The position numbers were made by a program, and so were the translations under genes. The notes beneath the pieces are model-generated. The model worked only from the letters and a program-made list of their open reading frames with translations, made no database searches and was not told where the DNA came from. From assembly GCA_013540605.1 (NCBI GenBank), contig JABVCK010000012.1, positions 1 to 63,694 of the forward strand: DNA of 63,694 nt. The letters run 5' to 3'. Positions 1 to 63,694 of the stretch are shown piece by piece (position 1 is the first letter of the stretch; every line of letters starts with the position of its first letter). The DNA comes from Bacillota bacterium (GTDB taxonomy: Bacteria; Bacillota; Clostridia; Ch29).

Positions 1-225
1 TTTTGCTTGGCTTGTTTCGCACTGTTCAGTTGTCAAAAGGTGCAACGTCGCCGCCTTTTCTCACCCGGCAGCGACTTTTATATATTAACACAGCTCTCCC
101 TCCTGTGTCAACTACTTATTTTTTCCTTCAATGCCACTGCTTTCTCCTCGCAGCGGCAAATCCTATATTAGCACATCCTCTGTCTATCCTGCAACAGGTT
201 TTTTGTCCCAGATTGCGAGAAGAGT

Positions 226-918
226 TTAACTCTTTAAAACTTCCTTATTATATTTCTGCGTTCCAACTTTCTCCTTGGCTGAATCCTTTGTCCTATCCTT
301 GTTAGCATCCTTGAGAGCCTCATCGTGCCCTTCCTCTTCTCCGCCGTTTTCGTCAAGGTCTTCCGCAGCCCTTATCTGTATAAGGCTTGCGATAATCTCC
401 TTATCGTCGTTTAGTATGCTTATCTCTTCACTGATCTCAATGTCGGCCACTGTCATAGATTCTCCGATATTCATATAAGATACGTCTGCCTGCACCAGCT
501 TCGGCAGGTTCTGCGGAAGACATTCAACCTCCAGCTCTCTCAGTTGGTGCTGTAGAACTAATCCGTTCTTTTCAATGACTTCTTTACCGATAAGTATTAT
601 TGGTACAACCGTTTTGATCATTTGGTCATGTCTGACTTCCTGAAAATCCACATGCAAAACCTGACGTGTCACCGGATCCCTTTGAACTTCCTTAATCAGG
701 ACCCTCTTTACGCCGTAGCCCATGTCTATACCAACCAGCGAGTTTTCTCCGTAGTAGCGCAAAATCCTGTTTATTTCCTTGCTGCCTACCTCCACAGGAA
801 CGTTATCTATATTATGTCCGTAAATTATGCCGGGCACCCATCCGTCGTTTCTAAGCCTGTTCACGGGCCCTTTGCCGATTTCACTTCTGAACTGTCCGTT
901 CAGAAAGGCTTGACTCAA
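226..918 (-). CDS. rplY: Ribosomal protein L25, Ctc/TL5 form (paralogue 1)
   Basis: 5S rRNA-binding ribosomal protein L25 of the long general-stress (Ctc/TL5) type, with an N-terminal L25 domain (about 95 residues, containing GWVPGIIYG) and a C-terminal beta domain (about residues 95-180), then an acidic and lysine-rich tail. The frame is open up to 969, but a strong AAGGGAGGAG site at about 924-933 points to the TTG at 918, giving about 230 residues. A second L25 gene lies at 2342-2956, so the window holds two diverged copies. Function of the extra copy is unknown; it may be a stress variant. Family assignment is firm. Confidence 0.85.
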   Translation of the reverse strand: MSQAFLNGQFRSEIGKGPVNRLRNDGWVPGIIYGHNIDNVPVEVGSKEINRILRYYGENSLVGIDMGYGVKRVLIKEVQRDPVTRQVLHVDFQEVRHDQMIKTVVPIILIGKEVIEKNGLVLQHQLRELEVECLPQNLPKLVQADVSYMNIGESMTVADIEISEEISILNDDKEIIASLIQIRAAEDLDENGGEEEGHDEALKDANKDRTKDSAKEKVGTQKYNKEVLKS

Positions 919-1009
919 TTTTTTCTCCTCCCTTAAACCTTTATATGGTTCTAGTTTTTCCATATACAAGGCTTAATAAACATACCGGAACCTTCAGGCA
1001 TGTTTTAAC

Positions 1010-1381
1010 GTCAGAATAAATGCGATTGAAGAAAAAACGAGGCTTGCCCTAAAGTATGGCTCAGGAGTTATGATATGGAAGATAAATATGGATACAACGG
1101 ATGAACTCAGCCTACTCAAAGCCATATACGATACTGTAAGGAAGCCGAAGCGATGCCCCGGGACAAGTACGAAAAGAAGGTGCATATTTTGATAGAACGT
1201 GCATATTGAAATTCCCATAGATATGGAGCATATAACAGTTAGTGGACAAAGGGTGGACATGGATACTAAAGCTGCAATAGTTGAAGGAAGCACTTATCTG
1301 CCCCTTAGATATGTACTGCAGGGGTTTGGATATAACATAGAGCGGCATGAAGGAAGCCGCACTGTGCTGGCAAACAACTAG
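1010..1381 (+). pseudogene. Remnant of a cell-wall glycosidase with copper amine oxidase-like stalk domain
   Basis: Two out-of-frame pieces are readable on the plus strand. The first (about 1010-1150) reads RLALKYGSGVMIWKINMD then DELSLLKAIYDTV, which resembles the end of a family 18 glycosyl hydrolase barrel. The second (about 1199-1381) ends in GSTYLPLRYVLQGFGYN, typical of the copper amine oxidase-like N-terminal stalk domain that Clostridia attach to secreted enzymes. No start codon with a ribosome binding site joins them, so this looks like a decayed 3' end. The glycosidase assignment is tentative. Confidence 0.45.
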
Positions 1382-1402
1382 AACAGAGTGCATAAACTGC
1401 AC

Positions 1403-2011
1403 TCAGGGGCTTCTTTTGAGCTGTTCTTCGAGCAGTACCTTTAGCCGTGCGAGGTCATCCCGATAAACACTTTTAAGCTCTCTTCTATATATAATTGAAG
1501 CCGGGTGGTATAGAGGATACAGTATCCTCTGTCCGAGTTCCATAGGCCTTCCATGGACATCGCCTATCCTGGTGTTCTTCCCTATGAGGCAGAAAAGTGG
1601 GATGTTTCCCAGACTTACGACCACAGAAGGAGCTACTGTTTCTATCTCATCCATTAGAAGTGGGCGGAAAATCTCTATCTCCTTTGCCGTGGGAGCCCTG
1701 TTAGAGATGCTTCCCGTATCTGCGTTTACCCTTGTAGGACGAAACTTCACTGCGTTTGTGATGTACAGGTCCTCCCTTTTCAGTTCAAGCGCTTCCAGGA
1801 ATTCGTCCAGATTCCTGCCGGCCTGTCCCACAAACGGGCGTTTCAACTCCACCTCGGTTTTCCCCGGAGCCTCTCCGATCATGAGAATATCCGCTTCGGG
1901 GTTGCCTTCACCCAACACCACCGGTTTATAGCTTTCAAGCAGTTCCCTGTATTTTACCTCAAGAGCCGTCAGCCGGCCGGCTTTATCTTCCATCTGCATA
2001 TCACCTTCCAT
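1403..2011 (-). CDS. Uracil-DNA glycosylase, family 4-like, without Fe-S cysteines
   Basis: Removes uracil from DNA as the first step of base excision repair. The family motif GEAPG (about residue 46) is followed by PFVGQAGRNLDEFL and, near the C terminus, the LYPLYHPAS motif that closes on the DNA. Family 4 enzymes usually carry four cysteines that hold a [4Fe-4S] cluster; here the usual KCRPP is KFRPT and only one cysteine is present in 202 residues, so this copy should lack the cluster. It starts 5 bp after a truncated second glycosylase and is probably co-transcribed with the L25 gene upstream. Confidence 0.8.
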   Translation of the reverse strand: MEGDMQMEDKAGRLTALEVKYRELLESYKPVVLGEGNPEADILMIGEAPGKTEVELKRPFVGQAGRNLDEFLEALELKREDLYITNAVKFRPTRVNADTGSISNRAPTAKEIEIFRPLLMDEIETVAPSVVVSLGNIPLFCLIGKNTRIGDVHGRPMELGQRILYPLYHPASIIYRRELKSVYRDDLARLKVLLEEQLKRSP

Positions 2012-2016
2012 GTTCT

Positions 2017-2331
2017 TTACCCCATCTCATCCAACTTTGCCCTGATCTTTTTAAAATCATCCCAGGCAGGACGTTTTTTGCTCTCATCCCTTAACAGGGC
2101 AGCGGGGTGATAGGTTTCCAGTATCCAGTAACCTTTCCGTTCCATCCATTGTCCCCTGTCCCGGGTTATCCTTATATTTTCGTCTATAATATATTTTGCT
2201 GCGGTTGCTCCTAAACATACAATAATTTTTGACTTAATCAGATGGACCTGGTTCCTGAGGTATGGAAGGCAGGCCTCCGCCTCACCGGGTGTCGGTACGC
2301 GATTGCCCGGCGGCCTGCATTTAACAATATT
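2017..2331 (-). pseudogene. 3' fragment of an Fe-S uracil-DNA glycosylase
   Basis: The reading frame carries NIVKCRPPGNR, then a second conserved cysteine in EAEACLPYL, CLGATAAKYI and the C-terminal TYHPAALLR motif, so it is the C-terminal half of a family 4 uracil-DNA glycosylase of the Fe-S type. The N-terminal half, with the GEAPG active-site motif and the first two cluster cysteines, is missing. Similarity begins about 10 bp after the stop of the L25 gene at 2342. The frame continues upstream through the L25 tail only as out-of-frame lysine-rich sequence. A deletion that fused L25 to the middle of this gene is the simplest reading. Confidence 0.7.
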
Positions 2332-2341
2332 GCCTAATTCA

Positions 2342-2956
2342 TTATTCTTCCTCTGCGGTTTCTGCAGCTTCTTCAGCTGTCTCTTCTGTTTCTTCATCCT
2401 CCGCAACAGCCCTGGTTTCAGCTATGGTTGCCACCACTTCTCCCGGCGCTGTTACTACTTCTATATTCCCGTCTATATCCAGATCAGATACATGAACAAC
2501 CTGGCCCGGCTCCATTCCGGCAACATTAAATTCAATCATCTTCGGGACATACTTTGGCAGACAGCTTATAGAAATTTCATTGAGAATCTGCTGCATAATC
2601 ACACCCCCGGCAAGTCCTTCCACCCCCACTGCGACAAGGGGCACTGTGGTCGTTATTGTCTGATTTGCATCTATCTCCAGCAAATCCGCGTGTATCAGGT
2701 TTCCGCTTATAGGCTCCGACTGTATCTCCTTCAATAGCATAAGCTTTGTTTCCCCATTGTATTCAGCGTTGAATATTGCACTGCTTCCCATCCTGCTGAT
2801 AAGCTTCCTAAGGCTGGCTACTTCAATTTTTACCGGCTGGCCGTCATTATCCTTTCCGTACAAAACCGCGGGAACAAATCCCTCGTTCCTGGTCCTTTTG
2901 GCACCACCGCTGCCTGTCTCATCCCGCTCCAAAACTACCAGTTTGATTTCATTCAT
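2342..2956 (-). CDS. rplY: Ribosomal protein L25, Ctc/TL5 form (paralogue 2)
   Basis: Second long L25/Ctc protein, 204 residues, binding 5S rRNA in the large ribosomal subunit. The N-terminal domain shows RNEGFVPAVLYGKDN and the C-terminal domain is followed by a glutamate- and threonine-rich tail. The ATG at 2956 has a good GGAGGAAATACC site. The acidic tail runs straight up to the truncated glycosylase at 2331. With paralogue 1 it brackets the two glycosylase genes, suggesting a local duplication or rearrangement. Confidence 0.88.
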   Translation of the reverse strand: MNEIKLVVLERDETGSGGAKRTRNEGFVPAVLYGKDNDGQPVKIEVASLRKLISRMGSSAIFNAEYNGETKLMLLKEIQSEPISGNLIHADLLEIDANQTITTTVPLVAVGVEGLAGGVIMQQILNEISISCLPKYVPKMIEFNVAGMEPGQVVHVSDLDIDGNIEVVTAPGEVVATIAETRAVAEDEETEETAEEAAETAEEE

Positions 2957-3063
2957 TGGTATTTCCTCCTTTTTTGTTTAACCTATGCTATTATACCTAA
3001 ATTTTGGCTAACTATCAACTTCTCTTCGTATATATTCTCTTCGTATATATTATTTTGCTTCTT

Positions 3064-3160
3064 TGCACACAATCTAAACATATAAGGAAAGGGGACACAC
3101 CGCTGCTTGCGGGTATTCCTTGCCGCGGAATGTCCCCAATTTATGGAATGTCCCCTTTTG
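3064..3160. repeat. Dispersed GGGGACATTCC-type repeat
   Basis: On the minus strand GGGGACATTCC occurs twice 19 bp apart (within 3128-3160), and a further GGGGACA copy in the opposite orientation lies at about 3089, giving partly palindromic sequence. The same 11-mer recurs on the plus strand at 34033, and a GTGTGTCCCC variant is at about 26839. It lies downstream of the rubrerythrin gene. This looks like a small dispersed intergenic repeat rather than a gene. Confidence 0.5.
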
Positions 3161-3170
3161 ATTGCCGGGC

Positions 3171-3668
3171 CTATTCTATTTCAACAAACTTATCCGCAGA
3201 CGCTCCACAGACCGGACACTTCCTGGGCTCATTTTCAATGGTATAACCACAGACCGGACATATGAAATACCTGACATCATCCTGGTCTTTGCTCAGGTTT
3301 GCAAGGGCCTTTTTATATAGTTCAGCATGGATTTTTTCTACTTCGTTTGCAAAATTGAACGACCTCAAAGCCTTTACATCGTTCTCCTTTTTCGCTTCAT
3401 CTATGAACTCCGGATACATCATCTTGAACTCGTAGATTTCTCCTTCCACGGCGTCTCTCAGGTTATCTTCCGTACTTCCTATCTTGCCCGCCGCCCTCAA
3501 ATGATTATGGGCATGGACGGTCTCGGCAGCAGCCGCTGCCCTGAACAGTTTGGCCGCGTTTTTATATCCTTCCTTTTCCGCCTGCTCAGCATAGGCAAGA
3601 TATTTTCTGTTGGCCTGAGACTCTCCGGCAAAGGCTGCCATCAAGTTATTCAGTGTTTTGCTTTCCAT
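3171..3668 (-). CDS. rbr: Rubrerythrin
   Basis: Non-haem diiron peroxidase that reduces hydrogen peroxide in the cytoplasm of anaerobes. The first 130 residues form the ferritin-like domain with the ExxH-type ligands in FAGESQANRKY and AAETVHAHNHL, a later E in FANEVEKIHAELY, and the last 35 residues are a rubredoxin-like domain with two CPVCG knuckles. The ATG at 3668 is preceded by AAAGGAGG; it gives about 165 residues, shorter than the open frame. It stands alone between the metal ATPase remnant and L25. Confidence 0.93.
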   Translation of the reverse strand: MESKTLNNLMAAFAGESQANRKYLAYAEQAEKEGYKNAAKLFRAAAAAETVHAHNHLRAAGKIGSTEDNLRDAVEGEIYEFKMMYPEFIDEAKKENDVKALRSFNFANEVEKIHAELYKKALANLSKDQDDVRYFICPVCGYTIENEPRKCPVCGASADKFVEIE

Positions 3669-3737
3669 AAAAAACCTCCTTTCGATTATTATCACAGTAT
3701 ATCTATTACCCTATAACCCACGGATAAAACACAATAT

Positions 3738-4343
3738 TTATTTAAAGTTGCCGATAGCCGATACTATGGATACCGGATAGCCTTCCGTATTCAGCGTGGT
3801 GGAATAGACGCTGTCTCCAGGCTTTTTCAGCCTTGGCATGGACTCTCCCGTAATCGTAGCTTCATAGACGGCAGCCTGGCCTTTTATAATCTTTCCGTCC
3901 ACCGGTATTTTTTCCCCCGGCTTCACTACGACGGTTTCCCCGGCTTTGATATCAGAAATGTCTATTTTGACCGTTTCCCCGTCCCGCAATCCATTTGCTT
4001 CCGTCGGTACTTCCTTTACCAGTGCTTCAAGGGCGTTTCTGGTCCTTCCAAAGGCCCTTGCCTCCAGGTAAGAGCCAAACACAAACAAAAAGGTTACGGC
4101 GGCTGCTTCCCAGTATTCACCCAGGTAAATACCCCCAAGGGCTGCTATAAATACCAGGAGGTTGATGCTTATGACGCCGTACCTCAGTGACGCAAAGGCG
4201 CTCCTTGCAACATCGTATCCCAGCATTATGGACGCCACTATCATTGCGCTGTCATAAACCAGATGGCTGCCGGCATACCTTGACAGCCAACCGATAACTA
4301 TTATTGCAACGGGAATCACTAACCTGATCTCTTTCTTGCCCAT
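3738..4343 (-). pseudogene. Truncated heavy-metal P1B-type ATPase
   Basis: N-terminal third of a metal-exporting P-type ATPase, 201 residues. The first membrane segments (about residues 10-100) and the actuator domain are present, including the phosphatase motif TGES in YEATITGESMPRLKKPG. The frame stops after SAIGNFK. The phosphorylation motif DKTGT, the metal-binding CPx membrane helix and the nucleotide-binding domain, which would need about 400 more residues, are absent and not found nearby. It has a good ribosome binding site and may still be translated, but cannot be an active pump. Confidence 0.8.
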
Positions 4344-4381
4344 GATGTGCTCCCCTCCGGCAGAAATAGCGGTTAAAGCCG

Positions 4382-4591
4382 CTATTCTGCCAGCTCATAC
4401 CCCAGTTTTCCAACCGTTTTTTTAATATCGTCCAGATTAATCACACCGGGGTCATAGTCCACCGTGAGCTTTCCCGTCATAAACGAAACCTCAGCGTTGA
4501 ATATGCCCTTGTTCCTTTTGAGCACCTGCTCTATATTCTTCGCACAGTCCGGACACGCCAAATCTTTAATCCTTAAAACCTTGCTCTCCAT
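4382..4591 (-). CDS. Heavy-metal-associated (HMA) domain protein, CopZ-like
   Basis: Small cytoplasmic metal chaperone of about 69 residues with the ferredoxin-like HMA fold. The metal ligand motif is CPDC (in DLACPDCAKNIEQ) rather than the more common CxGC of copper chaperones, a variant seen near zinc/cadmium/lead transporters. An in-frame GTG start lies 18 bp upstream, but the ATG at about 4591 has a GGAGAGGAG site at better spacing. It precedes the truncated ATPase by about 40 bp, so the pair is the remains of a metal-efflux operon. Confidence 0.8.
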   Translation of the reverse strand: MESKVLRIKDLACPDCAKNIEQVLKRNKGIFNAEVSFMTGKLTVDYDPGVINLDDIKKTVGKLGYELAE

Positions 4592-4693
4592 AGCCCAACT
4601 CCTCTCCACATTTCTGTCTATATTTATTCCCTATTTCCTTTAACGAAAACCTATAATTTTCGCTTAATTATTTGTTTCACCACTTTACAGGTT

Positions 4694-4750
4694 TTACTTT
4701 TTCTCTTCCTTTTTCTTAGTTGTGTCAACTCCGCCTATATCTAATGCCAT
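4694..4750 (-). CDS. Possible 18-residue peptide
   Basis: A very short frame, MALDIGGVDTTKKKEEKK, preceded by AAAGGAGTTGAG at ideal spacing. It lies just downstream of a terminator hairpin that follows the zincin-like fragment. The strong initiation site is the only argument for translation; there is no homology I recognise. It could equally be the leftover start of a deleted gene. Confidence 0.25.
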   Translation of the reverse strand: MALDIGGVDTTKKKEEKK

Positions 4751-4770
4751 AATACTCAACTCCTTTCAAT

Positions 4771-4798
4771 AAAAAAACAGGGTTTAGTTACCCTGTTC
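4771..4798 (-). terminator. Rho-independent terminator after the zincin-like fragment
   Basis: On the minus strand ACAGGG and CCCTGT pair around a short loop and are followed by seven T residues. The stop codon of the gene at 4784-5047 lies inside the hairpin. Confidence 0.7.
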
Positions 4799-5047
4799 CC
4801 AGTATCTTGTATCGAATTTTTCTTCCAGCCAGTCTTTAATTTTTTGCGGTGCATCTATTAACTTAGCAACTTCTTTTTCGGTCTGCACCGCCAGCCATTC
4901 TTCTTTTTCATCATTCGATGTCATTTTGCCTTCCTTCATTCGCCATGCGTGATAACCTTCATGGGCTAAAGTTAATGCTATATGATACTTTTTGTTTGCT
5001 CCTTCATATTGATATAAAATTTCCATCTCTCCAAAGCAGGACATCAA
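4784..5047 (-). pseudogene. Fragment with a zinc-peptidase HExxH motif
   Basis: 87 residues with TLAHEGYHAWRMKEG, a HExxH zincin signature, followed by a glutamate-rich helix region (EEWLAVQTEKEVAKLI) that could supply the third ligand. No convincing ribosome binding site precedes the first ATG, and the protein is short for a metallopeptidase, so it is probably the 3' end of a larger gene. I do not recognise the family with certainty. Confidence 0.4.
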
Positions 5048-5097
5048 CTATGTGCCGGCATATTTTTGAGCCTTAGAGAATACATAGCCTTACATTG

Positions 5098-5967
5098 CTA
5101 GTCTTCTCTCAGTTTTACTTTCAGTTTAATAGATATAAATTCCAGCATAACTGCTATGGCCAGAATAAAATAAGTTATCAGGCCAATTTCCCGTAAATCA
5201 AAATAAAAGCTGCTGTCCATAAACAGTTCATAGCCTATTCCTCCCGCCCCGGCTGCGGCTCCCATGGCAACCGCATTCATATAGTTGATTTCAAAACGCA
5301 TAAAGGTCCAGGATAACAAGTAAGTGGCCGAAGAAGGTATAACCGCCTGAAAGACAATCTGCCACCAATTGGCCCCACTTCCCTTTAGAGCCTCGATAAC
5401 CCCTGCATCCACTTCTTCAAAGGATTCGGAATAGGCTTTGATCAGATAACCTACCGTATGGAAAGTCATACCGATAACAGCCGCAACACTTCCCAGGCCT
5501 GCTGCAACTGCAAAAATCAATACCCATAGAACGGTGGGCACCGCTCTGACAAAGGCCACAAAGCCTTTAATTATGTTGGACACTATTAGAGAAGACAGAT
5601 TCTGGGCTGCCAGAAGACCCAGAAATAAGGCAATGAAACCTCCGATTAATGTTGTCAGAAAAGCGAGCCCTAAAGTAACTCCTACCTGGTAAAGTCCTTT
5701 ACTTAAATCAAAGTGGTTAAACCTGGGCTCCAAAAGCATGGTCTTGAAATTGGCGGCGGTTGCCGCAATAACTTCCAGAATCTTAACATCTTTATATTCA
5801 AAGGTGAAAAACCCGTAAATTGTAAGGATAGCTAAGGAAATCAGGGTAATATTCATTACTATAGAAGCTTTATTGGCTCTTTTGATTATATATTTTTTTG
5901 CTGCAATCCCCTGTCTCTTTCCAGGGGACTGAACCCAGAGGGATTTTAACGTTTCACTGAAATTCAT
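5098..5967 (-). CDS. phnE: Phosphonate ABC transporter permease PhnE (second copy)
   Basis: Integral membrane subunit of the phosphonate importer, 289 residues with about six membrane segments. The binding-protein-dependent transport signature is visible as IEALKGSGANWWQIVFQAVIPSS (EAA loop, written here as one stretch of the family motif around residues 190-210). Its ATG shares bases with the stop codon of the preceding permease gene (TAATG), so the two are translationally coupled and should form a heterodimeric channel. No terminator is seen downstream. Confidence 0.9.
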   Translation of the reverse strand: MNFSETLKSLWVQSPGKRQGIAAKKYIIKRANKASIVMNITLISLAILTIYGFFTFEYKDVKILEVIAATAANFKTMLLEPRFNHFDLSKGLYQVGVTLGLAFLTTLIGGFIALFLGLLAAQNLSSLIVSNIIKGFVAFVRAVPTVLWVLIFAVAAGLGSVAAVIGMTFHTVGYLIKAYSESFEEVDAGVIEALKGSGANWWQIVFQAVIPSSATYLLSWTFMRFEINYMNAVAMGAAAGAGGIGYELFMDSSFYFDLREIGLITYFILAIAVMLEFISIKLKVKLRED

Positions 5968-6752
5968 TATAGTATCACCCTTCTAACATAATTTGAAATG
6001 TACTCAATCACAAGAACAGATATTATGATGAAGACCACCACCAGACTGGCTGCATTGTATTGAAAACTTTTATAGTATAAGTTAAAGATGAATCCAATAC
6101 CTGTACCGGTCAGAATACCGACCAGGGTGGAACTGCGGATATTGGTTTCCACCATGAACAGCACCCAGCTAATCATCTGAGGCAAACTTGACGGTATAAC
6201 TGCCTGAAAAATAATGTGAAAATAGCTGGCTCCTACGGCTTTTAAGGCCTCCACTCCTTCACTGCCGACCTCGTCTATGGTCTCCATAAAAGCCCGGGTC
6301 AGAAACCCCCAGGTTGCAAAAAACAGGGCAAAATATCCTGTCAGGGAACTTTGCCCGAAGGAAAGGAGTAATATCAGCGCCCAGGCCGCAACGGGTATAT
6401 TACGGAAAATGGACGCAATACCTCTGCTCACTGCAGCTAAAAAGCTGTTTATCTGTGTTGTTTTAGAACCGAATAAGGCCAGAAAAGCGGCAAAAATGGC
6501 GGCCACTGTCGTTGATGCAATGGACAATAACACGGTTTCTCTTAATTTGACCAGTATCTTAGGTATCTTCTCCAATGAATTGGCATTGGGATAAAAACTC
6601 TTGACCGCCCAGCCGATAGCTCTGGGGATACTGGTAAAGGCTTTGGTGACTTCAAACTCGGTAATAATAATGGAAACCAAGGTTGCAGCCAGCAAAACGG
6701 CAAAGAATATCAAATTGTTTCTCCTTCTTTTTATCAAAGCTTCAACTCTCAT
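5967..6752 (-). CDS. phnE: Phosphonate ABC transporter permease PhnE (first copy)
   Basis: Membrane subunit of the phosphonate importer, about 261 residues from the ATG at 6752, which has GGAGGAAGAA directly before it and overlaps the end of phnC by 11 bp. Around residues 170-200 it carries the EAA loop (VEALKAVGASYFHI) that contacts PhnC. It differs clearly from the second permease, so the pair is not a recent duplication. Two phnE genes after phnC is a common Gram-positive layout. Confidence 0.9.
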   Translation of the reverse strand: MRVEALIKRRRNNLIFFAVLLAATLVSIIITEFEVTKAFTSIPRAIGWAVKSFYPNANSLEKIPKILVKLRETVLLSIASTTVAAIFAAFLALFGSKTTQINSFLAAVSRGIASIFRNIPVAAWALILLLSFGQSSLTGYFALFFATWGFLTRAFMETIDEVGSEGVEALKAVGASYFHIIFQAVIPSSLPQMISWVLFMVETNIRSSTLVGILTGTGIGFIFNLYYKSFQYNAASLVVVFIIISVLVIEYISNYVRRVIL

Positions 6753-7524
6753 TTCTTCCTCCAATGTCAATAATCAATTCTCCTGCCTGGGAGCCATAGA
6801 TCATGTGTATCTGCTCGGCTGTCAGGTCAGGGGGACCGTCATAGACAATTTTACCTTTATTGATGCCGATAATCCTGTCCGCATATTTCAAAGCCACATC
6901 CACCTGATGAAGATTTACCAGACAGGTAATGCCCAGTTTGGTAGATATATTCCGCAGATGGTCCATGATAACCTTGGATGCATTAGGATCCAGAGAAGCA
7001 ATAGGCTCATCACACAACAGTAGTTTCGGGTTCTGAATCAAGGCCCTGGCAATACCCACCCGCTGTTTCTGTCCGCCGCTCAGTTGGTCACACCTTTTAT
7101 AAACCTGCTCTGTAAGGCCCAACATGTCAATAATCTCGAAAGCCTGCCGTTTTTCTTCATTAGTATAACTTCCCACAACACCGGCCAGTGTTGACTTGTA
7201 GCCCAACCTGCCGTGCAGGACGTTTTCAATGACTGTAAGCTGGTTTACCAGATTATAATGCTGAAAAATCATCCCGATTTTTCTTCTCTGCTTGCGCAAT
7301 GCTTTTTTATCCAGCTTGCACATATTAACACCGGCAAAGATTACTTCTCCCTCGGTGGCGTCGATCATGCGGTTGATACAACGCAGCAGGGTGGACTTTC
7401 CCGCCCCTGACTGGCCGATGACAGAAACAAACTCGCCTTCTTTTACGGAAAAATTTAGGTCAGATAAGGCTAAGGTTTCGGTTCCGTATTTTTTTGTCAG
7501 GTTTTTTACTTCTAATACATTCAT
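6742..7524 (-). CDS. phnC: Phosphonate ABC transporter ATP-binding protein PhnC
   Basis: ATPase that powers phosphonate uptake, 260 residues. Walker A is GQSGAGKST (about residue 38), the ABC signature is LSGGQKQRVGIARAL (about 148) and Walker B is LLLCDEPIASLD. AGAGGAG lies 7 bp before the ATG. It sits between phnD and phnE, so the importer is encoded in the order D-C-E-E, expressed from the promoter in front of phnD. Confidence 0.93.
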   Translation of the reverse strand: MNVLEVKNLTKKYGTETLALSDLNFSVKEGEFVSVIGQSGAGKSTLLRCINRMIDATEGEVIFAGVNMCKLDKKALRKQRRKIGMIFQHYNLVNQLTVIENVLHGRLGYKSTLAGVVGSYTNEEKRQAFEIIDMLGLTEQVYKRCDQLSGGQKQRVGIARALIQNPKLLLCDEPIASLDPNASKVIMDHLRNISTKLGITCLVNLHQVDVALKYADRIIGINKGKIVYDGPPDLTAEQIHMIYGSQAGELIIDIGGRNES

Positions 7525-7609
7525 AGGGCGACTCCTCTTTCAGTATTGGCCAAGGTCCGGCATAACCCCATGCAAGTTATGCCGGGCCTTGGTCCACTAT
7601 TAAGCATGG

Positions 7610-8659
7610 CTATTGGACAGCCAATTCTCTGATGGGATTAAACCATTCGTCATGTACTTCGAGAAAACGTTCATTGGCTTTTTTGGTGTACATACCTATG
7701 AAATCAGAGCCTTTCGGTACGAAAATCTTTTCATTGCCGGCCACTTCGTCAGAGGTCATTGCCTTCAGAATTGCATCTTTATCTTCCGCACTTAAAGTTT
7801 CACTGTTATAAATAAACGGGGCGTTCAATACAGGGGTTGCTGCAATCACCACAAATTCTTTCCCGGCTAATGTGTTGAAGGGTTCTGCAGCGCCTTCCTT
7901 TATTCGGTAAACAGCGCCCGGCCTGTTGGCTGTGCCCGAAACAAGATCAACATAATTGAATAAGTTTACATCACAGAAAGCAGCTACATCAGCTTTGCCT
8001 GTCAGCAGGTTCACTGCGGAACCCTGGTGAGACCCTCCGTAGAGCACTTCCAGGAAGAAATCGCCGCCTTCCATCAGATCTTCGACAGTCAGGTCCTTCC
8101 ACTCTTGTTTTTTGGAAAAGTACCCTTTGATAAGGGCAGTGGGTACTCTAAATCCGGAAGTAGAGCTGTTGGACACAAAAGAGAATTTTTTGCCCTGGAT
8201 ATTGTCAATTTTGAATTTGTCGCCCTCTTTATACTGGCCTTCGTTTCCTTTCTTAACGCACAGCCAGCTGTAGTATATTGCGTCATCCAGAGTGCCGGAT
8301 TCACCACTTGGAACAAACAAGGGCAGCACCTTGTCGTTTTTGTTATGAGCCTGAATATATCCTTCGGCTCCTGTGAGGGCGATATCCGCATTCCCATTAA
8401 CAATGGCCTCGATTGCAATCAGGTAATCTGTGGTTGTTTTGTGTACCACCTTTTTCCCTGTTGCATTTTCAATGACCTTGGCAAATTCATTGCGGGCTGC
8501 CTCCAGTTCCTGGACTGATTCATTGGGGTACCAGGCCATTGTAATGGTATCGTCCTGAGAGGAAGCTGCGTTTCCATTGGATGACGATTGTCCGCTGCAT
8601 CCGGCCACAAGGGCGGCCATCATGATAATACTAAAAATGAGTAATGACACCTTCTTCAC
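7610..8659 (-). CDS. phnD: Phosphonate-binding lipoprotein PhnD
   Basis: Substrate-binding protein of the phosphonate importer, 349 residues, anchored outside the membrane. The signal peptide ends in the lipobox ALVAGCSG (cysteine at residue 21). The PhnD-like fold follows, with TMAWYPNES at the first strand and a conserved SNSSTSGFRVP ligand loop around residue 165. Start is GTG at 8659 with AGGAGG upstream. It is the first gene after the PhoP-box promoter at 8746-8809. Confidence 0.92.
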   Translation of the reverse strand: MKKVSLLIFSIIMMAALVAGCSGQSSSNGNAASSQDDTITMAWYPNESVQELEAARNEFAKVIENATGKKVVHKTTTDYLIAIEAIVNGNADIALTGAEGYIQAHNKNDKVLPLFVPSGESGTLDDAIYYSWLCVKKGNEGQYKEGDKFKIDNIQGKKFSFVSNSSTSGFRVPTALIKGYFSKKQEWKDLTVEDLMEGGDFFLEVLYGGSHQGSAVNLLTGKADVAAFCDVNLFNYVDLVSGTANRPGAVYRIKEGAAEPFNTLAGKEFVVIAATPVLNAPFIYNSETLSAEDKDAILKAMTSDEVAGNEKIFVPKGSDFIGMYTKKANERFLEVHDEWFNPIRELAVQ

Positions 8660-8745
8660 TTTGCTTATCCCTCCTAAAAATTAATGATTATTATCATCAT
8701 TGCAGCTGAGGCAATGCTGATAATTCAACTCTTTCTTTTAAAAAT

Positions 8746-8809
8746 ATTTTAACTTGTTGCCAAGCTAAGTGGTGTTAACCTTTCGTGAATAAAGTTAAGA
8801 CTACGTAAA
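8746..8809 (-). promoter_or_regulatory. phnD promoter: PhoP-type box plus candidate GntR operator
   Basis: Read on the minus strand, TTTACG (8804-8809), TTAACT (8793-8798), TTCACG (8784-8789) and TTAACA (8773-8778) are spaced 11, 9 and 11 bp, matching the direct repeats bound by PhoP-type regulators. The last repeat ends 21 bp before a -10-like TAAAAT (8746-8751). Between them is CTTGGCAACAAG (8753-8764), an inverted repeat that is also found at the phnG promoter. The regulator assignments are inferred. Confidence 0.65.
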
Positions 8810-8819
8810 TAAAGCGGAG

Positions 8820-9524
8820 CTAAATATCAATTACATATTTAAAGCAATCTGTACGGTAGATTATTTCTGTATACTCCAGGACTGTGTCTGTTTTTTTATC
8901 AATGCAACTCGATACTAAAATCAGCAGGGGAATTAGATTGGAACATGCAAAGATTTTTCTTTCATACTCAGTTGGAAAGGAAACGCTTAAAATACTTTTC
9001 CGGGAATAAAATTCATAATATCCCTGGGAATTGTAATAGGCAAACATGGACTTGATATTTCTTCCAGCTTCATCTATATCATTAAATACAGATTTGGCAA
9101 CATAGGATATGTGCAGCGCCGTGGGCGTGTCATCAATAATCCTTAATCTTCCGATCTTAAAAACTCTATCTGAACTATCTACTCTTAAAAAATTAAAAAT
9201 TTTTTTGTCATAGATGATTTCTTCACAAAATATGTTCCTGGTTTCAAATTTACAGCCCATGCCTGCCATCTTCTTACTAAAACTCACATCACCGGAAAGA
9301 ACCAGGTTTATTTGTTTTTGCCGGTTTTTTACAAAACTCCCTTTCCCCTGTTTTGAGTATATATATCCCATTTCCTGAAGCCTTTCATAAGCTTTGCGGA
9401 CGGTGATCCTTGGAACCCTATAGAGGTCTGCCAATTCATTCTCAGAAGGTAATTTGTCGTTTGGCTTATATCTATCGGCCTGAATATCAAGAATTATTTG
9501 GTCGATTATTTCAATCTCGTTCAT
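8820..9524 (-). CDS. GntR-family regulator with UTRA domain, PhnF-like
   Basis: Transcriptional regulator of the HutC/PhnF subfamily, about 234 residues from the ATG at 9524 (GGGGGT site). The N-terminal winged helix (residues 1-70) has NDKLPSENELADLYRVPRIT and ends in IYSKQGKGSFV; the rest is a UTRA ligand-binding domain. It lies between the C-P lyase genes and the importer genes, with a hairpin before it and the phnD promoter after it. By analogy with PhnF it probably senses a phosphonate-related ligand and represses the phn promoters; the shared dyad at 8753 and 17746 is its likely operator. Confidence 0.82.
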   Translation of the reverse strand: MNEIEIIDQIILDIQADRYKPNDKLPSENELADLYRVPRITVRKAYERLQEMGYIYSKQGKGSFVKNRQKQINLVLSGDVSFSKKMAGMGCKFETRNIFCEEIIYDKKIFNFLRVDSSDRVFKIGRLRIIDDTPTALHISYVAKSVFNDIDEAGRNIKSMFAYYNSQGYYEFYSRKSILSVSFPTEYERKIFACSNLIPLLILVSSCIDKKTDTVLEYTEIIYRTDCFKYVIDI

Positions 9525-9649
9525 TATTAATACCCCCATAACAAATTATTCTTGTAGTTAATTTTAATAGATGAATGTAAAGGACATATTAGAAATAGGT
9601 TAAGATACATAAAAAATAAAAAATCATTAGCAGGATAATTAGCAGGATA

Positions 9650-9694
9650 TTAGAATAATGAGCCAGGCTTTGCAAACCCGGCTCATTATTCTAA
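9650..9694 (-). terminator. Hairpin at the end of the C-P lyase operon
   Basis: A perfect 15-bp inverted repeat (arms 9650-9664 and 9680-9694, TTAGAATAATGAGCC and its complement) lies 6 bp after the stop of the phosphatase gene at 9701. It has no long T run but is strong enough to end transcription or protect the 3' end. It separates the phnG operon from the GntR gene. Confidence 0.65.
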
Positions 9695-9700
9695 TGACAT

Positions 9701-10501
9701 CTATTTAATTGTGGGGAGGATAAAATACTTTGCCATGATATCATCATAAATGTCCACCGAGGAGCAAGCCATAAAAACCACGGGGTTTCCGGTTAGATCT
9801 AAATAATCATCATAAATAGAATTATAATACCCGCCAACCTCCTGGAGAATAATACCTGCCGCCGCAAAATCCCAGGCTTTCAACTTAGCTGAAATATAAA
9901 CTTGAATTTCCCCTAAGGCAATTTTGCAAATAGCCAGCGATGCCACTCCCCAGGACCTGTGACCTCTGATATCCCGGGCCAGGTCAAAAACCTTCACATT
10001 ATGTTTATAATAAAAAATCTCAATACTATTGAGACTGGCATCCAAAATACACTCTTTCAACTCAACTTCACCCAGCTTTTTCAGCCGCCTTCCGTTCAGG
10101 CCCGCCCCCTGGCCGGCTACCCCCCAATAGAGGTCATCCTGCATCACATCATATACCAGGCCGAAAACAGGTTTACTATCCTTATACAGGGCCACGGATA
10201 TGGCAAAACATCTTTGCCAGGATACAAAATTGGTTGTTCCATCGATAGGATCTATGATCCAAACAAAACCTTCCAGGTTTTCGTTGTTTTCTCTTTCTTC
10301 AGAAATATACTTATGGCCAGGATATTTCTCTGCAATATTTGCTATTAAATATTTTTCTATTATCAGGTCATATTCTGTCAGCAGTTCCCTGTGGTCCCCA
10401 TTTTTATACTCACAGGCCACTTCCCGGCACAAAGCATCCCGCAGAATGCCACCGGCCTCCAAAACGATTTTTTTTGCAAACTCTAACAGTTCACTGTTCA
10501 T
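9701..10501 (-). CDS. Inositol-monophosphatase-family phosphatase of the phn operon
   Basis: Mg-dependent sugar-phosphate phosphatase, 266 residues. Metal-binding motifs are present in order: the E of YISEERENNE (about residue 68), WIIDPIDGTTNF (about 84-95) and WDFAAAGIILQEVGG (about 205-220). Its ATG overlaps the stop codon of the PHP gene (ATGA), so it belongs to the C-P lyase operon and is its last gene. The substrate cannot be read from sequence; a ribose phosphate made by the C-P lyase pathway, or a phosphorylated phosphonate, is plausible. Confidence 0.8.
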   Translation of the reverse strand: MNSELLEFAKKIVLEAGGILRDALCREVACEYKNGDHRELLTEYDLIIEKYLIANIAEKYPGHKYISEERENNENLEGFVWIIDPIDGTTNFVSWQRCFAISVALYKDSKPVFGLVYDVMQDDLYWGVAGQGAGLNGRRLKKLGEVELKECILDASLNSIEIFYYKHNVKVFDLARDIRGHRSWGVASLAICKIALGEIQVYISAKLKAWDFAAAGIILQEVGGYYNSIYDDYLDLTGNPVVFMACSSVDIYDDIMAKYFILPTIK

Positions 10502-11310
10502 AAGAACTCCCTCACATATTCCGGCGGAACCGACAATTCGCCGATATCGGTCCGGCCGCCGTAATTGCCGTGAAAATCACTGCCGCCGCTTAAAATCATG
10601 TTATACTTAAAAGCATATTCCATTATCCTCTTATGATCATTGGCACAATGGTCTTCATGATATAACTCCAGCCCGTCTAAATCTACCTCACGCAGTTCTT
10701 CAATGATGTCAAAAGAACCCGACTGACCGGGATGGGCCAGGATAGCCGTACCTTTATCCTGCTTGACAGCTTCCACTGCCTTAAAGGCATCGACATATTC
10801 GATATCTCCGGCACAGATACCATTGTTCTTAAAAAGTGCTGTATATAAGTCGGAATAAATAGCATCTGTGTACCCTTTTTCCATCAGAACAGCCATAATG
10901 TGCTGTTTATAAATGCAGGTGCTGTTTCTGGCTTTGGCCTTTACTTCCTCCAGACTGATACTGTATCCGTTTTCCACCAGATTGCCTATTTGCCAGATAC
11001 AATTCGCATGTCTCCTCCGGATTATCGGGTCACATAATTTACGGATATTGGCAGCATTTAAATCGAAATTATATCCCAGGATATGTATTTTTTGTTTCCT
11101 TTTAAAGTCATAGGCTGATATTTCTATGCCCGGGATAACCTTTACTCCGTATTTTTCCCCTATTGATATCGCCTTTTTCAGACCGGCAGTTGTATCATGG
11201 TCCACTATCCCCAGATAGCGCACCCCGTTTTCCCGGGCCCTTTCCATAGTTTCTTCCAGGGAATAATCGCTATCCGAGATATTTGTATGGACATGCAAAT
11301 CCATTCGCAT
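10498..11310 (-). CDS. PHP-domain phosphoesterase, probable cyclic ribose-phosphate hydrolase
   Basis: Metal-dependent phosphoesterase of the PHP superfamily, 270 residues. The metal ligands DLHVHTNISD (residues 4-13), VDHD, the H of AHPGQSG and the final SDFHG are all visible. A PHP enzyme of this family from Eggerthella lenta (PhnPP) opens 5-phosphoribose 1,2-cyclic phosphate and removes the 2-phosphate to give ribose 5-phosphate. This gene lies inside the C-P lyase operon, which has no phnP or phnN, so the same role is likely. RBS AGGAGG precedes the ATG. Confidence 0.82.
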   Translation of the reverse strand: MRMDLHVHTNISDSDYSLEETMERARENGVRYLGIVDHDTTAGLKKAISIGEKYGVKVIPGIEISAYDFKRKQKIHILGYNFDLNAANIRKLCDPIIRRRHANCIWQIGNLVENGYSISLEEVKAKARNSTCIYKQHIMAVLMEKGYTDAIYSDLYTALFKNNGICAGDIEYVDAFKAVEAVKQDKGTAILAHPGQSGSFDIIEELREVDLDGLELYHEDHCANDHKRIMEYAFKYNMILSGGSDFHGNYGGRTDIGELSVPPEYVREFL

Positions 11311-11321
11311 TTGAGCACCTC

Positions 11322-12038
11322 CTAGAGCACCGCTGTATTGTCAAGGACAAACTTTCCGGTCCTCATGCTGAATTCCCTGTCGCAAATACCCTCCATAAAT
11401 TCCAGGTCATGAAAAATACCAATCATCGAAGTCCCTTCCGCTTTTAATTTTCTCAGTAGGATTTTAACCTTTTCTTTGGATTCATTATCCAGGGAAGCGG
11501 TCGGCTCATCGAGGAGAAGAAGTCTGGGCCTTTTAACCATGGCACCGGCAATGCTCAATCTGAGCTTTTCACCCCCGGAAAAAGTATTGGGATAAGTATC
11601 CCACAGCTCCTTATCCAGTTCAAAATGAGTCAGCATATTCCGGGCCTCTTCTTCAGCATATTCCGGGTCATACCCCATATCCAGAACAGCCTGTTCTACG
11701 ATTTCACGGGCGGTTGTCCGGGGCATGACATTTAAAAACTGGGAAACATAACCTATTTCCTTTTTCCTTAAGTGGATTAATTGCCTTTCGGTAGCTTGAG
11801 CCAGGTCAATGACACCGTATAATCGCGAATTGTACCATATATTTCCCTCTTTCGGAATATATGTCCGGTAAATGCATTTTAAAATAGTAGATTTCCCCGA
11901 ACCACTCCTGCCTGTAATACCGATAAACTCCCCTTCATACAAGTCGAAACTTATGTCCTGACATCCTTTGATGCGTTTGCCCAGATTATGCAGCTCAAAA
12001 AACTTACCCAAGTTTGCGATTTTGATTATTTCTCTCAT
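11322..12038 (-). CDS. phnL: C-P lyase ABC-like subunit PhnL
   Basis: ATP-binding protein of the C-P lyase core machinery, 238 residues. Walker A GRSGSGKST (about residue 42), signature SGGEKLRLSIAGAM (about 149) and Walker B RLLLLDEPTASLD are intact. PhnL is not a transporter ATPase; with PhnK it docks on the PhnGHIJ complex. It lies between the hexapeptide transferase and the PHP gene. Confidence 0.9.
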   Translation of the reverse strand: MREIIKIANLGKFFELHNLGKRIKGCQDISFDLYEGEFIGITGRSGSGKSTILKCIYRTYIPKEGNIWYNSRLYGVIDLAQATERQLIHLRKKEIGYVSQFLNVMPRTTAREIVEQAVLDMGYDPEYAEEEARNMLTHFELDKELWDTYPNTFSGGEKLRLSIAGAMVKRPRLLLLDEPTASLDNESKEKVKILLRKLKAEGTSMIGIFHDLEFMEGICDREFSMRTGKFVLDNTAVL

Positions 12039-12046
12039 AAGCCCAC

Positions 12047-12670
12047 CTATTCTTCATAATATTTGTCAACAAAATCCTCCACATTAAGGGTAAAGTCCCG
12101 TAAACGTTCTTTGATAGTCTGGTAGGACCAATACCACCATTGAATTTTTTCCAGCTTTTTTATTATCTCATCGCTGAATCTCTTGCGGATAGCCCTGGCC
12201 GGAACACCGGCAACTATTGTATACGGCTCCACATCCTTGGTAACCACTGCCCCGCTGCCTACAACCGCCCCATTGCCTATTTTTACTCCGGGCATGATAA
12301 TGGCGTTGTGCCCCAGCCAGACATCATGGCCTATCTGCACTATTTGTGAGGCCCGCCAGCGAAATATTTCTTCATCATCAACAGTATCAAACCCATACAG
12401 TTTTCTTCGATAGGTAAAATGATGCAAAGTTGGCCTGTTCATGGGATGATGAGTGGGTCCTATCCGGACACCGGTGGCTATATTAACAAAATTACCTATT
12501 CTCGCATTTTGAATCTGGTTATAGCCTGAAGTATACGAATAATCGCCGAACTCTACGTTATCCCAGTAATTATGAGGTCCTATTTCGGTCCATTTTCCCA
12601 ATTCAGTATTTTTTAAGTGGCAATTTTCATGGACTGTAGGCCTTTCGGACAGTTCTTTTTTCCCAATCAT
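12047..12670 (-). CDS. Phosphonate-locus hexapeptide-repeat transferase
   Basis: Left-handed beta-helix acyltransferase, 207 residues, of the family regularly found in phn operons. Hexapeptide repeats are visible throughout, for example NYWDNVEFGDYSYTSG and, near the C terminus, PGVKIGNGAVVGSGAVVTKDVEPY; the catalytic histidine is probably in RIGPTHHPMNRP. E. coli uses the unrelated GNAT enzyme PhnO to acetylate aminophosphonates; this protein may fill that role, but this is not shown by sequence. Confidence 0.82.
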   Translation of the reverse strand: MIGKKELSERPTVHENCHLKNTELGKWTEIGPHNYWDNVEFGDYSYTSGYNQIQNARIGNFVNIATGVRIGPTHHPMNRPTLHHFTYRRKLYGFDTVDDEEIFRWRASQIVQIGHDVWLGHNAIIMPGVKIGNGAVVGSGAVVTKDVEPYTIVAGVPARAIRKRFSDEIIKKLEKIQWWYWSYQTIKERLRDFTLNVEDFVDKYYEE

Positions 12671-12682
12671 TATTTCACCCCT

Positions 12683-13858
12683 TCAACCAATATAGTTAAG
12701 CTTGGAGATTAACCGGCCGTCAACGAATACGGCAGTAATGACCGGAAAATCTTCCTCTGTTTTTTCTATTATAATTATGTCTCCCTTACGGCCTTCACTG
12801 AGGGAACCGTACTCTTCACTGATGCCCACAGCTTTAGCTGGGTTGACCGTTACCAGTTTAAACATATCCACCAGGTTTCTGCCGTATTTTTTATGCAGCA
12901 GGAACACTGCATGCAGTAATGAAGCAGGGTAATAGTCACTGCACAGGATATCAATGCATCCCTGCTCTATTGCTTCGGCTGCCGATAAATTACCGGTATG
13001 GGAGCCGCCCAGTAAAACATTGGGCGCTCCGGCTGCCGTATACATACCCCTTTCCTTAGCTGCTCTGGCCACTTCTATGGTAATAGGAAATTCAGAGATC
13101 ACTGTACCATAGCTTCTAACCAGGTCCAATTTTTCCACTGTATCGTCATCATGGGAGGCAACTGGCACATTATATTCACCGGCAATCCTGGCAATTGTTC
13201 CGATTGTGTCCAGGTCTAATTTTTGTTTGTTCTGATATTCCTTGATGTGGATTTCTATTTCGTCATCATTCATATCCTCGTATCCTTTGATTATCTCCTT
13301 GTAAATTTCCAGGTTTCTGTACTGCCCCTGCCCCGGGGTATGGTCCATAAAGGAGAGCAGGTGGATTTTCCTTTGCTTTATATAGTTCAGTAAATATTCC
13401 ACATGGTCGACATTATCGATTTCATAGCGGGCATGGAATTTATGGTGAATCAAATTACTTTTCCCATTGATTTCCTCAATCGTTTCTACCAGCTTTTTTA
13501 CATTTTCTGCGTTCCTTATTTTTTTGGGAGTAAAGAAGGAGTCCTTCATCAGGGATAGGGAATGATACATTGTAGTTACGCCCTGGTTTATCAACTGTTT
13601 TTCTATTTCCCTGACGGCCATTTTAAAATCCAGGATACTGGCCGGCCTCGGTGCCGCCATATGCTCTATATAATCAGAATGAATATCTATAAAACCGGGA
13701 GACACATAACCTCCCCGGGCATCAATCACTTCCAGCCCGTCTTTTTTTATTTCCCCGGCGGGAGCAATTTTATTTATCCGGCCATTTTTAATCAACAGCT
13801 CGTAGTTTTCTGCTATTCTATCTTCGAATACCAGCTTTCCATTGCTTATCAGATACAT
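12683..13858 (-). CDS. phnM: PhnM, ribose-triphosphate phosphonate diphosphatase
   Basis: Amidohydrolase-superfamily enzyme, 391 residues, that removes pyrophosphate from alpha-D-ribose 1-methylphosphonate 5-triphosphate before C-P bond cleavage. The metal-binding GFIDIHSDYIEH motif is at about residue 57, a carboxylate-rich barrel follows, and ASHDDDT is at about 235. The C terminus shows the small-domain strand EGRKGDIIIIE. GGGAGGAG precedes the ATG. Confidence 0.93.
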   Translation of the reverse strand: MYLISNGKLVFEDRIAENYELLIKNGRINKIAPAGEIKKDGLEVIDARGGYVSPGFIDIHSDYIEHMAAPRPASILDFKMAVREIEKQLINQGVTTMYHSLSLMKDSFFTPKKIRNAENVKKLVETIEEINGKSNLIHHKFHARYEIDNVDHVEYLLNYIKQRKIHLLSFMDHTPGQGQYRNLEIYKEIIKGYEDMNDDEIEIHIKEYQNKQKLDLDTIGTIARIAGEYNVPVASHDDDTVEKLDLVRSYGTVISEFPITIEVARAAKERGMYTAAGAPNVLLGGSHTGNLSAAEAIEQGCIDILCSDYYPASLLHAVFLLHKKYGRNLVDMFKLVTVNPAKAVGISEEYGSLSEGRKGDIIIIEKTEEDFPVITAVFVDGRLISKLNYIG

Positions 13859-13875
13859 TGGCTCTCCTCCCTGAA

Positions 13876-14721
13876 CTACAATAGTGAATAGACCAGTTGT
13901 TGGGTATAGGCATGCTGTGGGTCTTCCAATACCTGGTCTGTTAATCCCTGTTCAATTATCCTCCCGTTGAGCATCACAATAGTTCTGTCGGCTAACATGC
14001 GAATCACCCCCAAATCGTGGGAAACTACAATCATGCTTATTTTTAAATCCCGCTGAATTCTTTTTATCAGGTCCAGTACATTGGCCTGGACCGACAGATC
14101 AAGGCCTGTGGTTACTTCATCCAATAAGAGGATAGGCGGATTATTGGACAATGCTTTTGCAATTTGTACCCTCTGCTGCATCCCGCCGGAAAAATTCTCC
14201 GGGGCCTCTTTCATTCTGTAGTCAGGAATATTTACTTTTTTCAGCAATTCCCGGGCCCTTCCGGCCATAAAATCCACATTTCTGCTGCCTGCTCCTATTA
14301 ATTTTTCAGCAATATTTCCTACAGAAGAAAAATTCATCCGTAATCCCAGGTAGGGGTTTTGATAGACCATTCCAAAAAGGTGGTTCCTGATATATCTTTT
14401 TTGCTGGGATGTCTCGTTGAAAATATTGACAAGCCCATCCTTATATCCCTGTATGTATCCCTCTCCGCTGCTTATATCCTGGTCAAAGTAGAGGCATCTC
14501 AGCAGCGTTGATTTCCCGGAGCCAGATTCCCCCACTACTCCCAGTATTTCTGCCGGGTATATTTCCAGCGAAATATTCTGACAGGCATATACCGTTTGGC
14601 AAAAGGGACAATAATTTCCCACCAGTTTTTCTTTCTGCACACCCTGGCAGTTGAGGCAACCGTGCCCAAACCTTTTATTCAGGCTTTTTACTGTTAAAAT
14701 AGGCTGTTCCTGCTGGTACAA
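13876..14721 (-). CDS. phnK: C-P lyase ABC-like subunit PhnK with a cysteine-rich insertion
   Basis: ATP-binding protein that docks on the C-P lyase core, about 281 residues. Walker A GESGSGKST, signature SGGMQQRVQIAKAL and Walker B ILLLDEVTTGLDLS are intact, and the HDLGVIRMLADR switch matches PhnK. Between the first strand and Walker A (about residues 17-45) is an insertion with two CxxC pairs (CLNC and CPFC), which E. coli PhnK lacks; it could hold zinc. The start is either GTG at 14730 or TTG at 14721; the AGAGGTG site favours TTG. Confidence 0.88.
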   Translation of the reverse strand: MYQQEQPILTVKSLNKRFGHGCLNCQGVQKEKLVGNYCPFCQTVYACQNISLEIYPAEILGVVGESGSGKSTLLRCLYFDQDISSGEGYIQGYKDGLVNIFNETSQQKRYIRNHLFGMVYQNPYLGLRMNFSSVGNIAEKLIGAGSRNVDFMAGRARELLKKVNIPDYRMKEAPENFSGGMQQRVQIAKALSNNPPILLLDEVTTGLDLSVQANVLDLIKRIQRDLKISMIVVSHDLGVIRMLADRTIVMLNGRIIEQGLTDQVLEDPQHAYTQQLVYSLL

Positions 14722-14732
14722 TTTTTTCACCT

Positions 14733-15575
14733 CTAGTCATCATTTTCATTGTTCAGCCGCTCAAGGCAATAACTCACATCATTACATTGGTAGTACTTTT
14801 CCTGTGTTTCTTCATCAATCAATTCATCCATAAATATTCCTTTAGCGCCGCATAACCGGCATACCCTGGCGCTCATATCTTCAACCTCAAAGGGATAATC
14901 CTCAAAGGCGAGGGACTGCACTTTTGTATAAGGTGGAACTGCATATATTTTTTTTTCTCTGCCGGCTCCCAGTAAAATCAGAGCTTTAGAACAATGCATT
15001 TTGGGATTGTCAAATCTGGGAATGGGGCTGGGAGCCATAACATAACGGTCGTTTACCAGGACCGGATGGTCGGCGCCGGTAGCCATCCTGCCATGCTGCA
15101 TAATCTGTTCGAATAGCATCAGCCAGATGCCGCTGTATTCCTGGTCGGCGTGCAGCCTTTTGGTTACATATTCACTGGGCTCTATTATTCTAAGGGGTTC
15201 CGGTAAAGGGACCTGTAAAACAATAATCTGGTCCTCCCGCAGTTCAGTTTCAGGTATCCTGTGCCGGCTCTGGATTATTGTAGCTTCTGCTGTTTTTTCA
15301 GTCTCTTTTATGCCTGTAGTAATTTTGATTAATTTTTTTATGTTAACGGCATTCACCGATTCATCGGTACCCTGGTCGATAACCTTGATTACGTCATCTG
15401 TACCCACCAATGATAATGTCAGCTGTAAGCCCCCTGTCCCCCATCCCCGGGCAATGGGCATTTCCCGGGAAGCAAAAGGAACCTGATACCCCGGAATGGC
15501 TATGGCCTTTAAAGTGGCCCTTCTTATTTCCCTCTTGGAACCTTCGTCAAAAAAGGCAAAATTATATTTGCTCAT
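14733..15575 (-). CDS. phnJ: PhnJ, radical SAM C-P lyase
   Basis: Catalytic subunit that breaks the carbon-phosphorus bond of ribose-1-phosphonate 5-phosphate, releasing the alkane and a cyclic ribose phosphate. 280 residues from the ATG at 15575, which overlaps the phnI stop (ATGA) and has GGGAGGAAG upstream. The C-terminal cysteine cluster is VCRLC, then a cysteine about 21 residues on (YQC) and another 6 further (SYC), the non-classical [4Fe-4S] and thiyl-radical arrangement of PhnJ. The N-terminal FAFFDEGSKREIRR is conserved. Confidence 0.96.
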   Translation of the reverse strand: MSKYNFAFFDEGSKREIRRATLKAIAIPGYQVPFASREMPIARGWGTGGLQLTLSLVGTDDVIKVIDQGTDESVNAVNIKKLIKITTGIKETEKTAEATIIQSRHRIPETELREDQIIVLQVPLPEPLRIIEPSEYVTKRLHADQEYSGIWLMLFEQIMQHGRMATGADHPVLVNDRYVMAPSPIPRFDNPKMHCSKALILLGAGREKKIYAVPPYTKVQSLAFEDYPFEVEDMSARVCRLCGAKGIFMDELIDEETQEKYYQCNDVSYCLERLNNENDD

Positions 15576-16678
15576 TCTTCTTCCTCCCACCTTTTTGTTT
15601 TTCTGACACTGTCAAGCTTGGACTGGAAGGTGACATAATGGGGAAGCTTTAAGTGGGATATAAAGCCGGTGGCCTCTACGCAGTCAATATGCATCAGAAC
15701 AAATTCCTCATTATGTACCGGGGAGTTTATATGACTTTTTTCCAGACAATTATCCAGCACGCTCATAGCGATTGCTTTTGTCTCATTTTGACCATAGCAG
15801 ATGCCATAACCTATACAAAACTCTATTTCTTTCCTGCCCATTTTCTTTTCTTTTACCTCCGGGATTAAAGACTCCACCTCGGTAACTTGAATTTCTCCGA
15901 TATAAACAGCGTCTTCATCAGTGTTTGAGTTCGCTATGGGATAATCGATGTAAACAGGTAAATAACCCACCCGCAGTTCTCCGACTGTCGGATGCAGAAT
16001 ACCATAGCCGCGAATTGCCGCATAGCCTAAAGCTGTTACTGCACCGGTCTCGCCCCGGGTTAGAATCTGCAATCGCTGACTTCTTGTGGTGGGAAACCGG
16101 ATGCTTTCCCTGGTAACATCCTGTGGCTCTGTATCATCATTGGCAGCTTGGGCAATAAGTCCTTCTGTTCTCAATAAATCTATAACCTTGGGCAGTTTGC
16201 CGCTGCTCTGCCGGCAATCCACTGCAGGGGTTCCGGTATATTTATTAATCCATTCCCGGATGTCTGCCAGATTTTCGTTATAAAGATCAAAGTCCAGTAA
16301 ACGGTGGGTATAATCATAATCGGCCCCCAGGATCTGTCCTCCCGGGATATCTTTGAAAGCTGCCGATATTCTCCTTTCCACCCGCATGTCTTCCGGATCT
16401 ATTGTTCTGGAATAATGCTTTCTGGGTAACGTTGACCGGTAAGCACGGATTAAAAAAGTAGCCTCCTCCGGGTTTCCCTCGGCCTGTTTAATGGCTAATG
16501 CTGCCAAATCTCTGGAATACAGGCTCCCTTCGGACATTATCTGGTCTATCAGACCCCGCATACAGCTTTTTATCGTCTCCACCTCAATAACCTTTTCATC
16601 TTTCAGACGCTCGTATCGAAGCCGCTTTATGGACTCTTCTATGGCTGCTGTCCCGCCCTTGACTGCTACATAACCCAT
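15572..16678 (-). CDS. phnI: C-P lyase core subunit PhnI
   Basis: 368-residue subunit with nucleosidase activity that, with PhnG, PhnH and PhnL, transfers the phosphonate to the ribose of ATP. Conserved stretches include YVAVKGGTAAIEES at the N terminus, and GADYDYTHRLLDFDLY and YPIANSNTDEDAVYIGEIQ in the core. The start ATG overlaps the phnH stop (TAATG) and its end overlaps phnJ, so translation is coupled along the operon. Confidence 0.95.
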   Translation of the reverse strand: MGYVAVKGGTAAIEESIKRLRYERLKDEKVIEVETIKSCMRGLIDQIMSEGSLYSRDLAALAIKQAEGNPEEATFLIRAYRSTLPRKHYSRTIDPEDMRVERRISAAFKDIPGGQILGADYDYTHRLLDFDLYNENLADIREWINKYTGTPAVDCRQSSGKLPKVIDLLRTEGLIAQAANDDTEPQDVTRESIRFPTTRSQRLQILTRGETGAVTALGYAAIRGYGILHPTVGELRVGYLPVYIDYPIANSNTDEDAVYIGEIQVTEVESLIPEVKEKKMGRKEIEFCIGYGICYGQNETKAIAMSVLDNCLEKSHINSPVHNEEFVLMHIDCVEATGFISHLKLPHYVTFQSKLDSVRKTKRWEEEE

Positions 16679-17277
16679 TAATTTTCACCTCTGCCCTGAA
16701 TACTTGTAGTTCTGGGAAAAGCCGCAATGTTATATTCTCTATCAACGAAGTACATTTCTATTCCCAGGGGGTATTCAATATTTTTATCAGCCCTTGGAGC
16801 CACCCAGTTGGCATCTGTCAAAATGCTGATGTAGTTTTCCTCTTTAATGCCCGGGCCCTTTAATACCAGGTCTTTATGGTTGGTAATTTTCTCTGCTTCA
16901 ATAATTACAGTGGCTGATAAATGGGGATTCACCAAATCACCTATTTTGCATTTTCTGATGGCGCTTTCTAATTCTTTACTGTTGGCATCACCCAGAACAA
17001 AAATGAAATCTGCCTCGTCAACGGGGACAGCCGATGAATAAGTCAATTGACTGATTTTTTCGGAAATTATTTCGGATTCTCCGCCCAGAACATGAAAACT
17101 GACTTCTGTATCCAGAAGCATCAGTGCCAAAACCAGCATTGCTTTATTGCATTCAACCGGCAGGTCCAATTTTTGACTTTCCTCACCGAGAGAATTTATT
17201 GTACCCGGCCTGGAAATACAGTCAATCAATTTACGGTAAGCTCTCTGGATATCATGGACATAATCAAATTTCATCAT
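16678..17277 (-). CDS. phnH: C-P lyase core subunit PhnH
   Basis: 199-residue subunit of the PhnGHIJ core complex, with a fold related to PLP enzymes but no cofactor. Conserved features are the N-terminal DIQRAYRKLIDCISRPGTI and the GTLVNPHLSATVII-like stretch (here KIGDLVNPHLSATVII) followed by LKGPGIKEE. It overlaps the 3' end of phnG by 14 bp and has AAGGGAG before its ATG. Confidence 0.93.
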   Translation of the reverse strand: MMKFDYVHDIQRAYRKLIDCISRPGTINSLGEESQKLDLPVECNKAMLVLALMLLDTEVSFHVLGGESEIISEKISQLTYSSAVPVDEADFIFVLGDANSKELESAIRKCKIGDLVNPHLSATVIIEAEKITNHKDLVLKGPGIKEENYISILTDANWVAPRADKNIEYPLGIEMYFVDREYNIAAFPRTTSIQGRGEN

Positions 17278-17710
17278 TTACACTCCCTTGTGCATCCATT
17301 GTTTCAAAGTTAACTCTTGTCTTGAGAAGACTGACCCTTTCATTTGCTTCTCTGTCTAAGATTCTTTTTTCTTCCTCCACCAATATCCGTTCCCATTTTT
17401 CGGTTTCTGCCAGACCGGCATTATATGCGGCATCTATAACGGCTAAGTGATAAGCCATCTCCGGTTTGTCATCCTGAACAATCCCCACACCCAGGACCCC
17501 TGCAACCTGGACTTTACATTCGGTAACCAAGACTTCTCCCAGATAAAACAGCTTCTTCTGTGAACTTTCTCTCATTTTAAGCATTATAAGGCCGTTATCA
17601 GGCTTCTGGATGGTTGTTACCGGGTATTTATTTATTATTTCATCGGCTAAAAGCTTAGCTGTTTGCTCATTACCTTTAACCAGAATGGTCGTCCTCCGTT
17701 TCCTCTTCAT
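17264..17710 (-). CDS. phnG: C-P lyase core subunit PhnG
   Basis: First gene of the C-P lyase operon, 148 residues. PhnG forms a dimer at the centre of the core complex and takes part in the ATP-dependent phosphonate-ribose coupling. Family features are the N-terminal RTTILVKGNEQTAKLLADEI, LGEVLVTECKV and GIVQDDKPEMAYHLAVIDA. AAGGAGG precedes the ATG at 17710, and the PhoP-type promoter lies 30-85 bp upstream. Confidence 0.92.
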   Translation of the reverse strand: MKRKRRTTILVKGNEQTAKLLADEIINKYPVTTIQKPDNGLIMLKMRESSQKKLFYLGEVLVTECKVQVAGVLGVGIVQDDKPEMAYHLAVIDAAYNAGLAETEKWERILVEEEKRILDREANERVSLLKTRVNFETMDAQGSVNDEI

Positions 17711-17739
17711 ACATAACCTCCTTATCCATTTTTGTCTTC

Positions 17740-17793
17740 ATTATAGCTTGTTGCCAAGCGGGTGTGGTAAATTTATTGTTAAGTTTCTGTTAA
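17740..17793 (-). promoter_or_regulatory. phnG promoter: three PhoP-type repeats and a candidate GntR operator
   Basis: On the minus strand TTAACA (17788-17793), TTAACA (17777-17782) and TTTACC (17766-17771) follow each other at exactly 11-bp intervals. Twenty bases later comes the -10 box TATAAT (17740-17745). The inverted repeat GCTTG-GCAA-CAAGC (17746-17759) fills the space next to the -10 box, where a bound repressor would block RNA polymerase. The layout matches the phnD promoter. Confidence 0.75.
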
Positions 17794-18029
17794 TTGCATG
17801 GCGGCCAGGTAAAATAGCTCCCTGATATACCCCTGACAATGCGGCAACCGAAATATCCCCTTGCCAACCTTCATTGAATAACGCAGTTTGAATCAGACAG
17901 CAGGTTATTGAGGCCTTCGATTACTGAAGCTGAAATTGAGGACAAACCCTTGTACAACCACAAAGGAGAAAAAGGAGATTTTATACTACCTACTTGAACA
18001 AATAAATTCAAGAAAATGAATTTTGGACA
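17794..18029. other. Intergenic sequence between phnG promoter and group II intron
   Basis: No gene is supported here. A plus-strand frame at about 17918-17994 reads EAEIEDKPLYNHKGEKGDF before a stop, which looks like the end of an old coding sequence but matches nothing I recognise. This stretch is the 3' exon flank of the intron. Confidence 0.3.
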
Positions 18030-19961
18030 ATCGAGTAGGAGGGGGTGATTAACCCCCGTCCTCTCAGTCGAGTAGCCCGAAGGAGTTTCACCTGCAGGCT
18101 CTCACAGAACCGTACGTGAACCTCTCGATTCATACGGCTCCTATCATTCAGCCATTAAGGAATCATTCCAAGAGCCCAATGTGGAAACATGTTGGGTTCT
18201 CTTTTTGCAAGTTCTCTCAGCCATATTTCCGCCCGTCTGCGATGGCCTCTGAATTTCTTGTATTTACACATTGCCCATTTGACCAATCGCCGATTTAAAC
18301 AGTCCATTGTGTATTTTACCGCAGATGGATTGTACTTTGTGAAGTAGTTGAGCCATCCTCTGACAAGCGGATTAATTCTTTCTGCTATCATTTCGATTTT
18401 ACTACCTGTAAGACTGTGGATTCGCATTGCTTTTATCTTGTCTCTAAAGGCTTTTGCGGACTTCTTGCTGACTGATGGCAGAAAATTGAACTGTAGCCTC
18501 CCTAGTTTATCTTTTATGAATATCCTGCGAAAGGTGTATCCTAAAAAGTCAAACTCTGTGTTCGGATACTCCTTCTTCCTGTCCTTGTCTTTGCAGTATA
18601 CAATCTTTGTTTTCATCGGGTGCAGTTCAAGCTTGCATTCGCCTAGTCGTTGATTAAGTTGCTTCAGTATTTCCTTTGCTTCCGTTTCCGTCTTGCAGTG
18701 GATTATTCCATCATCCGCATATCTCTCAAACGGTGCTTGCGGATTCGTCCGTATCATCCACATGTCAAATGCATAGTGCATAAACAGATTCGCAAGAACG
18801 GGACTAAAGGGCCACCCTGCGGGCAGCCCTCTTCCGTTTCCACCACTACTCCGTTTACCATTACTCCTGACTGGAGGAATTTGCGGATAAGGGATATCAC
18901 TCCCTTATCCTTGATGGTTTTATGGATTAGGCCCATCAGCTTGTCATGGTTTACGGTGTCAAAGTATTTGGCAAGGTCAATATCAACAGTCCAGTCGTAA
19001 CCTGCCTCTATGTATTCCTTGCATTTTAACACAGCCTGTTTTGCATCCCTTCCTGGCCTAAATCCATAGCTTCCTTCTGAAAACTGCTTCTCAAAGATGG
19101 GACTTAATACCTGGGCTACTGCCTGCTGTACCACTCTGTCCACTACTGTTGGTATGCCAAGTAGTCTTTTGCCTCCGCCCGGCTTTGGTATTTCTACCCG
19201 CCGCACAGGTTTTGGCTTATACGTACCCTCCCGGATAGACTGCCTGATTTGGTCACCATTTTCTTTTAGGTACTGTAGAAGTTCATCCACTGTCATCCCA
19301 TCAATTCCATGGCTGCCTTTGTTTGACTTAACCCTCTCGTATGCCCTGTTCATGTTGTTTCGGTCAAGTATTTTATCAAGCAGACTTCCGGCATATTCAC
19401 TGCCATCGTTTTGGTCTTTGGAAGACGTAAACGAAATACTCTGCACTCCTGCGCTGCCTTCGGGTTCCACCCTATTCTCACACAGGTAGTCTTCAATATG
19501 AAGTTGGCTGCACTCATTGCATTCCGTAGTGTACCTCAAAATCCCAAAACCATCCTTTCGTTCGGTCCTTCCCATGCCGTATATATCCGGTACGGTACTA
19601 TGACCTCTGCTGACTTCTGACAGTTCAGCCATACATCACTGCATGGGTTGTCATGGGGAAAATTCATTCCCTGCCTGACGTACCTGCCAGACCTCCCCGA
19701 TTAAGAGCAGCAACTTTCATCCCATGTCACCGCTGCATTTACACCGTGGAATTCGGGTAGTGTTGGACTTCGTTTTGTTCAGCAAACTCGTCCGTTCCAC
19801 ATATGCCTTGTATGCGTTCCTGTCCGTCGGTGCGGGACTTTGCCTGCAGCTTCCTTCAGATTTCACCTCACGGTGAACACCCTTGCTGTTTAGCTAATGG
19901 TTCCCACTACCAAGCCCATAGCGGACTTTCACCGCCTAGTTACTGCCCATGTCTGGCGAAC
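18030..19961 (-). mobile_element. Group II intron with frameshifted maturase
   Basis: Retroelement of about 1.9 kb. Domain V of the ribozyme is recognisable at 18107-18140 (minus strand), a 34-nt hairpin starting GAGCCGTATG and ending CGTACGGTTC; the domain VI hairpin (GGGGGT and ACCCCC) and a CTACTCGAT 3' end follow at about 18030. The 5' ribozyme part (19633-19961) begins near GTTCGCCAGACATGGG. The 5' end lies about 7 bp after the porB terminator hairpin, the target preference known for group IIC introns. Ends are approximate; class is not settled. Confidence 0.8.
18155..19632 (-). pseudogene. ltrA: Group II intron reverse transcriptase/maturase (frameshifted)
   Basis: Intron-encoded protein in two frames. 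The upstream part (18804-19632) has RT blocks SNKGSHGIDGMTVDEL, GTYKPKPVRRVEIPKP, YGFRPGRDAKQAV and EGCPQGGPL; the downstream part (18155-18815) continues with the catalytic FERYADDGIIHC, FLGYTFRR and the maturase domain, ending WALGMIP with no HNH endonuclease domain. Restoring one base at about 18803-18807 (CCCTTTAGTCCC should encode PLSP) joins both frames, so a single-base deletion inactivated it or the read has an error. Without repair the intron can move only with help. Confidence 0.85.
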
Positions 19962-19967
19962 AAAGTT

Positions 19968-19997
19968 AAGGGTCATGCTAGTCTTAGCATGACCCTT
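19968..19997 (-). terminator. porB terminator and intron target
   Basis: An 11-bp perfect hairpin GGGTCATGCTA/TAGCATGACCC with a 4-nt loop lies just after the porB stop at 20006, flanked by A and T tracts. The group II intron begins within about 7 bp of its 3' arm. Confidence 0.8.
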
Positions 19998-20005
19998 TTG
20001 CCTTC

Positions 20006-20941
20006 TTACGCTTCACCGCACAGCTTAAGCAGCTTTTCCCATCTCTTGTCGACCTCTGCCTGAAGCTCCGCAATCAAATGGGCGTTATTTTTTTCAAACA
20101 GGTGCTTGAACCTGCCCTGGGGCTTCAGCCATTCTTCAATCGGAAGTTTTTCCTTGGGCTTATAGGTAAGCTTCCAATCCCCGTTCACCACTTCGTACAA
20201 TGGCCATACGCAGGTGTCGACAGCCAGTTTTGAGATTTCCAGCAGCTTGGGCGTGTCGTATCTCCAGCCCCTCGGACAGGGCGCCAGTACGTTCAGGAAC
20301 GCCGGGCCGGGTGTATAGATGGCCTTTTCCGCTTTTTCATAAAGGTCCTTCATGTTCTGGGTGATGGCGCTCTGCGCGACATATGGAATATCATGGGCGG
20401 CCATTACGGCGGCCAGGTCTTTTCTGTACTGCATCTTTCCCGGGAGTACCTTCCCCGAAGGAGACGTCGTGGTATTTGCGTACTTCGGCGTTGCCGAGGA
20501 CCTCTGTATGCCGGTGTTCATATAGGCACCGTTGTCATAGCATACGTATACCATGTCGTGGCCCCTTTCCATGGCCCCGGAAAGGGATTGTATGCCTATA
20601 TCATAGGTACCGCCGTCTCCGCCGAACGTGATGAATTTATAGTTTTCTTCAACTTTGCCTCTCTTTTTCATTGCCTTATACGCCGCTTCGGCGCCGCTGA
20701 CGGTTGCGGCAGCGTTTTCAAAGGCATTATGGACGAAGGAATCCGTCCACGCTGTATAAGGATAGATGGAAGTGGAAACCTCCAGGCATCCCGTAGCCAC
20801 TCCTACAACCGCCTTATCCTCAGGTTTGACAGCCCTTAGAATTCCTCTCACAACCGTGGGAGCTCCGCAGCCTGCACACATCCTGTGTCCTCCGGTGAGT
20901 CTGTCGGGTCTTTGCACTGCTTCCTTAAGTTTATATGCCAA
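20006..20941 (-). CDS. porB: Pyruvate:ferredoxin oxidoreductase beta subunit PorB
   Basis: TPP-binding subunit of the four-subunit enzyme that converts pyruvate and CoA to acetyl-CoA and CO2 while reducing ferredoxin. 311 residues. The N-terminal HRMCAGCGAP supplies cluster cysteines, and the TPP motif is FGGDGGTYDIG (about residue 108) with the N of CYDNGAYMNTGIQRSSATP. A further cysteine lies at NVLAPCPRGW. TTG start with AAGGAGG upstream. Last gene of porC-D-A-B. Confidence 0.93.
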   Translation of the reverse strand: MAYKLKEAVQRPDRLTGGHRMCAGCGAPTVVRGILRAVKPEDKAVVGVATGCLEVSTSIYPYTAWTDSFVHNAFENAAATVSGAEAAYKAMKKRGKVEENYKFITFGGDGGTYDIGIQSLSGAMERGHDMVYVCYDNGAYMNTGIQRSSATPKYANTTTSPSGKVLPGKMQYRKDLAAVMAAHDIPYVAQSAITQNMKDLYEKAEKAIYTPGPAFLNVLAPCPRGWRYDTPKLLEISKLAVDTCVWPLYEVVNGDWKLTYKPKEKLPIEEWLKPQGRFKHLFEKNNAHLIAELQAEVDKRWEKLLKLCGEA

Positions 20942-20954
20942 TTTTCACACCTCC

Positions 20955-22136
20955 TTATTCCCTTACACCAATGTAGTTGTATATATCCGTAACCTTGCCG
21001 CTGTCAGCTATTTTTTTCAGGTTGTTATAGACCGTTTCTATATCGTGGGTAGTAACATCCCTTCCACCGAGGCCGTAAATATAGCTGATTATATTCAGAC
21101 CGCTGTTCACGCCGTAGAGGGCGCTTCTAACCTCTGTAAATACAGGGCCCCCTGCCGTTGAAAAACTGTCGGCCTTATCCATTACAGCTACGGCTTTCAG
21201 GTGGGATAAGGCTTTGGCAATCTCCTCAAAGGGGAAGGGCCTGAATACCCTCAGTTTAAGCAGGCCGGCCTTTACGCCGTTTTCCCTCAACTGGTCCACC
21301 ACCTCTTTGGCGGTTCCCGCAGAAGAATTGAGTATTACAATTGCAACCTCGGCGTCCTCCAGCCTGTACTCTTCAAAGAAACCGTACTTCCTTCCGGTAA
21401 GCTTCTCGTATTCCTTCGCAACTTGAAGTATTACTTGCTTTGCGTTTTTCATCGCTTCGGCCTGCTGTCTCTTATGCTCGAAATAGTGGGGCGGCAGGTC
21501 CAGCGGCCCCATTGCTATGGGGTATTTTGCGTTCAACAGATACTCATCCGGTTCATACTGCCCTACAAATGCCTTTACATTTTCGGTTTCCAAAAGCTCT
21601 ATGTTCTCAACGGAATGGCTCACTATGAAGCCGTCCAGGCAGACCATTACCGGAAGCAAGACATCCTTGTTCTCAGCTATTTTCACTGCCTGGATTATAT
21701 TATCATAAGCTTCCTGGTTATCCTCCGAATACAGCTGTATCCACCCGGAGTCCCTCGCTCCCATAGAATCGCTATGGTCATTGTGTATATTTATGGGGCC
21801 GGACAGGGCTCTGTTTATTACAGGCATTACTATGGGCAGCCTGTTTGAAGCCGCTATATATAGTATCTCCCACATCAAAGCAAGACCGTTGGCTGAGGTT
21901 GCAGTCATGGCCCTGGCTCCTGCAGCGCTTGCACCAACACACGCACTCATTGCGCTGTGTTCTGATTCTACAGCTACGAACTCGGTGTCAACCTCTCCAT
22001 CCGCAACAAACTGGGAAAAATACTGCGGAACCTCCGTAGAAGGAGTTATCGGAAAGGCTGCCACTACATCAGGGTTTATCTGTTTCATAGCGGTAGCAAC
22101 CGCTTCATTACCGCTCAATCTTTCACGAATAGCCAT
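20955..22136 (-). CDS. porA: Pyruvate:ferredoxin oxidoreductase alpha subunit PorA
   Basis: 393-residue alpha subunit that forms the TPP-binding core with PorB. The N terminus has NEAVATAMKQINPDVVAAFPITPSTE (read as NEAVATAMKQ and AAFPITPSTE), then ESEHSAMSACVGASAAGAR and ATSANGLALMWE, all hallmarks of this subunit. It is followed by PorB after 13 bp and overlaps no neighbour. Confidence 0.93.
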   Translation of the reverse strand: MAIRERLSGNEAVATAMKQINPDVVAAFPITPSTEVPQYFSQFVADGEVDTEFVAVESEHSAMSACVGASAAGARAMTATSANGLALMWEILYIAASNRLPIVMPVINRALSGPINIHNDHSDSMGARDSGWIQLYSEDNQEAYDNIIQAVKIAENKDVLLPVMVCLDGFIVSHSVENIELLETENVKAFVGQYEPDEYLLNAKYPIAMGPLDLPPHYFEHKRQQAEAMKNAKQVILQVAKEYEKLTGRKYGFFEEYRLEDAEVAIVILNSSAGTAKEVVDQLRENGVKAGLLKLRVFRPFPFEEIAKALSHLKAVAVMDKADSFSTAGGPVFTEVRSALYGVNSGLNIISYIYGLGGRDVTTHDIETVYNNLKKIADSGKVTDIYNYIGVRE

Positions 22137-22152
22137 ATTTTCTCCCTCCTCC

Positions 22153-22455
22153 TTACTCTTCCTTCACAAAATCAAACACGTCAAAGGGACACGAATCCAC
22201 GCATACTCCACAGCCCTTGCAGTGTACATAATCAACTCCGGTAACTTTTCCATCAACAAGCTCGATGGATGAATCTGGACACATTAGAAAGCATACCATG
22301 CACTGCTTGCATTTTTCCGGATGGAACACCGGTTTCATAGACCGCCAAGATCCGGTCTCAAAATCCTCCGCATTACCCGCATCATATATGATTCCGCCCC
22401 TGCTTATTTCTTTCCAGCTAACGTCCTGGGTTATTGCCTTTCTTCTTTCCTTCAT
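22153..22455 (-). CDS. porD: Pyruvate:ferredoxin oxidoreductase delta subunit PorD (ferredoxin-like)
   Basis: 100-residue electron-transfer subunit with two [4Fe-4S] clusters: CKQCMVCFLMCPD at about residue 49 and CKGCGVCVDSCPFD at about 79. It passes electrons from the TPP site to external ferredoxin. Its ATG overlaps the end of porC by 4 bp. Confidence 0.92.
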   Translation of the reverse strand: MKERRKAITQDVSWKEISRGGIIYDAGNAEDFETGSWRSMKPVFHPEKCKQCMVCFLMCPDSSIELVDGKVTGVDYVHCKGCGVCVDSCPFDVFDFVKEE

Positions 22456-23030
22456 ATCCCCTTCACCTCCTGAAGAGCTCTCTTGATGGCTTTCATATTA
22501 CCCTCGATCACTTCAGCCTTCGATGCAAACTTATGCCCAAAGGATTCTCTCATGCTGTCCACAAACTCTTCCTCGCTCATGATTCCGCTAACCTTAACAA
22601 TGGCACCCAGCATGGGGGTGTTGGGAAAGTATTTGCCCAGCGTTTCCAGAGAAATAGCCATTGCGTCAATGGTATAGACCTTTCCGTTAAAACCCTGCAG
22701 CTGCTCTTTGATTTCCTCAGGGCGCTTTGATGTGTTCACCAGTATAGCCCCGCCTTCCTTAAGTCCGGCTGTCACGTCAACGTCTTTAATCAGAGATTCA
22801 TCAACAACAACAACGTAATCAGGCTCATAGATATTACTGTGTATCCTTATTTTTCTATCGGATATCCTGTTATACGCTGTGATGGGAGCACCCATCCTTT
22901 CTGGTCCATACTCCGGAAAACCTTGTATGAACTTCCCTGTGTTAAAAGCAGCTTCAGCCAGCAAAAGGGAAGCGGTTTTGGCTCCCTGTCCTCCACGGCC
23001 ATGCCAGCGAATCTCAACGGTTTTGCTCAT
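22452..23030 (-). CDS. porC: Pyruvate:ferredoxin oxidoreductase gamma subunit PorC
   Basis: CoA-binding gamma subunit, about 192 residues. The family start VEIRWHGRGGQGAKTAS is at the N terminus, followed by FPEYGPERMGAPITAYNR. The upstream frame is open to 23078 but GGGAGGAAAAAGC places the start at the ATG at 23030. First gene of the operon; a phased repeat array lies upstream at 23071-23195. Confidence 0.92.
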   Translation of the reverse strand: MSKTVEIRWHGRGGQGAKTASLLLAEAAFNTGKFIQGFPEYGPERMGAPITAYNRISDRKIRIHSNIYEPDYVVVVDESLIKDVDVTAGLKEGGAILVNTSKRPEEIKEQLQGFNGKVYTIDAMAISLETLGKYFPNTPMLGAIVKVSGIMSEEEFVDSMRESFGHKFASKAEVIEGNMKAIKRALQEVKGI

Positions 23031-23070
23031 GCTTTTTCCTCCCTTCATAACTAAACAATTTATTTTGTTA

Positions 23071-23195
23071 TATAACAACTGCGCAAAATTATAACTGTTA
23101 TACAGTAGATAGTCGCATTATGTATAACAGTTTAGCGTGACAAGTAAATATATAGTTTTCAGCATTATAACAGCGGATATAGTTAAGTATAACAG
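23071..23195 (-). promoter_or_regulatory. Phased TATAACAG array with 12-bp dyad upstream of porC
   Basis: The 8-mer TATAACA(A/G) appears on the plus strand at 23071, 23123, 23166 and 23188, and in inverted form at 23095-23102. Spacings of 52, 43 and 22 bp are near multiples of the helical repeat, so the direct copies face the same side of the DNA. AACTGTTATACA (23093-23104) and its exact complement (23121-23132) form a 12-bp dyad. This looks like an operator array for the por operon; the regulator is unknown. Confidence 0.55.
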
Positions 23196-23255
23196 AAGCC
23201 TTTATTCCTGTCAATGGACTGTATACCATTGTACAATATTAATTTCCGCTGCTAT

Positions 23256-23939
23256 TCAGCGAATAACCAGTTGTTCAAAACAGCCTTCCAGTCTACCCTC
23301 GACTATCTTGATTTCTTCAGGCCGAAAAGGGGTTAGTTTCTTTTCTCCTGCAAGCACTGTATTACTGTCTCTAAAATTCTGTATTACATATTTTTTACAG
23401 CCCTTTATCAAACAGGCAATTTTTTCTACATCTTCCACAGTCAATAGTTCCCTGCAGACGGTCGTCCTGAATTCATGCTCGACACCGGATCCCCTTATGA
23501 GTGATATGGATTTTTCTATAACACCGGCCTCTACAGGAACCCGGGTAATATTTATATATTTCCCAAGCGGAGCTTTGATATCCATCGCAATATAATCGAC
23601 AACCCCTTTATCCAGCATTTCTTCTATGACAATGGGGTTGGTGCCGTTAGTGTCCAGCTTGAACAGGAAGCCCATTTCCTTAATCCTGCCCGCAAATTCC
23701 GCCAATCCTTCATGCAGGGTCGGCTCCCCCCCGGAGATACAAACTCCGTCCAGCATTTTCTTCCTCTTTTCAAGATATTCAAAAACCTCTTCCTCACCTA
23801 TTACAGGGCCTTCGTTCCTTAATAGGTGCGAGTTATGACAGTAGGGACACCGGAGGTTGCACCCGCCCACGAAGTATACGGTGCATATCCTGTCGGGATA
23901 ATCAATAAAAGAGGACTTGACGTGACCCCTGAACTCCAT
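23256..23939 (-). CDS. nrdG: Anaerobic ribonucleotide reductase activating protein NrdG
   Basis: Radical SAM enzyme, 227 residues, that installs the glycyl radical on NrdD. The cluster motif CNLRCPYC (CxxxCxxC, about residues 27-34) follows GHVKSSFIDYPDR. The glycine-rich SAM loop CISGGEPTLH is at about residue 67. ATG with AAGGGGGG upstream. It is 44 bp behind nrdD and surely co-transcribed. Confidence 0.93.
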   Translation of the reverse strand: MEFRGHVKSSFIDYPDRICTVYFVGGCNLRCPYCHNSHLLRNEGPVIGEEEVFEYLEKRKKMLDGVCISGGEPTLHEGLAEFAGRIKEMGFLFKLDTNGTNPIVIEEMLDKGVVDYIAMDIKAPLGKYINITRVPVEAGVIEKSISLIRGSGVEHEFRTTVCRELLTVEDVEKIACLIKGCKKYVIQNFRDSNTVLAGEKKLTPFRPEEIKIVEGRLEGCFEQLVIR

Positions 23940-23983
23940 CTATTCTCCCCCCTTTCCAGAAACCCGAACTGCGTAGCCCACCC

Positions 23984-26083
23984 TTAAGGGTGGGCTACTG
24001 CTGCTTCTTCTACTTCAAATTCAAGCCTGTCTTTGTATTCTTCTTTTTTTCCGTTATTCCATGACTGCACCGGGCGGTGAAAACCTACCACCCTGGTCCA
24101 TACCTCGGCCTCCTGCCCGCACTGCGGACACTCGAAGTGTTCCCCCCTGAGGTACCCGTGGTCCGGACATATCGAAAAGGTAGGCGTTATAGTAAGATAC
24201 GGTATCGTACTGTTGTGAAATATTCTCCTGATAAGCAGCTTGCAGGTCTCGACACTGTCTATCTCCTCTCCGATAAAACCATGCAGTACTGTACCTCCGG
24301 TATACATAGCTTGTAGGTTTTCCTGAAGTTCCACTGCCTCAAATATATCCTTGGTATGGTTAACCGGAAGTTGGGTTGAATTTGTATAGTAGGGTTCTCC
24401 GTTACCCTGGGTAAATATCTTTGGATACAGCTTCTTATCAATCCGGGCGAACCTGTAAGCGGCGCCTTCGGCAGGGGAAGCCTCCAGGTTCCAAAGGCTG
24501 CCGGTCTCCTCCTGGTAGATTTGGATGACCTTGTTCATGAATTCCATAATCTCCACCGCAAAGGCGTTGCCCTCTTCGGTTGCGATGTCCTCACCAAGCA
24601 GGTTAATACAGGCTTCATTCATTCCATTTATTCCTATGGTTGAAAAGTGGTTTTTAAAATATTCTCCCGTCTCCTCCTTGACCTCGCTCAGGTAGTAGCG
24701 CGAATAGGGGTACAAACCCGCTTCCATGTATTTTTCGAGGACTCTTCTCTTGGTTTCACAGATTTCCTTTGCCAGTTCCATGAGATAGCGGGTGCGCTTT
24801 TTAAACTCCTCCACCGACTTGGACAGGTACCCGATCCTGCTCATATTCAACGTAACAACGTTTATCGACCCTGTAAGGGGGTTTGCCCCGAAGAGGCCCC
24901 CTCCCCTCCTGCGGAGCTGCCTGTTGTCTATGCGCAGCCTGCAGCACATTGACCGGATATCCTCGGGCGACATGTCCGAGTTTATGAAATTTGCAAAGTA
25001 CGGCGTCCCGAACTTTCTGGTCATATCCATTATTTTGCCGACTACCTCCGCATCCCAGGGAAAATCCCCGGTTATGTTGACGGTAGGTATGGGAAAGCTA
25101 AAGGTCCTGCCTCCGCCATCCCCTTCCATCATAACCTCGCAGAAGGCGGTGTTTATCATGTCCATTTCCCTCTGGAACTCCCCATAGGTCTTATCCATAT
25201 TCTCTCCGCCGATGACAGCCGGCATGTTTTTAAGCATCGGATGGGGGGTTATATCCAGGGTTATATTGGTAAAGGGGGTTTGGAATCCTACCCTGGTGGG
25301 TATGTTAAGATTGAATATGAAGCGCTCCATGGACTTCTTGACATCGTCATAGGTAAGCCCGTCATAGTATATAAAGGGAGCCAGATAGGTATCAAAGCTC
25401 GATACGGCCTGAGCCCCCGCCGCTTCTCCCTGGAGAGTGTACAGCAGGTTAACCAGCTGCCCCAGGGCTGATTCAAAGTGTTTGGGAGGTTTGGATTCAA
25501 CCTTGCCCTTTGCTCCTTTAAAGCCCCTTCTGAGGAAAGCTTCGAGGTCCCACCCGCAGCAGTACGGCGCCAGAATACCCAGGTCGTGTATATGTATATC
25601 CCCATTCACATGGGCATCCCGCAGTTCCTTCCTGTATATCTTGTTCAACCAGTATTTTTTTGAAATGCTCTCAACAATATGGTTGTTCAAGCCCTGCAGC
25701 GAAAAGCCCATATTCGCGTTCTCATTAACCCTCCAGTCTTCAAGGGACACATATTTATCAATCATTCCCTCCGCATCCATAAAGAGGTTTTTTACGTCCC
25801 TCAGTTCCTCCCGCTTTTTTCTGTACAATATGTACGCCTTTGCCGTTTTCGCATGGCCCTCTTCTATCAGGACTTTTTCCACCAGGTCCTGTATATCCTC
25901 AACCGTAGGTATGCCTGCCCCCTGGGTTTCTCCTAAAATATCGACAACCATTTGAGCCAGGCGCGCGGCCTCTTTCCTGTCGCTCCCCCCCACCGCCTGG
26001 GCAGCGGAGAATATTGCATTTTCAATTTTCCCGATGTCGAAGTTTACTATCTCGCCGTTTCTCTTTTGAATTTTATTTATCAA
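23984..26083 (-). CDS. nrdD: Anaerobic (class III) ribonucleoside-triphosphate reductase NrdD
   Basis: Glycyl-radical enzyme, 699 residues, that makes deoxyribonucleotides from NTPs without oxygen. Residues 1-90 are an ATP-cone (IQKRNGEIVNFDIGKIENAI). Near the C terminus CPDHGYL and ECPQCG form the zinc site, and the radical glycine lies in TRVVGFHRPVQSWNNGK. Start is TTG at 26083. The end is followed by nrdG. Paired NrdR-like boxes lie about 165 bp upstream. Confidence 0.95.
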   Translation of the reverse strand: MINKIQKRNGEIVNFDIGKIENAIFSAAQAVGGSDRKEAARLAQMVVDILGETQGAGIPTVEDIQDLVEKVLIEEGHAKTAKAYILYRKKREELRDVKNLFMDAEGMIDKYVSLEDWRVNENANMGFSLQGLNNHIVESISKKYWLNKIYRKELRDAHVNGDIHIHDLGILAPYCCGWDLEAFLRRGFKGAKGKVESKPPKHFESALGQLVNLLYTLQGEAAGAQAVSSFDTYLAPFIYYDGLTYDDVKKSMERFIFNLNIPTRVGFQTPFTNITLDITPHPMLKNMPAVIGGENMDKTYGEFQREMDMINTAFCEVMMEGDGGGRTFSFPIPTVNITGDFPWDAEVVGKIMDMTRKFGTPYFANFINSDMSPEDIRSMCCRLRIDNRQLRRRGGGLFGANPLTGSINVVTLNMSRIGYLSKSVEEFKKRTRYLMELAKEICETKRRVLEKYMEAGLYPYSRYYLSEVKEETGEYFKNHFSTIGINGMNEACINLLGEDIATEEGNAFAVEIMEFMNKVIQIYQEETGSLWNLEASPAEGAAYRFARIDKKLYPKIFTQGNGEPYYTNSTQLPVNHTKDIFEAVELQENLQAMYTGGTVLHGFIGEEIDSVETCKLLIRRIFHNSTIPYLTITPTFSICPDHGYLRGEHFECPQCGQEAEVWTRVVGFHRPVQSWNNGKKEEYKDRLEFEVEEAAVAHP

Positions 26084-26246
26084 GCCCTAGACCCCCTTCT
26101 GAAAATACAATTTTGTCATTTATTAATAACATTTTAACCTAAAAACCGGCTTGCAGAAATCCACAGGAACTGCGAAAATCCTCCTGTATTTGCCAATTTC
26201 CTCCCTTATGCTTTCCTCTCAGGCTCAAATCGCAATATTTAAAAAA

Positions 26247-26295
26247 ATACAATATATAGTATGTCCGAGTATGTTTCACTACATATATATTGTAG
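26247..26295 (-). promoter_or_regulatory. Paired NrdR-box-like sites upstream of nrdD
   Basis: The first site (26247-26262) matches the known NrdR consensus ACACWATATNTWGTGT at 14 of 16 positions. The second (26280-26295, other strand) keeps the TACAATATAT half but its other half is shifted. Centres are about 33 bp apart, close to three helical turns, as in known NrdR pairs. No nrdR gene is in the window, so the link is inferred from the motif. Confidence 0.5.
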
Positions 26296-26400
26296 ATATC
26301 CTTTACTTCATGACACCCTTTAAATATCGCACCATATATATAATCGACCGTTCCATGGCTCTTTTGCACTCATATCTTCAACTTTGCAGCGATTATAGGC

Positions 26401-26436
26401 AAAAAAAAAGAACGCGAAGCGTGATTGTTCTTTTTT
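26401..26436 (-). terminator. Terminator after bofA
   Basis: On the minus strand AAAAAAGAAC and GTTCTTTTTT pair around an inner loop and run into nine T residues, 13 bp after the bofA stop. Confidence 0.75.
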
Positions 26437-26448
26437 ATTAACTTTAAT

Positions 26449-26721
26449 TTACAGCAGGTACTGCAGCGCTACGATCAGCAGCACCCCGGGAATTCCGAGG
26501 AAACCTGCAATCAATGCGGTTACAGGGTTTATTGCAACACCAAAATTAAAGTAACCTCCGATCAGATTCAGCACCCAGAGCATCAGTCCTCCGATGATGC
26601 CGTTGTATAACAGTTTGACAATGAATTTTACCGGAACGAGCAGCAGCCATCCGATTACGTATAATAAAAGCAGTCCAAAGGCATAGGCCAGTATGATATT
26701 CAGGTCAAGGCTGATTCCCAA
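26449..26721 (-). CDS. bofA: BofA-like inhibitor of pro-sigma-K processing
   Basis: Small integral membrane protein, 90 residues from the TTG at 26721 (GAGGTGA site), which fits the family length. It has two to three hydrophobic segments and the family C terminus GGYFNFGVAINPVTALIAGF (about residues 58-77) followed by LGIPGVLLIVALQ. In Bacillus BofA holds the SpoIVFB protease inactive in the forespore membrane until late sporulation. In many Firmicutes bofA follows recR and yaaL; here yaaL is adjacent but recR is 20 kb away. Confidence 0.85.
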   Translation of the reverse strand: MGISLDLNIILAYAFGLLLLYVIGWLLLVPVKFIVKLLYNGIIGGLMLWVLNLIGGYFNFGVAINPVTALIAGFLGIPGVLLIVALQYLL

Positions 26722-26877
26722 ATCCCTCACCTCTTTCAATGCAGCAAGTCCAATCAATATACATATATTATACTGCATCTTTGAATATTCATAATTTTTT
26801 CGGTCAACAAATCAGAAGGCGCCATTCCTTTGAAGAAGGTGTGTCCCCTGTCATTAAAAAACAGCGGCGCCGCTATC

Positions 26878-27156
26878 CTACAAATCCACCTTAATCCCCA
26901 TATCCTTCGCTTTTTTCAGCAGATACATGTATCTCTTTTTGCACGCTTCTATCCTAAAAATAGCATAATCCACCAGCTCCGGCTCGGATACGTTTTCAAA
27001 AAACTTTTCGGCCTCGCACCATTCCGTCATGGCTTTTTGAACGCACTCCAGCATCTCCTGGCTTTCCCTGCCGGTATCTTCGCTTTTTATACTGTTTTTT
27101 ATGCCGGAGAACCTGCCGGTTAGCTTTCCTATGTAAGTACTCAAGGCATTTTCCAC
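26878..27156 (-). CDS. yaaL: YaaL-like protein (DUF2508)
   Basis: 92 residues, largely helical. The C-terminal stretch PELVDYAIFRIEACKKRYMY then LLKKAKDMG resembles the YaaL/DUF2508 family of unknown function, encoded between recR and bofA in Bacillus and many Clostridia. Its position directly upstream of bofA supports the assignment. The N-terminal 40 residues are not conserved as far as I can tell. Confidence 0.65.
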   Translation of the reverse strand: MENALSTYIGKLTGRFSGIKNSIKSEDTGRESQEMLECVQKAMTEWCEAEKFFENVSEPELVDYAIFRIEACKKRYMYLLKKAKDMGIKVDL

Positions 27157-27314
27157 AACAATTCCCCCAAAATGATTTATTGTTTATTTCTATTATTTAC
27201 ACTTTTATCCATACTATACTTTTATATTGAATCTATCTGGCTGCATTTCCTATCATTATAGTATATGCTATAATGTGGATACAGGTATCTAAATATTATT
27301 TTGGAGGTCAAAGG

Positions 27315-27872
27315 ATGAAACGCTTGTTAATAATAGTATTAATACTGGCATTAGTGTTTACCCTGGCAGTGGGATGCAAAAAGAAAGAGGAACCTATCCA
27401 GCCGCCGCAGGAACAGGAAAATCCCCAGGAACAGGAAAGCGCCTTTGAGGAAAGGGAGATCCTTCTTTTTTACCCTGACCAGAACAACAATTTCCTGCTG
27501 CCTGAATTCCGCAAGGTAACGGTGCAAAAGGATATTGAAACGGAGGACCTGGCAAGGCTTGTGCTTGAAGAACTCATCTCAGGGACGGAAAATTCGCAGT
27601 TGAAATGCATAGTTCCCAGGAATGCAAAGCTGCTTTCCGTTGATGTTTACGGCGAATCCATAGAGCTGGATTTTTCCGAAGACTTTATTGTAAAGAGCTA
27701 TACAAAAAGAGAGAAACTGCTCCAGGTATTTTCGGTAGTAAATACCTTGTCCGAGCTTGGCCTGGAAGAAGTAGTCATTCTGGTTGATGGAAAGCCGGTC
27801 TCCGATATATATACGTCCATAGAATATGAGATGCCCTATCTGCGGAACGATGAACTGATGCCAAGCAAATAG
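27315..27872 (+). CDS. GerMN-domain lipoprotein
   Basis: Secreted lipoprotein, 185 residues, with a signal peptide ending in the lipobox FTLAVGC (cysteine about residue 21), a proline/glutamine/glutamate linker, then a GerMN domain (about residues 45-170) with ILLFYPDQNNNFLLPE and LDFSEDFI. GerMN proteins occur in sporulation and germination. TTGGAGG precedes the ATG at 27315. It is a single gene transcribed away from yaaL, with its own terminator. Confidence 0.85.
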   Translation: MKRLLIIVLILALVFTLAVGCKKKEEPIQPPQEQENPQEQESAFEEREILLFYPDQNNNFLLPEFRKVTVQKDIETEDLARLVLEELISGTENSQLKCIVPRNAKLLSVDVYGESIELDFSEDFIVKSYTKREKLLQVFSVVNTLSELGLEEVVILVDGKPVSDIYTSIEYEMPYLRNDELMPSK

Positions 27873-27880
27873 TTTTCTTT

Positions 27881-27918
27881 AAAGACCCTCTATTAGAAAT
27901 TAGAGGGTCTTGTTTTTT
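27881..27918 (+). terminator. Terminator of the GerMN gene
   Basis: AAGACCCTCTA and TTAGAGGGTCTT form an 11-bp stem followed by GTTTTTT, 9 bp after the stop codon. Confidence 0.9.
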
Positions 27919-28066
27919 AATCCGGTTCATTTATTTTATGTAAACTTTGTGTTAGAATGAATAGAGGAATTTCCAAAGAAATTTGTAGGGTTTGCAATTT
28001 TATTTGAAATGCTAAACTTTTTTTGCAAGTCATATTTTTTTTGTGAAAGGAATCTTGCATTTTGTG

Positions 28067-28097
28067 TTGAAACAAATATTTTAGGTTCCATTATAGA
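28067..28097 (+). promoter_or_regulatory. Possible promoter of the NAD(P)/ferredoxin flavoenzyme operon
   Basis: TTGAAA (28067-28072) and TATAGA (28092-28097) could be -35 and -10 boxes, though the 19-bp spacing is long. The AT-rich 200 bp before it contains nothing else I can name. Confidence 0.3.
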
Positions 28098-28122
28098 ATT
28101 ATACGAGATAGGAGTGTGAAAT

Positions 28123-28653
28123 ATGAGCTGTTCGAACAAATGCGCCGAAAACCTGGAAAAGAATTTTGCAAGCGATAAAAGCGTTGATTTAAGTTTACTT
28201 GATCCGGTTCTCGACAAATATGCAGGAATATCCGGAAGCCTTATCACCATTCTCCAAAAAGCCCAGGATATTTACGGGTACCTGCCCCTTGAGGTCCTGA
28301 GGCATATAGCCTGCCGCACGGGAGTAAAGCCGGCGGCGGTTTATGGGGTGGCAACGTTCTATACCCAGTTCAGGCTTAACCCTGTGGGAAAACATGTTAT
28401 ACTTCTCTGCCAGGGTACCGCCTGCCATGTAAACGGCTCGGAGAGCATAGAGCTTGCCCTGTGCGAGGAACTTAAAATTAAAGAGGGAGAGACTACCCAA
28501 GACAACATGTTTACGCTGGAAAACGTAGCCTGCCTCGGATGCTGCAGCCTTGCGCCGGTTATGATGATAGATGGGGAAGCATACGGCAAGCTGACACCCG
28601 ATAAAGCCAGACAAATCATTAGAGAAATATACAAAAAGGAACAGGGCGAATAG
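28123..28653 (+). CDS. NuoE/HydA-type [2Fe-2S] subunit of a bifurcating flavoenzyme
   Basis: 176-residue thioredoxin-like ferredoxin subunit. The cluster cysteines lie in LCQGTACHVNG and ACLGCCSLAPVM, the NuoE pattern. The N-terminal helical part contains TILQKAQDIYGYLPLEVL. It starts with AGGAG before the ATG and is followed by the flavoprotein gene after 12 bp. In this operon type the subunit relays electrons within the NuoF-containing core. Confidence 0.9.
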   Translation: MSCSNKCAENLEKNFASDKSVDLSLLDPVLDKYAGISGSLITILQKAQDIYGYLPLEVLRHIACRTGVKPAAVYGVATFYTQFRLNPVGKHVILLCQGTACHVNGSESIELALCEELKIKEGETTQDNMFTLENVACLGCCSLAPVMMIDGEAYGKLTPDKARQIIREIYKKEQGE

Positions 28654-28665
28654 GAGGTGCGCAAA

Positions 28666-30420
28666 TTGAAGATAAGAGTGGGATTGGGCAGCTGCGGTAT
28701 AGCTGCCGGAGGCAACAAGGTTCTGGCTTCCGTTAAGGAAGAACTGAAAAACAACAACCTGGATATAGCGGTGGAAATCACGGGTTGTATAGGCATGTGT
28801 TACCTCGAGCCCATCATAGACATCATTGAAGATGATGGAATAACTACCTATGGCAGGGTAACGCCGGAAATCGTTAAGGAAATAGTACAAAATCATGTGA
28901 TTGGTAAAAACCCCGTTCAAAAGCATATTGTTTGGACCAGCGAAAAGCCCATTGCTTCCCTCGACAAACAGGTGAGGATAGCGCTCAGAAACTGTGGCGT
29001 TATAAACCCGGAGGATATCGATGACTATATAGCAAAGGGCGGGTACAAGGGAATAGAAAGGGCCGTAACCTCCATGACCCAGGCCGGGGTAATCGAAGAA
29101 CTGAAGATATCGGGTTTGCGCGGCAGAGGCGGCGCCGGTTTCCCCACATGGTTCAAGTGGAACGCCGCCCTTGAAGCCAAGGGCAGCCCGAAATATATAG
29201 TATGCAACGCCGACGAGGGAGACCCCGGGGCATTTATGGATAGAAGCATACTGGAAGGTGACCCCCATTCGGTGCTGGAGGGCATGATGGTGGCCGGCTA
29301 TGCCGTCGGGGCAAATGAAGGGGTAATCTATGTAAGGGCCGAGTATCCCCTTGCCATTAAACGCCTGGAAACCGCAATAGCACAGGCCACAGAGCGGGGT
29401 TTTCTGGGGAATAACATTCTGAATTCGGGATTTAGTTTCACGATCAGGATAAAACAGGGTGCAGGAGCCTTTGTATGCGGCGAGGAAACGGCGCTGATAG
29501 CATCCCTGGAAGGCGAAAGGGGTATGCCGAGGTTGAAACCCCCGTTCCCGGCGCAGTCGGGTTACTGGGGCAAACCCACAAACATCAACAACGTGGAGAC
29601 CTTCGCCAACGTTCCGTGGATAATGGTCAACGGCGGTACGGCCTTTGCAGGATACGGAACCGAAAAGAGCAAGGGGACAAAGGTTTTCGCCCTTGCGGGA
29701 AAGATTAAGAACGGCGGTCTGGTGGAAGTCCCGATGGGTATTTCGCTGAGGGAGGTCATATACGAAATAGGCGGCGGAATTAAGAACGACAAGGGGTTTA
29801 AAGCGGTCCAGATGGGAGGACCTTCAGGTGGATGCATTCCCGCTTCCCTTCTTGCCACACCGGTCGATTATGACTCCATAGTAAAAACAGGGGCCATTAT
29901 GGGTTCGGGCGGTATGGTAGTTATGGACGAGACCACCTGCATGGTGGATATGGCCCGCTTCTTCCTGGACTTCACCCAGAAGGAATCCTGCGGCAAGTGT
30001 ACCCACTGCCGTATCGGCACAAAGAGGATGCTGGAAATATTGACGCGCATAACCGAGGGTAAGGGTAAGGAAGGGGACATCGAGCTGCTTGAGGACCTGG
30101 CCGTAAAGGTCAAGGACGGTTCCCTCTGCGGCCTCGGGCAGACCGCTCCCAACCCTGTCCTCTCTACCATAAGGTATTTCCGTGATGAATACGAGGCCCA
30201 TATCAGGGACAAGAAGTGCCCTTCGAAGCACTGTAAAGCGTTGATAACCTTCAGCATAGATGCCGATAAGTGTAAGAGATGCGGCCTGTGCGCCAAGAAG
30301 TGTCCGGTCTCGGTTATCGATGGAAATAAAAAAGAACCCTACCGCATCAACCAGGATGGCTGCATCAAATGCGGAAACTGCATGGAAGTATGCCCGTTCG
30401 ATGCTGTAAACGTTGAATAG
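28666..30420 (+). CDS. NuoF-type NADH-binding flavoprotein with C-terminal ferredoxin domain
   Basis: About 584 residues. Domains in order: thioredoxin-like [2Fe-2S] (residues 1-100), the FMN/NADH domain with GLRGRGGAGFPTWFKW and CNADEGDPGAFMDRS (about 140-330), an SLBB segment, the [4Fe-4S] motif SCGKCTHCRIGTKR (about 440), and two ferredoxin clusters (CKRCGLCAKKCP and CIKCGNCMEVCP) at the C terminus. This is the HydB/NuoF-like subunit common to bifurcating hydrogenases, formate dehydrogenases and Stn/NfnABC transhydrogenases. TTG at 28666 has the best spaced AGGAGG. Confidence 0.93.
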   Translation: MKIRVGLGSCGIAAGGNKVLASVKEELKNNNLDIAVEITGCIGMCYLEPIIDIIEDDGITTYGRVTPEIVKEIVQNHVIGKNPVQKHIVWTSEKPIASLDKQVRIALRNCGVINPEDIDDYIAKGGYKGIERAVTSMTQAGVIEELKISGLRGRGGAGFPTWFKWNAALEAKGSPKYIVCNADEGDPGAFMDRSILEGDPHSVLEGMMVAGYAVGANEGVIYVRAEYPLAIKRLETAIAQATERGFLGNNILNSGFSFTIRIKQGAGAFVCGEETALIASLEGERGMPRLKPPFPAQSGYWGKPTNINNVETFANVPWIMVNGGTAFAGYGTEKSKGTKVFALAGKIKNGGLVEVPMGISLREVIYEIGGGIKNDKGFKAVQMGGPSGGCIPASLLATPVDYDSIVKTGAIMGSGGMVVMDETTCMVDMARFFLDFTQKESCGKCTHCRIGTKRMLEILTRITEGKGKEGDIELLEDLAVKVKDGSLCGLGQTAPNPVLSTIRYFRDEYEAHIRDKKCPSKHCKALITFSIDADKCKRCGLCAKKCPVSVIDGNKKEPYRINQDGCIKCGNCMEVCPFDAVNVE

Positions 30421-30443
30421 AGGGGCAAAAAGGAGGTACTAAA

Positions 30444-33400
30444 ATGACAAAGCTGAGACTTAATATAGACGGCCGGGAGGTTACAGGCTACAAAGGCCAG
30501 ACAATACTACAGGTTGCAAAGGAAAACGGAATAGACATCCCAAACCTCTGCTATGATGAGAGGTTGAAAATATACGGTTCCTGCGGGCTTTGCGTGGTGG
30601 AGGTTGAAGGGGTGCCGAAGCTGCTGAGGGCCTGCGCCACCGAGATTTCAGATAAAATGGTGGTTAAGACGCGGTCTCCGAGGATTGACGATTCGCGAAA
30701 GACAGCCCTCGAATTACTGCTGTCAAACCATACCGGCGATTGCAAAGCCCCATGCCAGATGGCCTGTCCGGCCGGAACCGACTGCCAGGGATACGTAGGG
30801 CTTATAGCAAACGGCGAATATGAAGAGGCTGTTTCACTGATTAAAGAAAAGCTGCCCCTGCCGGCCAGTATAGGAAGGGTTTGTCCCCACCCCTGCGAAG
30901 ATGCCTGCAGGAGAAACTTCGTGGAAAAACCCGTAGCCATTGCAGCCCTTAAGAGGTTCGTAGGCGATATAGTGCTCGAGAGGGGAAGCTCGCTTAAAGC
31001 CGATAAAAAACCGGCTACAGGGAAAAGGGTTGCCATAATCGGCGGCGGCCCGGCGGGGCTGACCTGCGCTTTCTTCCTTGCAAAGGAAGGCCACAGGCCT
31101 GTGATCTACGAGGCTATGCCTCATCCGGGCGGGATGCTGAGATATGGAATACCCCAGTACAGGCTGCCGAAGGACGTCCTCGATTTGGAGATCGACCTTA
31201 TAAAGGAAATGGGAGTTGAGATTAAGACCGGGGTTAAAATAGGTAAGGACCTGTCCTTTGACTATATCAAGGACAATTACGATGCGGTGTTTGTAGGTAT
31301 CGGTGCATGGAAGAGTTCCGGAATAGGCTGCCCGGGAGAGGAACTAGCGGGAGTGTTCGGCGGTATAGATTTTCTTATAGATATCGCCCAGAACAAACCT
31401 GTAAACATCGGCCAAACCGTGGCGGTTATCGGCGGAGGAAATACGGCGATGGATGCTGCCAGGACCTCGGTAAGGCTTGGAGCAAAACGGGTTATGGTAA
31501 TCTACAGGAGAACCGAGGAGGAAATGCCTGCCGAGGAGATTGAAATCCATGAGGCTAAGGAAGAGGGCGTTGAGTTTCACTTCCTCCTTGCCCCGGTGGA
31601 AATAACCGGTGAAAACGGAAAGGTAAAATCGATTCGGTGCCAGAAGATGAAGATGGGAGAGCCCGATGCCTCCGGACGCAGGAGGCCGGTGCCCATAGAG
31701 GGTGAAGAGGTCACAATCGAGATAGACACCGTGATTGCTGCAATCGGGCAGAAGATAGATGCATCAGGCCTGGAAACGCTGGGCCTGACCAGGTGGGGAA
31801 CGATACAGTACGATGAAAGGACGTTCCAGACAAGCATTCCGGGTGTGTTCACCGGCGGAGATGCCGCCACAGGCCCGGATATAGCGATAGCTGCCGTGGG
31901 CCAGGGCAAGAAGGCCGCGGAGGTTATTTCCGGCTACCTGGAAGGGGCCATTGTTCCGGTCCGTGAAGAATTCTACGTCAAACAGGAAAATCTGACAAAG
32001 GAAGCGTTCAAAGATAAAGAGGTAAAAGAACGAATTGAATTCCGCGTTATGGAACCGGAAGCAAGAAAAACCAACTTCCTGGAAATAGCGGAAAGATACA
32101 GCGAAGAGGAAGCTAGAACAGAAGCGAGCAGGTGTCTGGAATGCGGCTGCGGTGACCTGTTTGAGTGCAAGCTCATAGCTTATTCTAACGTATACGGCGC
32201 CCTGCCGGAGAAGTTTGAAGGCGAAAAGACCGAAACAGGTTTTGAGGATAACCACCCGTTCATAGACCGCAACCCGGACAAATGTATACTCTGCGGCCTG
32301 TGCGTAAGAACGTGCAACGAGATAACCGGCCTTACGGCCCTCGGCCTTGTTGACAGGGGGTTTGACACTGTTGTGAAGCCGGAGTTCGGGCTGAGACTCC
32401 AGGATACCGACTGCATCTCCTGCGGACAGTGTATATCGGTATGTCCCGTCGGAGCTCTCCAGGAAAAACCCGGCATAGACAAGCGGGTTCCTGTTGAAGA
32501 AAGGGTGACTTCATCGATATGCTCCTACTGCAGTGTAGGCTGCAACACCAGGGTTGCCACAAAGGGGTCGATGATTCTTAGGTCGCTGCCCGACAAAGAG
32601 AGCGCAGTTGATGGTGGACTGCTTTGTGTCAAAGGCCGGTTCGGATTTGACTATGCCCAGGACAAAAACAGGCTGACAAAGCCCATGATAAGGATAAACG
32701 GCCGGCTTAAAGAGGTTGGCTTTGAAGAGGCATTCACCTATGCCGCAAAGCAGTTGAACAATATACGCTCCCTGTACGGTAACGACAGCGTGGCTGTCCT
32801 GGCATCACCGAGGTATACAAACGAAGAGGGCTACTTGATTTCAAAGCTGGCCAAAGATTCCTTGGGAACTCAAAACCTGGCCAATTCGGCCAACAGCTGC
32901 GCCACAGGGATAGATCAGGTGCTGGGCTTCAATGCCTCTACCAACAGCATGGATGAGCTTAAATCCACGGATTTGATAATCTATGCGGGCGGCGAAACCT
33001 ATGACAATCACCCGGTACTGGGTATGAAGCTTCTTGCTGCGGTTAAGGAAGGTGCCAAGCTGGTAACTATAAGTCCGGACAGGATAAAGGCCGGCGAATG
33101 GGCTGAGGTTGAAATATGCGGGGAAGACAGTCTGCAGCTTGTAAAGGGCGTTTTGAAGCATACAATATCTTCGGGTAAGATTGATAGAAACGTTGAAGCC
33201 AAAACCCAGGGTTATGCGGCTTTGAAAGAAGCCCTTGATTCTGCAGTACCCTCCGAACTCGCGGTGAGAGTCGCTGACCTTTATAATAGCGCTAAAAAGG
33301 CAATGATCGTCATAGATGAACTGACCGTATCGCCGGAGGCAGCAAAGCTGCTGGCTGACCTCGCGGTAATAACCGGAAAGATAGGTTCACCGAGAAGCGG

Positions 33401-34019
33401 TATCCTGCTTCTGAAGCCGATGAACAACAGCCAGGGCATGTATGACATGGGTGTTGTTAAATCTACCCATGATATAGAGTGGAATAAAGTTAAGGGAGCT
33501 GTTCTGTTTGGCGAGAACCTGCCGGATAATGCGCCCGCAGACCTAAAGCTGCTGGTGGTGTTCGATATGTTCCTGTCTGAGGCGGCGGCAAAGGCTGACG
33601 TGGTATTCCCAACGGCAAGCTTCGCCGAAAGCAGCGGAACCTATACCAATACCGAGAGAAGGGTACAGAAGCTGGATGCACCGCTCGCACCAAAGGCCGG
33701 CATGACCAACCTTGAAATGCTGGCAGGTTTGGGCGCTGCCCTTGGAGCCAACTTCAGCACCAATCCGGATATGCTGTGGAAAGAGATATCGGCGTCCGTA
33801 AAGGGATATTCTGCAATATGTACGAAGTGCATTGAGGACGGCCAGGCCTTCAGTTCTCCCGACGGGAACAGGATACTTTACGCGAACGGCTTCGGTTTTG
33901 AGGATGGCAAAGCAAGGCTGTGCGTTCCGGCGGAAGGGAAAACCTTCAAGGAGGCACAGGTGCTCGACACAATTGAAAGATACTTCAACGATAAGATGGT
34001 CGAAGCGGGACTCAAATAG
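30444..34019 (+). CDS. 1191-residue fusion: ferredoxin, GltD-like NADPH flavoprotein and NuoG-like molybdopterin domain
   Basis: Domains in order: [2Fe-2S] ferredoxin (residues 1-75; cysteines in LCYDERL and GSCGLC), NuoG-type cluster region (LLSNHTGDCKAPCQ, about 90-110), a GltD-like cluster and flavoprotein part (CPHPCEDAC; FAD site VAIIGGGPAG at 192; NADPH site VAVIGGGNTAM at 323; TGGDAATG near 470), two [4Fe-4S] clusters (CILCGLC at 614, CISCGQCISVCP), then a molybdopterin-type Fe4S4 motif (CSYCSVGC at 692, LCVKGRFG) and about 450 residues of molybdopterin oxidoreductase fold. No H-cluster motifs exist, so it is not a hydrogenase. With the two genes before it, it most resembles the Stn/NfnABC electron-bifurcating transhydrogenases; a formate dehydrogenase-like activity cannot be excluded. 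Confidence 0.82.
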   Translation: MTKLRLNIDGREVTGYKGQTILQVAKENGIDIPNLCYDERLKIYGSCGLCVVEVEGVPKLLRACATEISDKMVVKTRSPRIDDSRKTALELLLSNHTGDCKAPCQMACPAGTDCQGYVGLIANGEYEEAVSLIKEKLPLPASIGRVCPHPCEDACRRNFVEKPVAIAALKRFVGDIVLERGSSLKADKKPATGKRVAIIGGGPAGLTCAFFLAKEGHRPVIYEAMPHPGGMLRYGIPQYRLPKDVLDLEIDLIKEMGVEIKTGVKIGKDLSFDYIKDNYDAVFVGIGAWKSSGIGCPGEELAGVFGGIDFLIDIAQNKPVNIGQTVAVIGGGNTAMDAARTSVRLGAKRVMVIYRRTEEEMPAEEIEIHEAKEEGVEFHFLLAPVEITGENGKVKSIRCQKMKMGEPDASGRRRPVPIEGEEVTIEIDTVIAAIGQKIDASGLETLGLTRWGTIQYDERTFQTSIPGVFTGGDAATGPDIAIAAVGQGKKAAEVISGYLEGAIVPVREEFYVKQENLTKEAFKDKEVKERIEFRVMEPEARKTNFLEIAERYSEEEARTEASRCLECGCGDLFECKLIAYSNVYGALPEKFEGEKTETGFEDNHPFIDRNPDKCILCGLCVRTCNEITGLTALGLVDRGFDTVVKPEFGLRLQDTDCISCGQCISVCPVGALQEKPGIDKRVPVEERVTSSICSYCSVGCNTRVATKGSMILRSLPDKESAVDGGLLCVKGRFGFDYAQDKNRLTKPMIRINGRLKEVGFEEAFTYAAKQLNNIRSLYGNDSVAVLASPRYTNEEGYLISKLAKDSLGTQNLANSANSCATGIDQVLGFNASTNSMDELKSTDLIIYAGGETYDNHPVLGMKLLAAVKEGAKLVTISPDRIKAGEWAEVEICGEDSLQLVKGVLKHTISSGKIDRNVEAKTQGYAALKEALDSAVPSELAVRVADLYNSAKKAMIVIDELTVSPEAAKLLADLAVITGKIGSPRSGILLLKPMNNSQGMYDMGVVKSTHDIEWNKVKGAVLFGENLPDNAPADLKLLVVFDMFLSEAAAKADVVFPTASFAESSGTYTNTERRVQKLDAPLAPKAGMTNLEMLAGLGAALGANFSTNPDMLWKEISASVKGYSAICTKCIEDGQAFSSPDGNRILYANGFGFEDGKARLCVPAEGKTFKEAQVLDTIERYFNDKMVEAGLK

Positions 34020-34032
34020 TAAAAGTAAAATT

Positions 34033-34200
34033 CGGGGACATTCCTTCGAAGCATGGGGAAGCATGGGGACGGTTCTTTTGCTTCCGCAGATCGCAGTCGG
34101 CAGTTCGCAGATCGCAGGTACTAGGCCCTAGATTATAGTTCGTAGTTCGTAGTTGACTACTGCCGACTGTCATCTGATAATTGATAACTATACTCTGGTC
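34033..34200. repeat. Intergenic repeat-rich spacer
   Basis: After the fusion gene come GGGGACATTCC (the dispersed motif also seen near 3.1 kb), then short tandem-like pieces: GCAGATCGCAG twice, AGTTCGTAG twice, and inverted matches between CAGTCGGCAG and CTGCCGACTG. No gene is supported in this spacer. Confidence 0.45.
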
Positions 34201-34267
34201 AGCGTCAGAATAACCATGGATTAGGAATTGCTTCCAACAACCTGCTACTTTTCATGGAGGTGGCGCC

Positions 34268-36154
34268 GTGGATAACAAGATAATAATAATTACCCCCTAC
34301 CAAAAGCTAAAAGATATAGCCGATGAAGTAGTTAAGGATATGGGATTGAATATTGAAACCGCCTTAGGCGATCTAAGGGACGGCGTAGAGGTAGCCCGGG
34401 ATGCCAAACTGCGGGGAAAGGAAATAATAATAAGCAGGGGTGGAACAGCAAGGGTTATAAGGGAAAACGTTGACCTCCCGGTGGTGGAAATCAAGGTTTC
34501 GGGCTACGACCTCCTGAGGGTTCTATACAGGCACAGGGATGATAAGTATAGGCTGGGCTCGGTGGGATACAGCAACGTAATAAGCGGTGTTAAAACCATC
34601 GGAGAAATCCTTGGGCTTGATATCGAATATTTCAGTATAGACAGAGAAGAAGAAGCGGTCGAAAAGATTCAGGAGGCAGCCGCTCTGGGAATTGATCTCA
34701 TAATAGGTGATACCATTTCCGTTAAGACCGCTCAAAAAGTCGGCTTGAAGCATGACCTGGTGGAATCCGGCAGGGAAGCCCTTACCTATGCCATAGAAGA
34801 AGCGATAAAGGTATACGAACTGACCCTCAGGGAAAGGAAGGAAAAGCAGCAGTTGAAGGCTATACTGGATTTTTCCCATGAAGGAATAATAGCAACCGAC
34901 CGGGAGGGCAGGATTACCCTTTATAACCCGGCGTCGGAAAAGATCTTCGGGATATCCCATTATAATGTGCTGGGAAAAAAGATTAGCGAAGTTATTCCCA
35001 ATACAAGAATCCCTGAGGTCCTGAAAACCGGACAGATGGAGTTGGGAAAGATACAGAAGACCGATACCGGGCTTATCGCAACCAACAGGGTTCCTATCAT
35101 AATAGAAGACCAGGTGATGGGTGCCGTTGCAACATTCCAGGATGTAACAAAAATACAGGAGTTGGAACAAAAGATCAGGCAGGAGATATTTAAAAAGGGC
35201 CTGGTGGCAAGACACCGTTTTGAAGACATTATAGGCAATAGTTCAGGTATCCGCAGGGTTGTAGAGCTTGCAAAAAAGTACGCCCTTACAGATTCCACCA
35301 TACTCATATACGGCGAAAGCGGCACGGGTAAAGAACTCTTTGCCCAGTCCATTCATAATGCCAGCAAAAGAAAGGATGGCCCCTTTGTCGCAATTAACTG
35401 CGCCGCGCTTCCCAGCAATCTCCTGGAAAGTGAGCTTTTTGGCTATGAGGAGGGCGCCTTTACCGGTGCCCTTAAGGGTGGAAAGAAAGGCCTGTTTGAA
35501 ATAGCCCACAACGGTACAATATTTTTGGATGAAATCAATGAAATGGATATCGGGATACAGGCAAGAATGCTCAGGGTAATTCAGGAGAAAGAGATTATGA
35601 GAATTGGCGGCGACAAGGTCATTCCCGTAGATGTAAGGGTGGTTGCAGCCAGCAACAGACACCTGAGGCGGGAAGTGGAGCTGGGCAGTTTCAGGGAAGA
35701 CCTGTATTACCGGATAAACGTGCTGAGTATAGAGATCCCTCCCCTCAGAAAACGCAAGGAAGACATTGCTCCTCTGCTGGACTATTTTATCATTAAGTTT
35801 TCCAGAAAACATAATAAAAAAATGAAATCCTTTGAAAGCAAGATAATCGACACCCTTAAGAACTATGACTGGCCGGGGAATGTCCGTGAGCTGGAAAACA
35901 TAATAGAAAAACTCGTTATTATATCCGATGGGAAAACACTTCAGGAAGCGGATGCCGAAGATATACTATCCTTTGAATTAAACTACCCATCAGCAATCAA
36001 GGAGTGCCCCGATGAATTCACCAAAGGAACCCTTGATGAGATAACAAAGAAAATAGTGAAGAGGGTGCTGGAGGAAGAGGACTATAATAAGACCAGAACG
36101 GCGGACAGGCTTGGTATAGACCGGGGAACCCTTACCCGTAAGCTGAAAAAATAA
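34268..36154 (+). CDS. PrpR-type sigma-54-dependent activator
   Basis: 628-residue enhancer-binding protein. Residues 1-190 are a PrpR N-terminal sensor domain, 195-310 a PAS domain (LKAILDFSHEGIIATDREGR), 320-545 the AAA+ domain with Walker A GESGTGKE and the sigma-54 contact loop GAFTGA (both intact), and the C terminus a Fis-type helix-turn-helix (TRTADRLGIDRGTLTRKL). It sits upstream of the sugar-acid operon, which has a -24/-12 promoter, and is very likely its activator. Start is GTG at 34268 with GGAGG upstream. Confidence 0.92.
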   Translation: MDNKIIIITPYQKLKDIADEVVKDMGLNIETALGDLRDGVEVARDAKLRGKEIIISRGGTARVIRENVDLPVVEIKVSGYDLLRVLYRHRDDKYRLGSVGYSNVISGVKTIGEILGLDIEYFSIDREEEAVEKIQEAAALGIDLIIGDTISVKTAQKVGLKHDLVESGREALTYAIEEAIKVYELTLRERKEKQQLKAILDFSHEGIIATDREGRITLYNPASEKIFGISHYNVLGKKISEVIPNTRIPEVLKTGQMELGKIQKTDTGLIATNRVPIIIEDQVMGAVATFQDVTKIQELEQKIRQEIFKKGLVARHRFEDIIGNSSGIRRVVELAKKYALTDSTILIYGESGTGKELFAQSIHNASKRKDGPFVAINCAALPSNLLESELFGYEEGAFTGALKGGKKGLFEIAHNGTIFLDEINEMDIGIQARMLRVIQEKEIMRIGGDKVIPVDVRVVAASNRHLRREVELGSFREDLYYRINVLSIEIPPLRKRKEDIAPLLDYFIIKFSRKHNKKMKSFESKIIDTLKNYDWPGNVRELENIIEKLVIISDGKTLQEADAEDILSFELNYPSAIKECPDEFTKGTLDEITKKIVKRVLEEEDYNKTRTADRLGIDRGTLTRKLKK

Positions 36155-36175
36155 AATTTGCTGTATTTTACACCG

Positions 36176-36206
36176 GTGACGATGCATTTTGCATCGTCAC
36201 TTTTGT
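36176..36206 (+). terminator. Terminator after the PrpR-type regulator
   Basis: GTGACGATGCA and TGCATCGTCAC form an 11-bp stem with a short loop, followed by TTTTGTTT. Confidence 0.85.
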
Positions 36207-36246
36207 TTCTCTGTATAATATTTGCCGGATTTCCACGCTTTTTTGG

Positions 36247-36263
36247 TTGGCATGATTATTGAT
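36247..36263 (+). promoter_or_regulatory. Sigma-54 (-24/-12) promoter of the sugar-acid operon
   Basis: TTGGCAT followed by TTGAT keeps the GG (-24) and G (-12) dinucleotide spacing of exactly ten bases between GG and GA, matching TGGCAC-N5-TTGC with two changes. It lies 40-55 bp before the first gene and just after the gene for a sigma-54 activator. Confidence 0.7.
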
Positions 36264-36300
36264 TAGTATTAATATAATCACTCGAAGGGGGTGTAGAGTC

Positions 36301-36594
36301 TTGACGAAGAAGGCGCTGATAGCAAATGACAGGGATAACGTTGCAACGGCACTGGCCGACATCAAAGGGGGTGAAATGGTATATGCTCATAGGGGTGACC
36401 AGGAGATAGGTATTCTTGTTAAAAACCCGATTATCTTCGGTCACAAATTTGCCCTCACCGGCATTAAGCGCGGTGAAGAAGTAATAAAATACGGGGAACC
36501 CATTGGAATCGCAACAGAGGATATTGAGCAAGGGGACCATGTTCACGTGCACAACATTGCCAGTCAGCGCGGCAGGGGAGATTTGAAGAGATAA
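36301..36594 (+). CDS. UxaA-family small subunit (SAF domain)
   Basis: 97-residue protein equal to the N-terminal SAF domain of altronate dehydratase. Typical features are KGGEMVYAHRGDQEIGILV-like strands (within residues 20-45), the GHKFAL stretch, and GEPIGIATEDIEQGDHVHVHN. TTG start with AAGGGGGTG upstream. In this split form it pairs with the large subunit encoded next. Sulfolactate sulfo-lyase SuyA is built the same way, so altronate is not the only possible substrate. Confidence 0.85.
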   Translation: MTKKALIANDRDNVATALADIKGGEMVYAHRGDQEIGILVKNPIIFGHKFALTGIKRGEEVIKYGEPIGIATEDIEQGDHVHVHNIASQRGRGDLKR

Positions 36595-36608
36595 AGGAGG
36601 GTAGGGAT

Positions 36609-37766
36609 TTGAAAATCTACGGTTATAAAAGGGAAGACGGAAGGTTTGGAATAAGGAATCATGTGATAGTTTTACCTACCTCGGTCTGTTCAAGCGAAAC
36701 CGCGGTCAGAATCAGCAACCTGGTGGATGGAACGGTGGCGCTGCCGCACCAGCACGGCTGCTGCCAGGTGGGAGCTGACTATGAACAAACGGTGCGAACC
36801 TTGATCGGCCTTGGTAAAAACCCGAACGTAGCCGCGGTGCTGGTTGTTGCCCTTGGCTGCGAGGGCATTCAGCCCGGGGTTGTTGTCGACGGTATCAAGG
36901 CGTCGGGCAAACCTGTGGAATCCGTTGTCATCCAGGAATGCGGAGGAACTCTAAAGGCCATAGGAAAGGGAGCCGAGGTGCTTAGAAAAATGGTTCAGCA
37001 AGCCTCGCTGGCTAAAAGGGAAGAGTTTGACATTGGCGACCTTATGCTTGGTATAGAATGCGGCGGTTCGGACGCCACCTCCGGTATTGCGGGCAATCCT
37101 GTTGTCGGCTTTGTCTCGGATATGCTTATAGAAGCAGGCGGTACCGCCATGCTGTCCGAAACCACCGAGCTCATTGGCGCTGAACATATACTGGCCAGGC
37201 GGGCTGTGAGTGAGGAAGTCGCCAACAAACTCCTTGAAATTGTGGACAGGACTGAGCAGAGGTCCATAAGCATGGGGGTGGACATCAGGGGCAGCCAGCC
37301 AACCCCGGGCAATATTGAGGGCGGGATATCAACAATAGAGGAGAAATCCCTTGGCTGCATATACAAGGCCGGTACCGCCCCGATAAACGGTATACTGGAA
37401 TACGGTGAAGAACCCCACTCCAGGGGCTTCTTTGTGATGGATACCCCGGGGCAGGACATAGAATCGATTACCGGGATGCTGGCGGGGGGCTGTCAGATCA
37501 TTATATTCACCACGGGCAGGGGCACCCCCACAGGGTCGCCTATAGCGCCGGTAATAAAGGTTACCGGCAACAGCAGCACCTACAATAAGATGATAGACAA
37601 TATAGACATAAACGCCGGGAAGATAATCGACGGAGGAGTTTCGCTCCAGGAATGTGCAAAGGAGATATTCGATGAAATGGTAGAGGTTTGCAATGGAAAG
37701 CTGACCAAAGCAGAGCTGCTCAAACATAATGAGTTTGCCATCTTCAGGGTCGGTTACACCTTCTAG
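36609..37766 (+). CDS. UxaA-family large (catalytic) subunit
   Basis: 385-residue catalytic part of the altronate dehydratase/SuyB family, metal-dependent lyases acting on sugar acids or sulfolactate. Conserved runs are RFGIRNHVIVLPTSVCSSE, HQHGCCQVGADYEQT, LGIECGGSDATSG and GTPTGSPIAPVIKVTGN. TTG start with AAAGGAGGG. It follows the small subunit by 14 bp. Altronate, galactarate-type or sulfolactate chemistry cannot be told apart here. Confidence 0.88.
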   Translation: MKIYGYKREDGRFGIRNHVIVLPTSVCSSETAVRISNLVDGTVALPHQHGCCQVGADYEQTVRTLIGLGKNPNVAAVLVVALGCEGIQPGVVVDGIKASGKPVESVVIQECGGTLKAIGKGAEVLRKMVQQASLAKREEFDIGDLMLGIECGGSDATSGIAGNPVVGFVSDMLIEAGGTAMLSETTELIGAEHILARRAVSEEVANKLLEIVDRTEQRSISMGVDIRGSQPTPGNIEGGISTIEEKSLGCIYKAGTAPINGILEYGEEPHSRGFFVMDTPGQDIESITGMLAGGCQIIIFTTGRGTPTGSPIAPVIKVTGNSSTYNKMIDNIDINAGKIIDGGVSLQECAKEIFDEMVEVCNGKLTKAELLKHNEFAIFRVGYTF

Positions 37767-37802
37767 CGGCTCTATCAAAAAATAAGGAGGAGGAATAATT
37801 TA

Positions 37803-38771
37803 ATGAAAATCAAGCAGTCCATCGACAGGATACCCGGGGGTATGATGGTTGTTCCGCTGATACTCGGCGCATTCATAAACACCTTCTTCCCCAATGCCCT
37901 TCAAATAGGGGGGTTCACCACAGCCCTGTTCAAGAACGGCGCTTCCGCCCTTATAGGTGCCTTCCTGCTGTGCATGGGAGCGGGTATAAGCTTTAATGCC
38001 GCCCCAAAGGCGCTAAAAAAGGGTGCGGTGGTAACATTTACAAAGTTCATAATCGGTGTAATTATTGGATTACTAGTAGCTAAATTTATGGGAAACAACG
38101 GCCTGTTCGGGCTTTCTTCCCTTGCAATCATTTCCGCAATGACAAACACAAACGGTGGGCTCTATGCGGCCCTGACCGGCGAGTTCGGTGACGAAACCGA
38201 TGTTGGCGCCATAGCGGTAATCTCAATAAACGACGGACCCTTCCTCACCATGGTTGCACTGGGTACAGCCGGGATAGCGAAGATACCGTTTATGTCCCTG
38301 GTGGCAGTAATAATACCTATACTTGTGGGTATGCTGCTCGGAAACCTGGATGACAAGATGAAGGATTTCCTCACCAGGGGCGGACCTATACTTATTCCCT
38401 TCTTTGCCTTTGCCCTCGGCGCCGGTATCAACTTCGGAATGCTGCTCAAGGCCGGTTTGCCCGGAGTTCTTCTGGGAGTAATGACCACCTTCATCGGCGG
38501 GTTCTTCAACATCATGGCCGACAAGGCCACAGGCGGAAGCGGCATTTCCGGCGCAGCCGCATCCAGTACCGCCGGCAACGCCGTTGCCACTCCCGCGGCT
38601 GTAGCATTGGCAGACCCTGCCCTTGAGGCCGTAGCCCAGATAGCAACTCCCCAGGTTGCAGCCTCCACAATTACGACGGCAATCCTTACACCGATACTGA
38701 CCGCGTATATAGTTAAAAAAAGGAACGGCAAAAATCAGGAGAACAAAGCAGGGAACGAAGCAGCAAAATAG
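37803..38771 (+). CDS. kdgT: 2-keto-3-deoxygluconate permease-family transporter
   Basis: 322-residue membrane protein with about ten hydrophobic segments, starting [19 protein letters not shown], the KdgT signature, and including [25 protein letters not shown] (residues about 112-136). KdgT imports 2-keto-3-deoxygluconate with protons; relatives probably carry other sugar acids. The C terminus is charged ([18 protein letters not shown]). In this operon it is the likely uptake system. Confidence 0.9.
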
Positions 38772-38788
38772 GGATTGGAGTGAAGAAG

Positions 38789-40081
38789 GTGGATATTAAA
38801 CTGGCAATAATTGCAGATGACTTTACCGGTTCAAACGACACCGGAGTCCAGTTCAGCAAAAAAGGTCTTAAAACCGGCGTCACAACCAGCCCGGATGACA
38901 TAAGACAGGCTTTGAGGAATCTGGATGTACTGGTGGTCGATACCGAAAGCAGGTTTGATACCGGCGAGACTGCTTATAAAAAGGTTGCATATGCCGCCGG
39001 ACAGCTGACTCAAAACGGCATATCCTATATATATAAGAAGCTCGATTCCACCTTCAGAGGGAACATCGGAGCTGAGATCTCAGCAGCCATGGATGCCGCC
39101 GGTGCAAGCTTAGCTATAGTTGCACCGGCTCTTCCCTCCAACGGACGGACTACGGAAAACAGCAGCCAGCTGGTAAACGGGGTGCCGGTTGCGGAAACCG
39201 AAATAGGTCAAGACCCAAGGACTCCTGTCAGGTCTTCCTTCATCCCGGATATTATTTCCGGGCAAACAGACAAGAGAATAGGAAGTATAGCCATTGACGA
39301 TGTCAGGAAAGGAACAGAAAATCTCCTTCGGAAAATTATTGAACTCCAGGCTGAACGCCGGCAGATACTCGTTATTGATGCAATAACAAACGAAGACCTG
39401 GCCGCAATAGCCGGTGCCGTACCCTATATTGATGAAAAAGTTGTTCTTGTCGGTTCTGCGGGATTTGCCGAACACCTCCCCGAAATTCTGGGGTTTACAA
39501 AAAAACCTGCAGCTGACAGCTCAACTATATTTATTGTTGCGGGGAGTGTAAGCGACGTAACAAGGGAGCAGATAAATTTTGCCAAGGGACAGGGTATAAT
39601 AGAAGTAATAGATGTGGATCTGGAAAGCATCTTCACAGACAGCGAGGAAAAGGAGCTTGGCCGCATTATTAAGAAGGCCTCCTCCCTTGCAGCGGAAGGC
39701 AAAGATATAGCTATCCGTTCCGCAAGGACCCGGGAACTTATTGACTATGCCAGGGATCTCGGCAAAAGACAGGGGCTTGGCAGCATCGAGGTAAGCGAAA
39801 AAATTGCCAGGTTCCTGGGCAAAGCAGCTAAAGAAATTTGTTCCGGGTTAGCGCCCGGAGGAATAATGCTGACCGGCGGGGATGTGGCGATAAAGTCGGC
39901 CGAAGTCATGAAAATATCCGGTATACTTATAAAAGATGAAATCCTGCCGGGGGTTCCCTTTGGATATTTCATGAGCGAGCAGTACGGACATATACCTGTG
40001 GTAACCAAAGCCGGCGCCTTTGGAAAAGAAGATGCTGTTGTTAAAATAATAGAATTCTTGAAGGGGAGAGATAAAAGATAG
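38789..40081 (+). CDS. Four-carbon acid sugar kinase (DUF1537)
   Basis: About 430-residue ATP-dependent kinase of the DUF1537 family. The N-terminal substrate domain starts with LAIIADDFTGSNDTGVQF and contains YKKLDSTFRGNIGAE; the C-terminal nucleotide domain has LTGGDVAIKSAE and the final VVTKAGAFGKEDA. Family members phosphorylate the terminal hydroxyl of threonate or erythronate. Start is GTG at 38789 with GGAG 8 bp upstream, or GTG at 38780. Pairing with a PdxA homologue downstream is the known arrangement for D-threonate use. Confidence 0.9.
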   Translation: MDIKLAIIADDFTGSNDTGVQFSKKGLKTGVTTSPDDIRQALRNLDVLVVDTESRFDTGETAYKKVAYAAGQLTQNGISYIYKKLDSTFRGNIGAEISAAMDAAGASLAIVAPALPSNGRTTENSSQLVNGVPVAETEIGQDPRTPVRSSFIPDIISGQTDKRIGSIAIDDVRKGTENLLRKIIELQAERRQILVIDAITNEDLAAIAGAVPYIDEKVVLVGSAGFAEHLPEILGFTKKPAADSSTIFIVAGSVSDVTREQINFAKGQGIIEVIDVDLESIFTDSEEKELGRIIKKASSLAAEGKDIAIRSARTRELIDYARDLGKRQGLGSIEVSEKIARFLGKAAKEICSGLAPGGIMLTGGDVAIKSAEVMKISGILIKDEILPGVPFGYFMSEQYGHIPVVTKAGAFGKEDAVVKIIEFLKGRDKR

Positions 40082-41076
40082 ATAACTACAGACCTGTTAT
40101 TGGAATTACAATGGGAGATCCGGCGGGTATAGGTTCTGAGATTATATTGAAAAGCTTTTTGAAGGAAGAAGTTAAACCTCTAAGATTAATCGTTATCGGC
40201 AGTTTTGAAGTAATGAAAACTATGATGGAACAGATAAAGATTTCCGGTATCCGCCTTAACAGCGTGAGTTCGGTACAAGAAGCCGTATTTGATGACAGCA
40301 CCTTAAATATAGTGGATATCCCGAATGTTGACGTGGATAAGCTGAAACCGGGAAAAGTACAGGCGATGGCGGGAAACGCTGCCTTCGAATATCTGCGCAA
40401 GGGCATAGCCCTGGCCTTAAACGGAGAGATTGACGCCATTGCCACTGCACCATTGAACAAGGAAGCGATGCACCTGGCCGGCCATATGTACCCCGGGCAT
40501 ACCGAGATATTAGCCAAGTTTACAAATACCAGGGACTATGCCATGCTTCTATATGACGAACGCCTTAAGGTTATCCACGTTACAACGCATATGTCATTAA
40601 AACAGGCCATTGATACCCTTCACCGGGAGAGAATAGAAGCAGTTATACAGATTGCCCACGATACATTAAGGAAAATAGGATACCAGAACCCTCGAGTTGC
40701 AGTTGCAGGGCTCAATCCCCATGCAGGGGAGGGGGGACTTTTCGGGAGAGAGGAAATTGACATCATAGGCCCGGCAGTGGAAAATATGGTAAGGAAGGGC
40801 TTGAATGTAACCGGCCCCGTACCCCCGGACACGGTATTTTTGAAGGCTCTGCAAGGCACCTTTGACATTGTTGTAGCCATGTACCACGACCAGGGCCACA
40901 TCCCGCTCAAGCTGCTCGGCTTTCATACGGGAATCAATGTAACTGCCGGTCTGCCAATAATCAGAACCTCGGTGGACCATGGAACCGCCTTCGGCAAGGC
41001 CTGGAAGGGCACGGCAAACGAAAGCAGCATGGTCCAGGCAATACTGCTTGCAGGTAAACTAGCCTCAAGTAAATAA
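40078..41076 (+). CDS. pdxA: PdxA2-type 4-phospho-threonate dehydrogenase
   Basis: NAD-dependent oxidative decarboxylase of the PdxA family. In threonate pathways PdxA2 turns 4-phospho-D-threonate into dihydroxyacetone phosphate and CO2. Motifs: RPVIGITMGDPAGIGSEI, ATAPLNKEAMHLAG, GHTEILA and MYHDQGHIPLKLLGF with its metal histidine. The first ATG (40111) lies inside the conserved N-terminal strand, while the conserved NYRPVIGIT precedes it in frame with no ATG, GTG or TTG; an ATA at 40078 overlaps the kinase stop and follows AGGGGAGAG. Start therefore uncertain. Confidence 0.88.
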   Translation: MDNYRPVIGITMGDPAGIGSEIILKSFLKEEVKPLRLIVIGSFEVMKTMMEQIKISGIRLNSVSSVQEAVFDDSTLNIVDIPNVDVDKLKPGKVQAMAGNAAFEYLRKGIALALNGEIDAIATAPLNKEAMHLAGHMYPGHTEILAKFTNTRDYAMLLYDERLKVIHVTTHMSLKQAIDTLHRERIEAVIQIAHDTLRKIGYQNPRVAVAGLNPHAGEGGLFGREEIDIIGPAVENMVRKGLNVTGPVPPDTVFLKALQGTFDIVVAMYHDQGHIPLKLLGFHTGINVTAGLPIIRTSVDHGTAFGKAWKGTANESSMVQAILLAGKLASSK

Positions 41077-41080
41077 AGCA

Positions 41081-41127
41081 AACAGGGACGGCTTGAAGTT
41101 TTCGCAAATTCAAACCGTCCCTGTTGC
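41081..41127 (+). terminator. Terminator of the sugar-acid operon
   Basis: AACAGGGACGG and CCGTCCCTGTT form an 11-bp outer stem, with TTGAA/TTCAA pairing inside. It starts 5 bp after the pdxA stop and faces the convergent ger operon. The T run is weak. Confidence 0.7.
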
Positions 41128-41190
41128 ATCTTCAATAAAAACTACAATAATTACATAGGGAACCATTCCGTGTCCTACTTTTTAATTATA

Positions 41191-42279
41191 TCAACTTCCA
41201 TTCCTTACATTTGAAGGTTTAACCCTTTTTTTAAAAGATAAAAAAAGCAGTATCAAGGGAATAACCATCTGGAAGGGTATAGAATAGTAAGGCCAGACCT
41301 TTTCAGCCCAGCTCAACATTTCAAGCACATTTTCGTATACCCATATTGAAAGTACGACACAAAAGGTTGTGATTGCTGTAGTCAATTTCCTGTAGTCACC
41401 GATTCCTGACACCTGGCTTAAAGCCTTTACCGCTGCATATATGCAAACGGAAATCTTTGTCCCACCCCCTATCAGCAGGTTGATATCAACGAGCGGCTCT
41501 ACATTCAGACCTGGAATAAGCAATGATGTCAAATGGGGTATAAAAGTTGCCTGCTGCATTAAACCACTCCCCAAAACGCTTATATCTCTCATAAAAATGA
41601 CCAGGCACAGTACAACCAAGAATAATGCAGATAAAGCTGCAATCTTTTTCAGATTTCCTTTCTGGTTCAAATGTGGAAACAGCATAAGGAATGCAATTGT
41701 CTCTCCAAACGGGAATGTGATAAAACCAAAAGCTGCTTTTAATACAGGTGCCATGCCATTTTCCAGCACCGGAAGGAAAGCTGTGAAATCACGGGTGGTG
41801 ATGAGCGACAGGCTGATAATAAGGACTACGACAGGTACAACAGGCATAAACAGCTCGCTTAACCTTCCCATAACCTCTACTCCGCTGTTTACTGCATAAA
41901 CCAATATGACAGCAAAAATCCCGATGACTATTATCATAGGGGTTTCAGGAAATGTCACTGTGACCATAAACTCTCCGAAATTTCTGAACACCAGGGAAGC
42001 CAGGTGGACAAAGTACCATATGTACAGGATGGAAACCGCATTACCGACAAACTTTCCAGACCTGTCCCTCAAAATTTCCACCAGCGTTCTTGAAGGGTTC
42101 AATAATGCAATGGACACATAGACCCCCATCAGCAAAGCGCCACCCACCCCTCCAAGGATGATGGCCAGCCATGCATCATTTTTAGCACCTAACGCAGGGT
42201 TTATAATCACCGTGCTTCCGTAAAGAAAACCTGTTAAAAGCAGGAATAACTGTATGCTGGATATTCGGGCTTTTTCCAC
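41191..42279 (-). CDS. gerKB: Germinant receptor permease subunit GerKB
   Basis: Spore germination receptor B subunit, an amino-acid-transporter-like membrane protein of about 362 residues with ten hydrophobic segments. It begins MEKARISSIQLFLLLTGF at a GTG whose G is shared with the stop codon of the preceding gene (TAGTG), with GGAGTGG upstream. B subunits bind the germinant in the inner spore membrane. The frame is open to 42312 but that start has no site. Confidence 0.9.
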   Translation of the reverse strand: MEKARISSIQLFLLLTGFLYGSTVIINPALGAKNDAWLAIILGGVGGALLMGVYVSIALLNPSRTLVEILRDRSGKFVGNAVSILYIWYFVHLASLVFRNFGEFMVTVTFPETPMIIVIGIFAVILVYAVNSGVEVMGRLSELFMPVVPVVVLIISLSLITTRDFTAFLPVLENGMAPVLKAAFGFITFPFGETIAFLMLFPHLNQKGNLKKIAALSALFLVVLCLVIFMRDISVLGSGLMQQATFIPHLTSLLIPGLNVEPLVDINLLIGGGTKISVCIYAAVKALSQVSGIGDYRKLTTAITTFCVVLSIWVYENVLEMLSWAEKVWPYYSIPFQMVIPLILLFLSFKKRVKPSNVRNGS

Positions 42280-42494
42280 TACTTTACCACTCCAATCATT
42301 TTCAGTATCCATTCTATCAATTGGGCAGGGCTGGCAGGCCTTTTGTCTGCTGCCAAAAGCAAGCTGACAGTCAGGCTTGCCGCCATCAGGGAAGCATAAA
42401 TAACAAATACCTTTGCCTGTTCTTTTTTTCTTATAAACCTTTGCAAGTCGTATAAAGACAGAATTATAAATGCTGCCAGGACGATTGCCATAGC
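42279..42494 (-). CDS. Small two-helix membrane protein of the ger operon (D-type subunit)
   Basis: 71 residues with two hydrophobic segments (MAIVLAAFIILSLYDLQRFI and VFVIYASLMAASLTVSLLL). It lies between gerKC and gerKB with overlapping ends, in the position of the short D subunits that accompany GerA-type receptors in some spore formers and modulate their response. Sequence alone shows only its membrane nature; the role comes from context. Confidence 0.7.
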   Translation of the reverse strand, partial: AMAIVLAAFIILSLYDLQRFIRKKEQAKVFVIYASLMAASLTVSLLLAADKRPASPAQLIEWILKMIGVVK

Positions 42495-42495
42495 T

Positions 42496-43680
42496 TTACC
42501 CATCCTTCTTTATTGGACCTTTTATAACCCCTGTCCGTCTTATTTTGGCATCCACTTTAATGTCCACCGGCAGCTTGCTGAAAGTATCATTCCAGTCATC
42601 CTTTACTTTCTTCCAATACTGCGGGTGGTATTTATGCAGCTGCGTGCCAAAACCAAAAATATCGCTTGAATAATCCTTTTGTGCCTTGTCTAATGCCCTC
42701 CTGATTTCTTTCTTTACTTCATCACCCAAAATTTCCTCCAGCTTGTGCAAGTCATCAGGCGAATCCAGCTTCCCTTTCCCTTCATACTCTCCCACATTTG
42801 CCTCAAGACCCACCCGGACAGTCAACATGGCCGGTTCACCATTTTTAAACTCTGCATTGATCTTCCCCTTTGACCGTATTACTTCCATGGATATTTTACC
42901 GTTATCTGCAGGGATATTGACAATGGTGCTTTTCACTTTGCCTGCAGCAAACAAATATCCCCGTGTTTCGTATGGGTCCAGCCAGCCTGCCAGTTTTCCA
43001 TCCCTGAAAACTGCAGCACCTTCCGTCCTGACCTCCTTTTCCCCTGCTTTTTCAACCTGGCCGATGACGGGCTGCCTGCCGCTGTCCCCCATGTCTTTGA
43101 TCAAGTCAAGAAGTATTGTCCTCTTTGCCTTTGCCCGTGAAACCGTGTTTTCTATTGTCCCTTTTATGTACACGGCCGGTATGGGGTCTATGTCGGTTTC
43201 CATTTCAAGGATTTCTTTGGGTGTGGCATTTCTTGCCACAAGGACATCCATTTCATATTCCACCTCATGGTTTCGCTGGAAAAAGTCCAACGCTTCGCTG
43301 ATGCCGTTTTTAGAAAGCCTTTCTCCAAGGATTAGAACCTGGGCTGTGCTTAAAAACAGCTTTTTATCAACTATAGACAGCATACTCCTTAAAGCGTCAA
43401 AAACCGTTTCACCTTCGTAAGATTCAACAAATACGGGTTTTGACTGTGCTCCTCCGCCTTTTCCTTTTCCTGAAGCCGTTGATTGGATAGCCGCAGGTTC
43501 CACCACCTGAACAGTCAAAAGCACTTTCCCGTCTTCCGTTCTATCTATTCCCAGTGCCGTCACCATGTTGATTTCCGTCAGATCCCTGTTGTTCCAGCAA
43601 CCGGTCAGGAGCAGAAATACCATGCTTGAAACGGCAAGTGTGGCAATTTTCACAGCATATTTATCTTTTCTGCATTTCAC
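42496..43680 (-). CDS. gerKC: Germinant receptor lipoprotein subunit GerKC
   Basis: C subunit of the receptor, about 394 residues from the GTG at 43680, which overlaps the gerKA stop (GTGA). The signal peptide ends in the lipobox LLLTGCWNNRDLTEI (cysteine near residue 23), the hallmark of GerAC proteins. The body contains VTALGIDRTEDG and a C-terminal DYSSDIFGFGTQLHKYHP. The longer upstream frame only overlaps gerKA out of frame. Confidence 0.92.
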   Translation of the reverse strand: MKCRKDKYAVKIATLAVSSMVFLLLTGCWNNRDLTEINMVTALGIDRTEDGKVLLTVQVVEPAAIQSTASGKGKGGGAQSKPVFVESYEGETVFDALRSMLSIVDKKLFLSTAQVLILGERLSKNGISEALDFFQRNHEVEYEMDVLVARNATPKEILEMETDIDPIPAVYIKGTIENTVSRAKAKRTILLDLIKDMGDSGRQPVIGQVEKAGEKEVRTEGAAVFRDGKLAGWLDPYETRGYLFAAGKVKSTIVNIPADNGKISMEVIRSKGKINAEFKNGEPAMLTVRVGLEANVGEYEGKGKLDSPDDLHKLEEILGDEVKKEIRRALDKAQKDYSSDIFGFGTQLHKYHPQYWKKVKDDWNDTFSKLPVDIKVDAKIRRTGVIKGPIKKDG

Positions 43681-45254
43681 CGTTTCAACCTCGCTTCCTG
43701 TCGTTTTACGCCTGCGGCACCTTTGGTATTCTCCTGCCGCAGTATCTTCGGCCTTGTCACCATCGCCCAGATGGGCGCCACAACCAGGGAATCCTTGAAG
43801 TCGGAAGCCGTAAGCGGTGAAAAAGGTGCCATATAAGGGATTCCAAAGGAACGCAGCCTGCAAAGGTGTACGAAAACAGCCACAAATACAAAGGATATTC
43901 CAAAGAAGCCTAAAAAATTAGCCGCAGCCAGAAACACAAAACGTATTAGCATGGTTGCCCTGATCAGCGGCGGGACAACAAAACTGCATACGGCTGTAAT
44001 GGCAACAATGATCACCATAAGGTTGCTGGAAATCCCTGCTGCAACCGACGCCTCTCCCAGCACAATGGCTCCGACAATGCTCAATGCCTGGCCTATTGGT
44101 CTTGGCATACGGACACCTGCTTCACGGAGGAGTTCAAAGGCCACTATCATTAATACCGCTTCGGTGATCGGTGAAAAAGGTATCCCCTGCCGTGAAGCCG
44201 CCAGGGTGATCATCAGCTTGAACGGGATTACCGTATGGTGGAAGCCAACCAACGCTACATACATCCCTAGCAGTAAGTTTGATACCAGCAGTGCAAGCAG
44301 CCGCAACAGCCGCATAAAGGTTGCAAAAAAGGCATGGTCGTAATAATCTTCGGATACCTGAATTGACTCGATAAAAAGGTAGGGGACCGTAAGGACATAC
44401 GGTGTCCCATCACAGAAAATTGCCACCCGTCCTTCCAGCAGCTTTCCTGCCAGTTTGTCACATTTTTCGCTGTTTCCCACCGTAGGGAAAAGGGATAGCC
44501 GGCTGTCGGAAATGAACTGCTCGATATACCCAGAGTCCAAGATAGCATCGGTTTTGATTTTTTTGAGTCTTTCCCGCACTTCCCTGACAATCTCTTCATT
44601 GGCAATCCCCTTGATATAGCAAATGCAAATATCGGTTTTGGTTTGTTCTCCCAACTGCATTATTTCCAGCTTCAGGTTCGGGTTTTTAATCCTTTTGCGG
44701 ATGAGAGTGGTATTTGTAAGCAGGTTCTCGACAAAACCTTCCCTTGCTCCCCTTATGGAAACCTCTGTGTCCGGTTCTTCTACATGCCTTCCCTGTGGAG
44801 CTTTTACCCCGATAACCAACGCCCTGTCTTCTCCATCAATAAAAAGCAAGGCTTCTCCTGACACAATATTTTCCATTACCTGCTGCATATTTTCCGCTTC
44901 TTTAATGTCGTTGTTGTTGACAACGCATTCTTTGAGCTGCTCATATATAGGGTTTCTTTTATCCTGTAGTTTTGCATTTGAAAAATAGTCAAGGATCGGG
45001 CGAACCACATCCTGGTTTAACACCCTTTTGTCAACAAATCCATTGATATATACCACTAACATCCTGATGGAACTGTCTTTCCCGCATACAATTTCCCGAA
45101 GCACGAAATCACTGCATCCAGTGAAAATCTCTTGAAGCCCTGACCTTACTGCTCCAATAGTTTGTGGTATAGGTTCATTTGTATCATTACGGATGTTATC
45201 GATGTGAGCGTTTTGTTTCACCATCCTGTTTCGTTTTCTTGTTCTCCCAAGCAT
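43677..45254 (-). CDS. gerKA: Germinant receptor subunit GerKA
   Basis: A subunit, about 525 residues. The soluble N-terminal half (to about residue 260) includes RGAREGFVENLLTNTTLIRKR; the C-terminal half has four to five membrane segments with PFSPITEAVLMIVAFELLREAGVRMP and QALSIVGAIVLGEASVAAG. The ATG at 45254 has GGTGAT 6 bp upstream; earlier in-frame starts run into the lysR gene. It is the first gene of gerKA-KC-D-KB. Confidence 0.92.
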   Translation of the reverse strand: MLGRTRKRNRMVKQNAHIDNIRNDTNEPIPQTIGAVRSGLQEIFTGCSDFVLREIVCGKDSSIRMLVVYINGFVDKRVLNQDVVRPILDYFSNAKLQDKRNPIYEQLKECVVNNNDIKEAENMQQVMENIVSGEALLFIDGEDRALVIGVKAPQGRHVEEPDTEVSIRGAREGFVENLLTNTTLIRKRIKNPNLKLEIMQLGEQTKTDICICYIKGIANEEIVREVRERLKKIKTDAILDSGYIEQFISDSRLSLFPTVGNSEKCDKLAGKLLEGRVAIFCDGTPYVLTVPYLFIESIQVSEDYYDHAFFATFMRLLRLLALLVSNLLLGMYVALVGFHHTVIPFKLMITLAASRQGIPFSPITEAVLMIVAFELLREAGVRMPRPIGQALSIVGAIVLGEASVAAGISSNLMVIIVAITAVCSFVVPPLIRATMLIRFVFLAAANFLGFFGISFVFVAVFVHLCRLRSFGIPYMAPFSPLTASDFKDSLVVAPIWAMVTRPKILRQENTKGAAGVKRQEARLKR

Positions 45255-45270
45255 ATCCTTATCACCCATT

Positions 45271-46092
45271 TTACAGTGTAACCAATATCTTGACACTGCA
45301 TACACGGACTACCTTGATTGTTCCTGTTTCCAGTTCCCTCCGTATTGTTTCCATAGAGATAATGGTATAGCCGAGGTTTAATTCTACCAAGGATTTAATA
45401 GCACTAATACTTCCTACTTCCATATAGCCTTTGAAATGGTCGATGTCATACCCCAGTTCAGTCAATTTACCCTCAAAAACCCTTCGTGTACCTGACCCCT
45501 TTTCTCTTATAATCAGATTACCCGCTAAAACTTCTTCCATGGAGACTGATTCCTTTTTTGCAAAAGGGTGTCCAGGTGAAACAGCCAAAACCAGTTCATC
45601 ATCTTTAAGCTTTTTAAACTTGAACCTCCCTTTGTCAAACAATCCTTCAACAACCGCAAAATCAACTGTTCCCATCGACAGTTTCTCTAATATCTCAACC
45701 GTATTATTCACTTGAAGTAAAATATCTATGTTTTGGTATAATTTTTTATGTTTGCCCAGTATATGGGGAAGTACATACCCTCCAATGGTCATGCTGGCAC
45801 CTACATGATAAGTTTTTACGGTTCCAGCCCTGTTTTTCAACTTCATTTCCAGCGTTTTATATAGCAGGTCAATATCTTGGGCATATTTTAGCAAGATTTC
45901 CCCTTCTTCAGTCAGTTCAATACCTTTCCTTTTTTTCTTGACCAGTGGTATCCCGTAATATCCTTCTAAATACCTGATATGCTGGGATACCGCTGGCTGT
46001 GTGATATTCAGTATTTCTGACGCTTTTGTAAAGCTTTTTGTTTTTGCAAGGGCAATAAAAGTTACCAGTCGTATGTCGGTCAAGCTAACCAC
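45271..46092 (-). CDS. LysR-family regulator, C terminus apparently replaced
   Basis: 273 residues. The winged helix (FTKASEILNITQPAVSQHIRYLEGYYG read around residues 21-47) and most of the substrate domain (VGASMTIGGYVLPHIL, FAVVEGLF, IIREKGSGTRRVFEG) are intact. After ETGTIKVVRV the expected last 20-30 residues are missing and the frame ends KILVTL, 17 bp before gerKA. It is divergent from a truncated YeiH-type gene, the usual neighbour of YeiE/CysR-like regulators of sulfite or thiol metabolism. Confidence 0.75.
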   Translation of the reverse strand: MVSLTDIRLVTFIALAKTKSFTKASEILNITQPAVSQHIRYLEGYYGIPLVKKKRKGIELTEEGEILLKYAQDIDLLYKTLEMKLKNRAGTVKTYHVGASMTIGGYVLPHILGKHKKLYQNIDILLQVNNTVEILEKLSMGTVDFAVVEGLFDKGRFKFKKLKDDELVLAVSPGHPFAKKESVSMEEVLAGNLIIREKGSGTRRVFEGKLTELGYDIDHFKGYMEVGSISAIKSLVELNLGYTIISMETIRRELETGTIKVVRVCSVKILVTL

Positions 46093-46189
46093 CTCAACAT
46101 AATGTTTACTTATTCTCGCAACTCATTATTATAACATTTTATTATAATGAGATAATATATTCTAATTTGCTTTTTTTCGTAAACGGCAG

Positions 46190-46912
46190 TTATTATCAAG
46201 TGCCTTTGTTGCAGCCTATGGCCTTGGTAAGTTAATGGGTGTACCACCCAAACTCAAATCGCTAATCGGAGTAGGTACTGCAATATGCGGAGGCTCTGCC
46301 ATTGCTGCTGTGTCTCCAATAATAGAAGCTGAAGAAATGGAAATCGCATACTCCATTTCAACAATCTTTCTATTCAATATCATAGCCGTCCTCATATTCC
46401 CGCCATTGGGCCATATCCTTGGGTTGTCCGACCATGGGTTTGGGCTTTGGGCAGGAACAGCGGTTAATGACACTTCTTCGGTAGTGGCAGCCGGTTATGC
46501 TTTCAGTAATGCTGCTGGAGCCTATGCAACCATTGTTAAACTTACAAGGACCACCATGATTATACCTATATCCTTATTTTTCGCTTTCATTGTTACCTTC
46601 CAAAAGAAGAAGGAAGCACAAAGCGACTGCAAGGTCAATTATAACTTGAAGAAAATTTTCCCATGGTTTATACTATGGTTTTTGATTGCATCATTGCTCA
46701 ATACCATGGGATTTTTCCCGGAGCAAACCATCAAGCTTGTAACAATGGTGGGCAGATTTATGATTGTCATGGCCCTTTCTGCCATAGGATTAAGTGCTGA
46801 TTTCAGAAAAATGTTAAAAACAGGAGTTAAACCTATCTTTCTGGGGTTGTTTGTGTGGTTTACTGTCGCCGCTGTGAGTCTGATTGTCCAATTTGCAACC
46901 CACCAGATTTAA
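46190..46912 (+). pseudogene. yeiH: YeiH-family (UPF0324) exporter, N-terminally truncated
   Basis: The frame reads VAAYGLGKLMGVPPKLK then LIGVGTAICGGSAIAAVSPI and WAGTAVNDTSSVVAAGYA, clear UPF0324/YeiH motifs, to a natural C terminus with several membrane segments. Family members have about 330 residues; roughly the first 100, including the first membrane helices, are missing, and no start codon with a ribosome binding site is present. The homology begins abruptly at about 46190. Members are proposed sulfite/sulfate exporters. Confidence 0.78.
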
Positions 46913-46919
46913 AGAAAAA

Positions 46920-46946
46920 GCCTGGTACAAAACACCAGGCAATTTT
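46920..46946 (+). terminator. Terminator after the yeiH remnant
   Basis: GCCTGGT and ACCAGGC form a 7-bp stem around a 7-nt loop, followed by AATTTTCATTTT. Confidence 0.75.
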
Positions 46947-46950
46947 CATT

Positions 46951-47094
46951 TTAGGATAATAACCTACCTATTTCTGCTTGGTTGAAGCCAACCACAATGT
47001 GACCGTTAATATCAATAACAGGTACTCCTCCCTGGCCTGACTTCCGGATCATCTCCATCGCTCCCTGGCGATCCTCTGCTACATTCACCTGTTT
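46951..47094 (-). pseudogene. C-terminal fragment of a glutaredoxin-like protein
   Basis: The last 48 residues (QVNVAEDRQGAMEMIRKSG, then GGVPVIDINGHIVVGFNQAEI) match the second half of NrdH/YruB-type glutaredoxins, with the cis-proline in GVPV. The N-terminal half with the redox CxxC is missing: sequence similarity stops at about 47094, where unrelated plus-strand coding sequence begins. Confidence 0.65.
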
Positions 47095-47097
47095 TAT

Positions 47098-47241
47098 CCA
47101 GGATAATATCCTGGCCCGCATAGACGGTAGGCAGGAATTTGAGCTACTCTGCAAGGATGTGGTATTCCAGGAGGAGATTAAGCTCAAAAGCAACAACAAG
47201 GATGGTGGCAAAAAGGCAAAGCTGCCTTCATATGTTCAAGA
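47098..47241 (+). pseudogene. 3' end of an unidentified gene, possibly a transposase
   Basis: A plus-strand frame reads NILARIDGRQEFELLCKD, VVFQEEIKLKSNNK and ends KLPSYVQE before a stop. It begins abruptly next to the glutaredoxin fragment and is followed by hairpins and 20-bp periodic repeats, so it is probably the end of an insertion sequence gene. I do not recognise the family. Confidence 0.35.
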
Positions 47242-47249
47242 GTAAGTAC

Positions 47250-47303
47250 ACTGGGGTTAACCACCCCAGTACATATATCAAACCCAGCCAAAAGGCTGGG
47301 GCA
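47250..47303 (+). terminator. Two hairpins after the unidentified gene end
   Basis: CTGGGGT/ACCCCAG (47250-47269) and CCCAGCC/GGCTGGG (47283-47300) are two stable stem-loops in series. Confidence 0.5.
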
Positions 47304-47363
47304 ATATTATATTATGTTACATCAAGATTCTTGATTCCTGATATATCCACATTATGTATGCCC

Positions 47364-47590
47364 ATGACACAACTTTATTTTCATTTTGACACGACTTTCC
47401 CGTTTTCCGCCTTATAAAAAATTTTTTTCTTAATCCTTCTTTCCTTATTCCTAAACAAAACAAATCATGCCCAGAAGGCAATCTCCCATACCCTCTGAAC
47501 ATGATTCTTTGATACAACTTTATTTTCTTTGACACAACTTTTTTACTTTGATACGAGTTTATTTTGGTTGGACACCTGTTTAATTTTTGT
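47364..47590 (+). repeat. Approximately 20-bp periodic TTTGAYACRACTTT repeats (insertion-sequence end)
   Basis: Variants of TTTGACACAACTTT start at about 47364, 47385, 47508, 47528, 47547 and 47567. Within the two clusters the step is 19-21 bp, two helical turns. Such stacked repeats are typical of transposase-binding ends of IS21-like elements. The last repeat abuts the recR stop codon. No complete transposase gene remains. Confidence 0.55.
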
Positions 47591-48189
47591 TATATCTCTC
47601 TTCTTCCTTCCATGGCCTTCACGAGGGTGACCTCGTCGGCGTATTCCAGGTCACCGCCTACAGGTATACCGTGGGCAATACGCGTTACCTTAATGCCAAT
47701 GGGCTTAAGCAGCCGGGAAATGTACATGGCCGTTGCTTCCCCCTCAATGGTAGGGTTGGTTGCCAGTATCACTTCCTGCACTTCCCCATCCTGAAGCCTG
47801 GAAAGCAGTTCCTTTATCCTTATATCCTCAGGACCTATATCCTCCATCGGGGAAATCGCCCCATGAAGCACATGATACAACCCCTTGTATTCGCGGGTTT
47901 TTTCCATGGCAATAACATCCCTCGGATCCTCCACGACACACAGCATACTCCTGTCCCTCTTCCCACTGCTGCAGATACTGCATGGGTCCACATCGGTCAT
48001 ATTGTAACAGCAGGAGCAGTATTTTATATTCCGCCTGGCCGAGACAATAGACCTTGCAAGGCTCTCGGCCTGCTCATACGGGGCGTCCAGGATATGAAAG
48101 GCAAGCCTCTGCGCGGTTTTGCTTCCCACGCCGGGAAGCTTTGACAATTCCTCTATAAGTTTTGCCACGGGCGCTACAAAATAGTCCAT
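47590..48189 (-). CDS. recR: Recombination mediator RecR
   Basis: 199-residue repair protein that helps load RecA with RecO/RecF. N-terminal helix-hairpin-helix [17 protein letters not shown], zinc finger [16 protein letters not shown] (about residues 57-72), Toprim domain starting [14 protein letters not shown], and C-terminal Walker B-like [12 protein letters not shown]. It follows ybaB after 15 bp, the classical dnaX-ybaB-recR order. Confidence 0.96.
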
Positions 48190-48204
48190 AAGGTCACTCC
48201 TACT

Positions 48205-48537
48205 CTATAGTCCTGGTATATTCAATCCTCCGGTAATCTTTGCCATTTCCCCGGCAACCATTTCTTCGGCCTTTCTCAGGCCTTCGTTCACAGCGGCCAA
48301 GATCAGGTCCTCCAGCATCTCAACATCATCCGGGTCAACCGCTGCAGGGTTTATTTTTATCTCCCTGAGTTCCTTCTTCCCGCTAACTACAACGCTGACA
48401 GCACCCCCGCCGGAGGCGCTCTCAACGGTTCTTTCCTCCAGCTCGGCCTGCAGCCTTGCCATCTCCTGCTGCATCTTCTGAACCTGCTTCATCATGTTGC
48501 CCATATTACCCATTCCCGGAAACTTTCCCTTTGACAT
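48205..48537 (-). CDS. ybaB: Nucleoid-associated protein YbaB/EbfC
   Basis: 110-residue DNA-binding protein with a glycine/methionine-rich start (FPGMGNMGNMMKQ), a coiled helix (VQKMQQEMARLQAELEER) and the conserved ISGKKELREIKINP-like strand (here VSGKKELREIKINPAAVD). GGAGGAG precedes the ATG. Co-transcribed with dnaX and recR. Confidence 0.95.
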   Translation of the reverse strand: MSKGKFPGMGNMGNMMKQVQKMQQEMARLQAELEERTVESASGGGAVSVVVSGKKELREIKINPAAVDPDDVEMLEDLILAAVNEGLRKAEEMVAGEMAKITGGLNIPGL

Positions 48538-48557
48538 GGTTTAACTCCTCCTATACA

Positions 48558-50198
48558 TTATAAGCTATCTTCTTCATCAATAACTTCCACAAGGTCTTCC
48601 CCAAAAATCCTTTTTGCCTCTTCCACAAGGTCCGGTCCTTCCTCAGAAACCTCTCCTGAGGGTGGGCCGGAGGCGCTGCTCAAATTCTCTATCCGCACAT
48701 CCAGGCCGCTATCTATTATGGTATTCACTGCTTTCTTCAACGCGTCAATATTGTCTTTGCTGTTTGCTATATCATAGTATATCCCATGCAGGGATTCACA
48801 GCCTATAACCAGACAGGTACCCTTCACTTCCAAAGGCTTTGAGTGCTGCAACAGGGTATATAAACCCTTCTTGTTCCTTTCCAGATATTTCAGGACTTCT
48901 CCCCACCTGCCGGCGATTGTATCAAAGGTTAGAGTTTCCTTTTCTACACTGCCGGTCACGGTCTCTTCCGCTTTGGATGCCTTGTGCTCCTGGATAGCTT
49001 TCTTCTCCTGCCCCACAGCGCTATTATTATTTATTGCATCATTTTTATTGAAAATGAGTTCTTCAAGGCGGGAAATCCTCTCTTCCATCCCCTCGACGGA
49101 ACTGTCCATAGAGGGTTCGCAAAGCTTTATCAGCGCAACTTCCAGGAATATCCTCGGCTGGGAACTCCATTTGGCCTTTGCCTCCGCCTCGGATAATGTA
49201 TTGATCGCCCTAATCATCGGGTTTAGGCCTGTGGATCCGGCCAGATCCGTTAACCTGTCACGCTTTTCCTGTGAAATGTCCTTTAAGCCTTCCGGGGACA
49301 CTTTGGCTATCATGATATCCCTGAAATGCTGTATAGTATCCTTGAATAGCTGCCCTATATCCTTTCCTTCTCTGACTATCGTATCCACAATCTCTATGCA
49401 GCCCGCTGCATCGCTGTTCAGCACGGCTTTGCTCAAATCAAACAGGTACCCGTCACCGGCCATCCCAAGCACCGATACAACATGTTCAACGGTTAACCTG
49501 CCTTCCTGGAATACGGCACACTGGTCAAGTACGCTCAACGCATCCCTCATGGCGCCGTCAGCCGTTTCAGCTATAAGCTGTATGGCTCCTTCTTCGGCTT
49601 CCAATCCCTGCTTTTCAAGGACAAACTTAAGCCTGGCAGCTATATCATCTACGGAAATTCTCTTGAAATCGAACCTCTGGCATCGGGACAGGATTGTTGC
49701 CGGCAGCTTCTGGGGCTCGGTCGTAGCCAGTATGAATATAACATGGGCGGGCGGTTCCTCCAGGGTTTTCAGGAGGGCGTTGAAGGCCTCGGCCGTAAGC
49801 ATATGAACCTCATCTATTATATAGACACGGTATTTCCCCTCCGCCGGAGGATACTTCACCTTCTCCCTCAGGTCCCGGATTTCATCAACCCCCCTGTTGG
49901 ATGCGGCGTCTATTTCAACAACATCAATAAGTTTTCCCTCAAGGTCCATTTTACATACCGTACAGACGTTGCAGGGATTTCCCCGGGAATTGTCCAAGCA
50001 GTTTACCGCCCTTGCAAAAATCTTGGCTGTTGAAGTCTTGCCGGTACCCCTGGTCCCTGTAAAAAGATAGGCGTGGGCAACTCTGCCGCCCGTTATCTGG
50101 TTTCTCAGTATTGTTGAAATATGCTCCTGGCCTATGACCTCTTCAAAGACCTTGGGCCTGTACTGCCTGTACAAAGCGGTATAGCTCATGTTTACCAT
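48558..50198 (-). CDS. dnaX: DNA polymerase III tau/gamma subunit DnaX
   Basis: Clamp-loader ATPase of the replisome, about 546 residues. YRQYRPKVFEEVIGQEHI at the N terminus, Walker A GTRGTGKTST, the zinc site CLDNSRGNPCNVCTVC, Walker B VYIIDEVHML and sensor ILATTEP. The C-terminal 200 residues vary and end in acidic EDLVEVIDEEDSL. The start is the ATG at 50198 (AGGAG, 7 bp) or at 50189. Confidence 0.95.
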   Translation of the reverse strand: MVNMSYTALYRQYRPKVFEEVIGQEHISTILRNQITGGRVAHAYLFTGTRGTGKTSTAKIFARAVNCLDNSRGNPCNVCTVCKMDLEGKLIDVVEIDAASNRGVDEIRDLREKVKYPPAEGKYRVYIIDEVHMLTAEAFNALLKTLEEPPAHVIFILATTEPQKLPATILSRCQRFDFKRISVDDIAARLKFVLEKQGLEAEEGAIQLIAETADGAMRDALSVLDQCAVFQEGRLTVEHVVSVLGMAGDGYLFDLSKAVLNSDAAGCIEIVDTIVREGKDIGQLFKDTIQHFRDIMIAKVSPEGLKDISQEKRDRLTDLAGSTGLNPMIRAINTLSEAEAKAKWSSQPRIFLEVALIKLCEPSMDSSVEGMEERISRLEELIFNKNDAINNNSAVGQEKKAIQEHKASKAEETVTGSVEKETLTFDTIAGRWGEVLKYLERNKKGLYTLLQHSKPLEVKGTCLVIGCESLHGIYYDIANSKDNIDALKKAVNTIIDSGLDVRIENLSSASGPPSGEVSEEGPDLVEEAKRIFGEDLVEVIDEEDSL

Positions 50199-50202
50199 TC
50201 CT

Positions 50203-50637
50203 TTACTCCTGGTTGTTTGCATTCTCCATAATGAAATATGTTCCCCGCGCTGTGGCTACCATTTTATCGCCTACCCACAGGTCGGCGGTTGTCACCGCCG
50301 TGGTTTTACCCTTCCTCAGTACTCTTCCCCGGGCCAATACCCTGTCTCCCTTTCTCAGAGGCTCCATGAAGTTGATATTCATCTCTATGGTAGCCCCGGC
50401 AGCTTCCTTTGCATAGAGGGCTACGCCCATAGCCGTATCCGCAAGGGTGGCAATAATGCCCCCGTGGCATATTCCCATTAAATTGAGGTGCTTGTCCTTT
50501 ATCTCAAGAGACATTTCAACTTCTCCGGGAGAAATTGAAGCTATGCGCATTTCAACCATTTCCCAGACGGCATTTCCCCTTATCTTTGAATTCGCATACT
50601 GCAAAAAATTCATATTATCACTTTTGTTTTCCTTCAT
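50203..50637 (-). CDS. PaaI-type hotdog thioesterase
   Basis: 144-residue acyl-CoA thioesterase with a single hotdog domain. The family signature LNLMGICHGGIIATLADTAM (about residues 50-69) and INFMEPLRKGDRVLARGRV are clear. GGGAGG precedes the ATG. It is directly upstream of dnaX on the same strand. The substrate is not predictable; phenylacetyl-CoA type enzymes are the closest named group. Confidence 0.85.
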   Translation of the reverse strand: MKENKSDNMNFLQYANSKIRGNAVWEMVEMRIASISPGEVEMSLEIKDKHLNLMGICHGGIIATLADTAMGVALYAKEAAGATIEMNINFMEPLRKGDRVLARGRVLRKGKTTAVTTADLWVGDKMVATARGTYFIMENANNQE

Positions 50638-50771
50638 GCCTGCCTCCCGGTCAACTATGTTATATCATATAATGATTATACATTAATTGCCGCCAAACAA
50701 AAAGAAGGAAACGGCGAAGACAAAAAGGACTGCTGCTAAAACAACAGTCCTTTGCTTCCGTATAAACTTAT

Positions 50772-51041
50772 GGCCGTGCACCTTTCCTTGACCTACTCCC
50801 ACAGGCGATACCCATACAGTTAGCTCCAACCAGGCTTCCCTGCGGCACATGAAAGGGTTCACTTACCGCTGCTTCCTCCCGGACCTGACGGGGTTCATGA
50901 ATTTCCATTGCGCAGGACCCGATCTTCAACACCACTTATATGAGCCGGACCCCACAGGACATAAGCCGCAAAAAGGGATTCAACCCTGCTACAGCGGTTT
51001 GCAGGCTACAGGGCACCGCTACCTCCCCGTCTAGCACGGCC
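50772..51041 (-). ncRNA. ffs: Signal recognition particle RNA, large (Bacillus-like) form
   Basis: About 270 nt. The ends pair (GGCCGTGC at the 5' side of the RNA with GCACGGCC at the 3' side), the 5' part carries the Alu-like domain, and the middle has the conserved S-domain loop GGTCCGGGAGGAAGCAGC, bound by Ffh. The long form with an Alu domain is typical of spore-forming Firmicutes. Confidence 0.92.
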
Positions 51042-51061
51042 AAAACTTTTAAAGATAAAAA

Positions 51062-51156
51062 TGGCGGAGAGAGCGGGATTTGAACCCGCGAGACGAGTCT
51101 ACCCCGTCTACCCGCTTTCCAGGCGAGCGCCTTCAGCCAAGCTCGGCCATCTCTCC
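51062..51156 (-). tRNA. tRNA-Ser (anticodon GGA)
   Basis: Acceptor stem GGAGAGA/TCTCTCC with discriminator G and an encoded CCA. The long variable arm (GTAGACGGGGTAGACTCGTCT region) marks a type II tRNA, and the anticodon at 51118-51120 is GGA, reading TCC and TCT serine codons. The T arm is GCGGGTTCAAATCCCGC. Confidence 0.95.
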
Positions 51157-51310
51157 ATGCCTTCCTGCCCTACACATAATTTATTATTTATTTTTTTTGT
51201 TTTCCGTCACGTCTATTTATTTTACATTAGATGCGGCTCATTGTCAATGATGTATAATTTACTAGTATGTAAAAAAGAAAACCCTTATTCATATGAAAAA
51301 TTTCCAAATT

Positions 51311-51345
51311 AAAAGGAGAGCTGCCTTTAATGCGGCTCTCCTTTT
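51311..51345 (-). terminator. Terminator of the alkaline phosphatase gene
   Basis: AAAAGGAGAGC and GCTCTCCTTTT form an 11-bp stem with a 13-nt loop just after the stop codon at 51352; it is symmetric enough to work on both strands. Confidence 0.85.
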
Positions 51346-51351
51346 CTGCAT

Positions 51352-52977
51352 CTATTTGATTAAATCGACAGCTTCCTGGGGTACAAAGACCTTTTCACCG
51401 TTAAATAATGTCAGTCCGTTCATTATAACAACCTCTCCGTTCAGTTCCGCTATATTCTTATATACCGGAAGTTTTAGTACATTTTCGTCTTTCATTACAA
51501 TAATTACCGGGTTTTCAGGGTCATCATTATTCCATTGTACAGACGCGCCCTTTGCCTCAAAGGCATTTCTGGCTGCAACGAAAAGCTTGCTGTTTGCTTC
51601 GGCCAGGTTAAGCTTCAGTTTTCTTTCTATATAATTTGCAATATCAGTATTTTCAATAACACCTGTTGGCCTGTCTCCATCGGGCGAATATACATAAAGT
51701 ACAACCTCTTCTCCCGTATGTCCGGTAGTGGTCCAGCCTATATGAGCCCTTTTACTTATCATTGGACCTACGGTGTAGTTCATGCTGCCCGCCTTTGTTT
51801 CTTTAATTGCCCGGATTTCTTCTTCAGTTAAGTCGGTTATGCCATAATACGCATCCATAACCTCCACAATATTGCTCCTATCCGCATTAAACTTGCTTTC
51901 CAAACCTTCCCCGGTCAATACTGCCTTCTTAAGAGGGGAAATAAACTCAGATAAAGGTATTTTATCATATCCCTTTGAGGTGGAAGCATCTCCTATGGAT
52001 AATCCTCCGGTTCCATGGTCAGAAACGGAAATCACTATTGTGTCTCCATTCTCCTTCGCATAGTCCAGCGCCACTTTTACTGCAGCATCATAAGCGAGCA
52101 CATCGCTAATAACACCAATGGGATCATTTGCATGGGCAGCCCAGTCAATTTTACTTCCTTCTACCATAAGGAAAAATCCTTTTTTGTTCTTTGAAAGCAC
52201 TTCTATAGCCTTTTGGGTCATTTCAGCCAGGCTTGGCTCAACTGCTGCATCCCTGTCAAATTCATAGGCCATTGCGCTTGATGCAAACATCCCCCAAATC
52301 TTTGATGAATTTGATGCTTTCATCTGAGCCTTTGACGTTACATAGTCATATCCCATTTCCCTGATTACCTGTATAAGGTCTTCCTTATCCTTCCTGTTAG
52401 CAGCATCAAGATATTGTGACCCTGCGCCAAGAACCACATCGATATTTTGGTAAACCTGCTGTTCAGCCAATATTTCGTAAGCGTTCCTGTCAGGATAATG
52501 GGATGTGAAGTCCGCCGGTGTGGCGTGCTGTACATTTGAAGTGGAGACTATACCCGTTGCCATTCCTTTCAGCTTCGCTGCTTCCAAAACGGTTGCAGCC
52601 GGCTTTTTCATGTCCTCCTCGTAAACCGGTATGGTCCCGGGCATCCCTGATGTAGAGGGCATGGTTGCTATGAAAGGCGACTCGCTTTTGTATCCTGTTG
52701 CCATTGCGCTTCCCGCCGGGGCGGAGTCTGCAATGGGAGTATTTGAATTGTAAGTCCTTACAAGCCCACAGGCAAGCTCATCCATAGCCAGAGGTTCTCC
52801 ATCCTGATACCATCTAGCCAGGGTTACAGCCGATACATTCATGCCATCGGGAATAAGTAATATTACATTTTTTATCCCGCTGCTCTCTGCAAATACTGAA
52901 CCCATAGGCAGCAACGAAGCGATCAGTAAAGAAAGTATGACAACAACAGCCAGTTTGTTTCTTAACTTTATGTACAT
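51352..52977 (-). CDS. phoA: Secreted alkaline phosphatase with C-terminal stalk-like domain
   Basis: 541 residues. A signal peptide (hydrophobic LAVVVILSLLIASLL, cleavage near VFA-ES) precedes the phosphatase domain: metal ligand LLIPDGMN, nucleophile serine in IADSAPAGSAMATG (about residue 84), VEGSKIDWAAHAND, SVSDHGTGG and the late AHIGWTTTGHTGEEV. The last 70 residues (from KDENVLKLPVYKNI) resemble a copper amine oxidase-like stalk domain. It releases phosphate outside the cell. Its promoter carries PhoP-type repeats. Confidence 0.92.
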   Translation of the reverse strand: MYIKLRNKLAVVVILSLLIASLLPMGSVFAESSGIKNVILLIPDGMNVSAVTLARWYQDGEPLAMDELACGLVRTYNSNTPIADSAPAGSAMATGYKSESPFIATMPSTSGMPGTIPVYEEDMKKPAATVLEAAKLKGMATGIVSTSNVQHATPADFTSHYPDRNAYEILAEQQVYQNIDVVLGAGSQYLDAANRKDKEDLIQVIREMGYDYVTSKAQMKASNSSKIWGMFASSAMAYEFDRDAAVEPSLAEMTQKAIEVLSKNKKGFFLMVEGSKIDWAAHANDPIGVISDVLAYDAAVKVALDYAKENGDTIVISVSDHGTGGLSIGDASTSKGYDKIPLSEFISPLKKAVLTGEGLESKFNADRSNIVEVMDAYYGITDLTEEEIRAIKETKAGSMNYTVGPMISKRAHIGWTTTGHTGEEVVLYVYSPDGDRPTGVIENTDIANYIERKLKLNLAEANSKLFVAARNAFEAKGASVQWNNDDPENPVIIVMKDENVLKLPVYKNIAELNGEVVIMNGLTLFNGEKVFVPQEAVDLIK

Positions 52978-53008
52978 AATATCCCTCCTCAGTATTTTTC
53001 TACTTCAT

Positions 53009-53061
53009 ATTGTAGAGGAGGTTTATTAAATCTATATTTAGTTTGTGTTAAATCTTATTAA
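53009..53061 (-). promoter_or_regulatory. Alkaline phosphatase promoter with PhoP-type repeats
   Basis: On the minus strand TTAATA (53056-53061), TTAACA (53046-53051) and TAAATA (53035-53040) are spaced 10 and 11 bp, with a fourth TTAATA at 53024-53029. Twenty bases after the third repeat is the -10 box TACAAT (53009-53014), the same geometry as at phnG and phnD. The GCTTG dyad of the phn promoters is absent. Confidence 0.65.
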
Positions 53062-53121
53062 TCTCGCAGTTTCCGGTTAAAAAGTATCGCTGCCGAAGCT
53101 TAATAAAATTTTATGCAAAAT

Positions 53122-53523
53122 TTACCGGAGCAGCGGAATGCTCCCGGTAATACGGTTTACGCTGCTGTCAGCGCCATAAATACACAAACCAAGGTATGTT
53201 AAATCCGCCTCATTGGTTCTTCCAAGCAGTTCAGTGTATTTTTCATATCTTGCCGAGCGCTGCGCTACATCAGAAAAGTCAATATAGTTAATGTCTCCGG
53301 CCTCTATGGCCTGCATCCGGATTTTCCTTAATTCTTCCCGGTCGACTCCCAGAATGGGGATGGGTATTTTTGTTATACCCGGGTGAATAGTCCCATCGGC
53401 ATCGCAAATATCCGGCCCTATGGCATCCGGCAGGCTTTTGGCCGCACTCAGAGCCAGCGCTGCTGCGGTGTTTGCCAGGAGACCAACCGGGAGTTTTCTA
53501 TCCAATACTATAACTATCTTCAA
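53122..53523 (-). CDS. DUF2000 family protein
   Basis: 133 residues, cytoplasmic. The start KIVIVLDRKLPVGLLANTAA and the internal GPDICDADGTIHPGITKIPI match DUF2000, a family of unknown function related to peptidyl-tRNA hydrolase-like folds. TTG start with GAGGAGG. It stands next to an AraC remnant, which may once have regulated it. Confidence 0.75.
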   Translation of the reverse strand: MKIVIVLDRKLPVGLLANTAAALALSAAKSLPDAIGPDICDADGTIHPGITKIPIPILGVDREELRKIRMQAIEAGDINYIDFSDVAQRSARYEKYTELLGRTNEADLTYLGLCIYGADSSVNRITGSIPLLR

Positions 53524-53609
53524 CGCTTCTTCCTCCTCGCTTTTTATCTCTGCTTATAAGCTTAGATGAAGATTTCGAGCAAGTCTTGTAAAAAATTGCA
53601 CAGCGGCAT

Positions 53610-53827
53610 TTAGCAGGAACGCCTATAGGCGGAAGGGGTCATGCCAACGTAACGCCTGAAAGTCCGGGTAAAGTGACTTTGATCATAAAAACCGGACTTG
53701 ATTGAATTGAATAATCTTCGTGGAAGTGCTTTTTAAATTTATCCTGAAGCTGGTGGATAGACTTTATCTCCTTAAGCGAAAATCTGTCGTCCTGGTAATC
53801 CGGTACTATAAACACTTTGTTTACCAA
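53610..53827 (-). pseudogene. AraC-family regulator remnant
   Basis: The C-terminal helix-turn-helix is readable as GFYDQSHFTRTFRRYVGMTP followed by SAYRR and a stop at 53610, but in a different frame from the upstream part (VFIVPDYQDDRFSLKEI). The cupin sensor domain and first DNA-binding helix are missing, so an internal deletion plus a frameshift has destroyed the gene. Confidence 0.75.
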
Positions 53828-53857
53828 GCTTTGCCCCTCCTTCTAACAGTGTATCCT

Positions 53858-55435
53858 CTATAATTTTACAAAAGTAACATTATCTATTCCATCAGCTTCT
53901 TTTATTTTGTTAATAGTTTTACTTGGAACTTCGCTGTCCACCGTAAGTACCATAAGTGCCTTACCGCCTTTAACGTTTCTGCTTGCCTGCATTGTTGCTA
54001 TATTTATTTGTTCAATCCCAAGTATCGTACCCATACGCCCAATTACTCCCGGTTTATCTATGTACTTGCTCAATAACATATAAGGGCGAGGCTCTACATC
54101 AATCTCATAGCCGTTCAATTTCACTATACGCGGTTCTTCTTTCCCGAACAGGGTACCTGCCATGGTAAAGGTACTGGTACCGTTGTGTACGGCAACCTCG
54201 ATGAGGTTGGTATATTGACCGCTAGTGTTGTCCACGCTTTCTACTACCTCTATACCCCTGTCTTTTGCCAGCAGTTTGGCGTTTACATAGTTTACTCTTT
54301 CTTTCATCACGGGCTCCAGTAAGCCTTTCAGGTATGCCAGGGTTAAGGGGCCCGTCTTTTGTTCCGCCAGGCCTCCTTTGTACTTTAATTCTACCTTGCT
54401 TATAGGCTTTTTCTCCAGCTGGTAATAAACCTTACCCAGCTTTTCTGCCAGGACAAGGTAGGGTTTTAAAACTTCCAGTTCCCTGTCATGGACGCTGGGC
54501 ATGTTTACTGCATTGGCCGCTATCTTTCCTTCCAGCACGTTTATTACCTGCGTGGCTACGGTAGTACCCACGTTGTTCTGTGCTTCTACGGTGGAAGCAC
54601 CCAGGTGTGGGGTTACGAGCACGTTGTCAGACTCAAACAGCGGGTTATCAGGGCATGGTTCTTTTTCAAATACGTCTATGGCAGCACTTGCTATCTTACC
54701 TTTTTTAAGTGCATTATACAGTGCTTTTTCGTCTATTATACCACCCCTTGCAACGTTTACCAGCCTGACACCGTCTTTTACCATATCCAGTTCTTTTTCG
54801 CCTATCATCCCCATGGTTTCTTCGGTTTTGGGGGTATGTACCGTGATGATGTCTGCCTCTTTTAGCAGGTCTTCCAGCTTTTGTTTTTTCTCTACACCAA
54901 GGAAGGCGAACCTCTCATCTGAGATGTAAGGGTCATATGCTATTACTTTCATGTTAAACGCCTGCAAGCGTGCGGCCACAAGGCCGCCTATCCTGCCCAG
55001 CCCTACTATGCCTGCTGTTTTGCCGTTGAGTTCGTTGCCTTTGAATATGTTTCTCTCCCATTTACCTGACTTTATCCACTGGTTGGCCTGAGGTATGTTC
55101 CTGATGGAGGCAAGAAGCATGCCTATGGTATGTTCTGCTGCTGATACTGTATTGCTTTCGGGGGTGTTTACAACCATTACTCCCTTACGTGTCGCAGCAT
55201 CCAGATCGATGTTGTCTATGCCGTTACCTGCCCTGCCTACAACTTTGAGGTTTTTTGCCTTTTCAAGCAGTTCTTCGTCTATTTTTGTGACGCTTCTTAC
55301 TATTATACCGTGGTAGTTCTCTATTATATCTAACAGTTCTATTCTGTCGATACCAAACCTTATATCAACATCAAATTTTTGTTTTAATAGATCTATCCCT
55401 GCCTGCGCAATCCTTTCTGTAATTATTATTTTCAT
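53858..55435 (-). CDS. serA: D-3-phosphoglycerate dehydrogenase SerA
   Basis: First enzyme of serine synthesis, 525 residues (long form). NAD site [14 protein letters not shown] (about residue 145), catalytic arginine in [10 protein letters not shown], catalytic histidine in VTPHLGAST, then the intervening domain and a C-terminal ACT domain ([19 protein letters not shown]) that usually binds serine for feedback control. GGGGAGG precedes the ATG. It has its own promoter and a long leader with an attenuator-like hairpin. Confidence 0.95.
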
Positions 55436-55534
55436 AAGCGCTACCTCCCCTGTTCGAGTATTTATTTTGCTCTATCGAATCGTGTACAGAAAACATAACT
55501 AAGTGGCAATACAATCCCTAGATATTAACTGCAT

Positions 55535-55684
55535 AAAAAATCTTCTCCTTTCTTGATTGATCAGAATAAAATAAGTCTGGAGAAGAGCTTTGTTATACCA
55601 CTTTGTACCGGCGTTCCGCAGCGATCATCCGTCAATATGAATTTTATATGCGAAAATTCTATAATAAAAAAAACCAATTGTCAA
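55535..55684 (-). promoter_or_regulatory. serA promoter and putative transcription attenuator
   Basis: TTGACA (55679-55684) and TAGAAT (55656-55661) with 17-bp spacing form a strong promoter. The roughly 210-nt leader contains TCTTCTCC and GGAGAAGA (55541-55548 and 55579-55586) followed by TTTTTT, a terminator. Just before it GTGGTATAAC (55592-55601) resembles a T-box core, but there is no room for a full Stem I. It may be a minimal or degenerate T-box, or a different attenuator. Confidence 0.5.
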
Positions 55685-55750
55685 CAATATTTATGTTGAT
55701 AATTGTCGAACGGTGAAGTGAATGTATCCTGCCATGATATCCCTCCCTGG

Positions 55751-55864
55751 TCAGCGTTTCCGTTTGCCGCGCCTGCGAAAAAAAGCCACCCTTCGCACGG
55801 GCGGCTTCCATGTTGGATGTGGGACGGGCGCTTTATCTTTTTTGCGTAAATAGTGTTTTATCAT
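55751..55864 (-). CDS. Small basic protein behind the relaxase gene
   Basis: 37 residues, strongly basic (ends VRRVAFFRRRGKRKR). AGGAG lies 7 bp before its ATG and it begins 11 bp after the relaxase stop, so it may be translated from the same mRNA. I do not recognise a family. Confidence 0.35.
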   Translation of the reverse strand: MIKHYLRKKDKAPVPHPTWKPPVRRVAFFRRRGKRKR

Positions 55865-55874
55865 CGGAATGCTC

Positions 55875-57281
55875 CTAATAGCTTTGTTGCGGCGCGTGAT
55901 CGTCGTAGGCATGACCTTGCGCCGATTTTTTCTGAGCCAGTTTCTTGCGAAGCTTGCGGTCAACCTGCGCGCCGCTGCCGCCAATTCTCTTGTGCTCGTC
56001 GCGGAAGATGTTGCCCAGGTGGTGCATGAGCCGTGTGGCCGCCAGGAGGATGGACGGGTCGAGGAAGGAGTCCACGCGGTCGAGAAAAAACTGCGCGCAG
56101 ATGTTGCCCTGCGCCGCCGACGCGGTCAGCCATTGCATAGCGGTTTCCCGATCCCGAGGAACGTCATGTCCCATGAGGTAGAGCTTGCCCAGGGCGTACT
56201 GCGCGTATTGATTGCCCAGCTTTGCGGCCTTCTCAAAATATTCGACCGCCGCGGGGACGTCTTTCTCCGTGCCGGTTCCGGTATAGAGCATCTGGCCCAG
56301 GCGGTATTGGAGCTTTTCCTCCACAGATGCTTCCGCTGTTTCATCCGGCTCAAAAGTGAAATGGCGACCGCCGATATTCAACGCTTCGGCGATCACCATG
56401 TTTTTGATGCTCTTGAATTCTTTTTGCCGGGATAAGGGAAGGGGCGGCGGCAGTCTGTCGGCGTAAGTGCGAATTATTTCATCGCGTAGTTCATGCCACT
56501 TTGCGTAGCATTTCGCCACCCGCTCATCCCTGGCCAACTCGTCCACGATCTGATCGATGACCGCCTTGAGTGGCGCTTTCAGATAGCCGTATTGTTTTTT
56601 GCCGGAGGTGTGCTTGAGACGCTCGGCCAGATGGCTAATCAAATCCTCGATGGTTTTGTTTTCGCAGACTCCCGCACTGATCTGACGGATGATTTCTTTC
56701 ATGGTATCCTGACTTTGCTTCGTCAGGATGTTGCGGCGCTCTGTCTGCTGGGAATAGATTTGCAGCAAGTCCTGTTCAAAGATTTCTCTTGCCAGGCTGC
56801 CGCGCATATTTTGAATGGCTTCCTTGGTGACATAGGCTTCTCCTGGATCGGCGGAGTAGGCGATTAAATGCACATGCGGATGATGCCCCTCGTCATGGTA
56901 GGCGGCGTACCACCGGAGATTCTCCGGCGTGATCTTCATCTGCTCCGCGATATGGTTGCGCTGTCCGCGGATCAGGTCCCGCCACGCTTTGGCGCTGTCG
57001 TAGCCGAGCCGCGGGGCATCCTCCCGGCGCAGGGAGATCACATTCGTCCACACGTTGCCGATGTGATTGGCGACTTTCTCCGCCACCTGAGACAACACGA
57101 CGGGCACACCGGCGTCCGTGAACAAACCATGGGTGCCGATTGCCTTCGCCCCTGGACGGTTGGCGATGTATCCGACATAGTTTTTTCGCTTGCCAAGGAG
57201 GTCGAGGTTTTGCTCCACCGCCATGGAGATAAACTCCGATGCGTTTTTCAGGTAGCGGCATTTGAAGATGATCCTCGGCAT
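55875..57281 (-). CDS. MobP-type relaxase with Sel1-like repeats
   Basis: 468 residues. The N-terminal domain (about 1-180) has the HUH nickase motif YAAYHDEGHHPHVHLIAYS, with a tyrosine-containing start typical of the MobP3-like relaxases of Firmicutes. After a helical linker come two Sel1-like repeats (about residues 325-400: LGQMLYTGTGTEKDVPAAVEYF and YALGKLYLMGHDVPRDRETA, read separately). It would nick oriT for conjugative transfer. GC content is visibly higher than in the chromosomal genes around it. No type IV secretion genes are in the window. Confidence 0.85.
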   Translation of the reverse strand: MPRIIFKCRYLKNASEFISMAVEQNLDLLGKRKNYVGYIANRPGAKAIGTHGLFTDAGVPVVLSQVAEKVANHIGNVWTNVISLRREDAPRLGYDSAKAWRDLIRGQRNHIAEQMKITPENLRWYAAYHDEGHHPHVHLIAYSADPGEAYVTKEAIQNMRGSLAREIFEQDLLQIYSQQTERRNILTKQSQDTMKEIIRQISAGVCENKTIEDLISHLAERLKHTSGKKQYGYLKAPLKAVIDQIVDELARDERVAKCYAKWHELRDEIIRTYADRLPPPLPLSRQKEFKSIKNMVIAEALNIGGRHFTFEPDETAEASVEEKLQYRLGQMLYTGTGTEKDVPAAVEYFEKAAKLGNQYAQYALGKLYLMGHDVPRDRETAMQWLTASAAQGNICAQFFLDRVDSFLDPSILLAATRLMHHLGNIFRDEHKRIGGSGAQVDRKLRKKLAQKKSAQGHAYDDHAPQQSY

Positions 57282-57292
57282 GGTATGTCACC

Positions 57293-57700
57293 TTACTCGC
57301 CTTTCTGGAATCTCACCACGTCCTCGAAGGTGACGGAGCCAACGGATTTCTTTACGTCATTCACGCACTTGCCCCGCAGCCTCTGCAGCAGGGTTTCATC
57401 GACTTCTGCGTTGGACGCGATGATGTTCATCATCATGGACATCTCCACCGCCAGCTTGAAAAGCAGGCGGGCGATCCTGTTCTCCGAGTTTTCCACCACG
57501 CCGGCCATGGCGGAGGTGAGGGCGGTGGGTAAAAATTTCATGCTGTTTTCCGCGGAGATGTAGCCTCAGTAAAATAGGATCGCCTTTTCGATAAACTCGC
57601 TCTGGCTGCCGCAGTTGTCCTTTTTATACCACTCCTTGACCTGCCGCTGTGTTTCCGGGTGCATCCACAAGGGAAATTTCTTCTTGTTTTCTTCTGCCAT
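57293..57700 (-). pseudogene. Relaxosome accessory gene split by an in-frame TGA
   Basis: A frame starting at the ATG at 57700 (GGAGGTAAG site) reads MAEENKKKFPLWMHPETQRQ through SEFIEKAILFY, meets TGA at 57566-57568, and continues in the same frame as GYISAENSMKFLPTALTSAM to 57293. The halves clearly belong to one 135-residue protein like those encoded before MobP relaxases. A nonsense mutation, not a frameshift, breaks it; each half could still be made separately, since an ATG follows at 57541. Confidence 0.7.
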
Positions 57701-58107
57701 TGTTTCTTACCTCCAATCCGGCGGGTTTGGAGCCGCAACACCGACCGCAACCCCTGTTAAATCCTGTATTCACGTCCTTGGCCGCGGTTGGCGACTCCTG
57801 AATCAACTCCGAAGGGCAAAAACCAACCCCGGCGGGAAACGTCCTTCAGCCCGCGTTGCGGGCTGATGTGAGCCGAGGCGGGGGCGTTTCGCGACCCCGC
57901 CTCTTTAACCTCAAGGTTTTCGACCCCATGGTTCACCCCCTGCAAAGGAAGTGAGGCTCCCATGCCTGTGCCCGCCTTTTGGGTTTGTCGCTCACAAAGC
58001 CTCCACACGGTGCTGAAAACCTCCCACAGGTGCAATGATGCCACCCCGCCCGTCAAAGGGACACACAGGGCGACACAGCCGTCAAATCCGCGCATATTCA
58101 TGTGGTG
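57701..58107. other. GC-rich gene-free stretch, candidate oriT region
   Basis: No gene with a ribosome binding site is supported. A perfect 9-bp hairpin with a 3-nt loop (TCAGCCCGC/GCGGGCTGA, 57846-57866) lies about 145 bp upstream of the accessory gene. Its position before relaxase genes makes this a plausible transfer origin. Confidence 0.35.
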
Positions 58108-58257
58108 CTATTCCATGATGCGGCCGCCATGATTGGCGGTGGCGGAAGGGGCTGGCCGGGCCGGTTTTTTCGGCTTTTCCCGCGCCTCGGAATCCCGGCT
58201 TTCGATGTACTCCCGTACGGGAGCGGGAACGTGTTTTTCGTTTTTGTGTAGAAAAAA
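58108..58257 (-). pseudogene. Fragment of a DUF6103-like mobile-element protein
   Basis: The frame reads KHVPAPVREYIESRDSEARE and ends NHGGRIME. It aligns with VVPAYVREYVESRLDQES of the gene at 63257-63568, so it is a related gene whose N-terminal part is lost; the sequence upstream (FSLSCKFFLHKN) is unrelated. The 5 kb between the two relatives is the transposon-like insert. Confidence 0.5.
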
Positions 58258-58359
58258 TTTACACGATAGAGAAAACCTCCTTTCAAGTAGCTCCACAGCT
58301 TTGGCTTATAAAGTGTGTAGACCATTGATTTTACCTGCCTTTCTTCTAAATTTGGGTAC

Positions 58360-58400
58360 AAAAAAACACGATCAAACATTACTGTTCAATCGTGTTAATT
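58360..58400 (-). terminator. Terminator after hepT
   Basis: AACACGATTGAACA and TGTTTGATCGTGTT pair with two mismatches around a 4-nt loop and are followed by seven T residues on the minus strand. Confidence 0.75.
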
Positions 58401-58418
58401 TTAAATAGTGTTTTCTGT

Positions 58419-58757
58419 TTAAACTTCTTTCAGCAAGTCCTCAAGTTGTTTCATTAGCGCCGGAACCTCTTTTTGGGATAAATTCCAGACAAGCTCCATT
58501 CTTAATTCGCCATACCCGTGTGCTACGATATTTCTAAGGTCAACGATCTTTCGCCACTGGATATCCTTGTACTCCGTCCATAACTCCCTCGTTAATGCGT
58601 TGGCATGTTCGCCTATGTTAAGAAGCGACATTGCTGTTGCCTTCTGGTAAACATCATTTTCGAGGAATCCTTTTTCACCGATTTCATTTGCATATCTTAT
58701 AATATCTTTGCATTCGGATATGATCTTTTTCAGTAATTGAATGTCCCTATGCTTCAT
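58419..58757 (-). CDS. hepT: HEPN toxin HepT (DUF86)
   Basis: 112-residue ribonuclease toxin of the HEPN/MNT (type VII) toxin-antitoxin class. The RNase motif RNIVAHGYGEL (R-x4-H followed by the YxE tyrosine that the antitoxin modifies) is at about residue 79. The gene overlaps mntA by 11 bp. In known pairs MntA adds AMP to the HepT tyrosine. Probably cargo of the surrounding transposon-like region. Confidence 0.88.
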   Translation of the reverse strand: MKHRDIQLLKKIISECKDIIRYANEIGEKGFLENDVYQKATAMSLLNIGEHANALTRELWTEYKDIQWRKIVDLRNIVAHGYGELRMELVWNLSQKEVPALMKQLEDLLKEV

Positions 58758-59031
58758 ATATCCTTACCTTCTTGTCAATGGTTAAATAGCTGTTCTCCTT
58801 TAAAGGACCGGCAACCACATCCACCTTGGTGTTCAATTTCTCTTGAATATCAAGCTTAAGCCCCGACATATCAAATAAACTCGCAACTTTTTCATCAAAG
58901 TATACAAGCAAATCCACGTCTGACTCCTCCGTATTCTCACCATTTGCATATGAGCCAAACAAGTCGATGCTAATCACCGGATAGGCAGGTGCAACCTGAA
59001 CGACCGCATCTCTTATATCTGTAATTGTCAC
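58747..59031 (-). CDS. mntA: MNT nucleotidyltransferase antitoxin MntA
   Basis: 94 residues. The minimal nucleotidyltransferase motif GSYANGENTEESDVDLLVYF (GS-x10-DxD) is intact, and LDIQEKLNTKVDVV follows with the third acidic residue. GTG start with AGAGGTGATAAAGT. It is the first gene of the pair and has a strong promoter with dyads that may allow self-repression. Confidence 0.88.
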   Translation of the reverse strand: MTITDIRDAVVQVAPAYPVISIDLFGSYANGENTEESDVDLLVYFDEKVASLFDMSGLKLDIQEKLNTKVDVVAGPLKENSYLTIDKKVRIYEA

Positions 59032-59050
59032 ACTTTATCACCTCTTAAAA

Positions 59051-59121
59051 GCCTTAAACAAACTTTAAGGCAATGATTCAATCTCTGATTTTATTATACC
59101 TTAAAAACTGTTCACAGTCAA
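59051..59121 (-). promoter_or_regulatory. Promoter of mntA-hepT with two dyads
   Basis: TTGACT (59116-59121) and TATAAT (59093-59098) have the ideal 17-bp spacing. ACTGT-GA-ACAGT overlaps the -35 box and spacer, and GCCTTAAA/TTTAAGGC (59051-59071) lies between the -10 box and the gene. Either could be an autoregulatory operator. Confidence 0.7.
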
Positions 59122-59238
59122 AGAAGATGGTACCTCGAAAGGGTTTTACTGCAGGGCAGCAATCTCTTTATCGATTACAGAACCAAAAGTTGTAATCATC
59201 AATCAGTTGATAATTTTTACTCTCCTTCTCCACCGGTT

Positions 59239-59766
59239 CTAAAAGACAAATATGAGTGCTTGTACGTTTTTTGTGCAAGTAACTCCTTTGACGCAGCCCC
59301 ATTCAGCGAAAAGGCTATCACTGCTCAATCCTGTTGAGATATGCAAACCCTTTTCATAAAGCTTGACTTTTGCATTTATCAGAACCACATCCAAATCTAT
59401 TAATTTTTTGACTATCTTCTCAAACAGCTCCGCATTGCGCAGCGCATTTGTATTTATCATTGGATAGTCCTTAAATTTTTCAGCTTTGTTCCGCCATGCC
59501 AGCACCTGTCCTCTAAAGTACGGGAGCTGCTCTATGTCAGGAATGAAGTGCCTGCAGTCCAGACAGTTCCACATATCACTCTTGCAGCCTGTGATATCAC
59601 TACAAATACCACCGCGGACACGATGTGCCCGAAGGTTTTTCAGCAGACGTTTTTCAAGCTGTTCCTCCATCCCCATGATCCTGCCCCCAAACAACACATA
59701 GGGATTATCGAATTCATTTGGCTCTTTGATGACATACCGCTGTTTTTCCATACTCATCATAAACAT
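59239..59766 (-). pseudogene. C-terminal part of a Tn554 TnpB-like tyrosine recombinase
   Basis: Contains KNLRAHRVRGGICSDITGCK and WNCLDCRHFIPD, the cysteine-bearing C-terminal tail of TnpB-type recombinases, then a helical end. The catalytic HxxR and tyrosine are absent. The N-terminal part of the same protein seems to be the overlapping frame at 59714-60556, in a different phase and with the catalytic region deleted. Confidence 0.55.
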
Positions 59767-60556
59767 TATTGGACTTGCATATTTTCTTGAAACTGGCGAG
59801 CACTGTGTTACCGCTGATTACAAAAAATTCATTGTGATTGTATGGTTTCCCGTGATGATAACAAGTTTTCTGATAGGTGAACAATGCCCCCTTTTTATCT
59901 GCCGACATGTGATCTTGCAACCTTTCAGCTTCATTCCGCTGCTCTTTAATAAGGCCAATGAGATATGCCGCTCTGAATATATCATCAAGCCGTGTCGCCA
60001 CAGCTTCCGGAATGTACTTGTAATCCAATTTATCAAAATGAGAATAGGGGTTATCGATAAATGGATTCCGAAGATTCATATTATCCCAGTCTTTCATGGT
60101 CTTAAAGAAGATATTCACAGCAGACCACGTCGTCTTTTTTGAGCTGTTGGTAAGCTCGGTATGTTCCAGATGCTGCTTAAAACTGCAGGCAACTCCAATA
60201 TCACATTTGGTCAAGCTCATAGCATTATATTCTTTTAATAAAAACACTAGAAACGATGCAAGGCCACTTATATTCGCTTTTACAGTTTTAATACCCGCCC
60301 CGCCAATCAGTCTTACAAGCACGAAATATTTTGCAGCTTCCTTGTACACTTCCGGTATATTTTTAAAATATATGCTTACGTTGCCAGTCCCTTCTGACAA
60401 GCCCCGTTTTTTATTACTGCAGTTCCATATGTCATCTTCAAAATGAATGTTATCGCCAAGCTCATGTAGAAAACGGATATACTCATATTTTCTTTGCTCA
60501 CTGTAACGTTCCGCCAAATCTATCTGTGCCAGGTTATTCATGCCTGCATCCCTCAC
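59714..60556 (-). pseudogene. N-terminal part of a Tn554 TnpB-like recombinase
   Basis: About 275 residues with a helical core-binding domain (LIGGAGIKTVKANISGLASFL, FKQHLEHTEL) and LDYKYIPEAVATRLDDIFRA, where the catalytic domain should begin. The arginine box is missing: after this point the frame continues with GALFTYQKTCYHHGKPYNHN and breaks off at NVYDEYGKTAV. Internal deletion and frameshift leave it without catalytic residues. Confidence 0.6.
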
Positions 60557-60559
60557 TTT

Positions 60560-61460
60560 CTATCCGCATTGGGCTTATATTTCAATTGTATCCAGTCATC
60601 GTATTTGCATTTCTCCAGGCAATCTTCCTCCAGAAACAGCACTTCACTTGCCCTCATTCCGGTACTGGAAAATATTTTATAATACAGTTGGTGGACTTCA
60701 TTCAACTCGCAAATATTCTTCTATATTTCCTCTACAACATTTTCCGGAATAATTTCTGTGTTTTTAATATACTGAGGCAAGTTTCTGAACACAAACCTGT
60801 TAAAAGGATTATGGTACGGTGTCGGACTCTTGATGCTTTTATCTCTCCAGTCGCTCATCAAATAGTTTACAACGTTATTGCAGCTTTGGAAGATAGCGCT
60901 GATATTCAAAATGCCCATTTCCCTGTTGGAAGGAAGAGCCACAGAATGATTCTCCATAGCCACTCTCAGAGCAGCTACATCTTTAATTGCAGATGGTAAT
61001 CCATGCAGCATTTAACGGTATCTGAAACACCTATCTTGCGGCTTATCACAGACAACGCTGTATTTTCGCGAAGGCATTGTTGCACCTTTTCAGACCAAAA
61101 GCTGTAGTATTCTTCCTCAAGTATTTCATAAAAAATTTGGGTGTTGTCTATTTGTTGCAGGATAGGTTTAAACCCGTAGTTGATGACGATGGATTCATTT
61201 TTCAACATAACCTCAAACACACACTTGATTGATATTTTTGAAAAGGACAGACTTTCGTCAGTCTCAGACCACTCCAGTATAAATTTTCTGCAATAGTATC
61301 TGTACATTTTTAAAAAATCGTTTCTAAAGGCCATATACCCTATCCTTACAAACGAAATTCCGCCGAAAAACAAAAACACCCCGCACATTGCAGTGTTGTC
61401 ATTAACATACAAACTGTTGTTGAGTATATTCCTGTATTTTTTAATGACTTCTGTTACCAC
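60560..61460 (-). pseudogene. Second Tn554 TnpB-like recombinase, with frameshift and nonsense codons
   Basis: Pieces in order on the minus strand: 61460-60975 (helical N-terminal part), a frameshift near 61011, then 61011-60721 (MENHSVALPSNREMGILN, YHNPFNRFVFRNLPQYIKN), an in-frame TAG at 60721-60723, and 60720-60560 with the arginine box STGMRASEVLFLEED, ending at a stop. The rest of the catalytic domain is gone. Clearly non-functional. Confidence 0.6.
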
Positions 61461-61565
61461 TTGGTTTTATACACTCCCAATAGGTTCGATAGGAAAGAGG
61501 CCTTCCCTGATTTTTACTTTTTATGAGGTTGATAAATATATGCTGGCTGATTACACCGCTTTCAT

Positions 61566-62039
61566 TTAGTCATACGAATATATTTGCCCATACAAAAATG
61601 ATTTTGATGCCCGCTGATGATTATTTTTCGTGCTGAATACAATGTTCGTTTGATAATTGCTATCAAGCCATTTATACATTTCAGTTATTACCGTAAGATA
61701 TGATCTCAATGTGCTGTATGAAAGCTGCATTTCCAAGGACTTGATTTTCAGGTTCATGCAATCGCCATAAACTAAATGATTTATGAAATTCAGCACATCC
61801 TTGTTGGTCGCCTGGTCATACTCCTTCCCGCAGCTATCGAGGTAGTTCAAATACACTACAAGCTTGCCGCCGTATTCTTTACCTGTGCTAATTTTTCTCA
61901 TTCCTTTGGCTTCCAACCATTGGTTTACCTCAAGCATCGGGAGCGATCTGTCCGTTATCATAAATCGCTCAACATGTTCTCCCGTTTCAGTTTCAAACCT
62001 GAATTTACACAACTTGAACCGCTTTTTGTTATTGTCCAT
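61566..62039 (-). pseudogene. TnpA-like tyrosine recombinase, N-terminal part only
   Basis: 157 residues of a core-binding domain (MITDRSLPMLEVNQWLEAKG, TLRSYLTVITEMYKWLD) with a good GGAGGAAATATC start site. The catalytic domain that should follow, about 200 residues, is missing; the frame ends LYGQIYSYD. Confidence 0.65.
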
Positions 62040-62150
62040 GATATTTCCTCCAAATCTAAAATATAGGGAAATGTTCTTGCTTAAGAGTCTTAGGGATGGA
62101 TATTCTCATGTTTTCCAGGATTTCTTTTAAGTATTTTTTTGTAAGCATCA

Positions 62151-62546
62151 TCACTGTTCCCTCCATTTCTCATTTTGCTCGTACAGCTTCCCCCGAAGTA
62201 GTTCCAGTTGGCTTTTTAGCCTTTTGTTCTCACTTTCAAGTTCCGCTATCCTTTTATCTTTTGCACGTATGATAACATCTTTTGACTTGGATGTCTTTTC
62301 ATACTTGGCTCGCTGGTTGATGCCTCTGTTTATCTGCCTCTGGCGAAACCCTTCTATCCGTTCCCTGAGTGTCTGGTTGTTGTACAGGAATGTTTTTGAA
62401 ACACCACAGCGGTTGCTGATGCTGTTGAAGTTGATGTTTTCTCCGGCTGAATCCATCTCCCTGATGGTTGCATCAACTTTTTCCACAGCTGCCTTGCTTT
62501 TCTGTTCCGCATGCTTTTTTAATCCGTCTGTATTTTTCTGCATCAT
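62151..62546 (-). CDS. TnpC-like small transposition protein (DUF6262)
   Basis: 131 residues, appears intact. An N-terminal helix-turn-helix-like part (FNSISNRCGVSKTFLYNNQTL) is followed by a coiled coil (IAELESENKRLKSQLELLRG), the build of TnpC from Tn554-type transposons, which sets transposition orientation and frequency. It overlaps the end of the TnpB fragment at 62543. ATG with GGGAGGACGACGT. Confidence 0.7.
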   Translation of the reverse strand: MMQKNTDGLKKHAEQKSKAAVEKVDATIREMDSAGENINFNSISNRCGVSKTFLYNNQTLRERIEGFRQRQINRGINQRAKYEKTSKSKDVIIRAKDKRIAELESENKRLKSQLELLRGKLYEQNEKWREQ

Positions 62547-62725
62547 ACGTCGTCCTCCCGTGAGGCTCCGTTTTTATGCACAATCCCATGCATCTGGATT
62601 TCCTTTTTGGTCTTTTCAAGTAAATCCAAATAGTCCCGGTTTTTCTTTGCCCAGTCCGATCTGCCACAGGACTCGCTGATGGCTATCTGATTTCTGACCC
62701 GTTCTATTTCCGCCTCATATTCCGG
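62543..62725 (-). pseudogene. C-terminal end of a TnpB-like recombinase fused to TnpA
   Basis: A frame reads NLPEYEAEIERVRNQIAISE then GRSDWAKKNRDYLDLLEKTK and ends SREEDDV-like (here SREDDV) where tnpC begins. It is the tail of a TnpB protein; the rest of tnpB and the catalytic half of tnpA are deleted, joining this tail to the tnpA start in another frame at about 62720. Confidence 0.55.
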
Positions 62726-63096
62726 CAGATTCTCTGATGGATATAGTCATAAAACGCCAGTACTGTTCCGATAATGATGTTTATGGTTGCCACGCCTCTC
62801 GACTGTGAAACCACATTTATCGGAATAATTTTTAAGTTCCCGGCAGGCGACTGCAGCCAATTCACAAACAATGCAAGATCGTCAATCGTTATGTCTTGAT
62901 AATCAACTCCCCTCTGCTCAAGGTACTCGAAATACAGCTTCAGGTGATAGCAGTACATCTTAAGTGTGTTCCTTGCATAGTTGGTATTGTCCTTAAAACG
63001 GATGAACTTCAAAACAGGCTCTATCGGAAGCCCCTGTCTGTCAGCAACATAATACCGTTCCTTCCCATCCTCCGTCTTTACTTTAACAACTTCCAT
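62704..63096 (-). pseudogene. TnpA-like tyrosine recombinase, N-terminal part only
   Basis: Core-binding domain of a Tn554-type TnpA: VADRQGLPIEPVLKFIRFKD, NTLKMYCYHLKLYFEYLEQRG, and FVNWLQSPAGN. The frame ends at YDYIHQRICRNMRRK, where TnpB tail sequence begins, so the catalytic domain is missing. The ATG at 63096 has TTGGAGG at good spacing; the frame is open to 63129. Confidence 0.65.
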
Positions 63097-63256
63097 CTCT
63101 TCATGCCTCCAATCTATTTTTTTCGACATGAATAGTGTACTTTAACTACTATGCGTACTACCACCAGATTTAGCGTACACAACGTACTTTTTTATCTCCA
63201 AAACCACCTCTGTGTACTATGAGTACTATGAATTTTCAATCACCATATTTTCGAAT

Positions 63257-63568
63257 TTACATACTCATGCTCATGCCTTGGGATTCTTCCGGTTCTTCCA
63301 GCGGCTCCGGCTGTCTGGCTTGCGGAGATGACGCCGCTGATTCAGCCGCGGCCTGCTCACGCTGGCGGCGGGTTTGCCTCGGCTGGCGTTCCCTTTGCGG
63401 CTCCGGCTCCCGCTCCCGCGCTCCCTGTCCAGGCGTTTCCTCTAGCGGCGATTCCTGGTCAAGCCTGCTTTCCACATACTCCCGGACATAGGCGGGGACA
63501 ACCTTTTCATAGGTCTTGTCGAGGTAGTCCTCCAGCTCCCGCTCGACGGTCAGTTCCTTTTTGCCCAT
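63257..63568 (-). CDS. DUF6103-like mobile-element protein
   Basis: 103 residues. The N-terminal part KELTVERELEDYLDKTYEKV and VPAYVREYVESRLDQES is structured; the rest is a low-complexity tail rich in glutamate, arginine and glutamine (QRERQPRQTRRQREQ). Small proteins of this kind accompany relaxase genes in Firmicutes integrative elements; a broken relative is at 58108. A terminator-like hairpin ends 5 bp before its ATG. Confidence 0.55.
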   Translation of the reverse strand: MGKKELTVERELEDYLDKTYEKVVPAYVREYVESRLDQESPLEETPGQGAREREPEPQRERQPRQTRRQREQAAAESAASSPQARQPEPLEEPEESQGMSMSM

Positions 63569-63590
63569 AAAAAAGGTGGCTTCGCCACCT
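63569..63590 (-). terminator. Terminator-like hairpin in the leader of the DUF6103-like gene
   Basis: AGGTGGC-GAA-GCCACCT followed by TTTTT runs directly into the start codon. It has the form of a Rho-independent terminator and also separates the Shine-Dalgarno-like GGAG from the ATG. Confidence 0.55.
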
Positions 63591-63592
63591 CC

Positions 63593-63633
63593 AACTCCCC
63601 CCAGCCCCCTCAGGCATGAGGGGGAGTTTTTAG
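63593..63633 (+). terminator. Hairpin with T run at the window edge
   Basis: AACTCCCC pairs with GGGGGAGTT, followed by TTTAG, on the plus strand; an inner CCCCCTCA/TGAGGGGG hairpin competes. Confidence 0.5.
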
Positions 63634-63694
63634 TTTGACCTCCAGCACTCCAAGACTTCCCTCAGATTTCCTCTTGAGGAGTTTTGCCCTGTAT

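Follow-up and report, generated by a model that had tools for sequence, protein, structure and literature searches.

A conserved array of spaced boxes at the por promoter in several clostridial families, a candidate operator

Described operators and the por locus

Pyruvate:ferredoxin oxidoreductase is the main gate through which pyruvate is converted to acetyl-CoA and reduced ferredoxin in anaerobes. Two kinds of described operator offer points of comparison for the locus presented here: the multi-site operators of response regulators such as ArcA or PhoB/PhoP are made of direct repeats of a short box, set at multiples of about 11 bp around the promoter, and NrdR boxes are two 16-bp palindromes 15-16 bp apart. 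For por itself, DAP-seq has pointed to the redox regulator Rex in Clostridium thermocellum (PMC8457756), and the same paper quotes the 18-bp Ravcheev consensus TTGTTAANNNNTTAACAA for the clostridial Rex box. In the open literature, which omits most subscription journals, we found no paper on a por operator other than that of Rex, and none of relevance for the sequence strings of the array described below. Control of pyruvate:ferredoxin oxidoreductase in the lineages considered here thus far appears to be undescribed, and a conserved operator with defined boxes would offer a bait for finding both the regulator and its signal.

The window, by which we mean the entire 63,694-nucleotide stretch that was analyzed, carries a porCDAB operon on the minus strand, with nrdG and nrdD upstream of it on the same strand and a terminator-like hairpin setting nrdDG apart from por (Table 1). 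A reading frame just downstream of porB (18754-19632, minus strand) resembles a group II intron reverse transcriptase; it ends abruptly after QGGPL and may contain a frameshift. A bofA gene and a DUF2508 gene are also located near por (26449-27156), and BofA-like reading frames closely precede por in a number of other families as well (flanks of L013 and L016-L018), a hint of an older gene order.

Table 1. Genes, promoter elements and boxes of the por locus (positions in the window)
Feature	Position	Strand	Basis or remark
porC, 2-oxoacid:acceptor oxidoreductase gamma subunit, first operon gene	22452..23030	-	TIGR02175, 236.9 bits, cut-off 81.1
porD, delta subunit, ferredoxin-like	22153..22455	-	TIGR02179
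porA, alpha subunit	20955..22136	-	NF040682, 543 bits, just below cut-off 550
porB, beta subunit	20006..20941	-	NF008819, 359 bits, below cut-off 405
Terminator-like hairpin, end of nrdG	23245..23263	-	sequence scan
-35 element TTGACA of por promoter	23209..23214	-	consensus match; invariant in 6/6 family members
Box 1 CTGTTATACT, right-most box and extended -10 (TATACT, 23186-23191)	23186..23195	-	10/10 columns invariant
Box 2 CTGTTATAAT, 22 bp downstream of box 1	23164..23173	-	spacing 21-23 in four other families too
Box 3 AACTGTTATACA, one arm of 12-bp dyad, 65 bp from box 1	23121..23132	-	10/12 invariant
Box 4 ATTATAACTGTTATAC, inverted copy, with palindrome TATAACTGTTATA and other dyad arm (23093-23104)	23088..23103	+	15/16 invariant
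Box 5 TTGTTATATAACAA, left-most, perfect 14-bp palindrome	23065..23078	.	distance from box 1 aligns with TTGTACTAATACAG of other families

A preliminary description of this DNA had reported four direct copies of TATAACA(A/G) and a fifth, inverted copy completing an exact 12-bp dyad. Indeed, the direct copies start at 23071, 23123, 23166 and 23188 of the plus strand, at spacings of 52, 43 and 22 bp, and the dyad is exact (23093-23104 and 23121-23132, with 16 bp between the arms). The left-most element is a direct copy as reported, but it is really part of a perfect 14-bp palindrome that had been missed. The copies number six in total: one on the minus strand, at 23065, overlaps that at 23071, and together they make up TTGTTATATAACAA. 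Since porCDAB lies on the minus strand, the boxes read CTGTTATA in the direction of por; five boxes based on this sequence are located between a consensus promoter and porC, and boxes 1-3 are a good match to just one half of the palindrome. The TATAACAG repeats are thus real and constitute a spaced array that starts at the promoter, with the boxes as probable protein-binding sites.

Such a density of boxes had been judged unlikely to arise by chance, and resampling of the 225-bp por intergenic segment with a first-order Markov model agrees: at least four copies within 133 bp were obtained in 0 of 20000 trials, and the 12-bp dyad arose in 0.26% of 5000 resamplings. Genome-wide pattern searches counted 44 occurrences of the single CTGTTATAC against 39 for the reversed control, which is no enrichment. 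It is the clustering of boxes, rather than the abundance of any single box, that is unusual. Helical phasing of the copies holds in approximation only; 22, 43 and 52 bp do fall near whole 10.5-bp turns, but for the conserved +66 and +89 positions of relatives a period of 11 bp fits better than 10.5.

Like ArcA and PhoB/PhoP operators, the array repeats a short box in direct orientation near a promoter, at distances close to multiples of 11 bp. Unlike these operators, it has spacings of 22 and 44 bp with consistent intermediate 11-bp repeats absent, it mixes direct, inverted and palindromic sites, and its target is a single operon. Similarly, four of the families described below (f4, f41, f36 and f20) resemble NrdR pairs in having two 14-bp palindromic sites with 15-16 bp between them, and the nrdDG genes upstream of por in the window's own family, f1, are a coincidental likeness to the NrdR setting. 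However, the sequence of the array, TGT-N2-TA-N2-ACA, looks different from the NrdR consensus, and the array belongs to por, persisting where nrd genes are not adjacent.

Conservation of the boxes relative to the promoter

The same array precedes por in five other genomes of f1. When all six genomes are aligned, 59 of the 67 columns that make up the boxes and the -35 element show no variation, versus 16 of 106 columns elsewhere, that is, between the boxes and up to the ribosome-binding site (Fisher p=1.6e-22). To extend the comparison, 391 genomes of the class were searched for TTGACA-TGTTAYA-TGTTAYA at the right spacings, which gave 27 matches, compared to 2 for the reversed control. Of these 27, 15 immediately precede porC; f1 accounts for six of them, the Caldicoprobacter-like family f4 for five, f40 for two, and f36 and f41 for one each (families are designated by code only, and array-bearing families other than f1 and f4 are represented by one or two genomes each). 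Caldicoprobacter algeriensis (L104), a culturable species, bears the array with its boxes at the positions seen in G008. Thus four families beyond f1 have the same promoter before porC, with a second box 21-23 bp downstream of the first. The array is absent from por in many other families, for example f21, f22, f53 and f57.

Distances from box 1 are nearly constant across families, at 21-23, 65-69, 86-91 and about 116-120 bp, although f40 conforms to them in part only. The box near +66 is also found in f4, f36 and f41. Several families other than f1 carry boxes near +66, +89 and +118, of which the latter two have the form TGT-N2-TA-N2-ACA and lie about 30 bp apart; a partial array is present in f20. 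These last two sites take the shape of 14-mers with 15-16 bp between them in f4, f41, f36 and f20, and the columns without variation form a palindrome in each arm, as would be expected of an operator for a dimer. The window's box 5 matches the same form at the equivalent distance. Box 4 of f1 is inverted relative to its counterpart in f4. The relatives therefore display repeated, conserved palindromic or pseudopalindromic boxes at a fixed distance from the promoter, the pattern expected of an operator array for a dimeric regulator, and this fixed position is shared by five families. Because the repeats are retained before por in close relatives, and recur at unchanged spacing in another four families, the lack of conservation that would speak against the preliminary reading is not observed. 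As a separate observation, one f40 por leader (G044; L018 / L168) contains, amid its boxes, a 34-bp sequence, CAATATTCTGTTGTACTAGTACAACAGAATATTG, that is perfectly palindromic.

One might argue that the boxes amount to no more than a set of overlapping sigma-A promoters, with CTGTTATAAT acting as an extended -10 element (TGnTATAAT). That box 1 is a -10 element is clear: the por promoter, TTGACA-17-TATACT with TG, matches 11 of 12 consensus positions. A TATAAT ending also occurs in box 2 of the window and in boxes 3 and 4 of most f4 genomes. Yet only box 1 has the features of a sigma-A extended -10 element (TGnTATAAT with the final T, and a -35 element at 16-18 bp). Box 2, which reads CTGTTACA in the alignment of the five family relatives, and box 3 are conserved in f1 though mostly without the final T that a -10 element requires (TGTTACACA or similar for box 2 in relatives, TATACA for box 3), box 4 is inverted and box 5 palindromic, both a poor fit to promoters, and scanning towards por revealed no second good -35 element. 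We therefore regard overlapping promoters as a very unlikely explanation. The earlier proposal that the repeats are regulator sites needs amendment in one respect, in that one copy is the -10 of the promoter; the several spaced sites do suit a DNA-binding regulator with cooperating sites, and cooperative binding at the array is plausible.

Confinement to por and the relation to Rex

In the array-bearing genomes searched, por is essentially the sole site of the paired direct boxes, the inverted boxes, the 14-bp palindrome and the two-site module. Genome-wide searches of these genomes with direct, inverted and palindromic box patterns revealed no regulon, and the few matches outside por are mostly inside genes or chance-like. 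The wider role in central carbon metabolism that had been suggested initially thus finds no sign here, as paired boxes are essentially restricted to por. One match outside por (G000:C21:69892) was rejected as a terminator-like hairpin. In one relative a tandem CTGTTATACTTAT box pair stands before a 4Fe-4S ferredoxin-like gene (L053, G005:C52:5306-5336), and no other array-like pair away from por was noted ahead of a gene start; this pair, too, looks like chance. Inspection of the por neighborhoods of five relatives revealed no recognisable regulator gene, and a search of plasmid records gave no match.

Given its role in Clostridium thermocellum (PMC8457756), Rex might be thought to act here as well, with the array consisting of diverged Rex sites. 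A likeness does exist: the Rex_2471 operator of that organism is palindromic and AT-rich, has TTGTTA half-sites and lies before the por operon (PMC8457756), and the TTGTTA half-site of box 5 is identical to that of the clostridial Rex box as quoted there. Furthermore, fifteen of the sixteen array-bearing genomes encode Rex, and a Rex gene is present in G000. However, the Rex_2471 operator is one site with half-sites 6 bp apart, whereas the array has about five spaced boxes, and the half-sites, for example those of box 5, are 2 bp apart. With the consensus as quoted, no match was found in the por intergenic region (23031-23255) at up to 3 mismatches, and Rex-box scores at array loci did not exceed those at non-array loci or in shuffled sequences. 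The Rex gene is also just as common where the array is lacking (it occurs in most of the other genomes tested), and, unlike for Rex, no wider regulon was seen. Diverged Rex sites therefore appear extremely improbable as the source of the array. We offer, as a tentative possibility, that a hitherto undescribed regulator is dedicated to por, one protein for one operon, and acts in several clostridial families through about five boxes that extend from promoter to leader and have stayed at fixed distances over deep evolution, in place of the Rex control known from Clostridium thermocellum.

A DNA-binding protein or a leader RNA

We consider it moderately likely that the array is a por-specific operator array that covers the promoter and the early transcribed region and serves a putative repressor. 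The simplest reading of the sequences would be a dimeric DNA-binding protein, because the arms of the 14-mers are palindromic, the spacings are multiples of about 22 bp, and box positions are kept even where a box is inverted. Since box 1 overlaps the -10 element, repression is pointed to. We infer the following course of events. A sequence-specific protein, probably a dimer, would bind early in the transcribed region at full palindromic sites (consensus TGT-N2-TA-N2-ACA; TTGTTATATAACAA in the window). It would also occupy the CTGTTATA half-boxes, which follow one another at intervals of roughly two helical turns as far as the -10 element. With box 1 occupied, RNA polymerase would be blocked at the promoter, and the boxes further downstream could add cooperativity or a roadblock. 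Expression of por would then be repressed until a signal sensed by the regulator, perhaps pyruvate, CoA or the redox state, releases it.

The main rival to such an operator is control of por after initiation, either by a leader RNA with a defined structure or by an RNA-binding protein that recognizes the repeated CUGUUAUA, with the dyad as the stem of a hairpin. Boxes 2-5 are indeed downstream of the predicted start, within a por mRNA leader of about 150 nt, and the 12-bp dyad can fold into a hairpin; the 14-16-14 module of the f4 type pairs too (83% of cells). In folding comparisons the leaders of G008 and G002 beat their shuffles (z -3.0 and -2.6), but that of the window folds no better than its shuffles (z -0.22). 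Covariation, judged on small alignments, lends no support to a conserved stem: none of the 13 pairs of the f1 stem shows a compensatory change, in G002 this stem has an inner break, and the f4-type stem has 1 covarying pair compared to 1.0 in shuffles. Moreover, the pairing partners differ between families (boxes 3 with 4 in f1, boxes 4 with 5 in f4) while box positions are constant, and Rfam gave no credible match for the window or the related loci. RNA-based control is therefore unlikely in our estimation; it stays the main rival to the operator array because invariant pairs are uninformative either way.

A different por leader, that of f22, is structured-looking and in this respect favors the possibility of RNA-based control of por. 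Just after the promoter, the f22 leaders (L013, L014, L207 and L215) contain nested complementary blocks, AGGTAA..TGTAGG..CCTACA..TTACCT, around TGTATACTGTATAC. A consensus fold pairs these nested blocks, with two-sided changes at three pairs (four genomes only), and the f22 por leader is therein a candidate structured leader RNA.
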